From assembly GCA_944371315.1 (NCBI GenBank), contig CALVXN010000007.1, forward strand, positions 1 through 34,436: a stretch of DNA of 34,436 nt, in the 5' to 3' direction. Of the stretch, positions 1-34,436 are shown piece after piece. The stretch is from an uncultured Bacilli bacterium. GTDB lineage: Bacteria > Bacillota_I > Bacilli_A > RF39 > UBA660. Every line of letters starts with the position of its first letter. Positions within the stretch are counted from its first letter, which is position 1. The translations under genes were made by a program, and so were the position numbers. The notes under the pieces are model-generated. The model was not told the origin of the DNA and searched no databases. It was given only the letters and a program-made list of their open reading frames with translations.

Positions 1-13
1 TCGAGGATTTAAC
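1..13 (+). rRNA. 23S rRNA, extreme 3' end (partial)
   Basis: The first bases, TCGAGGATTTAAC, match the conserved closing sequence of Firmicute 23S rRNA (TCGAGGACTTAACC-like), which pairs with the 5' end of 23S. A 5S gene half follows in the same direction at the usual distance. The exact mature end is uncertain because only about a dozen bases are visible. Confidence 0.6.
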
Positions 14-58
14 TTATTAATATATTACTAATTGATGTGATGCATTATCAGGTTTTTT

Positions 59-75
59 AAAGGACAAAATCCTTT
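59..75 (+). other. 23S-5S spacer hairpin
   Basis: AAAGGA (59-64) and TCCTTT (70-75) form a short stem with a CAAAA loop just before the 5S 5' end. It may be a processing structure in the rRNA precursor; it has no T-tract of a terminator. Confidence 0.35.
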
Positions 76-76
76 A

Positions 77-125
77 TTGGTAACGATAGCTTAGGTGGTA
101 CACCTCTTCCCATCCCGAACAGAGA
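77..125 (+). rRNA. rrf: 5S rRNA, 5' half of host gene, split by the element
   Basis: This is the first half of a 5S rRNA gene: helix I strand TTGGTAAC (77-84), helix II strand TTAGGT (91-96), helix III strand CTCT (104-107) and the conserved CCATCCCGAACAG block. Past base 125 the sequence stops fitting 5S, and no partner for helix I follows nearby. The partners lie 10 kb away in 10098-10151: GTTGCCAA pairs with TTGGTAAC (one G-U), ACCTAA with TTAGGT. AGAG (121-124) pairs with CTCT locally. Joining 77-125 to 10098-10151 gives a well-formed 103-nt 5S. The gene was evidently whole and has been split by integration. Confidence 0.9.
110..125 (+). repeat. attL core (direct repeat)
   Basis: CCATCCCGAACAGAGA is identical to 10082-10097. 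It lies at the helix III/loop region, one of the most conserved parts of 5S. After one mismatch (T126 against A10098) the match resumes for GTT, so recombination could extend a few bases further. It is read as the recombination core because it is the point where the host 5S sequence breaks. Confidence 0.85.
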
Positions 126-188
126 TGTTTAGAGATTTAGCCCATAAAAAAGTTATTGTTATTTGTATAAAAATATTGTTAAAAATTT

Positions 189-292
189 AGTTGTGTTGAT
201 AGCCAAGTGGAAATACCCTTACCCATCCCGAACAAGGAAGTCAAGCACTTGAACGCCGAAAATAGTATATGCGAAGATAGGAAAATGCAACT
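189..292 (+). rRNA. rrf: Complete 5S rRNA gene carried by the element
   Basis: This is a full-length 104-nt 5S. Helix I AGTTGTG (189-195) pairs with TGCAACT (286-292) with wobble pairs; helix II CAAGTG (204-209) pairs with CACTTG (246-251); helix III CCTT (217-220) pairs with AAGG (234-237). The CCATCCCGAAC and ACGCCGAA blocks are intact. It differs from the split host 5S at many positions, but the stem differences are compensatory, so it looks functional rather than decayed. It lies between the attL core and the left arm sites, that is, inside the element, in line with the rRNA operon, and ends in a T-run (294-302). It is inferred to replace the 5S broken by integration. Confidence 0.88.
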
Positions 293-306
293 ATTTTTTT
301 TTGCTT

Positions 307-343
307 AAAAAAGACTAAACCATTCAAAAATTTAGTCTTTTTA
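307..343. terminator. Bidirectional terminator between 5S and integrase
   Basis: AAAAAAGACTAAA (307-319) pairs with TTTAGTCTTTTT (331-342) around an 11-nt loop. A-runs and T-runs on both flanks let it act in both directions. It would stop rRNA read-through from entering antisense to the integrase gene and end the integrase transcript. Confidence 0.8.
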
Positions 344-358
344 TTATGTTATTTTTTG

Positions 359-382
359 CTAGGTGTCCCACTAGGTGTCCCA
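359..382 (+). repeat. Left arm-type sites, two tandem 12-mers
   Basis: CTAGGTGTCCCA is repeated twice in tandem (359-370 and 371-382). The same AGGTGTCCCA core recurs twice with the same 12-bp period and orientation at 9953-9974. Paired repeats at both ends of an element beside a tyrosine recombinase are typical of arm sites bound by the integrase N-terminal domain. The integrase stop codon lies inside the second copy. Confidence 0.75.
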
Positions 383-1576
383 CTTTTTTGAACTTTCTCT
401 AAGATTAGTGCGAAAATTAGTTAGGTCATTTGCTAGAGATATTTTTCTTTCTTTGTACATATGCCCATATTCATTTGATGTAGTCCTAATATCTTTATGT
501 CTTAATCTTGCTTTAATATCTTCTAATGTTTTACCCATATAAATTAGTAAAGCAGCATGACTATGCCTTAATTTATGTGGAGTAATGTTTTTGTCAATTC
601 CTGCGCGTTTTAGATACTTTTTAAGCATATCTCTAATAGCTTTATCGCCTATTACTTCACATTTACCTCTATTATTAGCAAAAAGATATTTACTAGTAAT
701 GTTATGAGCTTTCCTATATTCAAGAAAGGTTTTATATGTTTCAACTGTAATGTCATCGAGAAATAAATCATCCATTGCTTCATCAGTTTTTGCTTTTTGT
801 CTAATTTTACCTTTATAATAGGTTTCAGTAATGTTTAAAGATGTACCTTGTTCTGTAGTAACTATACTATCTGTTGAAAGAGCCAACATCTCACTAATTC
901 TTAAACCAGTATAAAATAGAAGTTGAATAATGAATAAATCTCTAATATTATCCACAACTGATAATAATTGCATAAATTCTTGATAAGTAAGATATTCTTT
1001 TTCTTTTTTTACTTTTTTAAAGTTGCCTACTACACCTGCAGGGTTATAAGGTACTAACTTCTTTCTAACACAATAATTAAGAAAAGCAGATAATTGTTTG
1101 TGAACTTTAATAAGTGTTTGATTACTTAGGCTTTTATCTTTTTCTCGTAAACAAGTCATAGACAATAGATCCTGATGAAACTTATAAATATGTTCTTCTG
1201 AAATTTCAGAAATTTTAACATTACCTAGTTTCGGAAGTATTTGATTTTTAAATATGGCTTTTTTACCATCTACAGTAGATTCGGCTAAATTACCCTTTTT
1301 AACTTCTAATTCACATTCTTTAATATATGAAGCAAAAGCATCTTTAAAAAGACTACCTTTTTTAGGTAGACTATCTAATTGTTTAAATTTTACTCTTTCT
1401 TCGGCTATATAGTTTTGAGCTTCCTTTATAGTTTTTAAATTAATCTTTCTTCTTTTAATTCGTTTATTATATAATTTATCGTATAATGCAAATGCAACTG
1501 CATAAGTTCCATTTGTTTTATGTTTATAGATATAATCATAGTTCGTTTTTTGGTAATCTTCTTTAAAATTAATCAT
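371..1576 (-). CDS. int: Tyrosine recombinase (integrase)
   Basis: A 401-residue site-specific recombinase of the Tn916/phage integrase family, expected to catalyse integration and excision at the 5S core. The N-terminus (about 10-65) looks like an AP2-type arm-binding domain, 75-180 is a SAM-like core-binding domain, and the rest is catalytic. Active-site residues are visible: R226 (TGLRISEM), K263 region, H334 and R337 (TPHKLRHSH), H360 (RLRHKD), and nucleophile Y370 (NEYGHM). The start ATG has a good AGGAGAAG ribosome site. The gene ends within the left arm repeats, so its 3' end is constrained by att DNA. It points leftward, away from the regulators. Confidence 0.95.
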   Translation of the reverse strand: MINFKEDYQKTNYDYIYKHKTNGTYAVAFALYDKLYNKRIKRRKINLKTIKEAQNYIAEERVKFKQLDSLPKKGSLFKDAFASYIKECELEVKKGNLAESTVDGKKAIFKNQILPKLGNVKISEISEEHIYKFHQDLLSMTCLREKDKSLSNQTLIKVHKQLSAFLNYCVRKKLVPYNPAGVVGNFKKVKKEKEYLTYQEFMQLLSVVDNIRDLFIIQLLFYTGLRISEMLALSTDSIVTTEQGTSLNITETYYKGKIRQKAKTDEAMDDLFLDDITVETYKTFLEYRKAHNITSKYLFANNRGKCEVIGDKAIRDMLKKYLKRAGIDKNITPHKLRHSHAALLIYMGKTLEDIKARLRHKDIRTTSNEYGHMYKERKISLANDLTNFRTNLRESSKKWDT

Positions 1577-1598
1577 TAATTTACTTCTCCTATCTTTT

Positions 1599-1614
1599 CT
1601 AATTTTGAAATTAG
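1599..1614. promoter_or_regulatory. Palindrome upstream of the small RNA and int
   Basis: CTAATTT-TG-AAATTAG is a perfect 7-bp inverted repeat. It occupies the place where a -35 box of the rightward small-RNA promoter would be, and lies in the leader of the leftward integrase gene. It could be an operator controlling either; no second copy was found at the regulator promoters. Confidence 0.45.
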
Positions 1615-1623
1615 TGCTATAAT
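1615..1623 (+). promoter_or_regulatory. Extended -10 promoter of the small RNA
   Basis: TGCTATAAT is a perfect extended -10 element reading rightward. No good -35 is present, which is acceptable for extended -10 promoters. Transcription would start near 1629-1632. Confidence 0.55.
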
Positions 1624-1628
1624 AGGAG

Positions 1629-1721
1629 TACAGAAAAAAAGTTGTTCTTTGGTAGATTAATTTTTTATTCTGTACGCTATTATTAGCGGTGAGTTAGTGT
1701 TGGCGCACTAGCTCTTTTTTT
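1629..1721 (+). ncRNA. Candidate trans-acting antisense small RNA
   Basis: A rightward intergenic transcript of about 93 nt is predicted between two leftward genes. After the extended -10 box come three stems: GTACAGAA (1628-1635) with TTCTGTAC (1668-1675), extended by A-T pairs across a mismatch and enclosing a 22-nt loop (1641-1662); GCTA/TAGC (1676-1679, 1685-1688); and a terminator stem GAGTTAGTG (1691-1699) with CACTAGCTC (1706-1714), one G-U, then a run of T. Bases 1645-1666, mostly in the first loop, are the exact reverse complement of 2490-2511 in the leader of the excisionase-like gene. Both transcripts come from the same strand, so the RNAs can pair. Promoter, folds and complementarity are seen; function is inferred. 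Confidence 0.65.
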
Positions 1722-1722
1722 A

Positions 1723-2118
1723 TTATTTAATCATATCAATAGTTGTTAATATGTATTTTAGTTTTTGCTTATCTAATTTAGACAATTCACTAAGGCATTT
1801 ATATAGTAATTTACTATCTTCAGAATTATATATTATGTTTTTAATATTTAATAGTAATTTACTTTCTTCTGTATCATCTACTATATGCAAGCTGTCATCA
1901 ATATCATGTTCTTCAGTAAGCATAGGAATTGAAACACCTAAGCATTCTGCAATTGCTTTAATTTTACTTAACTTTGCATAGCAATAACCTTTTTCATAAT
2001 CCCTTATTGAATTATAAGGTATGCCTGTATCATCTTCTATATCCTTCCTACTTTTTCCTTTTAATTTCATATAATATTTAAGATTTTTACTAAAAATTTC
2101 TTTTTTTCTTGTGTTCAT
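1723..2118 (-). CDS. XRE-family (CI-like) repressor
   Basis: A 131-residue protein with an N-terminal helix-turn-helix (about 10-65: IFSKNLKYYMKLKGKSRK, then DIEDDTGIPYNSIRDYEKG) and an acidic to lysine-rich C-terminal region with no protease or metal motif recognised. I start it at MNTRKK because GGAGGGAT sits just upstream and because the longer reading runs into the promoter. It faces a Cro-like gene across a divergent promoter region, the classic layout of a lysogeny-type switch, so it probably keeps excisionase and replication genes silent. Without an S24 peptidase domain, induction probably depends on another signal or protein. Confidence 0.85.
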   Translation of the reverse strand: MNTRKKEIFSKNLKYYMKLKGKSRKDIEDDTGIPYNSIRDYEKGYCYAKLSKIKAIAECLGVSIPMLTEEHDIDDSLHIVDDTEESKLLLNIKNIIYNSEDSKLLYKCLSELSKLDKQKLKYILTTIDMIK

Positions 2119-2138
2119 AGTATCCCTCCGACAAAAAT

Positions 2139-2167
2139 ATAATACCATAAGAAAAATCATTTTTCAA
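2139..2167 (-). promoter_or_regulatory. Promoter of the XRE repressor gene
   Basis: Leftward -35 TTGAAA (complement of 2162-2167), a 17-bp spacer and -10 TATTAT (complement of 2139-2144). It sits about 20 bp before the repressor start codon. Confidence 0.75.
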
Positions 2168-2209
2168 GAGAAAAAAAGTAAAAAAATTATGAAAAATTGC
2201 AAAAATGTA

Positions 2210-2237
2210 TTGACATTAAAAGAAATATAATTATAAT
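2210..2237 (+). promoter_or_regulatory. Promoter of the cro-xis-rep operon
   Basis: TTGACA (2210-2215), a 16-bp spacer, then TATAAT (2232-2237): a near-consensus vegetative promoter. It reads rightward into the Cro-like gene, the excisionase and the helicase. It lies back to back with the repressor promoter. Confidence 0.8.
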
Positions 2238-2282
2238 AGATGGCATATCAACTCATTAAATGGGTTTAGAAAGGAGAAAAAA

Positions 2283-2468
2283 ATGACATTAAAAGATATA
2301 AGAGAAAGTAAAAACTGGTCATTGGAAACAGCTTGTAAAGCCTTCTGTATTGATGCAGAAACACTTATCAACTATGAAACTGGTAAAGAAGTTCCAGATA
2401 TGTGGATATTAGATATCATATTAAATGTGCTTGAATTAGATTATGATGACATTATTTTTGATTCCTAA
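2283..2468 (+). CDS. Small XRE/Cro-like DNA-binding protein
   Basis: A 61-residue protein consisting almost only of a helix-turn-helix domain (MTLKDIRESKNWSLETACKA, then AETLINYETGKEVPDMW), like Cro-type or truncated XRE regulators. An AAAGGAG ribosome site precedes the ATG. It is the first gene after the strong rightward promoter and opposite the larger repressor, so it probably opposes or modulates that repressor. An inverted repeat, CCTAA...TTAGG, overlaps and follows its stop codon (about 2464-2479) and could attenuate or process the message before the excisionase gene. Confidence 0.8.
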   Translation: MTLKDIRESKNWSLETACKAFCIDAETLINYETGKEVPDMWILDIILNVLELDYDDIIFDS

Positions 2469-2489
2469 GTGATTTAGGAAATGAAATGC

Positions 2490-2511
2490 AAAAAATTAAT
2501 CTACCAAAGAA
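2490..2511 (+). promoter_or_regulatory. Small-RNA target in the excisionase leader
   Basis: This 22-nt stretch is the perfect reverse complement of 1645-1666, which lies mainly in the loop of the candidate small RNA. It sits 11 nt before the AAGGAGGA ribosome site (2523-2530) of the excisionase-like gene. The match stops abruptly on both sides. Confidence 0.6.
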
Positions 2512-2538
2512 TAAATTTAAATAAGGAGGACAAGTTTT

Positions 2539-2718
2539 ATGGCTAGTAATATGTTTGATGTTAAACAATTAGCAGAATACTTGAATGTTAGTGTCTCACT
2601 TTTACGAAAACTAGTTCGCCGTAATGAGATACCATACAATAGAATTGGAGTTAAGCTTATGTTTCAGAAGAACGAAATAGATAAATGGTTAAAAGATAAT
2701 ATGAATTCAAATAAATAG
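2539..2718 (+). CDS. xis: Excisionase-like MerR/HTH_17 protein
   Basis: A 59-residue protein, MASNMFDVKQLAEYLNVSVS..., ending in a lysine/asparagine tail. It has the excisionase-family winged-helix pattern: 'VKQLAEYLNVS' for the first helices, then 'LVRRNEIPYNRIG' and 'FQKNEIDKWLK' for the wing and last helix. Such proteins bend att DNA and steer a tyrosine recombinase toward excision. The start has a strong AAGGAGGA site. It lies between the Cro-like gene and the helicase, 20 bp before the latter. Its leader carries the small-RNA target, so it may be controlled after transcription. Confidence 0.8.
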   Translation: MASNMFDVKQLAEYLNVSVSLLRKLVRRNEIPYNRIGVKLMFQKNEIDKWLKDNMNSNK

Positions 2719-2738
2719 TTGAGGAAAGGATATGTTAT

Positions 2739-3866
2739 ATGGATATAAATATTGATAATTTAGTTGCAGATTTGAAAGTTGATTATAAAGACCAGAGTGT
2801 ACTAACAACACCATCACCTGAATTAGAAAAAGTAAACCAGTTTTTTTCTGATATTACTTCTAATGATAAAGGTGTAGAAAATTTGTTATTTCAAATACTG
2901 GGAAATGCCATGTGTAAGACAGCCGTTATGCAAAAAGCCTTTATCTTCAAAGGCAAAGGCAGGAATGGCAAGAGTCGTTTGTTTAGAATACTAGAGGCTA
3001 TTTTGGGAGAACAACAATGTTCTTATGAAACTTTAGAAACTCTTTCGGGAAATAAATCAGGTAGTAAAACAAATGCTAGATTTTTAAAAGGATGTACGGT
3101 TAATATTAGTGAAGACCAGCAACAACCCAGATATATTAATCATTCTATACTTAATAAGATTATATCAGGAGATACTATTTCAGAAATTAAAGGTAAAGAA
3201 AGAATAGTATTTAGACCTTATGCAACAATGTTGTTTTCTGTAAACGATGTGATAGACTTCAAAGAAACTAAAATATGTATTACTGATAGAATCGTAGTCA
3301 TTCAATTCAATTCAACGTTTATTGAAAATCGTAATATTAACATTGAATATGAATTATGCCAACCAAAAGCATTGCAAATAATAGCAACTAGAGCTATTAA
3401 TGCTTTTAAAGAGGTGTTAAAAAATGGGAAATTCACTATACCTCCTGTCGTGGAGTTAGAAACAAACAGATACTTTATGGACTGTAATAATGTGATAGAA
3501 TTCTGTAATTTGTTTCCAATAAAGGAATTTATGGTTAAAGACAGATACCATAAAGAATACTGTAAGTGGTGTGCTTCAAATAATTTAGAAGCCTACAATA
3601 ATGTTAAATTTGGTAAAGAAGTATTAAATTTAGGATATCGTTCTGAAAGATTTACTTTTGGTAGAAAGAAAATCACTTGTTATGTTTCTCCAAATTTTAA
3701 CAATACTGAAAACAAGAATATTTATCATAGATATCTCAAGGAAAATGGTATAAGTGAGGAAGCTGGTAGGATATATGATGAAGCTACATTAGTAGCAACC
3801 TTTGGTATTCCCCCATTTGATGAGTACTTATGGAAATGCAATAACAATACAGAAAATACTAAATAA
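2739..3866 (+). CDS. D5-like SF3 helicase (replication protein)
   Basis: A 375-residue helicase of the phage/plasmid P4/D5 type, expected to unwind the element's origin. Walker A is GKGRNGKS (72-79), the Walker B-like motif is VNISED (121-126), the sensor strand is MLFSVND (164-170) and the likely arginine finger is in DRIVVIQF (R184). A C-terminal winged-helix-like region (about 250-345) follows. The primase domain usual in larger members is absent, so priming must come from the host or this is a helicase-only initiator. Start chosen after GAGGAAAGGA; it is cotranscribed with xis. Origin-like repeats lie directly downstream. Confidence 0.88.
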   Translation: MDINIDNLVADLKVDYKDQSVLTTPSPELEKVNQFFSDITSNDKGVENLLFQILGNAMCKTAVMQKAFIFKGKGRNGKSRLFRILEAILGEQQCSYETLETLSGNKSGSKTNARFLKGCTVNISEDQQQPRYINHSILNKIISGDTISEIKGKERIVFRPYATMLFSVNDVIDFKETKICITDRIVVIQFNSTFIENRNINIEYELCQPKALQIIATRAINAFKEVLKNGKFTIPPVVELETNRYFMDCNNVIEFCNLFPIKEFMVKDRYHKEYCKWCASNNLEAYNNVKFGKEVLNLGYRSERFTFGRKKITCYVSPNFNNTENKNIYHRYLKENGISEEAGRIYDEATLVATFGIPPFDEYLWKCNNNTENTK

Positions 3867-3873
3867 CTCGATA

Positions 3874-4126
3874 ATGCCTCTCCTAGGCTCTGACAGGCTC
3901 TAGGAGAGCTTTTATCATATAGGGCGATAAAAAATTTGTAAAAATAGTTATGCCTCTCCTAGGGTCCCCCTAGTTGCATAAGGAGGTTTTAATAGGGAAG
4001 CCCTAGGAGAAGCATAACTTCATATTTAGGAATATTGCTATGCCACTATGCCACTATGGCATATATAGTATATTTAATTTTAAATTTATAATCAAATATA
4101 AGAAAACTATAGTTATTTCACTATAG
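3874..4126. other. Putative replication origin with iteron-like repeats
   Basis: This non-coding stretch behind the helicase is rich in ordered repeats. ATGCCTCTCCTAGG occurs at 3874-3887 and 3950-3963. A 19-bp inverted repeat with one mismatch spans 3946-3964 and 4001-4019 (AGTTATGC... / ...GCATAACT). Further on are ATGCCACT twice then ATGGCAT (about 4039-4062), and a palindromic ACTATAGTT twice (about 4107-4128), embedded in AT-rich DNA. Repeats next to an SF3 initiator gene are typical of satellite and plasmid origins, which is the basis of the call. Confidence 0.6.
3878..3914 (+). terminator. Hairpin after the helicase gene
   Basis: CTCTCCTAG (3878-3886) pairs perfectly with CTAGGAGAG (3900-3908), followed by CTTTTATC. 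It could end the cro-xis-rep transcript, though the T-tract is short. Its stem also forms part of the origin-like repeats. Confidence 0.5.
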
Positions 4127-4291
4127 TTAATTCTTACTAATTTTTCTAATATCTACTTTACTTTCATTTTCTAAATTATTCTTCTCATTACATTTTGAAT
4201 TATTATTATACTTATTATTTTTTGAATTTGAATTTTGATTATTATTATTGTTGTTATTATGATTACTTATACTATTAGAATTATTTATCAC
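4127..4291 (-). pseudogene. Asn-rich reading-frame remnant
   Basis: The leftward frame reads VINNSNSISNHNNNNNN, then QNSNSKNNKYNNN and a charged tail ending VDIRKISKN. It looks like the Asn-rich C-terminal tail of a larger protein, such as a plasmid or phage replication initiator. No credible start exists: the only candidate is a GTG at 4291 without a ribosome site, and the frame is closed upstream. It may be a truncated gene whose front was lost or replaced by the structured block at 4295-4530, or simply TTA/ATT-rich DNA. Confidence 0.3.
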
Positions 4292-4294
4292 GTA

Positions 4295-4530
4295 GTCAAG
4301 AAAAACTTAAGCCTCACACACTTTAGAATTTCTTTCAAATTGTTGATATTTACATTATTAAACAACTACGGTCAGATAAATTAACGGTCTGGGTTCTTAT
4401 GTGTTACCACATAATGTCCAGTATGACGGTCGGGTCGAGGTTGTTTTAACAACAAAAATACTTAGGTGTGAACTAGTATTCAAGGACTCCACAATTGTTC
4501 CGTATCTGACTTGACCAAGTTTTTTAAAAA
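4295..4530. ncRNA. Compact, highly structured block; candidate RNA or cis-acting site
   Basis: Self-complementary segments are dense here and G+C looks higher than in the surroundings. Outer pairing: GTCAAG (4295-4300) with CTTGAC (4510-4515). Inner long-range stem: GTCAGATA (4371-4378) with TATCTGAC (4503-4510). Hairpins: CTGG (4389-4392)/CCAG (4418-4421) closing TTATGTG-TTAC-CACATAA (4397-4414); GTTGT-TTTA-ACAAC (4440-4453); AATACT/AGTATT (4457-4462, 4475-4480). The last loop contains GTGTGA (4466-4471), which can pair with TCACAC (4314-4319) as a pseudoknot. All frames are closed. Strand is undecided; a rightward RNA would end in the T-run at 4521 or the terminator at 4570. It could instead be part of the origin. 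Confidence 0.45.
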
Positions 4531-4598
4531 TCATTACATTAAAGATAAGATATACCTTTTTTAATGATTAGGACATTATCTCTTATTGGGTCCTTTTT
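4526..4598. terminator. Paired terminators downstream of the clpP-like operon
   Basis: Two adjacent hairpins are visible. AATCATTA...TAATGATT (about 4529-4568), read leftward, is followed by T residues and would end the clpP-like operon. AGGAC (4570-4574)/GTCCT (4590-4594) followed by TTTT ends transcripts coming from the left. Confidence 0.6.
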
Positions 4599-4670
4599 AA
4601 TAATGTAATAGTAAATATTTTTCGTATTCACTATCATAATATATATAACCTAATCCGATTTTAATCACAT

Positions 4671-5255
4671 TTAGTTTTTAACTAACACTTTATCGACTAA
4701 ACCATATGCAAGTGCATCTTCTGCATTAAACCACTTGTCTTTTAATTGAATATCATCTCTAACTTGTTCAATACTTTTTCCTGTATTATCTGATAATAAC
4801 TTTATAATGCGTTCATTTAAAGCATTAGAATGTTCAAAATCAATTTTTACTTCTCCGATTTTACCTATATTAATTGTACTTACTTCATGTATCATAACTT
4901 CACTATTCGGAGTTATATATCTTTTGCCTTTTGTTCCACCACTAAGAATTACAGCAGCCATTGAAGCACATCTTCCAATACATATTGTTTGAATATCGCT
5001 TTTTACCATTTGCATTGCGTCATAAATAGCCATTCCTTCGGAAACAGTACCACCAGGAGAATTAATATAAAATATTATATCTTTCTTGCTTTTCATAGAA
5101 TCTAGTTTTAATAGTTGTTCTACTATTTCATCAGCTTCTTCTCTGCCAATAGACTTATTTAAACGAATTATACGATTATCAAATAATTTTATTTCAGAGG
5201 GGGTTTTAGGTTTAGTCTCTTTCTTCTTTTTCTTTTTTGGTTTCTTAGTACTCAT
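4671..5255 (-). CDS. ClpP-like serine peptidase
   Basis: A ClpP-fold peptidase of 194-197 residues. Numbering from the upstream ATG at 5264, the triad is complete and correctly spaced: S101 (GRCASMAA), H126 (SEVMIHEV) and D176 (QLKDKWFNAEDA). The substrate-handling motif YINSPGG (66-72) is present. The N-terminus differs from housekeeping ClpP: a lysine tract of about 20 residues replaces the propeptide/axial-loop start. I prefer the ATG at 5255 because the AGGAAGG site abuts the upstream one. It is last in a leftward operon after an MBL nuclease and SSB. No Clp ATPase is in the element, so it would have to use a host unfoldase or act alone. Role unknown; it may be regulatory proteolysis or defence. 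Confidence 0.9.
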   Translation of the reverse strand: MSTKKPKKKKKKETKPKTPSEIKLFDNRIIRLNKSIGREEADEIVEQLLKLDSMKSKKDIIFYINSPGGTVSEGMAIYDAMQMVKSDIQTICIGRCASMAAVILSGGTKGKRYITPNSEVMIHEVSTINIGKIGEVKIDFEHSNALNERIIKLLSDNTGKSIEQVRDDIQLKDKWFNAEDALAYGLVDKVLVKN

Positions 5256-5287
5256 ATTTTTCATTCCTTCCTAATTTATTATAAATA

Positions 5288-6475
5288 CTATATGTCGTAT
5301 GCCTTCTTGTTCTTTAAATGCTTAACTTTGTATGGTAAATTTAACTTATCAAAATCATGTGAATTTTCTCCATGTATAGGAATAATTACTTTGGGCTTTA
5401 CTATATTACAAACTTCGGTAATTCCTTTAGCAGTAGCATGACCACTAGAATGTAAATAATAATATTCTTTTGGAACAAACTTAACAATATTTTCATCAGC
5501 AGTTTTGCCTTGCAAGTATCCTAACCATTGTGAATAAATAAATAAATTGTCCTTGAAATTAGGGCTATTAACAAACTTTTTTGAAAAGTAATTGCTTCGC
5601 ACTAACATACAAAAGCCTCGATTTATCATATCTTCATAAAACTTACCATCAAAACTTTTAACATCTGAAAAATTATAATAATCAGTATGTTTTAAAGTGG
5701 TTTTGGTTACATAATCAAGTATCTCTTTTTGGTAGTCATCACAAATAAATAGTTTAGTTCCTGCTTTTCTATTTGCATGATAGAAAGAAGCTATCCTATC
5801 AATATTGGTAGAAGCACACATAATAAAGACATACTTATTATTTTTTATCAAGTCTATTGCTTCCTTTTGTAATTCAAATTCAGACATAAGGATTTCATCA
5901 ACTCTTGAAAGGGTAGTATGTTCACAAATGAGAATATCAACATTTCCTACATCTTCAAGTATTTTAGGAATAAGTCGACCAAGAGGACCATGCATTCTAA
6001 AATCTCCAGTATGTAAAACTCTTTTACCATCGGCTTCAATAAGAAACATATAACTATCAAAAGCAGAATGGTCTATGCGAATAGGGGTTAATCTCATATC
6101 TCCAATTTCAATAGTTTCTTCAGGTCTAAAAGTTTTAAAAGTTTTAATTCTGTCAATATGTTCTTGAGTAACTTCTGCAATACTAGGCTCTTTCATTCTC
6201 TTTTGGTAGATCGTAAATATTTCTTTGGCTTGTTCTCCAATGTAAATAGGAACTTCTTTCTTAACCTGCATATATTCCCCAATGTGGTCTAAATGATAAT
6301 GAGAAATAAAAACAGCATCGCATTTTTTACTAACCTTAGCAACATTCACTTTTACTTTACTATCACAATTTGGTAGATTAGTTCCAACATCAATAAGTAT
6401 TTTTGCTTTTTTACTTCTAATTTCAGTTACACATCCCCCAATTTGATTAATACCTCTGTGAATTTTGATTTGCAT
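5288..6475 (-). CDS. Beta-CASP metallo-beta-lactamase-fold nuclease (RNase J-like)
   Basis: A 395-residue MBL/beta-CASP protein, the group of RNase J and CPSF-type nucleases. Metal ligands are visible: HYHLDH (59-64), H136 (IDHSAFD), D158 (HTGDFR), and the late histidines H346 (SSGHATA) and H368 (IPIHGEN). It is shorter than RNase J (about 550) and lacks most of the C-terminal domain. It is expected to cut or trim RNA, possibly DNA. It lies 14 bp after ssb and 32 bp before the ClpP-like gene (start at 5255) in one leftward operon. Two places in its message, 6369-6380 and 6202-6211, are complementary to the loop of the candidate small RNA. Confidence 0.88.
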   Translation of the reverse strand: MQIKIHRGINQIGGCVTEIRSKKAKILIDVGTNLPNCDSKVKVNVAKVSKKCDAVFISHYHLDHIGEYMQVKKEVPIYIGEQAKEIFTIYQKRMKEPSIAEVTQEHIDRIKTFKTFRPEETIEIGDMRLTPIRIDHSAFDSYMFLIEADGKRVLHTGDFRMHGPLGRLIPKILEDVGNVDILICEHTTLSRVDEILMSEFELQKEAIDLIKNNKYVFIMCASTNIDRIASFYHANRKAGTKLFICDDYQKEILDYVTKTTLKHTDYYNFSDVKSFDGKFYEDMINRGFCMLVRSNYFSKKFVNSPNFKDNLFIYSQWLGYLQGKTADENIVKFVPKEYYYLHSSGHATAKGITEVCNIVKPKVIIPIHGENSHDFDKLNLPYKVKHLKNKKAYDI

Positions 6476-6489
6476 AAGTATATCCCTTT

Positions 6490-6804
6490 CTACTTTTGAT
6501 TTAATAACTCTCTATTACTTGATAAGAATGTTACTTTTTCAGCAACGACTTTGATTAGATTACCTTCTTTACTTTCTAATCTTCCTCTAATCCCTATTAA
6601 GTCGTTTTTCTTGCAATATTGAAAAACTTTACTTCCAACATAATTTGTTAAATCAATAGGTAAAACATCAGTTTCATAAACACCATTTTGATTTTTGAAA
6701 TTACGACTAATATTCAACATAAGTTGATAAGTAACTTGGTCATTCACTTCAATTTTTTCAACATCATTATATATTTTTCCAATTAGCATAACGTGATTAT
6801 TCAT
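6490..6804 (-). CDS. ssb: Single-stranded DNA-binding protein (SSB family)
   Basis: A 104-residue OB-fold protein opening MNNHVMLIGKIYNDVEKI with 'YQLMLNISRN' and 'DVLPIDL..VGSKVFQYCKKNDLIGIRGRLE', the standard SSB strand pattern. It is shorter than chromosomal SSB and lacks the acidic C-terminal tail that recruits host replication proteins, as in some phage and plasmid SSBs. It probably coats single-stranded DNA exposed by the element's SF3 helicase. GGAGATGA precedes the ATG. It is second in the leftward operon. Confidence 0.88.
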   Translation of the reverse strand: MNNHVMLIGKIYNDVEKIEVNDQVTYQLMLNISRNFKNQNGVYETDVLPIDLTNYVGSKVFQYCKKNDLIGIRGRLESKEGNLIKVVAEKVTFLSSNRELLNQK

Positions 6805-6832
6805 GATTTCATCTCCATTTCTTTATTAGGTT

Positions 6833-7405
6833 TTACATAAACATAGTTCTTTTTTTATCGTAACAATACTTTGAACATCTTTTCAACACAGTTTTTTTTG
6901 GTCTTGTTAATCCTTTCTTATTAAAATAATACCTATTAATTAAATATTTCACATAAGCACTTGTGTACTCTTGATGATATAGATTTTCAATATATCTTTG
7001 CACCTCAGGAATATTTCTGTGTCTCCGAAGTAGCTTTAATTGCTCGGATATATTATTCTTTTGTTCCAGAATGTTTTTAACTACAGGTGGAGTTTTGTCT
7101 CTTACATCAGCAAACTCTTTAAAAGTGATTTTATGATTTAAATACTTGGTTAATTTATAAATATAATATAGAGCTATATGTTTAGTAAATTCAATTTTAA
7201 AATCAAAATCTTGTATTTGCTTAGTGTATAAAACATAAGAATAGTTTTTTTCCTTATTATATACAATAACTTCTTCTCCATTTGGTTTAAGTTTAAGATT
7301 AGTAAAAACTGCTTTTGTCTTATTCTTACTAGTCTTTGCAACTTGAATATTGTTAAAAACTAAGTCTAAAAAGTAATAGACTTCTTTTTCAAAATCTTGC
7401 TTCAT
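6833..7405 (-). CDS. Hypothetical protein, first gene of the SSB operon
   Basis: A basic protein of about 190 residues that I do not recognise. The middle (about 95-150) has predicted helices with KEFADVRDKTPPVVK and LRRHRNIPEVQRYIENL; the end is rich in K, R, Y and C (RCSKYCYDKKRT). No catalytic motif, signal peptide or membrane segment is evident. The start is put at the ATG after AGGTG rather than the TTG five codons upstream. Its place directly before ssb suggests a replication or nucleic-acid role, which is inference only. Confidence 0.7.
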   Translation of the reverse strand: MKQDFEKEVYYFLDLVFNNIQVAKTSKNKTKAVFTNLKLKPNGEEVIVYNKEKNYSYVLYTKQIQDFDFKIEFTKHIALYYIYKLTKYLNHKITFKEFADVRDKTPPVVKNILEQKNNISEQLKLLRRHRNIPEVQRYIENLYHQEYTSAYVKYLINRYYFNKKGLTRPKKTVLKRCSKYCYDKKRTMFM

Positions 7406-7422
7406 CTCCAACACCTGCAATT

Positions 7423-7465
7423 AATATAACATAATGGCTTTTATAAGTCGTAACACAAAATAAAA
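7423..7465 (-). promoter_or_regulatory. Probable promoter region of the SSB-MBL-ClpP operon, repeated at the right end
   Basis: AATATAACATAAT, then TTTTA, AGT, GTAA and ACAAAA is shared in order with 9868-9910 (about 80% identical by eye over 40 bp). Read leftward it offers a TTACGA-like -35 and a TTATAT-like -10 just before the first gene. Being repeated in two non-coding places, it may hold a shared regulator site. Confidence 0.4.
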
Positions 7466-7517
7466 ATAAGAAAGAGTAAAGTTAAATTAAGATAAATATA
7501 CACTTCATCACACAACA

Positions 7518-7547
7518 TAGAAAAAAGGACTTATTAATTAGTCCTTT
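7518..7547 (-). terminator. Terminator of the PH-like/membrane protein operon
   Basis: AAAGGACT (7524-7531) pairs perfectly with AGTCCTTT (7540-7547). Read leftward the stem is followed by a run of T (complement of 7520-7526). It lies about 90 bp after the stop of the membrane-anchored protein at 7635. Confidence 0.75.
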
Positions 7548-7634
7548 ATATATCTGCTTAAAATAAAGTATATATTCATGAATCCCAATGTATTTTTTAA
7601 TATTTTAGTAAGATTTGAAATAAGTGATATTTCA

Positions 7635-8228
7635 TTAATATAACTCTGATGTTATATAATCTACTAAATCAGGATACATTTGCTCAAATTCATCTATTGG
7701 TGCAATAAAATAACCAGTTCCTAAAGTATCTGTGTATCCATCCTTATCAACATCAAAGTATACTTCTCCCAATGTAAAGAAATATTCTTTTTGCCCAGTA
7801 TCCATATAAGTAAAACAAGTGGGATATAAATAAGTTGATAAATCAACAGTATTTTGTCCTGTATAGGCTTGTTCTGTCCAATCATAAGCAATATTTTTAA
7901 CAATATTATATAAGTTAGGATAGTTAGTAGCTAATGCACTATCAAATATTCTTTGGTTATTGACAACATTTGTTATATCTACTGGTGTACCTTTTAAAAA
8001 TTTCTTTTCATCTGCAATGTAAAAGTATTCTGTTACCTCATATCTTTCTACATTAGAGTTTGGAACTTGATTATTGTTTTCTTGATTGTTTTCTTGGCTA
8101 TTATTTTCTTCGCTTGTAGTAAGATTATCATCTTTTTCAGTCAATAAAGCTACCCCAACTCCAAAGCCTATTGTCAACATAAAAATACCTATAATAAGTA
8201 GCACTGCTTTAATTACATCTTTTCTCAT
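7635..8228 (-). CDS. Membrane-anchored extracellular protein, unknown function
   Basis: A 197-residue protein with one N-terminal membrane segment (about 7-30: VIKAVLLIIGIFMLTIGFG, then VGVALL) and no lipobox cysteine, followed by a Q/N/E-rich linker (38-60) and an acidic globular domain (about 62-197) rich in Y, D and T. DVDKDGYTD (about 156-164) resembles a short Ca-binding loop. I do not recognise the family. It is the last of three leftward genes, all probably envelope-linked, and ends before a good terminator. It may be cell-surface cargo such as host-envelope modification or phage exclusion; this is speculation. Confidence 0.75.
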   Translation of the reverse strand: MRKDVIKAVLLIIGIFMLTIGFGVGVALLTEKDDNLTTSEENNSQENNQENNNQVPNSNVERYEVTEYFYIADEKKFLKGTPVDITNVVNNQRIFDSALATNYPNLYNIVKNIAYDWTEQAYTGQNTVDLSTYLYPTCFTYMDTGQKEYFFTLGEVYFDVDKDGYTDTLGTGYFIAPIDEFEQMYPDLVDYITSELY

Positions 8229-8250
8229 TAAACTCTCACTCCTTAAACAT

Positions 8251-9012
8251 TTAATTTAATTCTAATATAACTTCATTTTTGTTGATTCCCACACTATAAC
8301 GATAGTTGCTTCCACTAGCGCTTGGTAAATAGCCAAACCATATTGTATTGGAATCAAAACTATCTATTAGTATATCACTTGTTGTAGTACATTTCACAAT
8401 AATAATATCACCGCTAGTACTATTATATTTGCAACTTATTTCGCTTGGTGATAAATAATCTCCTGCGAGTTTTGAAACAGCAGCTCTTTCAGCACTATCT
8501 CTACGAGAGTTCGTTTCAGCTCCACCTGAAAGCCAATAGACTCCCCAGATAAAAAAACCTATACCTATTATAACAGGTATTAAATCAAAGATATTAACTC
8601 TTATGCTAGTAGCACTATCATCATTACTAACTTGCGCATTATTTAATGTGGTAGTTTGACTTTCTTGGTCAATTGATTCTGATGGCATTTTTTTGACAGA
8701 ATTTATTTCCTTCTGTTCTGTTTTAACATATTCTGTTTGGATTATTTCTTCATTTTTTTGTTGTGATATTTCTCTTAATTGATTAATTAATTGTTGGTCC
8801 TTTTTCATTCCAAGATATGTTGTACTCCCGCCATATTGAATAATATGTAGCTGTTCATCATCTTCATGATATGAAGAATTCTTAATATTAGAGTAAGGGA
8901 TTTTAATCAAATTACCATCATTAGTAGTTATAGTTAGGCTATCGTCTTTTATTTTTAGTATTGCATCATTCTTCTTGTTTCCTTGGATAAGCACTACATT
9001 TAACTTTCTCAT
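8251..9012 (-). CDS. PH-like N-terminal domain protein with one membrane segment
   Basis: A 253-residue protein. Residues 1-90 alternate short beta strands ('LNVVLIQGNKK', 'SLTITTNDGNLIKIPYSNI'), like a bacterial PH/GRAM-type domain. A Q/E/S-rich linker follows (about 90-145), then one strong membrane helix (about 147-165: LIPVIIGIGFFIWGVYWLS) and a small C-terminal beta-rich domain with two cysteines that may be outside. It starts 3 bp after the stop of the smaller PH-like gene, so the two are translationally linked. Function unknown. The paired PH-like genes suggest a membrane-surface sensing or scaffold role. Confidence 0.75.
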   Translation of the reverse strand: MRKLNVVLIQGNKKNDAILKIKDDSLTITTNDGNLIKIPYSNIKNSSYHEDDEQLHIIQYGGSTTYLGMKKDQQLINQLREISQQKNEEIIQTEYVKTEQKEINSVKKMPSESIDQESQTTTLNNAQVSNDDSATSIRVNIFDLIPVIIGIGFFIWGVYWLSGGAETNSRRDSAERAAVSKLAGDYLSPSEISCKYNSTSGDIIIVKCTTTSDILIDSFDSNTIWFGYLPSASGSNYRYSVGINKNEVILELN

Positions 9013-9015
9013 AAA

Positions 9016-9303
9016 CTAGCCTCTTAATTTTTTTATAGCACTTTGAATAGAATTAACCCATTCTTTCCCACCAAAAACAGCAAAAGTTTCGCTTCCATTA
9101 ATAGTTTCGATTATTAAATTATTGGGAAACCCTTTTTTTACATTAGTGATGTTTTCTAATTCAACTTCAAATTCTTTTTTGCCTACATTAACTTTGTGCC
9201 CTTCGAAATATAAAGTTTCATTAGTTAAAATAAGTTTTCCACCTTTACTGCCAAAGCCATGATACCAATTAGCAGCACCACTTTTTAAAATTTCTTCTTT
9301 CAT
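9016..9303 (-). CDS. GRAM/bacterial PH-domain protein
   Basis: A 95-residue single-domain protein with the order 'GKLILTNETLYFEGH', 'FEVELENITNVKK', 'NLIIETINGSETFAVFG', then 'EWVNSIQSAIKKL', as in GRAM/bPH domains: strand pairs followed by a C-terminal helix. TAAGGAGGAG precedes the start. It heads the leftward operon, divergent from an XRE gene across operator-like repeats, and is probably repressed by that regulator. Such domains bind membranes or proteins; a specific role here is not known. Confidence 0.75.
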   Translation of the reverse strand: MKEEILKSGAANWYHGFGSKGGKLILTNETLYFEGHKVNVGKKEFEVELENITNVKKGFPNNLIIETINGSETFAVFGGKEWVNSIQSAIKKLRG

Positions 9304-9360
9304 TTTTTCTCCTCCTTACTATTTATTATAGCATAAATAATAATATTTGAAAATATATTT

Positions 9361-9458
9361 TTAAGTTATTTACTTAAATTATTTAAGTATTTAATTTATG
9401 GTTAAATTCTTGCTTTTTACCGATAATATTACTGATATTTATTAAGTTATTTGCTTAA
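9361..9458. promoter_or_regulatory. Operator repeats between the PH-like operon and XRE gene
   Basis: TTAAGTTATTTACTTAA (9361-9377) and TTAAGTTATTTGCTTAA (9442-9458) are 16/17 identical, each with palindromic TTAAG/CTTAA ends. Another TTTAAGTATTTAA lies between them (about 9382). The right copy abuts the ribosome site of the XRE gene. This pattern suits autoregulation by that protein and repression of the leftward operon. Confidence 0.65.
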
Positions 9459-9474
9459 TATAAAGGAGGCTTAT

Positions 9475-9777
9475 ATGAACTATACCGACGAAAACAGAAA
9501 AGTGCTTTTACAAAAAATAGGAAAAAACATTAATTACTATCGTTATCATTGTAATAACATAAAGATAATGAATGATAAGGGCTTCGTAACCATTGAAAAG
9601 CTAGCAGAAGAAATAGACAGTAGTCCAAATATGCTTTATAACTTAACAGCTAAGAAAGTGGAACAAGGAGTATCTGTAATATTTTTAGATAAATTAGCTC
9701 GTGTATTAGATGTAAGTTTGAGTTGTTTCTTTTTAAATACACCATTACAAAATCCACCAAGATATAAAGAACAATAA
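9475..9777 (+). CDS. XRE-family regulator of the right-end module
   Basis: A 100-residue helix-turn-helix protein: 'GFVTIEKLAEEIDSSPNMLYNLT' then 'VSVIFLDKLARVLDVSLSCFF'. This is an XRE fold with little beyond the DNA-binding domain. The start is the ATG at 9475 after AAAGGAGG; an earlier in-frame start would overlap the operator. It is divergent from the PH-like operon and flanked by matching operators, so it probably represses itself and that operon, independently of the CI/Cro pair at the other end. Confidence 0.85.
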   Translation: MNYTDENRKVLLQKIGKNINYYRYHCNNIKIMNDKGFVTIEKLAEEIDSSPNMLYNLTAKKVEQGVSVIFLDKLARVLDVSLSCFFLNTPLQNPPRYKEQ

Positions 9778-9832
9778 TAATTATATAAGTAAGTACTTAT
9801 CAACAAATTTATTATTCTAATACAATAGTTTT

Positions 9833-9857
9833 AGATGTTATATTATTTCTAACATCT
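9833..9857. repeat. Inverted repeat after the XRE gene
   Basis: AGATGTTA (9833-9840) and TAACATCT (9850-9857) form a perfect 8-bp inverted repeat with a 9-nt spacer. There is no T-tract, so it is either a weak terminator of the XRE gene or a protein-binding site. Confidence 0.45.
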
Positions 9858-9888
9858 GTAAATAATATAACATAATAATTTTTAGAAG

Positions 9889-9917
9889 TTGTAATACAAA
9901 ACAAAAAGAGGTATAAT
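9889..9917 (+). promoter_or_regulatory. Outward-facing promoter at the element's right end
   Basis: TTGTAA (9889-9894), a 17-bp spacer and TATAAT (9912-9917) form a good rightward promoter with no element gene downstream. In the integrated state it reads through the arm sites into the 5S 3' half. In a circular form it would read across the joined ends into the element's own 5S gene. Confidence 0.6.
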
Positions 9918-9952
9918 AATCATAAATAAGAAATACGCAGAAGTAAATTTAA

Positions 9953-9974
9953 AGGTGTCCCATTAGGTGTCCCA
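9953..9974 (+). repeat. Right arm-type sites
   Basis: AGGTGTCCCA occurs at 9953-9962 and 9965-9974, the same sequence, spacing and orientation as the pair at 361-382. It lies about 107 bp inside the right core; the left pair lies about 235 bp inside its core, the extra length being the 5S gene. Confidence 0.75.
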
Positions 9975-10081
9975 AAAACTAAAATAAAGTATAATAATTT
10001 GTAATATTTTAAGATATTTTCAATAAATTAAAAACCACTTTAAAACAAGGTAGAATAAGATATAATAATAGTGTAATTCGT

Positions 10082-10097
10082 CCATCCCGAACAGAGA
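10082..10097 (+). repeat. attR core (direct repeat)
   Basis: Identical to 110-125. Upstream sequence (GTGTAATTCGT) does not fit 5S while downstream sequence does, so this is where element DNA ends and host 5S resumes. Confidence 0.85.
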
Positions 10098-10151
10098 AGT
10101 TAAGACCTAATACGCCGAAGATAGTGTAATGCGAAAATAGGTAGTTGCCAA
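10098..10151 (+). rRNA. rrf: 5S rRNA, 3' half of host gene
   Basis: The second half of the split 5S gene: GAAGTTAAGA region, helix II partner ACCTAA, the ACGCCGAAGATAGT block, and helix I partner GTTGCCAA (10144-10151), which pairs with TTGGTAAC at 77-84. A run of nine T follows. By itself it lacks any promoter-proximal half, so it cannot give a normal 5S unless the element excises. Confidence 0.9.
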
Positions 10152-10200
10152 TTTTTTTTTGCAATAAATTATGAAAATAAATAAATCGTAAAATAATATT

Positions 10201-10228
10201 CTTATACCTTGTATAAGTTTTTTTTTTA
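10201..10228 (+). terminator. rRNA operon terminator
   Basis: CTTATAC-CTT-GTATAAG followed by about eleven T is a strong intrinsic terminator, about 50 bp past the 5S 3' end. It would also stop transcription leaving the element rightward before tsaE. Confidence 0.85.
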
Positions 10229-10238
10229 ATTTATAATG
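10209..10238 (+). promoter_or_regulatory. Promoter of the tsaE operon
   Basis: TTGTAT (10209-10214), an 18-bp spacer and TATAAT (10233-10238). The -35 box overlaps the terminator hairpin. tsaE starts at 10257 after AGGTGATAA. Confidence 0.55.
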
Positions 10239-10256
10239 ATATCAGGTGATAAATAA

Positions 10257-10709
10257 ATGGAATTTAAATATACATCAAGGTCAGTAGAAGACACATTAAC
10301 AATTGCACAAAACATTGAAAGTGAAAAATTTCCAAATATGATAATATGCTTAGAAGGTGAACTTGGAAGTGGTAAAACTGTATTTACAAAAGGCTTTGCA
10401 TCTGCATTAGGCATTAAAGATACAATAACTAGTCCAACATTTAATATAATAAAAGAATATTTAAATGGGGAAATGCCTTTATATCATATGGATGTTTATC
10501 GCTTAGAAGAAACAGATGAAGATATCGGTATAAATGATTATTTTAACAAAAATGGCATTACAATTATAGAATGGGCAGATATAATAAATGATATATTACC
10601 ATCAGAAAGACTTGTTATTAAATTTAAAGTTATAGATGAGGACACACGAGTATTAGTATTTATCCCATATGGGGAAAAATACGAAGAATTATGTAGTGCC
10701 GTATTATAA
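10257..10709 (+). CDS. tsaE: tRNA t6A synthesis ATPase TsaE
   Basis: A 150-residue P-loop ATPase that drives the cycle of the TsaB-TsaD-TsaE complex, which transfers threonylcarbamoyl to A37 of ANN-decoding tRNAs in the cytoplasm. Walker A is GELGSGKT (34-41), followed by 'ITSPTFNIIKEY' (about 59-70) and 'IIEWAD' near 103. Length is normal. It leads an operon with tsaB (starting at the last base of its stop codon), rimI and tsaD, the common Firmicute order. It is the first gene beyond the mobile element and the rRNA terminator. Confidence 0.95.
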   Translation: MEFKYTSRSVEDTLTIAQNIESEKFPNMIICLEGELGSGKTVFTKGFASALGIKDTITSPTFNIIKEYLNGEMPLYHMDVYRLEETDEDIGINDYFNKNGITIIEWADIINDILPSERLVIKFKVIDEDTRVLVFIPYGEKYEELCSAVL

Positions 10710-11269
10710 TGAATACATTACTTATAGATACACATTTTTTAGATATTATAATAATCTTATTAAAAGATGGAAAAGTTGTTGATAAAGGAGAAGTTATCAA
10801 CAAAAAAAATAATAGCGAGTATATAATGCCAACAATTATCAAAGTTATTGATGGTATAAAATTAGATGAAATTATAATAGTAAATGGCCCAGGATCATTT
10901 ACTGGTGTTCGGTTAGGTGTTACTATTGCTAAATCACTAGCATATTTATTAAATATACCAATAAAAACTATAACTACATTAGAAGTAATGGCAATCTCTA
11001 ATAAATCATATAAAGTGGCATTTAGTGATAACAATGGTTATTATTTAGGAGAATTTAATAGTAATTTTGATAAAAGAAAAGAGTATAAATACATAGATAA
11101 TAAGGAGTTTATTAATAATTATAATGAATATGATACTAATTATAATATAAATGCTGAGGAGATTTACAAATTTTTAATTAACCGTGAATCTACTAACCCT
11201 CATATTGTAAATCCAATATACGTTAAAAAAATAGGTGTTGAAAATGATAAGAAAAGCGATAATAAATGA
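10709..11269 (+). CDS. tsaB: tRNA t6A synthesis scaffold TsaB
   Basis: A 186-residue ASKHA-fold partner of TsaD in t6A synthesis. It opens MNTLLIDT and carries IIIVNGPGSFTGVRLGV (about 53-69), the signature of the family. It is short beside typical TsaB (about 220-235), the loss being in the C-terminal half. Translation is coupled to tsaE (TAATG overlap at 10709) and its 3' end overlaps rimI by 26 bp. The stop codon is TGA, which shows that TGA is not a Trp codon here. Confidence 0.9.
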   Translation: MNTLLIDTHFLDIIIILLKDGKVVDKGEVINKKNNSEYIMPTIIKVIDGIKLDEIIIVNGPGSFTGVRLGVTIAKSLAYLLNIPIKTITTLEVMAISNKSYKVAFSDNNGYYLGEFNSNFDKRKEYKYIDNKEFINNYNEYDTNYNINAEEIYKFLINRESTNPHIVNPIYVKKIGVENDKKSDNK

Positions 11270-11663
11270 TTTAACGGATATAAATGATTTAGGATCAAAA
11301 TTACATAAAAATTTTGAAATAACATATCATATGGAAACAGAAATTAACAACATAAATTCAATTGTTTTAGTCCATGAAGAAGAAAAAAGAATAAATGGAT
11401 ATTTATATGCAATAAAAACAATAGATAATATTGATATATTAAGCATATTTGTTGATGAAAAATATCGAAAAAAAAACATTGGGCTTAATTTAATGTTAGA
11501 ACTAATAAATAACAATCGTTTCCATGAAGAAACTATTATGTTAGAAGTATCAACAGATAATAGACCGGCTATTAATTTGTATAAAAAGGTTGGATTTCAA
11601 ATAATAAATGTTAGAAAAAATTATTACGAAAATAAAGATGCTTACGTTATGAAATGGGGGTAA
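11244..11663 (+). CDS. rimI: GNAT acetyltransferase RimI-like
   Basis: A 139-residue GNAT protein, expected to acetylate an N-terminal alanine of a ribosomal or other protein. The fold shows 'DILSIFVDEKYRKKNIGLNLMLELI' (acetyl-CoA-binding loop, though the usual Q/RxxGxG/A reads RKKNIG) and 'TIMLEVSTDNRPAINLYKKVGFQ', the classic RimI C-terminal motif. I start it at the ATG after AGGTG inside the end of tsaB. It lies between tsaB and tsaD. Confidence 0.88.
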   Translation: MIRKAIINDLTDINDLGSKLHKNFEITYHMETEINNINSIVLVHEEEKRINGYLYAIKTIDNIDILSIFVDEKYRKKNIGLNLMLELINNNRFHEETIMLEVSTDNRPAINLYKKVGFQIINVRKNYYENKDAYVMKWG

Positions 11664-11667
11664 TAAT

Positions 11668-12672
11668 ATGAAAGATATATACATTTTAGCAATTGAAACA
11701 TCATGTGACGAAACTAGTATAGCTATTGTAAAAAATGGTAAAAATGTAGAAGCTTTGACAATATCAACTCAAATGCAAACACATGCTAAATATGGTGGAG
11801 TAGTTCCAGAAATTGCATCTAGAATGCATACAGAAAACATAACGCTCGTTTTAGAAGAAACTTTAAAGAAAACTAATTTAAAAATTAGTGATATGGATGC
11901 AATAGCTGTAGCATATAAACCAGGATTACTAGGATCATTATTAGTTGGTATTGAATTTGCCAAAGTATTAGCTTATATTTATCAAAAGCCATTAATTAAA
12001 GTAAATCATTTAATTGGACATATATATGCTAATGCAATAAATAATGAATTAAAATTCCCATTACTTGCATTAGTTGTAAGTGGTGGACATACAGAGCTAG
12101 TTATAATGAAAGATAATTATAATTTTGAATTATTAGGTGCTACAAAAGATGATGCAATTGGTGAAGCATTCGATAAAGTAGCTAGAATATTAGATATTCC
12201 ATATCCTGGAGGTCCAGGAATTGAAAAGTTAGCATTAGAAGGTAATTCAACTTACAATTTACCAATACCAGTGATGGATGAAACTTTTGATTTTAGTTAT
12301 AGTGGTTTAAAAAGTTATATTATTAATTTAGTTCACAATGAAAAACAAAAAGGTAATGAAATTAATAGAAAAAACTTAGCTGCAAGTTTTCAAAAAGCAG
12401 CAGTTGAGGAATTAACAAGAAAAGTAAATCTGGCTTTAAAAAAAACAAACATAAAAAATTTAATAGTTGCTGGAGGGGTATCAGCAAATAGATACTTAAG
12501 AGAAAGATTAAAAGAAATTACTGAAATTAATAATGCTAAATTGTTTATTCCAGATTTTATTTATTGCACAGATAATGCAGCAATGATCGGAGCAGCAGCA
12601 TATCCACTGTTTTTGAACAAAGAATTTGCAGATTTTTCATTAAATGCCGAATCACAAGCAAATGTTTGCTAA
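11668..12672 (+). CDS. tsaD: tRNA N6-threonylcarbamoyltransferase TsaD
   Basis: A 334-residue Kae1/TsaD enzyme that puts the threonylcarbamoyl group on A37 of tRNA. It begins 'ILAIETSCDETSIAIV', has metal-binding H114 and H118 (VNHLIGHIYAN), 'LVVSGGHTEL' (about 131-140), 'VAGGVSANRYLRE' and 'CTDNAAMIG' with the late metal aspartate. Normal length and complete motifs. It starts 4 bp after rimI with GGGGG just upstream. It ends the operon; T-rich DNA at 12683-12697 follows. Confidence 0.97.
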   Translation: MKDIYILAIETSCDETSIAIVKNGKNVEALTISTQMQTHAKYGGVVPEIASRMHTENITLVLEETLKKTNLKISDMDAIAVAYKPGLLGSLLVGIEFAKVLAYIYQKPLIKVNHLIGHIYANAINNELKFPLLALVVSGGHTELVIMKDNYNFELLGATKDDAIGEAFDKVARILDIPYPGGPGIEKLALEGNSTYNLPIPVMDETFDFSYSGLKSYIINLVHNEKQKGNEINRKNLAASFQKAAVEELTRKVNLALKKTNIKNLIVAGGVSANRYLRERLKEITEINNAKLFIPDFIYCTDNAAMIGAAAYPLFLNKEFADFSLNAESQANVC

Positions 12673-12699
12673 ACTGTGGACTTTTTGCTTTTTTTTTAA

Positions 12700-12705
12700 T
12701 ATAAT
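12700..12705 (+). promoter_or_regulatory. -10 box of the tmRNA gene
   Basis: TATAAT lies 8 bp before the first tmRNA base. A clear -35 is not seen (GTGGAC at about 12676 is weak). Confidence 0.5.
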
Positions 12706-12713
12706 ATAAATGC

Positions 12714-13070
12714 GGGGTAGCACATGGTTTCGACATATGTTACTAGATATGATTGCAAGTGGTCGGCATACCTTAAGTGCAAAATTAAAATTAAATGACG
12801 AAACTAATTACAGTTTCGCTCCTGCTTTTGCCTAATAGTAGGTTAAGGGAGCACTTCTACTTAATTTCTCTTATAGGTTAAGATAGGGGTTTATAAATAT
12901 AAGATATAATATATTATTTGTTTAGGATAATATATAGAATATAACTAAACTTACTAATTATTAGGTTAGTGTAGAGCCATTTAATTAGGAAATAAAAAAT
13001 CTACCTAAACTTGTAGATATTGTATAATAGAGCATATTGGACAGGAGTTCAATTCTCCTCTACTCCACCA
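12714..13070 (+). ncRNA. ssrA: tmRNA
   Basis: A 357-nt transfer-messenger RNA that rescues stalled ribosomes. The 5' end GGGGTAG pairs with CTACTCC just before the encoded ACCA (13060-13070); a T-arm, GGAGTTCAATTCTCC, precedes it. The message part is GCA AAA TTA... ending GCT TTT GCC TAA TAG, giving the tag AKLKLNDETNYSFAPAFA. The tag stem and AT-rich pseudoknot region (about 12840-13000) follow. The tag ends in AFA rather than the usual LAA/VAA. An intrinsic terminator follows at 13084. Confidence 0.95.
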
Positions 13071-13082
13071 AATTGATAAAAA

Positions 13083-13120
13083 TCTCGAACTTTTTAAGTA
13101 TCGAGTTTTATTTTTTTAAT
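13083..13120 (+). terminator. tmRNA terminator
   Basis: CTCGA and TCGAG form a short stem with flanking A/T pairs, followed by TTTTATTTTTTT. Confidence 0.7.
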
Positions 13121-13173
13121 AAATATTTTAAAATCAAACTAAAATGAACATTATGTGAAATGATAATTTTTTA

Positions 13174-13202
13174 TTGACAAAAAAATATTAAAAAACTATA
13201 AT
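13174..13202 (+). promoter_or_regulatory. Promoter of the MarR-ABC operon
   Basis: TTGACA (13174-13179), a 17-bp spacer and TATAAT (13197-13202): consensus. The regulator starts 45 bp further on after AAAAGGTG. Confidence 0.8.
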
Positions 13203-13247
13203 GGTTCACGGAGAAACAGTTTACAATAAAACTAAAAGGTGAATAAT

Positions 13248-13670
13248 ATGAAAGAAAGTATAGGAAAGTTATTATCGTTTATGAAAAAAACTAAAATTAG
13301 TTTTGAAAAAGAAATATTAATAACAGCCTCTAAATTAGGCATAAGTAAATCTGAAGCAGACATATTGTTATTTTTATCAAACGATATTAAATATAATAGG
13401 GGTTGTGATATAGTAGAATTTAGAGGTTTTTCTAAAGCTTATGTATCCAAAGCAGTAGGAAGGCTTTTAAATAAAGGTTATATTTCATTTGAAAAAGATG
13501 TAAAAGATAGAAGATATCAACATATAATTTTAAATGAATCATCTAAACCTATTATAGATGAACTAAAAAAAGTGGAGAAAAAAGTTTTTAAAAGTCTATG
13601 GAAAGGTATAACTGATGAAGAGAAGAAAACATTTTATTTAGTTATTGAAAAAATGACTAAAAATGTATAA
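13248..13670 (+). CDS. MarR-family regulator
   Basis: A winged-helix regulator of 140 residues: 'ASKLGISKSEADILLFLS', 'GFSKAYVSKAVGRLLNKGYI' (recognition helix) and the wing 'FEKDVKDRRYQHIIL'. The DRR...L pattern is typical of MarR proteins, which usually repress their own operon until a small ligand binds. It precedes the two ABC-exporter genes by 14 bp and probably controls them in response to a toxic or envelope-active compound. The start is the ATG preceded by AAAAGGTG. Confidence 0.9.
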   Translation: MKESIGKLLSFMKKTKISFEKEILITASKLGISKSEADILLFLSNDIKYNRGCDIVEFRGFSKAYVSKAVGRLLNKGYISFEKDVKDRRYQHIILNESSKPIIDELKKVEKKVFKSLWKGITDEEKKTFYLVIEKMTKNV

Positions 13671-13684
13671 GAAAGGAAAATATT

Positions 13685-15448
13685 ATGTTTAAATTGCTAA
13701 AAAAACTACGAAAAAAAGATATATTAATGATAATAATTTGTTTTATTTTGATAATATTTCAAGTTTGGTTGGACCTTAGACTTCCAGATTATATGTCACA
13801 AATAACACAATTGGTGCAAACTACAGGAAATAAAATTGGAGATATTTTAGTAACAGGATCTAAAATGTTATTATGTGCTTTAGGTAGTCTTATATCTGCT
13901 GTTATAGTAGGCTTTATTGTCTCATATATTGCGGCATCATTTTCAAAAACAATTAGAAAGGACATATTTGAAAAAGTTGAAAATTTTAGCGAAGGAGAAG
14001 TAAAAAAGTTTTCAACAAGTAGTTTAATTACTAGAACTACTAATGACGTTACCCAAGTAGAAATGCTTGTTGCCATGGGCTTACAACTAATAATAAAATC
14101 CCCAATAACAGCAATATGGGCAGTATCAAAAATATTAAATAAAAGTTGGCAATGGAGCGCTGTAGTAGGTGGAGGAGTTCTAATATTATTATTAACATTG
14201 ACATTTTTAATGATAGTAGTTCTTCCAAAATTTAAAATAGTTCAAAAGTTAATAGATAAAATAAATGGTATAACAAGGGAAAATTTAACAGGAATAAGAG
14301 TTGTAAGAGCATTTAATGCTGAAAAATATCAAGAAGAAAAATTTGCTGAAGTAAACAATAATTTAACTAAAATACAATTATTTAATCAAAGGACATTTGG
14401 AATTATGCAACCAGTAATGTATTTAATAATGTATTTTTCTACACTAGCTATATATTTTATTGGTGCTTATATGATTGATGCATCACTAATGAGTCAAAAG
14501 GTAACAATATTTGGAGATATGGTAGTTTTTTCATCTTATGGTATGCAAGTAATAATGTCATTTTTAATGCTAGCGATGATATTTATAATGTATCCAAGAG
14601 CAGCAATTTCAGCTGACCGTATAAACGAAGTATTAGATGAAGATTTTGCAATTAAAGATGGAAATATAGATACAAATGATCCTAAATTAAAAGGAAATGT
14701 AGAGTTTAAGAATGTTTCATTTAAATATCCTGATGCAGATGAATATATTTTAAAAAATATAAACTTTGAAGCTAAAAAGGGTGAAACAATTGCTTTTATT
14801 GGATCAACAGGAAGTGGCAAATCAACACTTATCAATTTAATACCAAGATTTTATGATGTAACAGAAGGTGAAATTATAATTGATGGGGTAAATATAAAAG
14901 ATTATAAATTAGAATATTTACATAACAAAATTGGCTATATACCACAAAAAGCAGTTATTTTTAGTGGAACTGTTGCAGAAAATGTATCATATGGAGACAA
15001 TGGCAAAAAAGAAATTACTAAAGAAGAAATAAAAAAAGCTGTAGAAATTGCCCAAGGAAAAGAATTTGTTGAAAAAATGCCAAATCAATATGATTCATAT
15101 TTAGCACAAAGGGGAACAAATATATCCGGAGGTCAAAAACAAAGAATATCTATTGCAAGAGCTATTGCCAGAAATCCAGAAATATATATATTTGATGATA
15201 GTTTTTCAGCACTTGATTATAAAACAGATTATACATTACGTAAAGAATTAAAAAAATATACAAAAGATGCAACAACTTTTATAGTGGCTCAAAGAATAGG
15301 AACAATAATGAATGCTGATAAAATAATAGTATTAGATAAGGGAACATGTGTTGGTATGGGAAGTCACAAAGAATTACTAAAAAATTGTGATGTATATAAA
15401 GAAATAGCATTATCACAACTTAGTGAGGAGGAACTTAAAAATGCCTAA
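13685..15448 (+). CDS. ABC exporter half, degenerate ATP site subunit
   Basis: A 587-residue type IV ABC half-transporter with six membrane segments (first at about 13-30, last at about 275-300) and a C-terminal nucleotide-binding domain. Walker A is GSTGSGKST, signature ISGGQKQR, Walker B IYIFDDSFSALD. The catalytic Glu after Walker B is Asp and the switch His is Gln (IVAQRIGT). The next gene keeps both, so the pair forms a heterodimer with one weak ATP site, as in TM287/288, BmrCD and LmrCD. It is the first half of a multidrug or lipid exporter under MarR control and overlaps the second gene by 8 bp. Confidence 0.93.
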   Translation: MFKLLKKLRKKDILMIIICFILIIFQVWLDLRLPDYMSQITQLVQTTGNKIGDILVTGSKMLLCALGSLISAVIVGFIVSYIAASFSKTIRKDIFEKVENFSEGEVKKFSTSSLITRTTNDVTQVEMLVAMGLQLIIKSPITAIWAVSKILNKSWQWSAVVGGGVLILLLTLTFLMIVVLPKFKIVQKLIDKINGITRENLTGIRVVRAFNAEKYQEEKFAEVNNNLTKIQLFNQRTFGIMQPVMYLIMYFSTLAIYFIGAYMIDASLMSQKVTIFGDMVVFSSYGMQVIMSFLMLAMIFIMYPRAAISADRINEVLDEDFAIKDGNIDTNDPKLKGNVEFKNVSFKYPDADEYILKNINFEAKKGETIAFIGSTGSGKSTLINLIPRFYDVTEGEIIIDGVNIKDYKLEYLHNKIGYIPQKAVIFSGTVAENVSYGDNGKKEITKEEIKKAVEIAQGKEFVEKMPNQYDSYLAQRGTNISGGQKQRISIARAIARNPEIYIFDDSFSALDYKTDYTLRKELKKYTKDATTFIVAQRIGTIMNADKIIVLDKGTCVGMGSHKELLKNCDVYKEIALSQLSEEELKNA

Positions 15449-17411
15449 ACCTATGGGAGGAAATAAAGGACAAAGTTTTGAACAAGCCAAAGATTTTCGC
15501 GGTGCTATGAAAAAACTTATTCATTATTTAAATAAATTTCATAAATTAATATTAATTGCATTTGTTTTAGCTGCAGTTAGTTCAATATTATCTATAATTG
15601 CCCCAGATAAATTAAGTGATATGGCAGATATTATATCTGATGGACTAATTCCTAATATAAATGAAAAAACTATAGAAAATATAATTGACTCAAATGAGAT
15701 AACTATTGAAGATAAAACCAAATTTATCGAAATCATGAGCAGTATTAATGAAGATAGCTCATCTAATGAAATATTTGAAGCAATAGATGATATGCCTAAA
15801 AGCATACAAGAAATAGTAAGGCCTAAAATAGATTTTACGGCTATTAAAAAGTTAGCAATATTTTTGGGTATAGTATATTTAGCCAGTGCATTATTTAGTT
15901 TTTTTCAACACTTTATTATGGCAACAGTATCAAATAATTTTGCTAAAAATTTAAGAGAAAAAATAATAATAAAAATAAATAAATTACCATTAAAATATTT
16001 TGATAAAAATTCAACAGGAGACATATTATCAAGAGTGACAAATGATATTGATACAGTATCACAAACAATGAGTCAAAGCATAGGTTCATTAGTAGGAGCA
16101 ATAACTCTTTTAATAGGCAGTGTATTAATGATGTTTATAACTAATTGGGTTATGGCACTTGCGGCAATAATATCAAGTTTAATTGGATTTTCTTTAATGG
16201 CTATTATATTAAAAAAATCTCAAAAATACTTTTTAGCAAGACAAGAAGAGTTAGGAAATATGAATGGACATATTGAAGAAATATATTCTGGGCACAATGT
16301 TGTTAAAGTATATAATGGTAAAGGGGAATCTGATGAAAAATTTGATAAACTAAATAACAAAGTTTTTGATGCTATAAGAAAAAGTCAATTTTTATCAGGT
16401 CTTATGCAACCTATAATGATGTTTATAGGTAACTTTAGTTACGTAGTTGTGTGTATAGTAGGCGCACTTTTAGTATTAAACAATATAATTTCTTTTGGTG
16501 TAATAGTAGCATTTATAGTGTATGTAAGACTATTTACAAATCCACTATCTCAAATAGCACAAGCTATGACTTCATTGCAATCAGCGGCAGCGGCATCAGA
16601 AAGAATATTTGAATTTATTGAAGAAAAAGAAATGAAAGAAGAAACAAATTTAACCAAAAAACTAATAAAAGAAGAAGTTAAAGGTAACATAGAATTTGAA
16701 CATGTTAAATTTGGATATGATGAAGATAGAACAATAATAAAAGATTTTAGTGCAAAGGTAAAGCCGGGGCAAAAGATAGCTATAGTTGGTCCAACAGGTG
16801 CAGGAAAAACAACAATGGTAAATTTATTAATGAAATTTTATGAAATAAATTCAGGCGATATTAAAATTGATGGAGTATCAATAAATGATATAAAGCGAGA
16901 AAATGTTCATGAATTATTTACAATGGTGCTACAAGATACATGGCTATTTGCTGGAACTATTAAAGAAAACATAGTATATAATCAAAAAGATGTTAGCGAT
17001 GATAAAATAAAAGAAGTATGCAAAGTTGTTGGTGTAGACCATTTTATTAAATCATTACCAAACTCATACAATACTTTAATTGAAGACAACGAATCAATAT
17101 CCTCTGGACAAAAGCAATTAATTACAATAGCTAGGGGAATGTTAGATAACGCACCATTTTTAATATTAGATGAAGCAACAAGTAATGTGGATACAAGAAC
17201 AGAGGAATTAGTTCAAAAAGCCATGGATAAACTAATGGAAGGTAGAACATCATTTATAATTGCCCACAGATTATCAACAATAAAAAATGCAGATTTAATA
17301 TTAGTAATGAATGAAGGTAATATTATAGAACAAGGAAATCATGATGAATTAATGAAACAAAATGGCTTTTACGCGAATCTTTACAATTCACAATTTGAAA
17401 AAGTTAATTGA
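15441..17411 (+). CDS. ABC exporter half, catalytic subunit
   Basis: A 656-residue partner subunit. Six membrane segments; an extra loop of about 90 residues (about 55-140) between the first two, probably outside the cell. The nucleotide-binding domain has Walker A GPTGAGKTT, signature ISSGQKQL, Walker B FLILDEATSNVD with the catalytic Glu, and H-loop IIAHRLST. The start is the ATG after GAGGAGG inside the end of the upstream gene, giving translational coupling. The stop is TGA. Substrate unknown; drug export is likely from the MarR neighbour. Confidence 0.93.
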   Translation: MPKPMGGNKGQSFEQAKDFRGAMKKLIHYLNKFHKLILIAFVLAAVSSILSIIAPDKLSDMADIISDGLIPNINEKTIENIIDSNEITIEDKTKFIEIMSSINEDSSSNEIFEAIDDMPKSIQEIVRPKIDFTAIKKLAIFLGIVYLASALFSFFQHFIMATVSNNFAKNLREKIIIKINKLPLKYFDKNSTGDILSRVTNDIDTVSQTMSQSIGSLVGAITLLIGSVLMMFITNWVMALAAIISSLIGFSLMAIILKKSQKYFLARQEELGNMNGHIEEIYSGHNVVKVYNGKGESDEKFDKLNNKVFDAIRKSQFLSGLMQPIMMFIGNFSYVVVCIVGALLVLNNIISFGVIVAFIVYVRLFTNPLSQIAQAMTSLQSAAAASERIFEFIEEKEMKEETNLTKKLIKEEVKGNIEFEHVKFGYDEDRTIIKDFSAKVKPGQKIAIVGPTGAGKTTMVNLLMKFYEINSGDIKIDGVSINDIKRENVHELFTMVLQDTWLFAGTIKENIVYNQKDVSDDKIKEVCKVVGVDHFIKSLPNSYNTLIEDNESISSGQKQLITIARGMLDNAPFLILDEATSNVDTRTEELVQKAMDKLMEGRTSFIIAHRLSTIKNADLILVMNEGNIIEQGNHDELMKQNGFYANLYNSQFEKVN

Positions 17412-17442
17412 AGACATGGACAAACATGGCTTCTTTTTTTTG
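17410..17442 (+). terminator. Terminator of the MarR-ABC operon
   Basis: GAAG-A-CATG (17410-17418) pairs with CATG-G-CTTC (17425-17433) with one mismatch, then eight T. Confidence 0.75.
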
Positions 17443-17475
17443 TGTTGAGAATAATTTATATTGGAGGTGAAAAAA

Positions 17476-17805
17476 ATGAATTCAGAAATGATAATGACTA
17501 TTACAACAATGATTGTTTCTTTAGTATTAGGGATAATAGCTAAAAAAGTTCCTTGGATATCCAATAATTTAATACCTATACAAAATCTTATAATCGGAAT
17601 AATTTTATCGGTAATATATTATGTTATGACCAAGAATTTTTCTATTGCTATAGCAAGTGCTGGAATAATAGTTGGAGGGACTTATGATCTAATAAAAAAT
17701 ACAAAATTATTAATAGATCAAAAAAAACAAATGAGAAAGGAGATAATATATAATGAATTATTTAATATACCCTTTAAAGATTATGAATATAACTCAGACC
17801 TATAA
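17476..17805 (+). CDS. Holin-like small membrane protein
   Basis: A 109-residue protein with an N-terminal membrane segment (about 4-22), a positive break (KKVPW), and two close membrane segments (about 34-52 and 56-73), then a charged lysine-rich tail. This is the layout of phage holins that release an endolysin. It is followed, with a 53-bp overlap, by an M23/SH3 endolysin-like gene, which is the strongest reason for the call. GGAGGTG precedes the ATG. No other phage genes are near, so it may be a domesticated lysis or release cassette. It could also be an unrelated small membrane protein. Confidence 0.7.
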   Translation: MNSEMIMTITTMIVSLVLGIIAKKVPWISNNLIPIQNLIIGIILSVIYYVMTKNFSIAIASAGIIVGGTYDLIKNTKLLIDQKKQMRKEIIYNELFNIPFKDYEYNSDL

Positions 17806-18700
17806 AAATGATTTTTCACATTCAAGGCACACAATAGGCACACCTAAAGACTATCCAATAGATGATAACTATGGAGCAGCTGGATCAAATGGTTATTTTT
17901 ATTGCCCTTGTGATAAAATGGTCGTAAAAAAAATTTATGGCGTTGGAACAACAGCTACAAACGTTTTATGGTTAGAATCTTTAACTCCAGTAATTACACC
18001 AACATTTACAGATTTTGTAACAATAATGGTAGCTCATATGGAAGACAGTGAATTAAAAAAAATAAAAATTGGAGATGTTTTTAGTAGAAAAGAAGCAATA
18101 GTTTTGGAAGGAAAAGATGGAAATGCTACAGGAGAACATTTTCATATAGTAATTGGAAGAGGAAAAATGGCTAATACAGGTTGGATTAAAAACAGTAATG
18201 GAATATGGGTAATTGATACTACTAAAGGTGCAATAAAACCAGAAGATGCATTTTTTATTGATAATAATTTTACAATAGTAAAAGGAAGCAATGGTTTAAA
18301 TTTTATTAATTTATATTCAGAAGAAATAAAAGATGAATATTATTACACAACAGCTGATTCATTAAATATAAGAATAGGGCCTGGGACAAATTTTAATACT
18401 GTTAATACTTTACCTAAAAATACAAAATTAAAAATAAGTCAATTTGTAGGAAACTGGGCAAAAATAAATAATAAAGAATACATTTCTGCTAATTATCTAA
18501 CAAAAGAAAAACCAAACACATGGTTTGAAACTAAAACAACAATTGCAAACTCTTTAAATGTAAGAAATAAACCTGCAGGAACAATATTAAAAACCAATGC
18601 TCCGTTGCCAAAAGGAACAACTGTAGCAGTAATAACCGAAAAAAACAATTGGATTAAAATTGGAGAAAACAGATGGGTTTATAAAGATTATTTAATATAA
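17753..18700 (+). CDS. M23 peptidase with two SH3b domains (endolysin-like)
   Basis: A 315-residue cell-wall hydrolase. The peptidase domain (about 1-165) shows the M23 metal ligands: H23 or H26 (SHSRHTIG), D37 (YPIDD), H95 (VAHMED) and the HxH pair H129/H131 (GEHFHIV). Two SH3b repeats follow (about 197-250, 'SLNIRIGPGTNFNTVNTLP', and 262-315, 'SLNVRNKPAGTILKT'), which bind wall peptides. No signal peptide is present, so export would need the holin-like protein upstream or lysis. AAAGGAG precedes the start, which lies inside the holin-like gene. The pair looks phage-derived. Confidence 0.88.
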   Translation: MNYLIYPLKIMNITQTYKNDFSHSRHTIGTPKDYPIDDNYGAAGSNGYFYCPCDKMVVKKIYGVGTTATNVLWLESLTPVITPTFTDFVTIMVAHMEDSELKKIKIGDVFSRKEAIVLEGKDGNATGEHFHIVIGRGKMANTGWIKNSNGIWVIDTTKGAIKPEDAFFIDNNFTIVKGSNGLNFINLYSEEIKDEYYYTTADSLNIRIGPGTNFNTVNTLPKNTKLKISQFVGNWAKINNKEYISANYLTKEKPNTWFETKTTIANSLNVRNKPAGTILKTNAPLPKGTTVAVITEKNNWIKIGENRWVYKDYLI

Positions 18701-18760
18701 ATTAAAAACATTTATTGATATAACTAAAAAGATAAGGTAAAATATTAATAGGTGAAAACA

Positions 18761-19198
18761 ATGGGTGAAGTATATAAAAAAGCTTTAAATTTTAAAAGAA
18801 ATCATCCTGGTGGAGTTGTTTGGAGATTAAAAAAACACTGCGAAGTAGTTGAAAAACATTTAAATCCTGGGGAAGAAGTAATATTTGCTTTCGGAGGCCA
18901 AAAGAATGATACTTTTTATGACTTATTTACAACATGTGTAGTAGTTTTAACTAATAAAAGAATACTTATTGGACAAAAAAGAGTTGTATGGGGATATTTT
19001 TTAAGTTCGATTACACCAGATTTATATAATGATTTATTAGTGTATCAAGGACTAATATGGGGAATGATAAAAATAGATACAGTTAAAGAAGAAGTAACAA
19101 TAACTAATTTACCTAAAACAGGACTTGATGAAATAGAAACAAATATTACTGAATTAATGATGAGTGAAAAACAAAAATATGCTCATCCAAACAAATAG
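18761..19198 (+). CDS. Bacterial PH-domain protein
   Basis: A 145-residue protein with a short helical N-terminus, then the bPH pattern 'HLNPGEEVIFAFGGQKN', 'CVVVLTNKRILIGQKRVVWGYFLSSI' and beta strands ending 'VTITNL'. Such domains (bPH_2/bPH_3 type) bind membranes or proteins and are often stress-linked. No membrane segment is present. The ATG is preceded by AGGTG. It sits directly after the endolysin-like gene and 3 bp before a membrane-anchored protein, so it is probably cotranscribed with envelope genes. Confidence 0.75.
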   Translation: MGEVYKKALNFKRNHPGGVVWRLKKHCEVVEKHLNPGEEVIFAFGGQKNDTFYDLFTTCVVVLTNKRILIGQKRVVWGYFLSSITPDLYNDLLVYQGLIWGMIKIDTVKEEVTITNLPKTGLDEIETNITELMMSEKQKYAHPNK

Positions 19199-19201
19199 AG
19201 T

Positions 19202-20275
19202 ATGAAAAAACACATAATATTTGTAATTATATTAATATTATTATTTTTATTATTTCTCTATGTTTATTTAAGGCCAAATAGTTATACTATTGAATATCAA
19301 ATAAATGGTTTAAAAATTAATGAAAGTTATAATTTAGAAGATAAAGTTTACTATTTTATCTTAAATTATCAAGGAGAAGATTACAAAGTTATATCTACAC
19401 ATAAATATATTCATAAAAGAAAATTAATTGAAAATATAGATTTAAAAGAACAAAATCAATTAATATGTCTTAATATTAAAAGTGAATATTTAGATTTTTA
19501 TCCAATATGCATTAATGAAAATAATCATGAATATTACTCCGCATTTTACAACGATGAAATAAATTTTGAAAAAAAAGAAATCTATGAAAATATAGAGATA
19601 AACAATTTAGATGAAAAAACATATTTATTATGGAATTATCGCGATTTTATAATTTTAGATAATAACAATAAAAATAAAATAACTTTATTTAATAAAGATG
19701 TATATAACATTAAAACGTTTTATCAATACGAAAACTATCTTTTAATTCCAAATTATGATCAAGAATTTACTTTTGATAAAATGTATTTATTAAATATAAA
19801 AAATTCTAAAATAAAAACTATTAATCTAAGATTTGAATTATATTTTGACAGTTATTTTTTAGGTAATGAAAAAGATAAAATATATTTATATGATACAAAG
19901 GAAAAACAAGAATATTATATAGATATATCAAAAGAGGAAATATATAAAACAAAAAATCAAATATTAAATGAAGGAAAATGGGAAACTGTTTCAAGCCAAG
20001 AATTAATAAATGATAAATTAAAATTTAATGAAATAAAAATATATGAATATATTTTAAAAGATAATAATTTATATTTTAAAATATATAATGATGATAAGCT
20101 ATTACAAATAATTAATAAAAAAGTTGATACCCTAGTAAGCCAAGATGAATTTGATGTGTATTATATATCAAATGATATTTTATATAAATTTAATATTTAT
20201 GAAGGAGAAACTGCTTTATTAAAATATACAGAATGGAATTTTAATAACAAAAATATGGTATTTGTTTTTGAATAG
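19202..20275 (+). CDS. Membrane-anchored protein, unknown function
   Basis: A 357-residue protein with a single N-terminal membrane anchor (about 4-24: HIIFVIILILLFLLFLYVYL) and a large outside region very rich in N, K, Y, I and E, with beta-strand character and repeated 'YLLNIKNSKIK', 'KIYLYDTKEKQEYYID' type segments that recall beta-propeller-like repeats. No catalytic motif is recognised. It follows the PH protein by 3 bp and has a poor ribosome site, suggesting translational coupling. Confidence 0.7.
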   Translation: MKKHIIFVIILILLFLLFLYVYLRPNSYTIEYQINGLKINESYNLEDKVYYFILNYQGEDYKVISTHKYIHKRKLIENIDLKEQNQLICLNIKSEYLDFYPICINENNHEYYSAFYNDEINFEKKEIYENIEINNLDEKTYLLWNYRDFIILDNNNKNKITLFNKDVYNIKTFYQYENYLLIPNYDQEFTFDKMYLLNIKNSKIKTINLRFELYFDSYFLGNEKDKIYLYDTKEKQEYYIDISKEEIYKTKNQILNEGKWETVSSQELINDKLKFNEIKIYEYILKDNNLYFKIYNDDKLLQIINKKVDTLVSQDEFDVYYISNDILYKFNIYEGETALLKYTEWNFNNKNMVFVFE

Positions 20276-20289
20276 AATGGAGGATAATA

Positions 20290-21432
20290 ATGGCAAAATT
20301 TGATTTTTTTAACCAAAAATATTTATTAAGTGAGATAATTGAAGGATTTACAGATGGAAATATAAAAAATTTTAATGGAGATAAAGATTTTTTAGAATTC
20401 ATAATATATTATGGATTTGCAAGTTGTTTAATTGGCGACGATATTAATCAAGAATTAAAAGAAGCTTTTGAAAATGTAGATGGATTTTTAAATCTTGCAT
20501 TATTAGATGAATATGATATAAGAGGAAAGAAGTTATATAAATTGTATGAAGTTTGCGGAAACGATAAACTGAAATTTATGCAAACTTTATATCATATTGG
20601 CAGAATATCGGTGCCACTTCCAAATAGATTTACAAAAGAAGAAGTTTTAACAAACTTAGCATTAGACAATCCAGTAGATTTTATCGATGATACAATAAAA
20701 TTTTTAGATGGAACAAACCCAAGAGAAAAATTTGATTATAAAGAAAGAATATCTCCTTATGATGAAGAAAGCTTTAATAGCATTAAAGCATATAGCCAAG
20801 ATTTACGGTGTTCACTTATTAATAGGATTAATGAAGAAATAAAAAAAGAAAAAAGTTCATTACCAATGTTACCTAACATAAAAACATATGCAGAGGAACA
20901 AAAAGAAATAGATGACGAAATAAATAGTAAAAAAGTGCCAAATGATTATGAAATAAACGTTAATAATTTATTTTTTGGCAAGCATTCATTAAACTTAGGC
21001 GGTGGAGTTATTAACATGAACATCTCCTTAGTATCATGGTTTGAAAATATGAATATTAGAGTAGGAAACTATTTTATTTTTAGAAGCATTCCAACAGGAG
21101 ATTATTTTTTAATAGATTCAAGTGGAAAAGTTTTTATTCCTGATAAACCAATAAAAGCTTCTGGAATTAGCATTTTACCAACATGCCCAGTAAAAAGTGT
21201 AGATATAGCTCAAATCAAAACAATTTTTGAAGAAAGCATACAAAAACTTAGCGAAAATCCAATTGAAAATGAAATTGAATTATTAGATATAAAGGGACTA
21301 TTAGAAATTATTGATAATAATGGTTTTATAAAAGTATCAGAATTAGGATATTATGAAAAAGTTACAAGAAAGTGTTATGAAATAGCATATGGTGTAATTT
21401 TTAAAACAGAAAATGAACCACCAAAACTTTAA
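20290..21432 (+). CDS. Hypothetical cytoplasmic protein
   Basis: A 380-residue acidic protein without signal peptide or membrane segment. The N-terminal half is helical ('LLSEIIEGFTDGNIKNF', 'NQELKEAFENVDGFLNLALL'), a linker of charged residues follows (about 180-225), and the last third has mixed strands and helices including 'GLLEIIDNNGFIKVSEL'. I do not recognise a family. GGAGG lies at a good distance before ATG. It is 14 bp after the membrane-anchored gene and probably in the same transcript. Confidence 0.7.
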   Translation: MAKFDFFNQKYLLSEIIEGFTDGNIKNFNGDKDFLEFIIYYGFASCLIGDDINQELKEAFENVDGFLNLALLDEYDIRGKKLYKLYEVCGNDKLKFMQTLYHIGRISVPLPNRFTKEEVLTNLALDNPVDFIDDTIKFLDGTNPREKFDYKERISPYDEESFNSIKAYSQDLRCSLINRINEEIKKEKSSLPMLPNIKTYAEEQKEIDDEINSKKVPNDYEINVNNLFFGKHSLNLGGGVINMNISLVSWFENMNIRVGNYFIFRSIPTGDYFLIDSSGKVFIPDKPIKASGISILPTCPVKSVDIAQIKTIFEESIQKLSENPIENEIELLDIKGLLEIIDNNGFIKVSELGYYEKVTRKCYEIAYGVIFKTENEPPKL

Positions 21433-21446
21433 TTAACCAAAATTAT

Positions 21447-21475
21447 CTCCTAACATACTTTATATTAGGAGTGAT
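21447..21475 (+). promoter_or_regulatory. Hairpin covering the LysM gene ribosome site
   Basis: CTCCTAA (about 21448-21454) pairs perfectly with TTAGGAG (about 21467-21473), and the right arm is the ribosome-binding site itself, just before GTGATAATATG. The stem would hide that site, so translation may be conditional. Confidence 0.5.
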
Positions 21476-21478
21476 AAT

Positions 21479-21928
21479 ATGTTTGACAAATATCAAATTA
21501 AGCCTAATGATAGTTTAAAAAGTATTGCTGATAAATTTAATACTAGTCCAGAGATAATAATGGATATAAACAATTTATATTTTATAGATGAATTAAGAGC
21601 AGGAATGGAAATTGTTGTTCCAAAAGAAAAAGAAAAATATTTTAATACTTATACTATAGAAAAGGGAGATTCACTTTATAAAATTGCTCAAAAATATAAT
21701 ATAAACCCAACACTTTTAGCAAGTTTAAATGGCTTAAATATGGATGATTTTATTTATCCTAATCAAGAAATCTTAATACCTAAAAGTGGATATAGTTATT
21801 ATATTACTGCAGAAGGAGATACTCTTGATACAGTAGCTGATTTATTTAAAGTTTCAAAAAAAGATTTATTAGCACAGAATGAAACAATATATTTATTAAA
21901 GGATCAAGTTTTAGTAGCTAAAAGATAA
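21479..21928 (+). CDS. Three-LysM-repeat protein
   Basis: A 149-residue protein made of three LysM-like repeats: about 6-47 ('QIKPNDSLKSIADKFNTS'), 54-99 ('YTIEKGDSLYKIAQKYNIN') and 104-148 ('YITAEGDTLDTVADLFKVS', the most diverged). LysM domains bind peptidoglycan or chitin-like glycans. No signal peptide or anchor is seen, so it may be released by lysis, exported unusually, or act inside the cell as spore-coat LysM proteins do. Its ribosome site lies in a hairpin. Confidence 0.85.
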   Translation: MFDKYQIKPNDSLKSIADKFNTSPEIIMDINNLYFIDELRAGMEIVVPKEKEKYFNTYTIEKGDSLYKIAQKYNINPTLLASLNGLNMDDFIYPNQEILIPKSGYSYYITAEGDTLDTVADLFKVSKKDLLAQNETIYLLKDQVLVAKR

Positions 21929-21990
21929 AAATATGGTCTAGGCATCATATTTTTTTTATGATAAAATTATTATTAGAAAAGGGCGATAGT

Positions 21991-23595
21991 ATGATATTAA
22001 AAAAGCCATATGGTTTATTAATTAAATATTTTAGAGTTATTCATATTATACTAACATTAATTACGGTTTTTGTTGCAATTAGCTCTCATAAAGTATTACA
22101 ATTTTTTAGGGATTTTATAAAAAATGGATATACTGTAACAGTTTTTGACAACATGGCTAAAGAATATATAAGTGGATTTTTATATATTGGCATATTGTTA
22201 ATATTAGCCATACTTTTAGCTATGTATATTCTTTTAAAAACAAAAAACAAGCCAAATAAAACATATTTATTTGCAATCATATATTACATATTATTATTTG
22301 TAGCAATTGGTATATCTGCGACCTTAATAAATGGGTTAGGCGATGGATTGTGGGCAACAGCAGCAGCCAGAACATATAGAGACATTGCTCAAATTATATA
22401 TTTTCCCCAATATATATTTATAATTATTATAGCAATAAGAGCTTTAGGATTTAATGTAAAGCAATTTAATTTTAAAGATGACTTAAAAGAACTAGAAATT
22501 ACCGAAGCAGACTCAGAAGAAATAGAATTAAGTATTAATTTTCAAACATATAAAGCTGAACGAATTATACGAAGATTTATAAGAGAATTTTACTATTATT
22601 ATTTAGAAAATAGATTGATATTTAATATTATATTTAGTGTCATTGTAATAATCACTTTAATTACATTATTTAAAGGTTATGAAAAGTTAAAATATACATA
22701 TGATGAAGGAGAAAGTTTTACTTACAAAACATTTAATATAAACATTAATGATAGTATGCTAACAAATGTAGACTTGACAGGAAATGCTATAGTTAATGGT
22801 AAATACTACTTAGTATTAAGATTTAATGTAACAAATAATAGCACTAAAAGTGAAAAATTAGATTATAGTAATTTTAAGTTATATATAGGCAATGATTATA
22901 TATATCCATCTTTAGATATAGGAAATTACTTTTTAGATTATGGAAATCCATATATGGGCTCAACAATAAATGCTAAAACCACAGCAACCTACATTATTCC
23001 ATATATATTAGAAGAAAACCAAGTTAAAAATTCATATAAATTAACGTTATATACTGGACAATCAACAAAATCAAAAAATTTTTTAGCCAAAACTATAAAT
23101 GTAAACATAAAACCAGTAAAAATGATGGACGTTGAAGTTGTAAGAAACGCAAATTTGAATGAAAATGTATCATTTTCAAGCACAATGTTAAAAGATACAT
23201 CTTTAACAATAAAAAATGTAGTATATGATACAAGATATGAATATACTTATGAAAGTTGTTATAAAGAAACTTGTAGAACATATACAGATTTAGTATTAAC
23301 TGAAAGTAACAATATGAAAAACCAAATTCTGCTAATAATGGATTATGATTTTAAATTAGATACCTCAGTTCCAGGTTATCAAAATATAAAATCACTTAAA
23401 ACATTTTCAAATACATTTATGAAAATAGAATATACGTATAATAATATTCATCATATAATAGATGTCAAAGACTTAACACCATCTCGTGTAGAAGATAAGT
23501 TAATATTACAAACTGATAAAGATATAACATATGCAGATTCAGTAAACTTATTAATAACTATAAGAAATAGATGTTATAAAATAAAATTAAAATAA
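21991..23595 (+). CDS. Multi-pass membrane protein with extracellular domain
   Basis: A protein of about 534 residues. Four membrane segments lie in the first 165 residues, a fifth at about 205-225 (NIIFSVIVIITLITLF), then an outside region of about 310 residues with beta-rich, Ig-like character: 'YYLVLRFNVTNNSTKSEKL' resembles the DUF4352-type accessory fold. CYKETC (about 420) may form a disulfide. No enzyme motif is seen. I prefer the ATG at 21991 after AAAAGGG. A good terminator follows. Confidence 0.75.
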   Translation: MILKKPYGLLIKYFRVIHIILTLITVFVAISSHKVLQFFRDFIKNGYTVTVFDNMAKEYISGFLYIGILLILAILLAMYILLKTKNKPNKTYLFAIIYYILLFVAIGISATLINGLGDGLWATAAARTYRDIAQIIYFPQYIFIIIIAIRALGFNVKQFNFKDDLKELEITEADSEEIELSINFQTYKAERIIRRFIREFYYYYLENRLIFNIIFSVIVIITLITLFKGYEKLKYTYDEGESFTYKTFNININDSMLTNVDLTGNAIVNGKYYLVLRFNVTNNSTKSEKLDYSNFKLYIGNDYIYPSLDIGNYFLDYGNPYMGSTINAKTTATYIIPYILEENQVKNSYKLTLYTGQSTKSKNFLAKTINVNIKPVKMMDVEVVRNANLNENVSFSSTMLKDTSLTIKNVVYDTRYEYTYESCYKETCRTYTDLVLTESNNMKNQILLIMDYDFKLDTSVPGYQNIKSLKTFSNTFMKIEYTYNNIHHIIDVKDLTPSRVEDKLILQTDKDITYADSVNLLITIRNRCYKIKLK

Positions 23596-23597
23596 AA

Positions 23598-23629
23598 ACT
23601 CGAACAATTTTGTTCGAGCTTATTTTTTT
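23598..23629 (+). terminator. Terminator after the multi-pass membrane protein
   Basis: CTCGAACAA-TTT-TGTTCGAG is a strong stem followed by CTTATTTTTTT. Read leftward it is preceded by the tRNA-Cys 3' end and an A-run, so it may also end the tRNA transcript. Confidence 0.85.
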
Positions 23630-23630
23630 A

Positions 23631-23705
23631 TGGAGGAACCGGCCGGATTTGAACCGGCGATCAGGGTGTTGCAGACCCACGCCTTAGCCACTTGGCTACG
23701 GTTCC
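23631..23705 (-). tRNA. tRNA-Cys (GCA)
   Basis: Read leftward: acceptor GGAACCG pairs with CGGTTCC, D-arm GCC...GGC, anticodon loop CTGCAAC with anticodon GCA, T-arm GCCGGTTCAAATCCGGC, discriminator T and encoded CCA. The first anticodon-stem pair is a T-T mismatch; otherwise the fold is complete. Confidence 0.95.
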
Positions 23706-23882
23706 ATTCCTGTGATATAATTTTAATATAAATAAACCTAAATGTAAAGGTTTCTTTAATAAAATATATGCATATTATAAAAAATTAATTAAAATATGGT
23801 AATAATTTACTTTATTTTTAATGTGTAATGTTGCTATTTGTCGAATAATTGGATATAATAAAAAAGAATAGGGAAGTGTGGT

Positions 23883-24641
23883 ATGAATACCGAGATTAAC
23901 AAAAAAATATCATTTCGGGAAATTTTAAAGACAATTTCAACCATAATTAGTTGGACTGTTTTTGTATTACTTTTAATTTGTGCAGCACTTTTATTATATT
24001 ATTTTATTGCTACTAGAATTTATGCTACAAAAGGTAGTAAATATGAACCAAAATTTTCATTATATACAATAATAAGTCCTAGTATGGTTCCAAATATTAA
24101 TGTATATGATGTAATTGTAGATTTACGTGTAGATGAACCAAAAGAAATAGAAATAGGAGACGTAATAACATTTTATTCAGATAGTCCAGAATTAAGGGGA
24201 GGAACAATTACCCATAGAGTAATTTCTATTATTAGAGATGAGAATGGTAACTATAGTTACCAAACTAAAGGAGATAACAATTTAATTGAAGATAGTTCAA
24301 CAGTTCCTTTCAATAAAATTGTAGGAAAAGTAGCAATAAGGATACCGCAGTTAGGAAGAATCCAATTTTTCTTAGCAAGTAATTTTGGATGGTTATTATT
24401 AATTTTAATCCCTGCGTTATACATTATTTTTAAAGATGTATTTAAAATTATAAAATTAAATAAAAATGAAACTAAAAAAACAAAAAAATTAATGCTACCA
24501 TGGACAAAACATAAATTATTAGGATATACAAACAAAGAAAACGAAATAAAAGATGATTATATAAAGTTAAATGAAGAAATAAAAAAAGACTTTTTTGATA
24601 TAGATGATGAAGATTTTGATGAACTTCCAAAGTTAAAGTAA
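23883..24641 (+). CDS. Signal peptidase I, SipW/ER type
   Basis: A 252-residue membrane peptidase that cleaves signal peptides outside the membrane. The N-terminal membrane helix is at about 22-44, a second at about 167-188. Nucleophile S67 lies in ISPSMVP, and the general base is a histidine, H111 in THRVISI, followed by GDNN (130-133). The Ser-His pair marks the archaeal/ER/SipW type rather than the Ser-Lys bacterial type. In Bacillus SipW processes biofilm matrix proteins; the substrate here is unknown. An acidic C-terminal tail of about 50 residues is cytoplasmic. TATAAT lies about 25 bp upstream. Confidence 0.9.
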   Translation: MNTEINKKISFREILKTISTIISWTVFVLLLICAALLLYYFIATRIYATKGSKYEPKFSLYTIISPSMVPNINVYDVIVDLRVDEPKEIEIGDVITFYSDSPELRGGTITHRVISIIRDENGNYSYQTKGDNNLIEDSSTVPFNKIVGKVAIRIPQLGRIQFFLASNFGWLLLILIPALYIIFKDVFKIIKLNKNETKKTKKLMLPWTKHKLLGYTNKENEIKDDYIKLNEEIKKDFFDIDDEDFDELPKLK

Positions 24642-24703
24642 ATTCATAATAGCAAAAATATTAAATATAATTTATTAAGATTTATAAAAAGGGGGGAATT
24701 AAA

Positions 24704-25978
24704 ATAAAAATCTTAAAAAATTATAAAAAAACTATAGTTATGATAATATTTGTAATTATTGGGGCAATAATAGGGTTAATATATAAAGACAAAGCATTAA
24801 TTGTAAAACCCTTTGGTGATATATTTGTTAATTTATTGCTAGTCATAATAGTTCCATTAATATTTTTTACAATAACTGCATCAATATCAAAAATGAATCA
24901 ACCAAAAAGATTAAATAAAATGATAATAAATATAGTAATAACATTTTTAATAACATCATTAGTGGCAGTTCTTTTTGGTTTTGGGACAGCAACACTTACT
25001 AGTTTAATTAATAAAGAGGATACCCAAAATATAATTTCTCAATTTGATACAACAATAAAAAATGATAATGAGTTAAATATTTTAGAAAGAACAGTTAAAG
25101 TTTTATCAACAGATCAATTTGTAAATTTATTAACCACTGATAATATTGTAGCTCTAATAGTTATTTCAATATTATTAGGTATAGCCATAAATAAAAGTGG
25201 TGAAAAAGGAAAAGAAGTAGCAAAAGTAATGGACTCTTTTAGTGAAGTAATGTATAAGTTAATAGAAATAATAATGTATTATGCACCAATTGGGTTATGT
25301 TGTTATTTTGCATCATTAATTGGAACTATAGGCACAAGTATTGCAATTGGCTTTTTAAAAACCTTTATTATATATACATTAAGTAGTATAATATTTATGG
25401 TAGTAATTTATTCCATATATGCATACATATCAGCTGGTAAAAAAGGAATAAAAAAATTTTGGAAAAGTATATTACCACCAGCACTTACAGCCATAGGGAC
25501 TTGTTCATCTGCAGCTAGTGTGCCAGTAAACATAGAATGTGCAAAAAATATTGGGATACCTGCCGATATTGCAGAGACAACAATATCACTAGGAACAAGT
25601 TTTCACAAAGATGGTTCATCAATAGGCAGCGTGTTTAAAATTATGTTTTTAGTATACTTATTTCAAACGCCATTTAATAATTTTAGTATGATAATTCAAA
25701 TATTAGTAACAGCACTAATAGCAACGTTATTAGTAACAGCGGTTCCTATTGGAGGAGGAACAATATCAGAAATGTTAATTTTAAGTTTAATGGGTTATCC
25801 AATTAAAGCCTTGCCAATTTTAACAATAATTGCTACAATAATAGACGCACCAGCAACATTACTTAATGTAGTTGGAGACTCATCATGTGCCATGCTTGTA
25901 ACTAAAATGGTAGATGGGAATAAATGGATAGATAAAAACGAAGAAAAATACGAAGATTCAATCAAAGTAATTTTATAA
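24704..25978 (+). CDS. Dicarboxylate/amino acid:cation symporter (DAACS), non-AUG start likely
   Basis: A sodium- or proton-coupled carrier of the glutamate-transporter fold, about 424 residues. 'GTCSSAASVPVNIECAKNIG' and 'SLGTSFHKDGSS' match the HP1 and TM7 substrate/ion motifs (SSA...P, and a diverged NMDG as HKDG). The only strong ribosome site, GGGGGG at 24691-24696, is 43 nt before the first ATG (24740) but correctly spaced for in-frame ATA (24704) or ATT (24698). Starting there adds the basic residues KILKNYKK before the first membrane helix, as in homologues. The start codon therefore appears to be AUA or AUU, or an ATG was lost by mutation. Confidence 0.85.
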   Translation: MKILKNYKKTIVMIIFVIIGAIIGLIYKDKALIVKPFGDIFVNLLLVIIVPLIFFTITASISKMNQPKRLNKMIINIVITFLITSLVAVLFGFGTATLTSLINKEDTQNIISQFDTTIKNDNELNILERTVKVLSTDQFVNLLTTDNIVALIVISILLGIAINKSGEKGKEVAKVMDSFSEVMYKLIEIIMYYAPIGLCCYFASLIGTIGTSIAIGFLKTFIIYTLSSIIFMVVIYSIYAYISAGKKGIKKFWKSILPPALTAIGTCSSAASVPVNIECAKNIGIPADIAETTISLGTSFHKDGSSIGSVFKIMFLVYLFQTPFNNFSMIIQILVTALIATLLVTAVPIGGGTISEMLILSLMGYPIKALPILTIIATIIDAPATLLNVVGDSSCAMLVTKMVDGNKWIDKNEEKYEDSIKVIL

Positions 25979-25984
25979 AAAAAT
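25979..25984. other. Non-coding stretches over about 150 bases, accounted for
   Basis: Long non-coding stretches and their content: 1-370 is 23S end, 5S half, replacement 5S and terminator; 3867-4670 is origin repeats, Asn-rich remnant, structured block and terminators; 7406-7634 is a promoter module and terminator; 9778-10256 is an inverted repeat, outward promoter, arm sites, attR, 5S half and rRNA terminator; 12673-13247 is tmRNA and the MarR promoter; 23596-23882 is a terminator, tRNA-Cys and signal-peptidase promoter; 25979-26177 is the T-box leader. In 23706-23850, 24642-24690 and 34222-34336 I see nothing beyond AT-rich DNA. Confidence 0.6.
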
Positions 25985-26160
25985 CTTAACAGAGATAAAA
26001 TATATAGCTGAGAATATTTTAAAAGATTTATAAAATGAATTTCAGTTGATGAGTATTTTTGGGATAAATCCCTTATAATTTAAAGAGTATGAAATAAATT
26101 CATAAACTAAGGTGGTACCGCGGGTTTAACTCGTCCTTAAATTAGTTTATGGATTTTTTT
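25985..26160 (+). promoter_or_regulatory. T-box riboswitch, phenylalanine
   Basis: The leader of pheST carries the T-box sequence AAGGTGGTACCGCGG (26109-26123), whose bulge senses uncharged tRNA, and a stem I region with AGAG and GAATTTCAG, giving the specifier TTC (Phe). The competing terminator is CATAAACTAA (26101-26110) with TTAGTTTATG (26142-26151), then seven T. Uncharged tRNA-Phe favours the antiterminator and pheST expression. Confidence 0.93.
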
Positions 26161-26177
26161 AATTTTAAGGAGGAAAA

Positions 26178-27185
26178 ATGGAAGAAGAATTAAAAAAAAT
26201 AGTTGAAGAAATGCAAAAAGAATTAACCGGTTGTGAAAAAGAGGCTGATGTTTTAAATATTAAATCAAAGTATGTAGGTAAGAAAAGTAGAATAAGTGAA
26301 ATATTAAGTAATCTAAAAGATATGAGTATTGAAGAAAAAAGAAAATATGGTAGTTTAATTAATAATACTAAAAAGGAATTAGAAAATATAATAAATGAAT
26401 TTTTAAATCAGAAATTAAACCAAAATAATACAAGTTTTGATGATACATTAGACTATGAAATTAGTATGGGTTCCTTACATCCAGTAACAATTGTAGCAAA
26501 AGAAGTAACAGATTGTATGAAAAAAATGGGATTTACGGTAGTTAGTGGTCCTGAAATGGAAACAGAATACTACAACTTTGAAGCATTAAATATTCCTAAG
26601 GATCATCCGGCACGTGATATGCAAGATACTTATTATTTAGATAATGGCATGCTATTAAGAACACAAACCAGTGGGAATCAAATTCATGCAATGGAAAAGT
26701 ATGGTGCTCCTTTAAAAGTATGTTCTCCAGGAAGGGTTTTTCGTAATGAAGATTTAGATGCTAATCATGAAAATACATTTTTTCAAGTTGAAGGTATGGT
26801 TATAGACAAAGAAATATCTATTGAAAATTTATTATACGTTATGCAACAAATTTTAAGCGAAGTAATGCAAAGTGAAATAAATTTAAGATTACGTCCTGGT
26901 TTTTTCCCATTTACTGAACCAAGTTATGAAATAGATATGGAATGTTCAATATGTAAAGGAAAAGGATGCCCGACATGTAAAAATAGTGGTTGGATAGAAA
27001 TAGTCCCTGGAGGAATGGTTCATCCTAATGTATTAAAAGCTGGGGGAATAGACCCTGAAAAATATACAGGATTTGCTTTTGGAATTGGATTAACAAGACT
27101 AGCAATGATGAAATATAAAATTAGTGATATAAGAGTTTTAAATTCTGGAGATATAAGATATTTAGAACAATTTAACATAAAGTAG
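26178..27185 (+). CDS. pheS: Phenylalanyl-tRNA synthetase alpha subunit
   Basis: A 335-residue class II synthetase catalytic subunit. The N-terminal coiled coil (about 1-85) binds tRNA; the core follows with 'HPARDMQDTYYL' (about 139-150), 'LLRTQTSGNQIHAM', 'VFRNEDLDANHENTFFQVEG' and motif 3 'GFAFGIGLTRLAMMKY'. A CxxC...CPTC insertion (about 257-270) could bind zinc, as in some other bacterial PheS. Length normal. It forms an alpha2-beta2 enzyme with PheT, 9 bp downstream, under T-box control. Confidence 0.97.
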   Translation: MEEELKKIVEEMQKELTGCEKEADVLNIKSKYVGKKSRISEILSNLKDMSIEEKRKYGSLINNTKKELENIINEFLNQKLNQNNTSFDDTLDYEISMGSLHPVTIVAKEVTDCMKKMGFTVVSGPEMETEYYNFEALNIPKDHPARDMQDTYYLDNGMLLRTQTSGNQIHAMEKYGAPLKVCSPGRVFRNEDLDANHENTFFQVEGMVIDKEISIENLLYVMQQILSEVMQSEINLRLRPGFFPFTEPSYEIDMECSICKGKGCPTCKNSGWIEIVPGGMVHPNVLKAGGIDPEKYTGFAFGIGLTRLAMMKYKISDIRVLNSGDIRYLEQFNIK

Positions 27186-27194
27186 GAGGATAAA

Positions 27195-29525
27195 ATGTTA
27201 TTATCATGTAATAAATTAAAAAGTTATATAAAAAACAGTAATGATATAGATTGGGAAAATATATGGAAAACATTTACAATTAGAACAGCAGAAGTTGAAT
27301 CAGTAAAAAAAGTTGGAAATAATTTAGACAATGTAGTAATAGCAAAGATTGTAAAATGTGAAAAACATCCAGATAGCGATCATATGCACATATTACAAGT
27401 TGAATGTGGTGAAGAAAATCCTGTTCAAGTTGTATGTGGAGCTCCAAATGTTCGGGTGGGGCTAAAAACTGCATACATTAAAGTAGGAGGACATATTGAA
27501 GGTATAGAAATAAAATCAAGACCTTTAAGAGGAATAATTTCTAATGGAATGTGTTGCAGTGGAAAAGAATTAGGAATAAGTGATAATCATGATGGAATAT
27601 TAGAACTTCCTTTTGATGCTCCTGTAGGAATGAATATAAAAGAATATTTACCAATTGAAGATATAATTGTGGAAATAGATAATAAATCATTAACAAACAG
27701 GCCTGATTTATGGGGGCATTATGGAATAGCTCGAGAAATAGCAGCGATAACTAATCATGAATTATTACCATTAGAAATATCAGAAATTGAAGATGAAAAC
27801 AAAGAAAAATTAAAAATAACTATTAAAGAACCAAACCTTTGTTATAGATATTCTGGGCTTAAAGTAAATAATTTAACTAATAATAAAACGCCATTAGATA
27901 TGCAAATATTTTTATATTATGTAGGAATGCGCTCCATATCTTTATTTGTTGACCTCACTAACTATATAATGTTAGAGCTTGGCCAACCAATGCATGCTTT
28001 TGATTCACGAGTAGTAAAAGAAATTGAAGTAGGACTAGCAAACGATGGAGACACTTATACAACCTTAGATGGAATAGAAAGAAAGTTAACAAAAGATATG
28101 TTAATGATTAAAAATGGAAACAATTATTTTGGAATTGCAGGAGTAATGGGGGGTTTAGATAGTGAAATATTAAGTGATACAACATCAATCTTTTTAGAAA
28201 GTGCCACATTTAATGCAGGAAATATTAGAAAAACTGCAGTAGCACTAGGTTTAAGAACAGAAGCAAGTGCTAGATATGAAAAATCATTAGATCCTAATTT
28301 GACAACTTATGCAATAAAAAGATTAATGTATTTATTAAAGAAAGAAAACCCAAATTTGGAAATAGCATCTAAATTAACAGATATATATCCAAATGAATTA
28401 ACAGAACAAGTAATTAAATTAAATAAAAAAACATTAAAGATATATATGGGAAAAGAATTGTCTGAAAATGAAATCAAAGAAATTTTAGAAAAATTGGGAT
28501 TTAAAGTAGAAATAAATAAAGATTTTTATAATGTTACAGTTCCAACATTTAGAGCAACTAAAGATATTAAAATTGAACAAGATTTAATTGAAGAAATAGC
28601 AAGAATGTATGGGCTAGAAAATTTTTCACCAAAACCGTTAAAATTAGATTTAACAGTTGTAGAACATGAAAACGTTTATAATCAAGAATATGAAGTAAAA
28701 GAATTACTTGCAACTAAATTTGATATGAATGAAGTAAATAGCTATATTTGGTATGACTCTGAAATGCTTAAAAAAATTGGAATTGATAAAAGTGGAATTA
28801 AACTACTAGGAAAATCAGAAAATAATATTCTAAGAGATGATTTATCATTATCACTTATGAATATTATAGAAAATAATTTAAAAAATTATAAAAGATTTGG
28901 AATATTTGAAATAGGAACAACTATAGAAAATAATAGCAATCGAAGAAAACTAAGTATAATTTTAGTAGATGATGAAAAAAATATCGAAAATATTTATATG
29001 AACATGAAAGCTATAGTTAAATATTTATTTAAAAATCTTAAAAATAAAAACGTAACATTTGTTGATAATATAAATGAAAGAAATTATTATGAAGATACAT
29101 TAGGCAAAAAAGTAATTATTGATGATGAAGTAATCGGAGAAGTAAATGTTTTATCAAAAAGAGTCGCAAATAAAATAGGTAAGAAAAAAGCTATAGTTTG
29201 CACAGAATTAGATTTTGATAAATACGTAGATATAGAAAAAAATAAAATATTAGCAAAAGATATAAGTAAATATCCAACTGTAGAACTTGATTACACAATA
29301 ATTATGCCAGATAATAAAAAATATATAGAACTATTAGAAGTATTAAAGGCTTTTAAGAGCAATTTAATACAATCATACAACTTATTGGGAACATACGAAA
29401 ATAAATATACTATTAGATATATTATTGGAAGCGACCATAAAACATTAGATCAAAAAGATTTAAGTAATTTTAAGGAAAGATTTATAGAGCATATAAAAAA
29501 TAATGGCTTATCTATAATAGAATAA
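27195..29525 (+). CDS. pheT: Phenylalanyl-tRNA synthetase beta subunit
   Basis: A 776-residue beta subunit. It has an N-terminal EMAP-like tRNA-binding domain (about 40-150: 'VVIAKIVKCEKHPDSDHMHILQV'), a B3/4 editing domain (about 205-375, with 'GQPMHAFD' and 'EASARYEKSLDP'), B5 (about 395-470), the catalytic-like core (about 480-670) and a C-terminal anticodon-binding FDX-ACB domain (about 685-776). Slightly shorter than the usual 790-800. AGGAGG precedes ATG. A terminator follows directly. Confidence 0.97.
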   Translation: MLLSCNKLKSYIKNSNDIDWENIWKTFTIRTAEVESVKKVGNNLDNVVIAKIVKCEKHPDSDHMHILQVECGEENPVQVVCGAPNVRVGLKTAYIKVGGHIEGIEIKSRPLRGIISNGMCCSGKELGISDNHDGILELPFDAPVGMNIKEYLPIEDIIVEIDNKSLTNRPDLWGHYGIAREIAAITNHELLPLEISEIEDENKEKLKITIKEPNLCYRYSGLKVNNLTNNKTPLDMQIFLYYVGMRSISLFVDLTNYIMLELGQPMHAFDSRVVKEIEVGLANDGDTYTTLDGIERKLTKDMLMIKNGNNYFGIAGVMGGLDSEILSDTTSIFLESATFNAGNIRKTAVALGLRTEASARYEKSLDPNLTTYAIKRLMYLLKKENPNLEIASKLTDIYPNELTEQVIKLNKKTLKIYMGKELSENEIKEILEKLGFKVEINKDFYNVTVPTFRATKDIKIEQDLIEEIARMYGLENFSPKPLKLDLTVVEHENVYNQEYEVKELLATKFDMNEVNSYIWYDSEMLKKIGIDKSGIKLLGKSENNILRDDLSLSLMNIIENNLKNYKRFGIFEIGTTIENNSNRRKLSIILVDDEKNIENIYMNMKAIVKYLFKNLKNKNVTFVDNINERNYYEDTLGKKVIIDDEVIGEVNVLSKRVANKIGKKKAIVCTELDFDKYVDIEKNKILAKDISKYPTVELDYTIIMPDNKKYIELLEVLKAFKSNLIQSYNLLGTYENKYTIRYIIGSDHKTLDQKDLSNFKERFIEHIKNNGLSIIE

Positions 29526-29537
29526 ATTAAAATATAA

Positions 29538-29577
29538 CCTCAATTTCTTAAAAAATAGAAATGGGGTTTTTATTTGA
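29538..29577 (+). terminator. Terminator of pheST
   Basis: AACCTC and AATTTCT pair with AGAAAT and GGGGTT (one G-U and one bulge) around an A-rich loop, followed by TTTTTATTT. Confidence 0.8.
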
Positions 29578-29621
29578 CAAACAATAAAAACTAATTCATA
29601 ATATTTTTGATGGTGAAACAA

Positions 29622-30425
29622 ATGAAGCAAGAACAAATAGAAAAGAGTATCATAAAAACATATCGTAAAGACATATGGCGTCAATTTACAAAAGCAATAA
29701 CGGAATATAATTTAATTAAAGATAATGACAAGATTGCGGTATGTATAAGTGGTGGTAAAGATTCATTTTTACTTGCAAAGTGCATGCAAGAAATAAAAAA
29801 ACACGGAAAAATTAAATTTGAATTAGAATTTATAGTTATGGATCCAGGATATAGCCAAAAAAATTTAGAAAAAATAAAAGAAAATGCTAAAATACTTGGG
29901 ATACCTATAAAAGTTAAAGAAAGTAAAATTTTTGATATTATAAAAACAATGAACGTTAAATCTCCATGCTACATGTGTGCTAGAATGAGAAGAGGATATT
30001 TATATAATTACGCAAAAGAACTAGGATGCAATAAAATAGCATTGGGGCATCATTTTAATGATGTAATAGAAACAATATTATTAGGGATACTTTACAACGG
30101 AGAAACAGCATCAATGTTACCTAAACTAAAAAGTAAAAATTTTCCTGGCTTAGAATTAATACGCCCATTGTATTTAGTAAAAGAATCTGCAATAATTAAT
30201 TGGTTAAAATTTAATGAATTAGAATTTATTGATTGTGCTTGTCCTTTAAAAAAAGAAGACTCTAAAAGAGCAGAAATAAAAGAGTTAATTAATAACATGA
30301 GAAAAAACAATAAATTTGTAGAAAACAATATATTTAAAAGTGCAGAAAATATAAATCTTAATCAAGTAATGGGATATATAAAAAATAATAAAAAAACAAT
30401 ATATTTAGAAGAATATGATAAATAG
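29622..30425 (+). CDS. TtcA-family PP-loop tRNA thiolase-like protein
   Basis: A 267-residue ATP pyrophosphatase of the TtcA/TtuA group, enzymes that add sulfur to tRNA bases using an Fe-S cluster. The PP-loop is SGGKDS (43-48); cluster cysteines C116 and C119 are in SPCYMCARMRRG, with a third in IDCACPLKK (about 207-212). 'ALGHHFNDVIETILL' is the family motif. 2-thiocytidine-32 is a candidate product, but gut Firmicutes hold several TtcA-like paralogues of unproven function. The start is the ATG after GGTGA rather than the earlier ATG within that site. Confidence 0.88.
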   Translation: MKQEQIEKSIIKTYRKDIWRQFTKAITEYNLIKDNDKIAVCISGGKDSFLLAKCMQEIKKHGKIKFELEFIVMDPGYSQKNLEKIKENAKILGIPIKVKESKIFDIIKTMNVKSPCYMCARMRRGYLYNYAKELGCNKIALGHHFNDVIETILLGILYNGETASMLPKLKSKNFPGLELIRPLYLVKESAIINWLKFNELEFIDCACPLKKEDSKRAEIKELINNMRKNNKFVENNIFKSAENINLNQVMGYIKNNKKTIYLEEYDK

Positions 30426-30478
30426 TTATAAGACAAAAATCGACAAAAAAATGCAATATAAAACACTTTTCTATTTAA

Positions 30479-30520
30479 TATAACTATGATATAATAGAAA
30501 CATAAGTTACCATAGTTATA
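30479..30520 (+). promoter_or_regulatory. Promoter and operator of the tetR-hydrogenase operon
   Basis: TATAACTATG (30479-30488) and CATAGTTATA (30511-30520) form a perfect 10-bp inverted repeat that encloses the -10 box TATAAT (30490-30495). This fits autorepression by the adjacent TetR protein, though the 22-bp gap is long for one dimer and may mean two. Confidence 0.6.
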
Positions 30521-30535
30521 AAGGAAGGTGAAAAT

Positions 30536-31090
30536 ATGCCAGCGGTAAAAGAATTAACAAGAGACTATATAGTAAAAGTAGCGGTTAAAATGGTTAACGA
30601 TAATGGATGGGAAAGCATAAATGCTAGAAGTTTAGCAAAAAAATTAAAAGTATCGACTAAACCGTTATACCGAATATACAAAAACATGGATGAAATAAAA
30701 ACTGATATATATAATGAAATAGCTCACCAATATGATGAATTTATAATAAGTAGGATTGATAACAAAAAAGCATTAATTACACTTTGTATTGCTTATGTAG
30801 AGTTTGCACAAAAATATAAAAATTTATTTATCTGTTTATTTTTGAGCAACAATTTAAAATGGAAAAATATTGATAATGTTTTAGATGAAAAATGGAATCA
30901 ATCAACAATAATTAATTTAGTAAATAAACATGGATATAGTTTTGATGAAGCAAAGCATCTTTTTATAAATATGTGGTTGTATGCTAATGGGTTAGCAACA
31001 TTAATAGCAACAAATGAAATAGTTATTGAAGAAAAAGAAATATTAATAAAACTAGTAAAAAATTATAAAATGCTTACACAAGGAGAATAA
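30536..31090 (+). CDS. TetR-family regulator
   Basis: A 184-residue regulator with an N-terminal helix-turn-helix (about 8-52: 'TRDYIVKVAVKMVNDNGWES', 'ARSLAKKLKVSTKPLYRIYKN') and an all-helical ligand domain with 'YVEFAQKYKNLFICLFLSNN' and a TetR_C-like end. It overlaps the hydrogenase gene by one base (TAATG), so the pair is cotranscribed and probably coregulated. The flanking inverted repeat is its likely operator. The signal is unknown; redox or fermentation state is plausible because of the partner gene. Confidence 0.9.
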   Translation: MPAVKELTRDYIVKVAVKMVNDNGWESINARSLAKKLKVSTKPLYRIYKNMDEIKTDIYNEIAHQYDEFIISRIDNKKALITLCIAYVEFAQKYKNLFICLFLSNNLKWKNIDNVLDEKWNQSTIINLVNKHGYSFDEAKHLFINMWLYANGLATLIATNEIVIEEKEILIKLVKNYKMLTQGE

Positions 31091-32313
31091 TGAATAGAGT
31101 TGAAGTAAAAGAAAGTAATGTTTGTTTAAAAAGAATAGAAGAAAAATGTATAAATTGTGGAATTTGTTTAAAAACGTGTAAAAGCACAAATAATATAGAA
31201 AATGACTGTATTAATTGTGGTCAATGTATTTTATCTTGCCCAACAGGAGCATTAATTCCTAAATACGATTATAGACAAGTTCTAAATTATATAAATGATA
31301 CAAATTTTATAGTAGTAGTCTTTGTTGCACCGGCTGTTAGAGTAGCTATAGGTGATGCTTTTGGATATGAGCCAGGAGAATTTTTAGAAGGAAAATTAGT
31401 TAGTGCATTAAAAAAGATTGGATTTGATTTTGTATTTGATACAACTTTTGGTGCTGATTTAACAATTATGGAAGAATCTCATGAGCTAATTGATAGAATT
31501 AAAAATAAACAAACTCCAATGTTTACAAGCTGCTGTCCGTCATGGGTATTGTATTTAAAAAAATATCATCCAGATTTAATAAAAAATTTAAGTTCATGCA
31601 AAAGTCCAATTGCGATGCAAGGAACAATGATAAAAAGTTATTTTGCGGATATGTATAACATCAATAAAGAAAAAATAATATCTGTTTCTTTAACACCGTG
31701 TATTTCTAAAAAATATGAAAGAACATTATATCCAGATACTGATATAGTAATTACAACAAGTGAATTAATTTTAATGGTAAAAGAATTAGGAATAGACTTC
31801 AAAAATTTAGAAAATTCCGAATTTGATAAACTACTTGGTAAAGGAAGCGGCGGTGGATTAATATTTGGAGTTTCAGGTGGAGTAATGGAATCTACTCTTA
31901 GAACAGCATATTATATGATAAATAAAGAAAAGGCACCAGATAATTTTTATAATTTACAAGAAATAAGAGGGGAAAAAGATATTAAAGAAGCAATTGTTGA
32001 TATGAAAGAATTTAAACTAAAAATAGGAGTATTTAGCAAAGTGTCAACAGTAGAAAAATACCTATCTAGAATTAAAGAATATGATTTTATAGAAGTTATG
32101 AGTTGCCCTGGAGGATGTATTGGGGGTGGAGGTCAACCACTAGTAGCAATAAATAATTTAACAAATATCAGAGAAAAAAGAATAAATAGTATATATAATG
32201 ATGATAGAGGTTTAAAAATTAAAGAAAGCTATATGAATCCCGAAATAAGGGACGCATATGATTGTTACATTAATAAAAAGAATGTAGAATTACACACTAA
32301 TCATAAAAATTAA
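31090..32313 (+). CDS. [FeFe]-hydrogenase, short monomeric form
   Basis: A 407-residue iron hydrogenase that makes or oxidises H2, or senses it. Two 4Fe-4S ferredoxin sites (C20/23/26/30 and C40/43/46/50) precede the H-cluster domain with L1 TSCCPSW (146-152), L2 TPCISKKYE (202-210, C204) and L3 EVMSCPGGCIGGGGQP (C339, C343). All H-cluster cysteines and the proton-route cysteine C148 are kept; 'GADLTIMEE' carries the conserved glutamate. L2 reads TPC where most catalytic enzymes have MPC. No maturases (HydEFG) lie in the window. It is coupled to a TetR regulator. Confidence 0.92.
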   Translation: MNRVEVKESNVCLKRIEEKCINCGICLKTCKSTNNIENDCINCGQCILSCPTGALIPKYDYRQVLNYINDTNFIVVVFVAPAVRVAIGDAFGYEPGEFLEGKLVSALKKIGFDFVFDTTFGADLTIMEESHELIDRIKNKQTPMFTSCCPSWVLYLKKYHPDLIKNLSSCKSPIAMQGTMIKSYFADMYNINKEKIISVSLTPCISKKYERTLYPDTDIVITTSELILMVKELGIDFKNLENSEFDKLLGKGSGGGLIFGVSGGVMESTLRTAYYMINKEKAPDNFYNLQEIRGEKDIKEAIVDMKEFKLKIGVFSKVSTVEKYLSRIKEYDFIEVMSCPGGCIGGGGQPLVAINNLTNIREKRINSIYNDDRGLKIKESYMNPEIRDAYDCYINKKNVELHTNHKN

Positions 32314-32334
32314 AATCTTATTTATATATATAAC

Positions 32335-32363
32335 TTTACAAATTATGACAAAAAAAGTATAAT
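32335..32363 (+). promoter_or_regulatory. Promoter of the thioredoxin-like gene
   Basis: TTTACA (32335-32340), a 17-bp spacer and TATAAT (32358-32363). GAGGAGG follows just before the start codon. Confidence 0.7.
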
Positions 32364-32381
32364 TTAGCATGAGGAGGATTT

Positions 32382-32975
32382 ATGAAAAAAGTAATATTAG
32401 GCATATTTTTAGCACTTGGTATTTTATTAATTCCAAATATTAAAGTTGCAGCAGATGAACTGCCAACAATAACAGATCATGAAAAAGTAAAAGTATATTT
32501 TTTTAGAGGAGACGGATGCAGTCATTGTTATGATTATTTAACTTATTTTAGCAAAAATTATAATAAGTATAAAGATTATTTTGAATTTGTGATTTTTGAA
32601 TCATGGAAAGAAAGCGGAAATACTGAACTTTTATATGATGTAAAAGAATATTTTGGTGAAGAAGCAGATTCATCAGTTCCATTTACAGCAATTGGTAGTG
32701 ATTACTCTAGAGTAGGTTATAGTAGTGATGAAATTATTGAAGCAGCATTGGAAGCATACCAAGATGAATCATATGAAGATTATATCGGAAAAATGATTGA
32801 AGAAGGAGACTATGAGGTTAAAGCAGAAACATTAGAAGAAGCTTGTGCTGCTGAAGGAATTACAGTAAGAAAAGAATCTGATTCAGCAATAAGTGATGGA
32901 GCTATAGTAGCAATAATTTTTGGAATACTTATAGTAGGATTTGGAGCATTAGTTATATTTTCAAGGAAAAAATAA
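32382..32975 (+). CDS. Membrane-anchored thioredoxin-like protein
   Basis: A 197-residue exported protein. The signal peptide is about 1-24 (ending NIKVAADE), the thioredoxin-like domain has the active site CSHC (C46, C49) in FFRGDGCSHCYDY and a cis-Pro-like 'SVPFTA' (about 102-107). A C-terminal membrane helix (about 172-192) with RKK at the end anchors it, so the domain faces outside. It probably reduces or forms disulfides in surface proteins. It stands alone between a promoter and a terminator. The CSHC motif resembles bacteriocin-immunity-type thioredoxins rather than canonical CGPC. Confidence 0.85.
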   Translation: MKKVILGIFLALGILLIPNIKVAADELPTITDHEKVKVYFFRGDGCSHCYDYLTYFSKNYNKYKDYFEFVIFESWKESGNTELLYDVKEYFGEEADSSVPFTAIGSDYSRVGYSSDEIIEAALEAYQDESYEDYIGKMIEEGDYEVKAETLEEACAAEGITVRKESDSAISDGAIVAIIFGILIVGFGALVIFSRKK

Positions 32976-32996
32976 ATAATAACATTTGATTTTAAT

Positions 32997-33062
32997 ATCT
33001 TTAAAGGCAAACTAAAAATATAAAAAATAAATTATCTTTAGTAAACCTTTAAAGATTTTTTT
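32997..33062 (+). terminator. Terminator of the thioredoxin-like gene
   Basis: ATCTTTAAAGG (32997-33007) pairs perfectly with CCTTTAAAGAT (33046-33056) over a long AT-rich loop, followed by a T-run. Confidence 0.75.
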
Positions 33063-33146
33063 GTTATTTAATGATTTAATATAAGAACATTTAATTATTT
33101 TGATAATAAAGTTACATCAATTGCACATATTCGCATTATAGCAATC

Positions 33147-33176
33147 AAAAAGCAAACATTTTTAATGTCTGCTTAT
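33147..33176 (-). terminator. Terminator of the Ig-like membrane protein
   Basis: Read leftward, AAGCAGACAT-TAAAA-ATGTTTGCTT with one G-U pair is followed by TTT. It lies just past the stop of the leftward gene at 33199. Confidence 0.7.
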
Positions 33177-33198
33177 TACCTATAATTTAAAGTAAATT

Positions 33199-34221
33199 TT
33201 AAGATAAATTATACTTATTAATTGAATAAACCCGATCACCATTTAAGTTTATGTAATAACTAGCAACAACTTCACTAGAGCCGTCTTCATAAGTCATAGA
33301 TAATTCTAAATGAACAGTATAACCAACAACTCCAGTTCCGCTAGTATTTAATACGGGCGTAATAACTTGATTTAAAACCTTTTTAACGTCTTTGTCAATA
33401 TTTAGTTTACTAATTTCTTTTTGAAGTTTTTCGGTATCTTTTTTTGCAAGCTCATATGCTGGCGCAGATGTATTTTCGTCGTAATATAAGTTCAAATCTA
33501 AAGCACAACCATTTTGTGAAATATTAACACCTAAAATGTATACATTAGTATCATATTCAGAATTACCATATTTACAGTATGTAGGACCAGGGGGCTCTGC
33601 AGTTCCATCACCTATTGTTAGGTTTACCGTTAAAGGAGAGGTATTATTACCGGACATATCACTTGCCACAATTTGAATTGTATATTTTCCTTCTTCAGTA
33701 TATTTACTATAGTCTATTAAGTTTCCATCTTGGTCTTTGCCCATTTCATAAAACGAAATTATACAACCAGAATCACTATTATCAGAACATTTTTCAACAA
33801 AATCACTTGCTGCGTAAGATTTGCCTTTTTCAATAATTAAATCTTTTGTTGTAATATTTGGAGATTGAGTATCAACAACGGCTAAAGTAGATAAATAGTT
33901 AGTTTTATTAACCTCTATATTTACAGTATATTCTCCAACTTTTGCCAAATCAACATCATCATAAGAAATAATAATATCATCCTCTTTGACATTTTGTAAT
34001 TCAGAGAAGAATAAGGTTTTATCAGGCAATTCAGAATTAATCTCTATAGTTACTACGTCACGGATTTCTATAACGGCGTTTTTATCATTTTTCTTATTTT
34101 TTAAGGATACCATTAAAATGACTATAATAAAAATACATAACACGACAACACCAACAATAATATAAGCTATAAAAGATCTATTTGCTCCTTTTACCCTTTG
34201 ATTAAAAAATTTTCCAGCCAA
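33199..34221 (-). CDS. Membrane-anchored Ig-like domain protein
   Basis: A 340-residue surface protein with one N-terminal membrane segment (about 19-40: AYIIVGVVVLCIFIIVILMV) and an outside region. Residues about 55-120 and 120-205 look like two bacterial Ig-like/DUF5011-type beta sandwiches: 'GEYTVNIEVNKTNY', 'EGKYTIQIVASDMSGNNTSP'. The second carries two cysteines (C..SDNSDSGC) likely bridged. A linker (PPGPTYC) and an alpha/beta C-terminal domain follow, with two more cysteines. No enzyme motif and no sortase signal. GGAGGAAT precedes the ATG. Confidence 0.8.
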   Translation of the reverse strand: MAGKFFNQRVKGANRSFIAYIIVGVVVLCIFIIVILMVSLKNKKNDKNAVIEIRDVVTIEINSELPDKTLFFSELQNVKEDDIIISYDDVDLAKVGEYTVNIEVNKTNYLSTLAVVDTQSPNITTKDLIIEKGKSYAASDFVEKCSDNSDSGCIISFYEMGKDQDGNLIDYSKYTEEGKYTIQIVASDMSGNNTSPLTVNLTIGDGTAEPPGPTYCKYGNSEYDTNVYILGVNISQNGCALDLNLYYDENTSAPAYELAKKDTEKLQKEISKLNIDKDVKKVLNQVITPVLNTSGTGVVGYTVHLELSMTYEDGSSEVVASYYINLNGDRVYSINKYNLS

Positions 34222-34336
34222 AATAATTCCTCCTTATTTATAAATTAATATTATCATATTTTTAAAATACGGCCAATAGATATTAGTAAAAATAAATAAA
34301 ATAATAGAATAAATTAAAAAAAGAATAGTAAAATTG

Positions 34337-34436
34337 TTGTAAATTAATAAAAATTATGATAATATCTCAAGTTTGACAGTTTGAAGAAATAAAAACCTCT
34401 CAATTCCTTTATTTATGCAGGATTGAGAGGTTTTAA
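34337..34436 (+). promoter_or_regulatory. Promoter and strong hairpin at the right edge (leader or short RNA)
   Basis: TTGTAA (34337-34342), a 17-bp spacer and TAATAT (34360-34365) form a promoter. About 30 bp on, CCTCTCAATTCCT (34396-34408) pairs with AGGATTGAGAGG (34419-34430), one bulged T, followed by TTTTAA. It may be an attenuator of a gene beyond the window or a short terminated RNA. The window ends here. Confidence 0.5.

Follow-up and report, generated by a model that had tools for sequence, protein, structure and literature searches.

A mobile element that cuts a 5S rRNA gene in two raises the question of where its host then obtains 5S rRNA, a structural component found in all large ribosomal subunits. 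The window analysed here, a whole stretch of 34,436 nucleotides, is a complete contig (C7) of a MAG of 1.09 Mb in 58 contigs, and an earlier reading of its letters alone (the first-pass annotation) had proposed that an integrative element splits a native 5S gene and brings a complete replacement, with coordinates that proved correct to within 1–2 bases (Table 1). We consider it very probable that the element does integrate in the 5S gene and substitutes its own 5S for the resident one.

Table 1. Features of the window, in order of position, with the basis of each assignment
Feature	Position	Strand	Basis
Probable 23S rRNA 3' end, contig edge	1..14	+	like 23S 3' termini of relatives
Native 5S rRNA gene, 5' part (attL side, including core)	76..125	+	equals first 50 nt of intact G026 5S
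Predicted hybrid hairpin, host strand GUAACGAUAGC	80..90	+	folding and pairing analyses
Left 16-bp core CCATCCCGAACAGAGA	110..125	+	repeat family D1; family-wide crossover segment CCGAACA at 115-121, attL and attR compared in five further hosts
Element segment from core to 5S	126..188	+	conserved in 11 elements; 152-162 (GUUAUUGUUAU) pairs with host 5S 5' end
Complete element-borne 5S rRNA gene	189..293	+	RF00001 62.1 bits; compensatory pairs across 9 distinct homologues
Probable terminator: T-run following helix I of the 5S, with hairpin AAAAAAGACTAAA/TTTAGTCTTTTT behind it	291..342	+	sequence; conserved in relatives' alignment
Left arm-type repeat pair AGGTGTCCCACTAGGTGTCCCA	361..382	+	repeat family D18; conserved in relatives
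Tyrosine integrase, 401 aa	371..1576	-	Pfam Phage_integrase 7.9e-25; PHROG 1 integrase 2.5e-55
Cro/CI-type repressor	1723..2121	-	HTH_3 8.9e-8
Small HTH_17 excisionase-like protein	2539..2718	+	HTH_17 1.7e-12; PHROG excisionase families
P4-type primase/helicase C-terminal protein	2739..3866	+	TIGR01613 130 bits, above cut-off
ClpP-like protease	4671..5264	-	CLP_protease 8.6e-58
Metallo-beta-lactamase-fold protein, RNase J-like	5288..6475	-	RMMBL 2e-7; RNase J chains E about 1e-13
Single-strand binding protein	6490..6804	-	SSB 1.8e-8
Accessory genes without assigned function, four ORFs, last with GRAM domain	6833..9303	-	
HTH regulator	9475..9777	+	HTH_26 3.3e-5
Right arm-type repeat pair AGGTGTCCCATTAGGTGTCCCA	9953..9974	+	repeat family D18; same orientation as left pair; right ends of relatives
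Right core copy	10082..10097	+	repeat search, right ends of relatives
Native 5S rRNA gene, 3' part, T-run beyond	10098..10153	+	equals 3' part of intact G026 5S
tsaE (host gene)	10257..10709	+	follows the 5S directly where relatives lack the element

The split can be read from relatives that lack the element, a comparison which the first-pass annotation had recommended. The usual order in the family is a 5S gene followed directly by tsaE-tsaB-rimI-tsaD, and in the closest species compared (G026, whose tsaE is 96% identical) an intact 5S stands at the same locus; joining the window halves reproduces it without a single difference, which bears out the claim that a native gene was divided by an integrative element. 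Joined in the same way and counted over about 105 nt, with two columns of end offset excluded, the halves of other hosts differ from the 5S of their sister species at 0 positions (G249 and G121), 3 positions (G242 and G111, and likewise G134 and G260) or 10 positions (G262 and G139); in every case they are of the host's own 5S type and have no visible decay. Two marks of a site-specific integrative element, a core repeated directly on either side and an empty site left whole in relatives, are demonstrated in this way.

The same arrangement is found well beyond this genome. An integrase search of contigs returned eight loci at 77–99% identity, plus the genomes G134 and G262, and the element was recovered from 10 further assemblies belonging to at least six other genera, always inside a 5S gene. 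The order is constant in 11 of 11 assemblies, with the native 5S cut short, then a conserved segment, then a full 5S, so that the search for other elements with an integrase and a 5S was successful, and a related element without any 5S, one of two observations named beforehand as refuting, was not met with. This anatomy and the constant presence of the 5S are thus observed directly, and an artefact of a single assembly or an architecture due to chance can be rejected, since it recurs in 10 other assemblies whose records come from several independent projects. Other 5S insertions suggested by partial 5S matches in the family all lay at contig ends and were set aside as assembly breaks. On the far flank, where assembled, the tsaE locus is found in most cases; in G490 the element apparently occupies a second rRNA locus with an ABC-type gene as its neighbour, and that of L062 adjoins other genes, from which it follows that the target is the 5S gene and not the locus. 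In L062 everything from the middle of the integrase through the middle of the RNase J-like gene is absent and the 5S is intact; this may be a defective copy, with misassembly possible at 4.6-fold coverage.

The carried copy had been described as a second, full 5S just inside the left end, and Rfam cmscan confirms it as one complete gene (E 6.5e-11), which satisfies all three requirements for membership: the gathering score (38), the conserved loops and the pairing helices. Across the 11 assemblies it reaches 62–69 bits on RF00001, slightly below most native 5S; the element copies are mutually 88–100% identical, a figure that falls to 72–76% against native 5S from sister species. Its sense orientation to the rRNA operon agrees with Rfam, which places a 23S 3' end immediately upstream in five relatives, and a promoter scan around position 189 found nothing above chance, consistent with read-through from that operon. 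Of the terminator proposed behind it, the T-run and hairpin are present and conserved, but a strict terminator scan did not call them. The supply of a whole 5S gene by the element, in the right place and orientation, is supported by an intact copy in every one of the 11 elements. Structural conservation is observed as well: in the nine distinct element sequences (all of 105 nt) the 26 tested pairs are formed in 100% of 234 cells, with two-sided changes at 6 pairs in helices I, II and III, and slid-alignment controls are at most 41% paired. Because nine sequences keep all pairs of the fold through two-sided helix changes, the element 5S RNA is, on this comparative evidence, under selection.

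Whether the carried gene is used has to be judged from MAGs and draft genomes alone, none of which comes with expression data. It is the sole intact 5S in 6 of the 7 element-bearing genomes screened; the exception, G490, also retains a native 5S, at a second locus of rRNA genes, which means that the element does not in every case supply the only copy. The carried 5S could instead be an unused relic of capture, for example from a host with tandem 5S genes, and the hosts could live on an rRNA operon missing from the assemblies. Such operons are often missing from MAGs, and in the present one the 23S is absent and the rRNA operon was not assembled, so that a further 5S copy could have been missed; the second native 5S of G490 and the tandem 5S genes before tsaE in the element-free relatives G269 and G282 also speak for this explanation. 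It is nevertheless at odds with the 5S being intact in all 11 elements through compensatory helix changes that would not be expected of a relic, with its invariant placement behind the 23S, and with single-5S genomes being the rule in the family (nearly all genomes; G269, assembled as one contig, has a single rRNA locus). Together these points leave the relic explanation improbable, and substitution of the native 5S remains our preferred reading.

Substitution also requires a decision on what remains at the left end, where the host 5' half runs into element sequence. Rfam cmscan reports this hybrid (76–164) at 34 bits, below threshold, and across the family such hybrids are without loop E and helices IV and V and reach at most 34 bits against the RF00001 gathering score of 38; the recombinant target at attL does not meet the criterion of a functional gene and, judged from its sequence, looks dead. 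The element segment does close a stem with the 5' end of the host 5S, and on that ground the hybrid might be taken for a restored target of the kind known from tRNA-targeting elements, the full 5S being an extra copy that tunes translation, but with the missing loop and helices and the low scores we find this very hard to sustain.

If the hybrid is instead a broken gene, the stem may have another role. The duplex of 80–90 with 152–162 was equalled or bettered in only 0–20 of 1000 shuffles, and 95% of cells are paired over 11 hybrids, with many G-U pairs, so that A/G variation among hosts is tolerated; one position is mispaired in five hosts. No covariation beyond that of shuffles was found in the 11 hybrids, and conservation of this helix is therefore not proven. 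When the joint transcript is folded in models, the real segment gives helix I of the element 5S a probability of 0.81–0.99 (0.40 in the window), against 0.01–0.55 with shuffled segments, the real segment being higher in 10 of 10 cases. Going by these models, that the segment serves as an insulator hairpin is about an even proposition.

Turning to the attachment sites, the 16-bp direct repeat noted by the first-pass annotation is present at both ends inside the 5S, but the crossover is narrower: the two ends have only about 7 bp in common in other hosts (YCGAACA; window 115–121 and 10087–10093), so that the longer repeat is partly host-specific. Comparison of attL with attR in hosts with other 5S sequences places the crossover in loop C of the 5S, flanked by the inverted repeat of helix III, a parallel to the use of stem-loops in tRNA genes. 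The cores bound an element of 9.97 kb (about 10 kb in the family). Units of AGGTGTCCCA stand near both ends as pairs in one orientation and recur in relatives; they are likely to be integrase arm sites, an assignment made from sequence without binding data. The attP arrangement that explains these features best is right arm repeats, about 107 bp, core, 63-bp hairpin segment, full 5S with terminator and left arm repeats. In this arrangement the element 5S is itself part of the attachment region, with the core on one side and the left integrase arm sites on the other.

The distribution of the family is narrow. Six of the 291 family genomes have the integrase, a number that does not rise when the search is widened to 385 genomes of the order, and a class-wide profile search met no member outside this bacterial family in the 395 genomes sampled; the clade is discrete, matches having at least 77% identity or being absent below the E-value limit. 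Searched for in the same 385 genomes, the element-type 5S pattern (3 mismatches) matches the six integrase carriers and no others, so the second refuting observation, an element-free relative with this type of 5S, was not made in 379 genomes. Viral collections including IMG/VR yielded no close relatives of the integrase, the RNase J-like protein or the 5S pattern (profile search gave only 23–33% identity), integrases in phage and plasmid records were all below 60% identity (about 25–32% among the matches listed), and blastn found no 5S match in phage records. Within the family, the elements of G249 and G242, hosts of different genera, align over 4.1 and 4.6 kb at 98.1% and 99.2% identity and their carried 5S is identical, compared with 82.9% identity between the native 5S of these genera; as far as sequence identity can document it, this is recent horizontal transfer between genera of a functional-looking rRNA gene. 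The idea that the second 5S is a host gene of a tandem array, into whose first copy the element merely inserted, for which the tandem 5S genes before tsaE in two relatives could be cited, is rejected as refuted for the taxa sampled, since this 5S type is found only with the integrase (0 of 379 element-free genomes), moves between genera with the element, and lies inside the left arm sites, and since the sister species and five other genera have a single 5S at the empty site.

In gene content the element corresponds to a satellite-type module (integrase, regulator and primase without structural phage genes), and a tyrosine recombinase gene adjoins one att site, so that both criteria are met. 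No relaxase or conjugation families were detected in the scanned element ORFs with Pfam, PHROGs or NCBIfam, and the criterion for an ICE is not met. Models of cellular ClpP fit the ClpP-like protein better than those of head proteases. PICI and P4-like satellites share the small size, integrase, repressor, excisionase-like protein and P4-type primase, whereas no packaging or helper-interference genes were recognised here.

It is a general rule that islands carry a replacement part which keeps the recombinant target functional, with regulated gene integrity as the exception to target restoration (PMC3715440, PMC10111431). Like the ICEs, phages and islands that use tRNA or tmRNA genes, the present element has a tyrosine integrase, a short core with inverted-repeat character in a conserved RNA gene, and a replacement sequence in attP that keeps the target function; it differs in using 5S rRNA as its target and crossing over mid-gene, in leaving a recombinant gene that, judged from sequence, no longer works, and in bringing a whole divergent second copy to take the place of the target. 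As in regulated gene integrity, the target is truly disrupted and, by inference, rejoined on excision, but the element supplies the lost function itself, so that no loss-of-function switch is expected. Essential rRNA on an accessory replicon is also known from Aureimonas, Oecophyllibacter and Persicobacteraceae, whose rRNA operons are solely on plasmids (PMC10645730); there a whole operon is concerned, in contrast with one rRNA gene brought by site-specific integration that breaks the native copy. No integrative element targeting or carrying a 5S was found in the literature searched, of which coverage was incomplete and included few subscription papers. In our judgement the integrase chemistry is known, and the target and mode of compensation are new.

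The mechanism that we propose begins with a tyrosine integrase that would recombine attP with loop C and helix III of the host 5S, cutting the native gene in two and, in the same step, setting the element 5S down about 112 bp after the point where the broken gene starts. Transcription is inferred to proceed from the rRNA promoter into the element 5S, which lies in the sense of the 23S, and to terminate after position 293. The hairpin segment may pair with the 5' end left over from the host 5S and so stop its invasion of the new 5S, and might also offer a stem for removal of the broken half. Processing of the element 5S and its use in ribosomes instead of the native one are likewise inferred, as is excision that would rejoin an intact native gene, which rests on the undecayed halves and the excisionase-like gene. 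The stronger proposition of an obligatory swap, in which the host's only 5S is destroyed, all ribosomes come to depend on the divergent element 5S and an RNA insulator neutralises the broken half, we regard as probable, with less assurance than substitution as such.

The 5S gene is here both landing site and cargo, and an rRNA component passes horizontally from one genus to another and, by inference, takes over from the resident one, which also calls for caution, as genomic 5S sequences can have a mobile origin. For integrases this is a third way of targeting an essential gene, besides harmless targets and restoration of the 3' end. The hosts are gut Bacilli with small genomes and usually one assembled 5S gene, in which gain of the element should swap one RNA of every ribosome, and the interchangeability of a core ribosomal RNA becomes testable in nature. 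The element gains a hold on its host in the manner of an addiction system, and, if the obligatory swap is true, its loss other than by precise excision would be lethal.

The ClpP-like protease, the RNase J-like protein and the SSB are encoded side by side in every related element that was sufficiently sequenced (loci L058-L061, L069 and L070) as well as in the element in the window, and the RNase J-like nuclease might act in the maturation of the product of the element-borne rRNA gene.

The interval between the element's primase and clpP genes is a long non-coding stretch, which is 68-76% conserved in the related elements L059, L060 and L061, matches no Rfam family and is GC-richer in places, where a structured RNA or an origin might lie. 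An imperfect hairpin lies a short distance 3' of the primase gene. Two further repeats are found within the element: a direct repeat, similar copies of which occur in the relatives, and an inverted repeat bracketing the repressor region, possibly representing operators.

Features of the element (window positions) and 5S loci of relatives (genome:contig:positions)
Feature	Coordinates	Description
ClpP-like/RNase J-like/SSB block	4671-6804	
Non-coding stretch	4080-4645	
Hairpin	3946-4019	27-nt arms, 85%
Direct repeat	7404-7466 / 9845-9907	63 nt, 81%
Inverted repeat	1638-1666 / 2490-2518	29 nt, 93%
Tandem 5S, L102	G269:C1:889889-890207	
Tandem 5S, L103	G282:C1:69062-69334	
5S, L108/L082	G219:C27:20386-20491	

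One copy, L062 (CALVHJ010000016.1), lacks the region from mid-integrase to the middle of the RNase J-like gene, with its 5S and attachment halves intact; this is either a stranded element or a low-coverage misassembly.

In relative G219, a promoter-like sequence rather than a 23S gene lies immediately upstream of the 5S gene, which is possibly an orphan. Two element-free relatives, G269 and G282, carry two 5S genes in tandem between 23S and tsaE, spaced by ~63-105 bp, with a promoter-like sequence (TTGACT...TAATAT) upstream of the second copy in G269. Such tandem genes are a possible source from which a 5S could have been captured.

Follow-up and report, generated by a model that had tools for sequence, protein, structure and literature searches.

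Integrative elements usually spare an essential target gene, either by insertion near the gene end or by restoration of the gene through a fusion, and inteins and homing introns disrupt their own recognition site upon insertion. For tyrosine-integrase elements targeting tRNA genes or icd, one source describes an attachment site attP that carries a replacement for part of the target (PMC10111431). The same source describes helper-embedded PICIs that hold a captured backup copy of the late gene that they interrupt (PMC10111431). In a large survey, the integration sites are assigned to tRNA and tmRNA genes, coding sequences and intergenic regions, and an rRNA class is not mentioned (PMC12424338). 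Our literature search, which covered few subscription papers, returned no report of a 5S rRNA target associated with a recoded whole-gene substitute. A paper on Asgard elements was set aside, its available text being concerned with tRNA sites.

The window analysed here, the whole stretch of 34,436 nucleotides, is one contig (C7) of a 1.09-Mb draft genome. It contains an element of 9,972 bp sited between the two parts of the host 5S rRNA gene. The 5' part of the disrupted gene lies at positions 76-109 on the plus strand, with the 5' strand of helix III (CTCT) at 104-107, and is followed by the attL identity block CCATCCCGAACAGAGA at 110-125. The same 16 bp are present identically at 10082-10097, where they form the attR block that opens the 3' part of the gene (10082-10152, plus strand). 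The host helix III pairs CTCT (104-107) with AGAG, which is found at 121-124 and again at 10093-10096. Rejoining 76-109 to 10082-10152 gives a 5S of 105 nucleotides that matches, without a single difference, the uninterrupted gene of a congener (G029). This genome displays the empty site, in which 23S, 5S and tmRNA follow one another in the order of the window, with an uninterrupted 5S and no element. The integrase gene adjoins one end of the element, direct repeats are located at both ends and a relative has the site empty, all features of an element inserted by a tyrosine integrase. In the congener, no 16S rRNA was found in the approximately 4 kb upstream of the 23S-5S pair (L058, 1-4165), and the 16S may be unlinked to the 23S-5S pair in its group. 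The first host gene to the right of the element is tsaE (10257-10709, plus strand; TIGR00150).

The sequence fused at the attachment junction (76-164) reaches only 34 bits against the RF00001 cut-off of 38. The target is not restored by a fusion in the identity block, and the element carries a separate and whole 5S gene. The host's 23S-linked 5S is apparently its only 5S gene, the copy number being taken from draft assemblies. Since the genomes in which the locus is well assembled have a single 23S gene (G030, G029, G134 and G277), and since the carriers other than G373 display no further complete 5S in draft genomes that can hide copies, the substitute may be the sole 5S of the carriers.

This substitute 5S (189-293, plus strand) covers the full RF00001 model from 1 to 120 with 62.1 bits, and the substitutes of the related elements obtain 65-69 bits; from its sequence, it looks like a functional RNA. 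Its helix I is formed by 189-197 and 284-292, and its helix III by CCTT (217-220) and AAGG (234-237), so that two of the four pairs are changed on both strands with the pairing kept. The counterpart of the identity block, CCATCCCGAACAAGGA at 223-238, shows only two differences from CCATCCCGAACAGAGA in the 16-bp block (G13 to A and A14 to G). The sequence-only reading of this locus had claimed compensatory changes in helix III of the element 5S, and the comparison of CCTT/AAGG with the host CTCT/AGAG confirms them. The motif CCATCCCGAACA, with up to two mismatches allowed, occurs four times in the window against 0.46 expected; because of this excess, and because eight other elements have a like compensated change, the observation is not due to chance. 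From the alignment of the seven distinct substitutes, we observe five pairs changed on both sides and 92.3% of the cells paired, a result reached by none of 500 shuffles, and pairing falls to 26-40% when the partner strand is slid by one to three columns. That the substitute could be a second copy of the host 5S was rejected, as it is located inside the element in 9/9 cases and differs from the rejoined host gene. Concerning a promoter of its own, no plus-strand match was detected upstream of the substitute, and matches were not in excess over shuffled sequences.

The substitute is followed by a T-run and an A/T-rich hairpin (294-343, plus strand; fold z of -2.66), a possible terminator separating the 5S from the integrase. 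The tyrosine integrase of 401 amino acids is encoded on the minus strand at 371-1576 (PF00589, E 7.9e-25), as is a Cro/C1-type repressor-like protein at 1723-2160 (PF01381). A perfect TTGACA-16-TATAAT promoter match at 2210-2237 precedes a small ORF (2283-2468) and diverges from the repressor gene, giving a phage-like control region. On the plus strand, positions 2739-3866 encode a replication protein similar to the C-terminal and helicase part of P4-family primases (TIGR01613, 130 bits over the cut-off; phrog_864). The cargo, at 4671-9777, is mostly common to the elements of G134 and G063 and comprises a ClpP-like protease, a protein with an RNase J-like metallo-beta-lactamase fold, an SSB, a GRAM-domain protein and unknowns. 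In the element, no virion structural gene was recognised with confidence. The only packaging-type candidate is the ClpP-like protein, which resembles head proteases, and neither terminase, capsid nor AlpA was found.

Related elements were searched with a pattern of two 5S cores about 110 bp apart, in which helix III of the second core was left free. This pattern recovered three further cases from 385 genomes of the order and, when applied to all genome contigs, six from Bacilli, with the first three among them. An integrase search ignoring the 5S gave six carriers in 385 genomes of the order, of which two were new and all six have a recoded substitute. There are nine elements in total, the window and eight others, with a layout alike in every carrier. 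Their integrases are 77-83% identical to that of the window where compared (five other genomes of the order). At the level of the class, no integrase relative past 1e-60 was found outside the order, and in a genus-wide search the relatives other than the window's integrase itself were all weak. The integrase search confirmed none in viral contigs and detected only distant relatives, below 60% identity, in phage and plasmid records. The attP junction pattern and the substitute 5S pattern are both absent from the viral contigs, and phage records contain neither the host nor the substitute 5S. The other matches of the two-core pattern were set aside on inspection, being tandem normal 5S genes (Brochothrix L074 and Bacillus L089), dispersed repeats in Legionella or chance matches in coding sequence. 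Two Patescibacteria contigs (L092 and L098) display truncated 5' fragments of 5S ahead of a complete 5S in which the core sequence is kept.

Three genomes, G061, G395 and G396 (L055, L149 and L150), have integrases that are 100% identical despite differing host 5S parts, and these sequences therefore point to a recent transfer between hosts. The copy of G394 (L148, contig C16) is reduced to 5.66 kb by deletion of its middle, with the RNase J-like gene fused to the integrase end and the 5S intact, and is likely immobile. The assembly of G373 contains an occupied attL (L156, contig C58) together with an empty and intact 5S (L218, contig C76) with identical upstream sequence, which suggests that the occupied and empty states coexist within one population.

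Helix III is CCTT/AAGG in the substitutes of the window (G000) and of G058, and CCAA/TTGG in the seven others. To compare, a host 5S sample was gathered with a pattern leaving helix III unconstrained, and all 103 distinct host sequences keep CTNN/NNAG. The hosts have T-A at pair 2 without exception, and the nine substitutes have C-G; pair 3 is C-G or G-C in every host and A-T or T-A in every substitute; neither substitute version of helix III occurs among these hosts. Comparably distant hosts show 0, 2 or, in rare cases, 4 differences over the eight helix III positions, whereas a substitute and a host show 4 or 6. The substitute of G134 differs from its nearest host at six of the eight positions, with no difference in loop A, helix II or loop B. 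The alignment of the nine element 5S genes, which the sequence-only reading had proposed as a check, bears it out: all nine lack the host helix III sequence and keep the pairing. The counter-case that it had named, a replacement 5S with an intact block, is found in none of the nine elements, the 5S-blind integrase census (6/6 recoded) included. The helix III pattern as read from these alignments is real, recurrent and specific, and it is not the sole exception, helix I of the substitutes also being beyond the usual host range.

Only five bases separate the substitutes of G058 and G134: one adjoins helix III, and the other four make up its pairs 3-4. In the integrase tree, G058 is grouped with G134, G063 and G373, apart from G000, and the AAGG form thus probably arose twice. 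The independent helix III events are few, and because the elements share ancestry, C-G at pair 2 may be a single event followed by about two A-T/T-A swaps. Another reading is descent and drift, in which the element acquired its 5S from a lineage whose helix III was different and has simply passed it on, the changes being ordinary compensated 5S evolution. The element 5S sequences are indeed closely alike, and a CC..GG helix III is used by other bacteria, as in the ordinary 5S of the Bacillus locus L089. We nevertheless regard drift as improbable: the loops and helix II are exactly those of hosts from the same order, so the source was probably local, and this helix III is found in no sampled host of that order. 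Moreover, helix III has changed again within the group while the rest of the RNA remained unchanged, and it has never reverted to the host state.

The DNA side of the same positions was considered through the attachment junctions. In G395 and G058, the left junction has AGAG and the right junction ACAG, and in G373 an ACAG empty site is found alongside an AGAG junction. Since AGAG is of the element and ACAG of the host in these three genomes, strand exchange is placed left of position 13, within CCATCCCGAACA. Identity over a stretch of typically 7 bp tends to be required by tyrosine integrases (PMC10111431). The dyad centre of helix III designates CCATCCC (110-116) as the likely exchange segment, with flanking half-sites; in attL, the right half-site would be GAACAGAGA at 117-125, and the right limit of the exchange is set by the junctions of the same three genomes. 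The motif CCATCCCGAACA is whole in the window substitute and kept through position 11 in all nine, and CCATCCC is intact in every substitute. As right half-site, attP has GAACAGAGA, the used hosts have GAACASAGN, and the substitutes have GAACAAGGA or GAACTTGGA. At position 14, every used site whose right side can be read has A, and 9/9 substitutes have G. The left half-site is also changed in the substitutes, and this side is loosely specified in attP.

The earlier claim that the integration core is destroyed in the substitute holds for the flanking half-sites, chiefly through the change of A14 to G, and fails for CCATCCC itself. As to its reservation that the integrase might tolerate the changed bases, natural insertions do accept a mismatch at position 13 (and also at 16 in G394). 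Given these mismatches and the widely differing left half-sites of attP and attB, the integrase specificity may be loose. It is plausible that the recoding prevents self-insertion, deletion of the 5S cassette or tandem insertion.

Two pairs of direct repeats AGGTGTCCCA look like arm-type integrase sites. The first pair (361-382, plus strand, 12-bp period) overlaps the 3' end of the integrase gene, and the repeats of the second (9953-9974, plus strand) stand 129 and 117 bp away from the attR core. In attP, both clusters have the 12-bp spacing, with the left one at 129 and 117 bp from the core and the right one at about 240-265 bp. The left distances are equal in six of six elements with a right end (to within 1 bp in G395). 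The substitute 5S is placed between the core and the right arm repeats, so that an attB-like sequence in it would be a competing core inside the integrase-DNA complex, a plausible motive for the recoding.

Attachment-site avoidance leaves unexplained the recoding of helix I, which the sequence-only reading had overlooked. The helix I pair 8/97 is T-A in 9/9 substitutes and A-T in about 97% of hosts. The element arm right of the crossover (126-188, plus strand) is antisense, at about 150-165, to the host orphan at its 5' end, and the stretch covered takes in loop A residues that are unpaired in a normal 5S. The fold of arm and orphan is alike in 9/9 elements (z from -1.7 to -6.9), and comparison with shuffled arms gives p ≤0.006 in seven elements and 0.05 and 0.07 in the remaining two. 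In partition-function folds of naked RNA, ribosomal proteins being absent from the model, a host 5S placed behind the orphan forms helix I with a probability of 0.00-0.11, against 0.89-0.99 for the substitute in five of six cases and 0.46 in the window. The arm perhaps sequesters the orphan or marks it for processing.

These observations are also the strength of a reading by RNA insulation alone, in which helices I and III were both recoded only against pairing with the upstream orphan in the same transcript, the integrase being uninvolved. It accounts for a helix I recoded at nearly invariant host positions, for the antisense arm of all nine elements and for the folds behind the orphan. Helix II has not been recoded, though its 5' strand is in the orphan too, and the probability of helix III, in the same naked-RNA folds, shifts little with the orphan context in four of six host cases. 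In addition, the substitutes of G134 and G058 differ in helix III alone, apart from the adjacent base. As a complete explanation, insulation alone is in our opinion unlikely. Because the orphan affects the folding of helix I and mostly not that of helix III, the modelled folds are best read as RNA insulation for helix I and integrase avoidance for helix III. The differences around helices I and III also interrupt homology, and such divergence could keep the substitute from being converted by either half of the host 5S, or deleted by recombination with them. We give very little credit to such avoidance of homologous recombination, as identity elsewhere is high (helix II and the loops are unchanged), the stretches in common are very short as it is, and altered spacers would do equally well.

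The explanation that we favour, and consider reasonably probable as a whole, combines both constraints. The tyrosine integrase inserts the element within helix III/loop C of the 5S gene that is linked to the host's 23S. This insertion destroys the gene, for which reason the element supplies a whole substitute, some 110 bp in from its left end and oriented like the host gene, where it could be transcribed from the rRNA operon. With its place in attP, flanked by the crossover core on one side and the arm-type sites on the other, the substitute must not act as an attachment site itself, and its helix III would therefore be held by integrase selection at altered sequences, which would change both half-sites around an intact CCATCCC and preserve base pairing. 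Separately, the recoded helix I and the pairing of the left arm with the orphan 5' half would prevent the orphan from capturing the 3' strand of the substitute. A broader proposal, to which we would give somewhat less than an even chance, is that the element takes over the only 5S of its host. The native gene would be cut and its orphan capped by the antisense arm, the substitute would be recoded in helix I against RNA mispairing and in helix III against its own integrase, and every ribosome of a carrier would depend on rRNA of the element.

An insertion in the middle of the 5S gene that is repaired by a whole second gene makes the remedy itself a target. The answer seems to be a compensated recoding at the DNA-protein interface with the RNA structure retained, which provides a compact natural system, open to testing, in which two separable constraints act on the same sequence. 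It also represents an rRNA gene evolving as cargo of a mobile element, and 5S sequences taken from carrier genomes should be used with caution as they may not be the host's own.

A replacement sequence for an interrupted target is known; the 5S target and the recoded whole-gene substitute are new here, as far as our literature search found no report. The elements of tRNA genes and icd share with this one the site-specific insertion in a conserved gene, the damage offset by element sequence and arm-type repeats whose distance to the core is fixed. They restore their gene by a part fused in the identity block, whereas the 5S is cut in its middle and replaced by a whole second gene recoded away from the landing site. 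Helper-embedded PICIs, like this element, may bear an intact copy of the gene that they interrupt, but these are protein genes of prophages, and recoding of the attachment site is not reported in the available part of that source (PMC10111431). With P4-like and PICI satellites and integrative mobilizable elements, our element has in common a size of about 10-12 kb, an integrase, a repressor and a P4-family primase, and it displays the combination of integrase and P4-type primase of the P4-like and PICI satellites. Unlike these groups, no helper, packaging, AlpA or relaxase gene was identified in it. Finally, as with inteins and homing introns, a selfish element occupies a site that would not be targeted again; those elements split the site by their insertion, whereas here an extra gene copy is recoded through compensated base changes.

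Follow-up and report, generated by a model that had tools for sequence, protein, structure and literature searches.

A predicted antisense RNA family encoded beside integrase genes, with loops matching translation starts of excisionase-like genes

Excisionase sets the direction of site-specific recombination, and most accounts place its control at the promoter. In the 34,436-nt stretch of DNA from an uncultured Bacilli bacterium analyzed here (contig CALVXN010000007.1; hereafter, the window), a short segment next to an integrase gene recurs in inverted orientation ahead of an excisionase-like gene. This raises the question of whether a small RNA encoded by the element pairs with the excisionase mRNA, or whether the two segments are binding sites for a protein.

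A predicted small RNA gene and its complementary site

A preliminary description of this locus, made from the sequence alone, had proposed RNA pairing, and the anatomy that it outlined was recovered here in full. The features of the element are the following:

374–1576, minus strand: tyrosine integrase, divergent from the RNA (Pfam Phage_integrase, E 7.9e-25)
1615–1623, plus strand: extended −10 promoter TGcTATAAT (sequence; the −10 hexamer recurs across the family loci)
1628–1721, plus strand: predicted antisense RNA (three hairpins and terminator; fold z −7.4; RNA family with covariation)
1629–1674, plus strand: hairpin 1, bearing the variable recognition loop (fold, covariation, loop comparison)
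1645–1666, plus strand: 22-nt antisense segment (exact match; compensatory changes among relatives)
1675–1688, plus strand: hairpin 2 (fold, covariation)
1691–1721, plus strand: intrinsic terminator, stem and T run (terminator search, fold, covariation)
1723–2118, minus strand: CI-type HTH repressor (Pfam HTH_3)
2210–2237, plus strand: consensus promoter TTGACA-16-TATAAT ahead of the cro-xis-helicase genes (12/12)
2283–2468, plus strand: Cro-type HTH protein (Pfam HTH_3)
2490–2511, plus strand: target site in the xis leader, with an imperfect match to 2518 (exact match; duplex −30.3 kcal/mol)
2523–2530, plus strand: Shine-Dalgarno (SD) sequence of xis (sequence)
2539–2718, plus strand: excisionase (xis), 59 aa (TIGR01764, HTH_17)
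2739–3866, plus strand: DUF5906 primase/helicase (Pfam; PHROGs phage primase families)

The segment at 2490–2511 is the exact reverse complement of 1645–1666, as the preliminary description had it, and the 22-mer is the core of a longer inverted repeat (1638–1666 and 2490–2518; 29 nt, 93%) whose match past 2511 is imperfect. Both arms are read from the plus strand. The first lies inside the apical part of hairpin 1 of a predicted RNA of ~93 nt, which begins 52 nt from the integrase start codon and is preceded by an extended −10 promoter (TG-N-TATAAT). The fold of 1629–1721 contains the three hairpins that had been claimed (−34 kcal/mol, z −7.4), and none of 200 shuffles folded as well. The strong terminator was found as a terminator-like stem at 1691–1714, followed by seven T. 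Promoter, stable fold and terminator are, as sequence features, those of a base-pairing small RNA with an intrinsic terminator.

Between the second arm and the SD sequence AAGGAGGA (2523–2530) are 11 nt, in agreement with the position first given, and the ATG at 2539 is 27 nt away, which places the arm upstream of a minimal ribosome footprint. The gene behind it had been called excisionase-like, and its product scores 42.6 bits against the TIGR01764 model (‘excise’; cut-off 28.8), which would class it with the excisionases, and also matches Pfam HTH_17.

In the region 189–370, a 5S rRNA gene abuts the integrase end of the element; one is likewise found beside the integrase end in another locus of the family (G199), which suggests that the element inserts next to 5S genes. 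By eye, a second 5S-like fragment begins near position 80. After the helicase gene is an imperfect palindrome with a GC-rich core (3946–4019; 27 nt, 85%), possibly a replication origin or terminator, and at 4127–4291 the minus strand has an asparagine-rich ORF of low complexity that is probably no real gene.

An RNA family defined by covariation

A blastn search with 1600–1722 gave matches in 23 of 386 genomes from the taxonomic family of the window. Two-sided changes were seen at 13 of 27 pairs in an alignment of ten copies, from which a covariance model, R1, was built; it matched 33 of the 386 genomes. In an alignment of 30 copies, which was fitted to R1 and is thereby biased towards its structure, 94.9% of the cells were paired and there were 127 two-sided changes versus 35.3 on shuffling (0 of 500), a signal that was lost on sliding the partners. 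A second model, R2, matched 34 of 385 genomes of the order, 6 of 395 of the class and 2 of 392 of the phylum; the genome samples overlap, and all of these matches are within the family of the window.

The loci analyzed below are 50 non-redundant ones, all from this family: 35 found with R1 (discovery) and 15 new ones from R2, many of them related, so that they are not independent trials. G192 (RNA identical to that of G199), a reverse-strand shadow in G313, and G327 and G423b (contigs ending at the RNA) were dropped before counting. Across the loci, the promoter, the outer stem, the terminator and usually hairpin 2 form a conserved scaffold, and the loop varies from element to element. The check proposed at the outset, that the two segments should covary in related elements, was carried out: the hairpins covary as RNA, and loops and targets change together. 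Hairpin covariation and the almost constant spacing of the promoter support an RNA gene, as judged from sequence. No Rfam family matched the RNA, either in the window (gathering score) or in six RNA-bearing loci (E 0.1).

Integrase linkage and promoter

A divergent integrase ORF stands beside the RNA at 48 of the 50 loci, 39 of them tyrosine (Phage_integrase) and nine serine (Resolvase/Recombinase) integrases, and 33–66 nt separate the RNA start from the integrase start codon in 47; in G268, the integrase ORF overlaps the RNA. The promoter was no part of the covariance model, yet a −10 hexamer with at least 5/6 matches is found at 48 of the 50 loci (6/6 at 38), mostly 4 nt upstream of the hairpin, and TG precedes it at 38. 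The two exceptions, G369c and G268, are the likeliest false matches, being predicted RNAs without a promoter.

This proximity bears on one alternative, namely that the RNA acts, additionally or chiefly, on behalf of the integrase. Were int transcribed through the locus, its leader would be the perfect antisense of the RNA and would therefore titrate it. The distance of merely 33–66 nt fits such a role, as does the finding that, at 35 of the 50 loci, the closest ORF of 60 aa or more beyond the RNA has the same orientation as int. The co-evolution of the loop with xis, described below, is left unexplained by it, and we regard it as improbable as a replacement for pairing with the excisionase mRNA; it could instead be an added layer.

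Target sites at translation starts

For each locus, matches to the central part of hairpin 1 were sought in the 5 kb downstream, and the best co-oriented site was set against a reverse-orientation control. The best site lay within the initiation region of an ORF with an SD at 25 of the 35 discovery loci (coverage predicts 6.5) and at 12 of the 15 later ones (3.1 predicted), compared with 8 and 2 in the control. Scores of at least 13 were reached at 24 of 35 and 11 of 15 loci, versus 2 and 0 in the control (Wilcoxon p 4e-8 for all 50 loci). The initiation region was taken as −60 to +45; an earlier, narrower definition (site ending between 60 nt upstream and 12 nt downstream of the start codon) was widened because early-codon sites had been noticed at first look, and gave 23 of 35 and 10 of 15. 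When G-U pairs were allowed, G068 was gained and G257 shifted to an excisionase-like gene. In the ungapped search, G257 and G428 had their best sites near other ORFs, and G428 was assigned its second-ranked, excisionase-like gene.

In this way, a target was assigned at 38 of the 50 loci. The assigned site is in the initiation region of a gene further downstream, in most cases a small, excisionase-like one. No target was found for the other 12. These include the two loci lacking the promoter, G369c and G268; G196 (L085) and G419 (L116), which have promoter and terminator, lack an intact integrase ORF and are likely element remnants; and G423a, which runs off its contig. For the remaining seven (G010, G317, G205a, G225, G329, G087 and G008), the absence is not explained by promoter, integrase or contig end; G010 has a 16-nt match to which no gene could be assigned, and G008 a 12-nt match ahead of an ORF without a clear SD.

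The preliminary description had admitted a single rival to RNA pairing, namely paired protein-binding sites. In this reading, the two arms would be bound as DNA, for instance as integrase arm sites or by Xis or the repressor, and the hairpin would have no role of its own. Inverted site pairs do occur near int and xis, but this rival fits poorly. The match is found in one orientation only, with the reverse-orientation control near background; hairpins 1–3 covary as RNA; promoter and terminator are at fixed places; and the sites are at translation starts, some of them within codons. Moreover, the 22-mer occurs at only two places in the window even when three mismatches are allowed (shuffling expects 0.02 matches), with no third copy. 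Orientation control, third-copy search and RNA covariation all being against it, we rejected the protein-site reading as highly unlikely.

Searches outside the cellular genomes gave a few further cases. Pattern searches of IMG/VR returned three contigs with R2 matches (E 4e-12, 6e-6 and 0.001), each with a divergent ORF that by eye reads as an integrase; the top target was excisionase-like in two (−30.5 and −25.5), and none was found in the third. Neither the exact 22-mer nor a relative of the helicase was found among viral contigs, and blastn with 1600–1722 gave no match among GenBank phages. In three phages with distant integrases (L134–L136), the best model match had an E of 0.068, and no convincing match of the region upstream of int to a translation start was found: the best co-oriented scores were 11, 11 and 15, the last an SD-like stretch, and the reverse controls 10, 11 and 15. 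By eye, a sequence resembling a −10 element and a hairpin resembling a terminator point away from int in two of the three, L135 and L136 (phages of Listeria and Hujiaoplasma); these features are without homology to the window RNA and could be unrelated small RNAs.

Loop and target change together

In a swap of all 38 RNAs against all 38 targets, the mean duplex energy was −28.9 kcal/mol for cognate pairs versus −14.6 kcal/mol for swapped ones, and 20,000 permutations never went below −18.4 (for G372, which has two sites, the one at the HTH gene was used). The cognate target ranked best for 30 of the 38 RNAs and the cognate RNA for 31 of the 38 targets; in the eight RNAs for which a swapped target was stronger, several of the exchanges were between related loops.

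Divergence of the two segments without compensation had been named as one observation that would count against pairing. In seven close relatives, whose integrases are 77–85% identical to that of the window, the RNA base differed in 101 cases (element pair by loop column), of which 75 were compensated in the target, one kept its pair through a one-sided change and 25 were unpaired in at least one element. For example, the window loop GGTAG is GCTAG in G090, and the G090 target is altered to match. Among these relatives, the identity of the loop was 0.73, compared with 0.85 for the remaining RNA. Pairing of the RNA with its cognate target is strongly supported by these sequence comparisons, and a translation-start site that co-varies with the loop, assigned at 38 of 50 loci, is a further mark of a base-pairing small RNA.

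Proposed mechanism and alternatives

These results are, very probably, explained by a family of element-specific antisense RNAs that repress translation of the excisionase, a recombination directionality factor. A short antisense RNA would be made from the extended −10 promoter back to back with the integrase gene, and the apical part of its hairpin 1 would pair with the excisionase mRNA in the region where its translation begins. Since loop and target sites are 0.6–4 kb apart on one strand, pairing would be in trans. The duplex would block ribosome loading or invite RNase III, so that, in the integrated state, leaky excisionase mRNA would yield little protein and excision would require strong induction of the cro-xis operon. 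On the conserved scaffold, the loop co-evolves with the target of its own element. Of the claim that excision is under RNA control, the pairing of loop and target is supported by the 38-pair swap and the compensations; that the RNA is transcribed, that it represses rather than activates, and that it helps to keep the element integrated are effects that we infer. Against the explanation as a whole stand the 12 loci for which no target was found and the eight RNAs with a stronger swapped partner.

The claim extended to the helicase behind xis, an effect that in the window would follow from gene order. Only G372 (L035) offers more: its RNA appears to have a second target, since, besides a site within the initial codons of an HTH gene, the helicase leader bears a 19-nt perfect match of its own.

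Whether the RNA might activate xis translation instead, by unfolding the leader or shielding the mRNA, has to be considered, as activating sRNAs can bind upstream of the SD, where the window site is. The leader of the window does not exceed its shuffles in structure (z 0.07), and over the 38 leaders, the SD region without the RNA is on average 0.59 unpaired. Furthermore, the predicted duplex overlaps −35 to +20 of the start codon in 36 of the 38 cases, spans the SD window in 17 and covers early codons in several, and pairing over the SD or early codons usually blocks initiation. The accessible SD region and the unstructured leader would make a block of initiation likelier than activation, which we consider quite unlikely. 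In the window itself, the core stops 27 nt short of the ATG, so that occlusion of upstream ribosome contacts or RNase III cleavage would be likelier than direct masking of the SD.

The RNA could also, by analogy, act on transcription, causing early termination in the xis-helicase leader; the antisense RNA of satellite phage P4 is described as shutting off replication genes in this manner (PMC4825925), and the window element likewise has a replication-type helicase behind xis. The targets, however, lie next to the SD or the first codons of a single small gene and not at a terminator, and the only clear hairpin in the fold of the window leader is located before the target. We hold this to be unlikely, and repression of translation is retained as the preferred mechanism.

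Comparison with known antisense RNAs

The antisense RNAs of the CopA/CopT type, which control plasmid copy number, have a conserved stem-loop and a variable recognition loop that sets specificity classes. The family described here shares, with this general picture, the conserved stem-loop and variable loop. CopA/CopT RNAs differ in that the replication genes to which they are cis-antisense share their locus, whereas loop and target are here separate loci.

Among phage RNAs, the C4 antisense RNA of P1 and P7, reportedly described by Citron and Schuster in 1990, is one point of comparison. To our knowledge, neither integrase linkage nor loop changes between elements are part of that system. Like the window RNA, C4 is a small antisense RNA encoded by the phage that keeps a prophage function (ant) off by pairing (PMC8198154); it differs in that C4 controls ant genes, whereas the predicted target of the window RNA is an excisionase. 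Membership in the C4 class was rejected: no curated antisense-RNA model of Rfam matched at the thresholds given above, and the targets are mostly small excisionase-like genes rather than antirepressors.

The CI RNA of P4 also resembles the window RNA, pairing with complementary leader sites and keeping the replication genes of an integrated element off; it is processed from a primary transcript and acts by transcription termination (PMC4825925), whereas the window RNA has its own predicted promoter and is matched to a translation start. The sRNAs of conjugative elements, RteR of CTnDOT among them, are similar in that an element-encoded sRNA restrains mobility. RteR represses the tra operon, and the accessible part of the source describes no excisionase target (PMC9299015). 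We found no report of an sRNA pairing with an excisionase mRNA in a literature search that covered subscription papers thinly and so does not prove absence. Because none of these phage and conjugative-element RNAs is described, in the accounts cited, with an excisionase as target and no Rfam family matches, the integrase linkage, the targets and the re-aimed loops make this family unusual.

Target proteins and candidate directionality factors

Thirty-four target proteins were scanned, of which nine matched HTH_17, eight phrog_66 (‘excisionase and transcriptional regulator’), seven TIGR01764 and four the ICEBs1 excisionase model, in sets that may overlap. Most of the other targets beside tyrosine integrases are 60–100 aa long and would be excisionase-like by size, position and resemblance. 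The targets beside serine integrases (35–106 aa) are mostly without a known family and without a known excision function. With the exception of a SpoVG-like protein at G369b, we propose them as candidate directionality factors. At five serine-integrase loci (G060, G187, G190, G432a and G502), a related leader was seen ahead of differing small ORFs, themselves candidate directionality factors.

The directionality factors of serine integrases are hard to predict, since those known share little homology and differ in size and location (PMC5311408). The loop, in turn, names one candidate directionality-factor gene per element, which is directly assayable. It seems somewhat more probable than its contrary that the RNA is a modular cassette, combined with unrelated tyrosine and serine integrases, whose one loop is re-aimed at the directionality-factor gene of each element as a general excision lock. 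If so, the loops would define element-specific specificity classes akin to plasmid incompatibility groups, and reading them would reveal unknown directionality factors of serine integrases. The family would control excisionase post-transcriptionally in elements with two unrelated integrase classes, and its co-changing loop–target pairs form a natural set of RNA regulators that may be orthogonal.

Follow-up and report, generated by a model that had tools for sequence, protein, structure and literature searches.

A conserved structured RNA of apparently uncatalogued class carried by P4-type integrative elements of uncultured gut Bacilli

An integrative element of an uncultured Bacilli bacterium carries, next to its primase gene, a conserved structured block of about 350 nt. 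The block is best explained as an orphan structured RNA, uncatalogued before, that is cargo of P4-type integrative elements and acts as RNA; we put the probability of this reading at roughly 0.6. The element lies within the 34,436-nt stretch of DNA analysed here (the window). An earlier note, made from the letters of the window, had proposed an element-encoded structured RNA of no known class, and covariation, conserved synteny and the lack of an Rfam match bear this out.

The source genome (about 1.09 Mb in 58 contigs, 93% complete) has uncultured gut Bacilli as its close relatives. Genes for an integrase, a repressor and a primase make the block part of a P4-type integrative element of about 10 kb. 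The block itself is intergenic and lies between convergent genes: that for the primase on the plus strand, and the ssb / MBL / clpP operon on the minus strand (Table 1). The RNase-J-like MBL protein matched no defence family with any weight (LmuA, 20 bits only). As first supposed, no coding frame accounts for the block, and no reading frame is conserved across homologues. An Asn-rich minus-strand frame of about 55 codons (4293 to 4128) lies beside the RNA; it was rejected as a protein, since stops break the frame in most homologues. At 4486-4490, an invariant unpaired GGAGT on the minus strand resembles a ribosome-binding sequence, with no conserved start codon behind it.

Table 1. Positions in the window of the structured RNA, its helices and the neighbouring features
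Feature	Position	Strand	Description
P4-family primase/helicase	2739-3866	+	TIGR01613, 130 bits (cut-off 108.7)
Intrinsic terminator	4098-4128	-	AACTATAG..CTATAGTT-TTCTTAT
Conserved structured RNA, whole extent	4291-4636	- (probable)	11-element alignment and covariation; if minus, 5' end near 4636 and 3' end of structured part near 4291
Core domain	4364-4510	- (probable)	Window absent from model R1, yet 93 bits, E 2e-19
P1	4291-4296 / 4365-4370		CGTAGT / ACTACG; complementary, invariant in all
P2 hairpin	4298-4334		Loop 4312-4320; predicted contact to P6 loop (TCACAC/GTGTGA)
H3	4350-4359 / 4599-4608		TTACATTATT / AATAATGTAA; long-range; C-G to U-A and A-U to G-C changes
P3	4371-4378 / 4503-4510		GTCAGATA / TATCTGAC; compensatory changes in 3 pairs
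P4 hairpin	4389-4421		CTGG 4389-4392 / CCAG 4418-4421, with TATGTG-TTAC-CACATA 4398-4413; covariation in outer and inner stem
P5-position hairpin	4440-4453		GTTGTTTTAACAAC in window, where it forms; TTAAGGTAGACTTTAA in homologues
P6 hairpin	4457-4480		Bulged T, 7-nt loop 4466-4472; both-side changes in 5 of 9 pairs
H8	4530-4568		Hairpin of variable length, kept though sequence and length differ
H9	4571-4593		GGAC/GTCC, conserved loop ATTATCTCT; invariant
H10 hairpin	4608-4634		On minus, continuous helix with a G.U pair
Promoter-like motif	4637-4657	-	TATATATTAT, preceded by conserved letters; lies shortly after clpP; consensus match only
clpP	4671-5264	-	Pfam PF00574, 8.6e-58
RNase-J-like MBL hydrolase	5288-6475	-	HxHxDH present; 75-98% identity between elements
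SSB	6490-6804	-	Pfam PF00436, 1.8e-08

With the primase as query, relatives were identified in the same bacterial family, where nhmmer located the block downstream of primase; a 17-base motif search of the genome collection added further copies. The complete RNA with adjoining clpP is present in 11 elements of related uncultured Bacilli, the window counted. L063 holds a further copy of the core, and contig ends truncate the copies in L024 and L033. The synteny is constant: the RNA always lies between a P4-type primase gene and opposite-strand ssb / MBL / clpP. (One element, L025, also has a transposase-like frame, IS256-like by eye, between primase and RNA at about 4867-6900.) The other homologues are 87-100% identical among themselves and 68-73% identical to the window. 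Between homologues the core is 91-95% identical where the flanks reach only 22-71%, which indicates that most core letters matter.

Confirmed copies are confined to this one element family in the 392 genomes of the phylum and the IMG/VR collection searched. Across those genomes, the window is the only match to model R1, which describes the 137-nt core in plus-strand letters and was built with the window left out. In IMG/VR, searched with two RNA motifs as well as the primase and MBL proteins, there were pattern matches only, none confirmed by R1; candidate L135, at 16 bits and E 1, was taken as chance. BLAST of phages and plasmids revealed no relative, and the weak AT-rich matches of an order-wide DNA search were discarded. 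Known large RNA families, with which the earlier note had urged comparison, proved equally silent. Rfam cmscan of the window at gathering score found tmRNA, 5S and tRNA elsewhere and nothing for the block; at E<=10, the block and two homologues gave nothing of weight on either strand. ROOL, GOLLD, OLE, raiA and HEARO were matched in neither search. The best E<=10 match, mir-282, falls on hairpins at 3934-4030, outside the block. A riboswitch or T-box was also set aside: beyond the RNA, the minus strand has no conserved gene before its terminator, and on the plus strand clpP is convergent.

The evidence for a fold comes from comparison of the homologues. In the core alignment that includes the window, 98.1% of cells are paired and 10 of 35 pairs have changed on both sides; alignment A5, having been adjusted to fit the structure, is biased in favour of it, and in so small a family (the window and 8 distinct cores) the covariation derives largely from the divergent window. 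None of 500 shuffles reaches either figure. Sliding the pairing partners by 1-3 columns leaves 34-43% of cells paired, and 0-2 pairs changed on both sides. Compensatory changes thus exceed both controls in the covariance test that the earlier note had named, as is expected of a structured non-coding RNA. The P3 changes are also seen on a plain MAFFT alignment, and the P3, P4 and P6 strands can be compared directly. Single-sequence folding energy is no better than that of shuffled sequences (z -0.56 on plus, -0.80 on minus) and so is uninformative; the case for structure therefore rests on comparison.

Every local pairing that the earlier note named can be read in the letters of the window. The predicted 8-bp long-range stem, P3, is present and covaries: homologues carry the variants GCTAGATA/TATCTAGC and ACTAGATA/TATCTAGT. 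An invariant extension pairs CGG 4385-4387 with CCG 4500-4502. Among the predicted local hairpins, P4 and P6 exist and covary; P5 exists in the window, and its position, which lacks covariation proof, possibly forms a different hairpin in homologues. An alternative helix, AATTTGGG/CCTAAATT, possible in homologues, is lost in the window, and P6 is preferred for this reason. Two proposed features did not survive comparison: homologues lack the outer stem GTCAAG/CTTGAC, and the TACGG/CCGTA switch is not conserved, with ACTACGAC in about half of them.

The complementarity of GTGTGA (4466-4471) to TCACAC (4314-4319), also noted at first, turns out to link two hairpin loops, that of P6 with that of P2. 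In the window these loops can form an unbroken run of 6 pairs, which 0.3-1.3% of random loops would be expected to match. In homologues both loop sequences differ from those of the window and are complementary again (ATTTGGG with CCCA), giving 3-4 pairs plus flanking matches; in L025 complementarity is weaker, at 3 pairs. The P2 loop of the window pairs poorly with the P6 loops of other elements. A loop-loop contact between P2 and P6 is thus supported, at the level of sequence, by change in both loops with complementarity kept.

The extent first assigned, about 230 bp (4295-4530), contains the core and is too narrow, in that conserved structure continues to about 4636. In this wider region, the outer helix H3 was recovered independently by RNAalifold on both strands. 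P1 is invariant, which is consistent with a helix; it would cross H3, either as a pseudoknot or as an alternative pairing.

Base changes and flanking signals indicate that the RNA is probably made from the minus strand. Read as plus, A.C cells outnumber G.U cells by 11 to 6 (few counts, from the tested helices in nine homologues). An A.C read as plus is a G.U read as minus, and so the pattern favours minus. On the minus strand the P4 tetraloop is GUAA in the window and GCAA or GCGA in homologues, all GNRA, and P2 is the more stable on this strand in 8 of 11 elements. A minus-strand terminator lies beyond the block in all elements scanned, with the 4098-4128 hairpin in most. Between clpP and the RNA, elements that carry it have the TATATATT motif, which also occurs in L027 and L031, where the RNA is lacking. 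A simple promoter scan found 13 sites versus 6 in shuffles, a weak signal in AT-rich sequence. On the plus strand P5, P6 and H9 gain slightly in stability, and the RNAalifold consensus energy is slightly lower (-102.9 versus -97.9 on minus). That energy, together with an invariant G.U in P5 when read as plus, speaks for a separate plus-strand RNA with a promoter near 4248-4281, as the earlier note implied. However, such an RNA would have a UYRC loop on P4 and the excess of A.C cells, and the window contains no plus-strand terminator between the block and clpP; plus terminators lie upstream, directly after primase. We consider a plus-strand RNA unlikely, though a serious contender.

RNA identity does not follow primase identity (Spearman -0.07) and weakly tracks that of clpP (0.31) and MBL (0.36), these values being drawn from pairs that are not independent. 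The primase of L023 is 91% identical to that of the window and its RNA only 70%; compared with L032, its RNA and clpP are 97% and 98% identical and its primase 43%. Recombination has thus uncoupled primase from RNA. Moreover, the RNA is missing from three elements, L027, L030 and L031, that do possess primase, clpP and MBL; the genomes concerned (G150, G325 and G334) were searched with the model and yielded no copy. Because the RNA is separable from primase and absent from these elements, it appears to be cargo that can be exchanged in the slot past clpP, and not a replication origin. Where the RNA is absent, that slot holds other content: a 131-aa frame in L030 (2382-2777, reverse-complement coordinates), and short frames with ..FSNSV.. 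in L027 and L031.

The same pattern tells against a DNA element, whether an origin, a replication-control site like P4 crr, or a transfer site, with the hairpins acting as single-stranded DNA. The element does encode a P4-type primase and an SSB, the block adjoins the primase gene, and repeated hairpins lie nearby. However, a P4-type origin or crr would be present wherever the primase is, and three elements whose primase is related and whose operon is the same lack the block, which tracks clpP instead. The suggestion of an origin part, or of a packaging or transfer site, is therefore not upheld. In addition, long-range pairs that nest, a GNRA loop and contact between two loops are features typical of RNA, and it is the region 3860-4240, not the block, that is common to all primase types, including those of elements without the RNA. 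We rate a DNA element as very unlikely. Directly 3' of primase, at 3870-4070, strong hairpins accompany the repeats CTATGCCACTATGCCA; these could be a crr-like origin of the P4 kind.

A closer rival is that the RNA is a structured 3' part of the ssb-MBL-clpP mRNA that acts in cis, for stability, processing or attenuation, with no function in trans. The RNA directly follows clpP in the same orientation, ahead of the minus-strand terminator, and its subtype tracks the clpP subtype. However, the operon persists without the RNA in three elements, a promoter-like motif separates clpP from the RNA, and constraint over about 150 nt far exceeds the need of a stabilising hairpin; a purely cis role seems improbable to us. 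A degenerate group I intron is scarcely credible. The strands of H3, the P3 domain, P1 and P2 come in the order of the intron's P3, P4-P6, P7 and P8, with P1 and H3 crossing, so that helix order around the pseudoknot resembles the intron core. However, there is no intron-family match at E<=10, no exons or interrupted gene, and no covariation proof for the crossing helix P1; the P7 and J8/7 consensus was not seen.

The preferred reading, an orphan RNA carried as cargo, suggests the following course. A minus-strand transcript would begin immediately past clpP and end at the 4098 terminator, arising either from its own promoter or by read-through of the ssb-MBL-clpP operon. The transcript would adopt a compact fold in which long-range P3 closes a multi-hairpin domain (P4 with its GNRA loop, P5 and P6), H3 forms an outer helix, and the P2 loop docks into the P6 loop, with a possible P1/H3 pseudoknot. 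Presumably the functional product is the folded RNA itself and not a peptide. By analogy, its action may be in trans: a protein of the host or the element, or the ribosome, would bind to it or use it as a scaffold. For RNA processing or partnership, the adjoining RNase-J-like MBL would be the first candidate. A bolder version, in which RNA and MBL, perhaps with ClpP, form an RNA-protein machine for defence, counter-defence or control of the host ribosome, is quite speculative.

The host 5S rRNA gene is the site of insertion: the element interrupts it, between copies of a 16-bp direct repeat, CCATCCCGAACAGAGA, at 110-125 and 10082-10097. The host gene is split into a 5' part (76-125) and a 3' part (10082-10152); joined, the flanks cover 105 of 105 bases of intact 5S genes of relatives at 89-95% identity. 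Just inside the left end of the element is a complete 5S gene (189-293, 62 bits), the only one above the Rfam cut-off in the genome. The element thus appears to carry the host's only intact 5S gene, although the assembly is 93% complete and another could be missing. Three further genomes (G258, G278 and G157) likewise have a single 5S gene above cut-off, borne by the element, and in L023, L025, L029 and L049 a 5S gene lies beside a related integrase. The element family appears to supply its hosts with their only intact 5S rRNA gene. Among the papers searched, none was found to describe an element integrated in a 5S rRNA gene.

With a covariation-supported fold, this compact RNA family would be an addition to the few orphan RNAs retained by mobile elements. 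Its size suits it to probing and cryo-EM, and its conserved nuclease-like neighbour offers a testable partner.

OLE and raiA are orphan structured RNAs, found mostly in Firmicutes-type bacteria. The RNA described here is also orphan and structured; however, OLE and raiA are chromosomal families, whereas this RNA is element-borne and matches none in Rfam. Phage satellites encode non-coding RNAs too, such as the PLE transcript and the P4 regulatory RNA (PMC7567579). The present case is again a non-coding RNA of a satellite-like element, here with a P4-type primase, although the likeness is one of behaviour only and no homology is claimed. ROOL and GOLLD are ornate RNAs encoded by phages and prophages (PMC12286853). 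They share with this RNA a mobile-element setting, structure with pseudoknots and loop-loop contacts (here predicted), and orphan status. They are larger, at 660-800 nt or more, with no match in sequence or structure; they assemble as homo-oligomeric RNA cages; and they often lie near tRNA genes, whereas this RNA belongs to an integrative element with no tRNA nearby and no confirmed IMG/VR homologue. On the best reading, it would be comparable in kind to ROOL and GOLLD, while standing outside those families.
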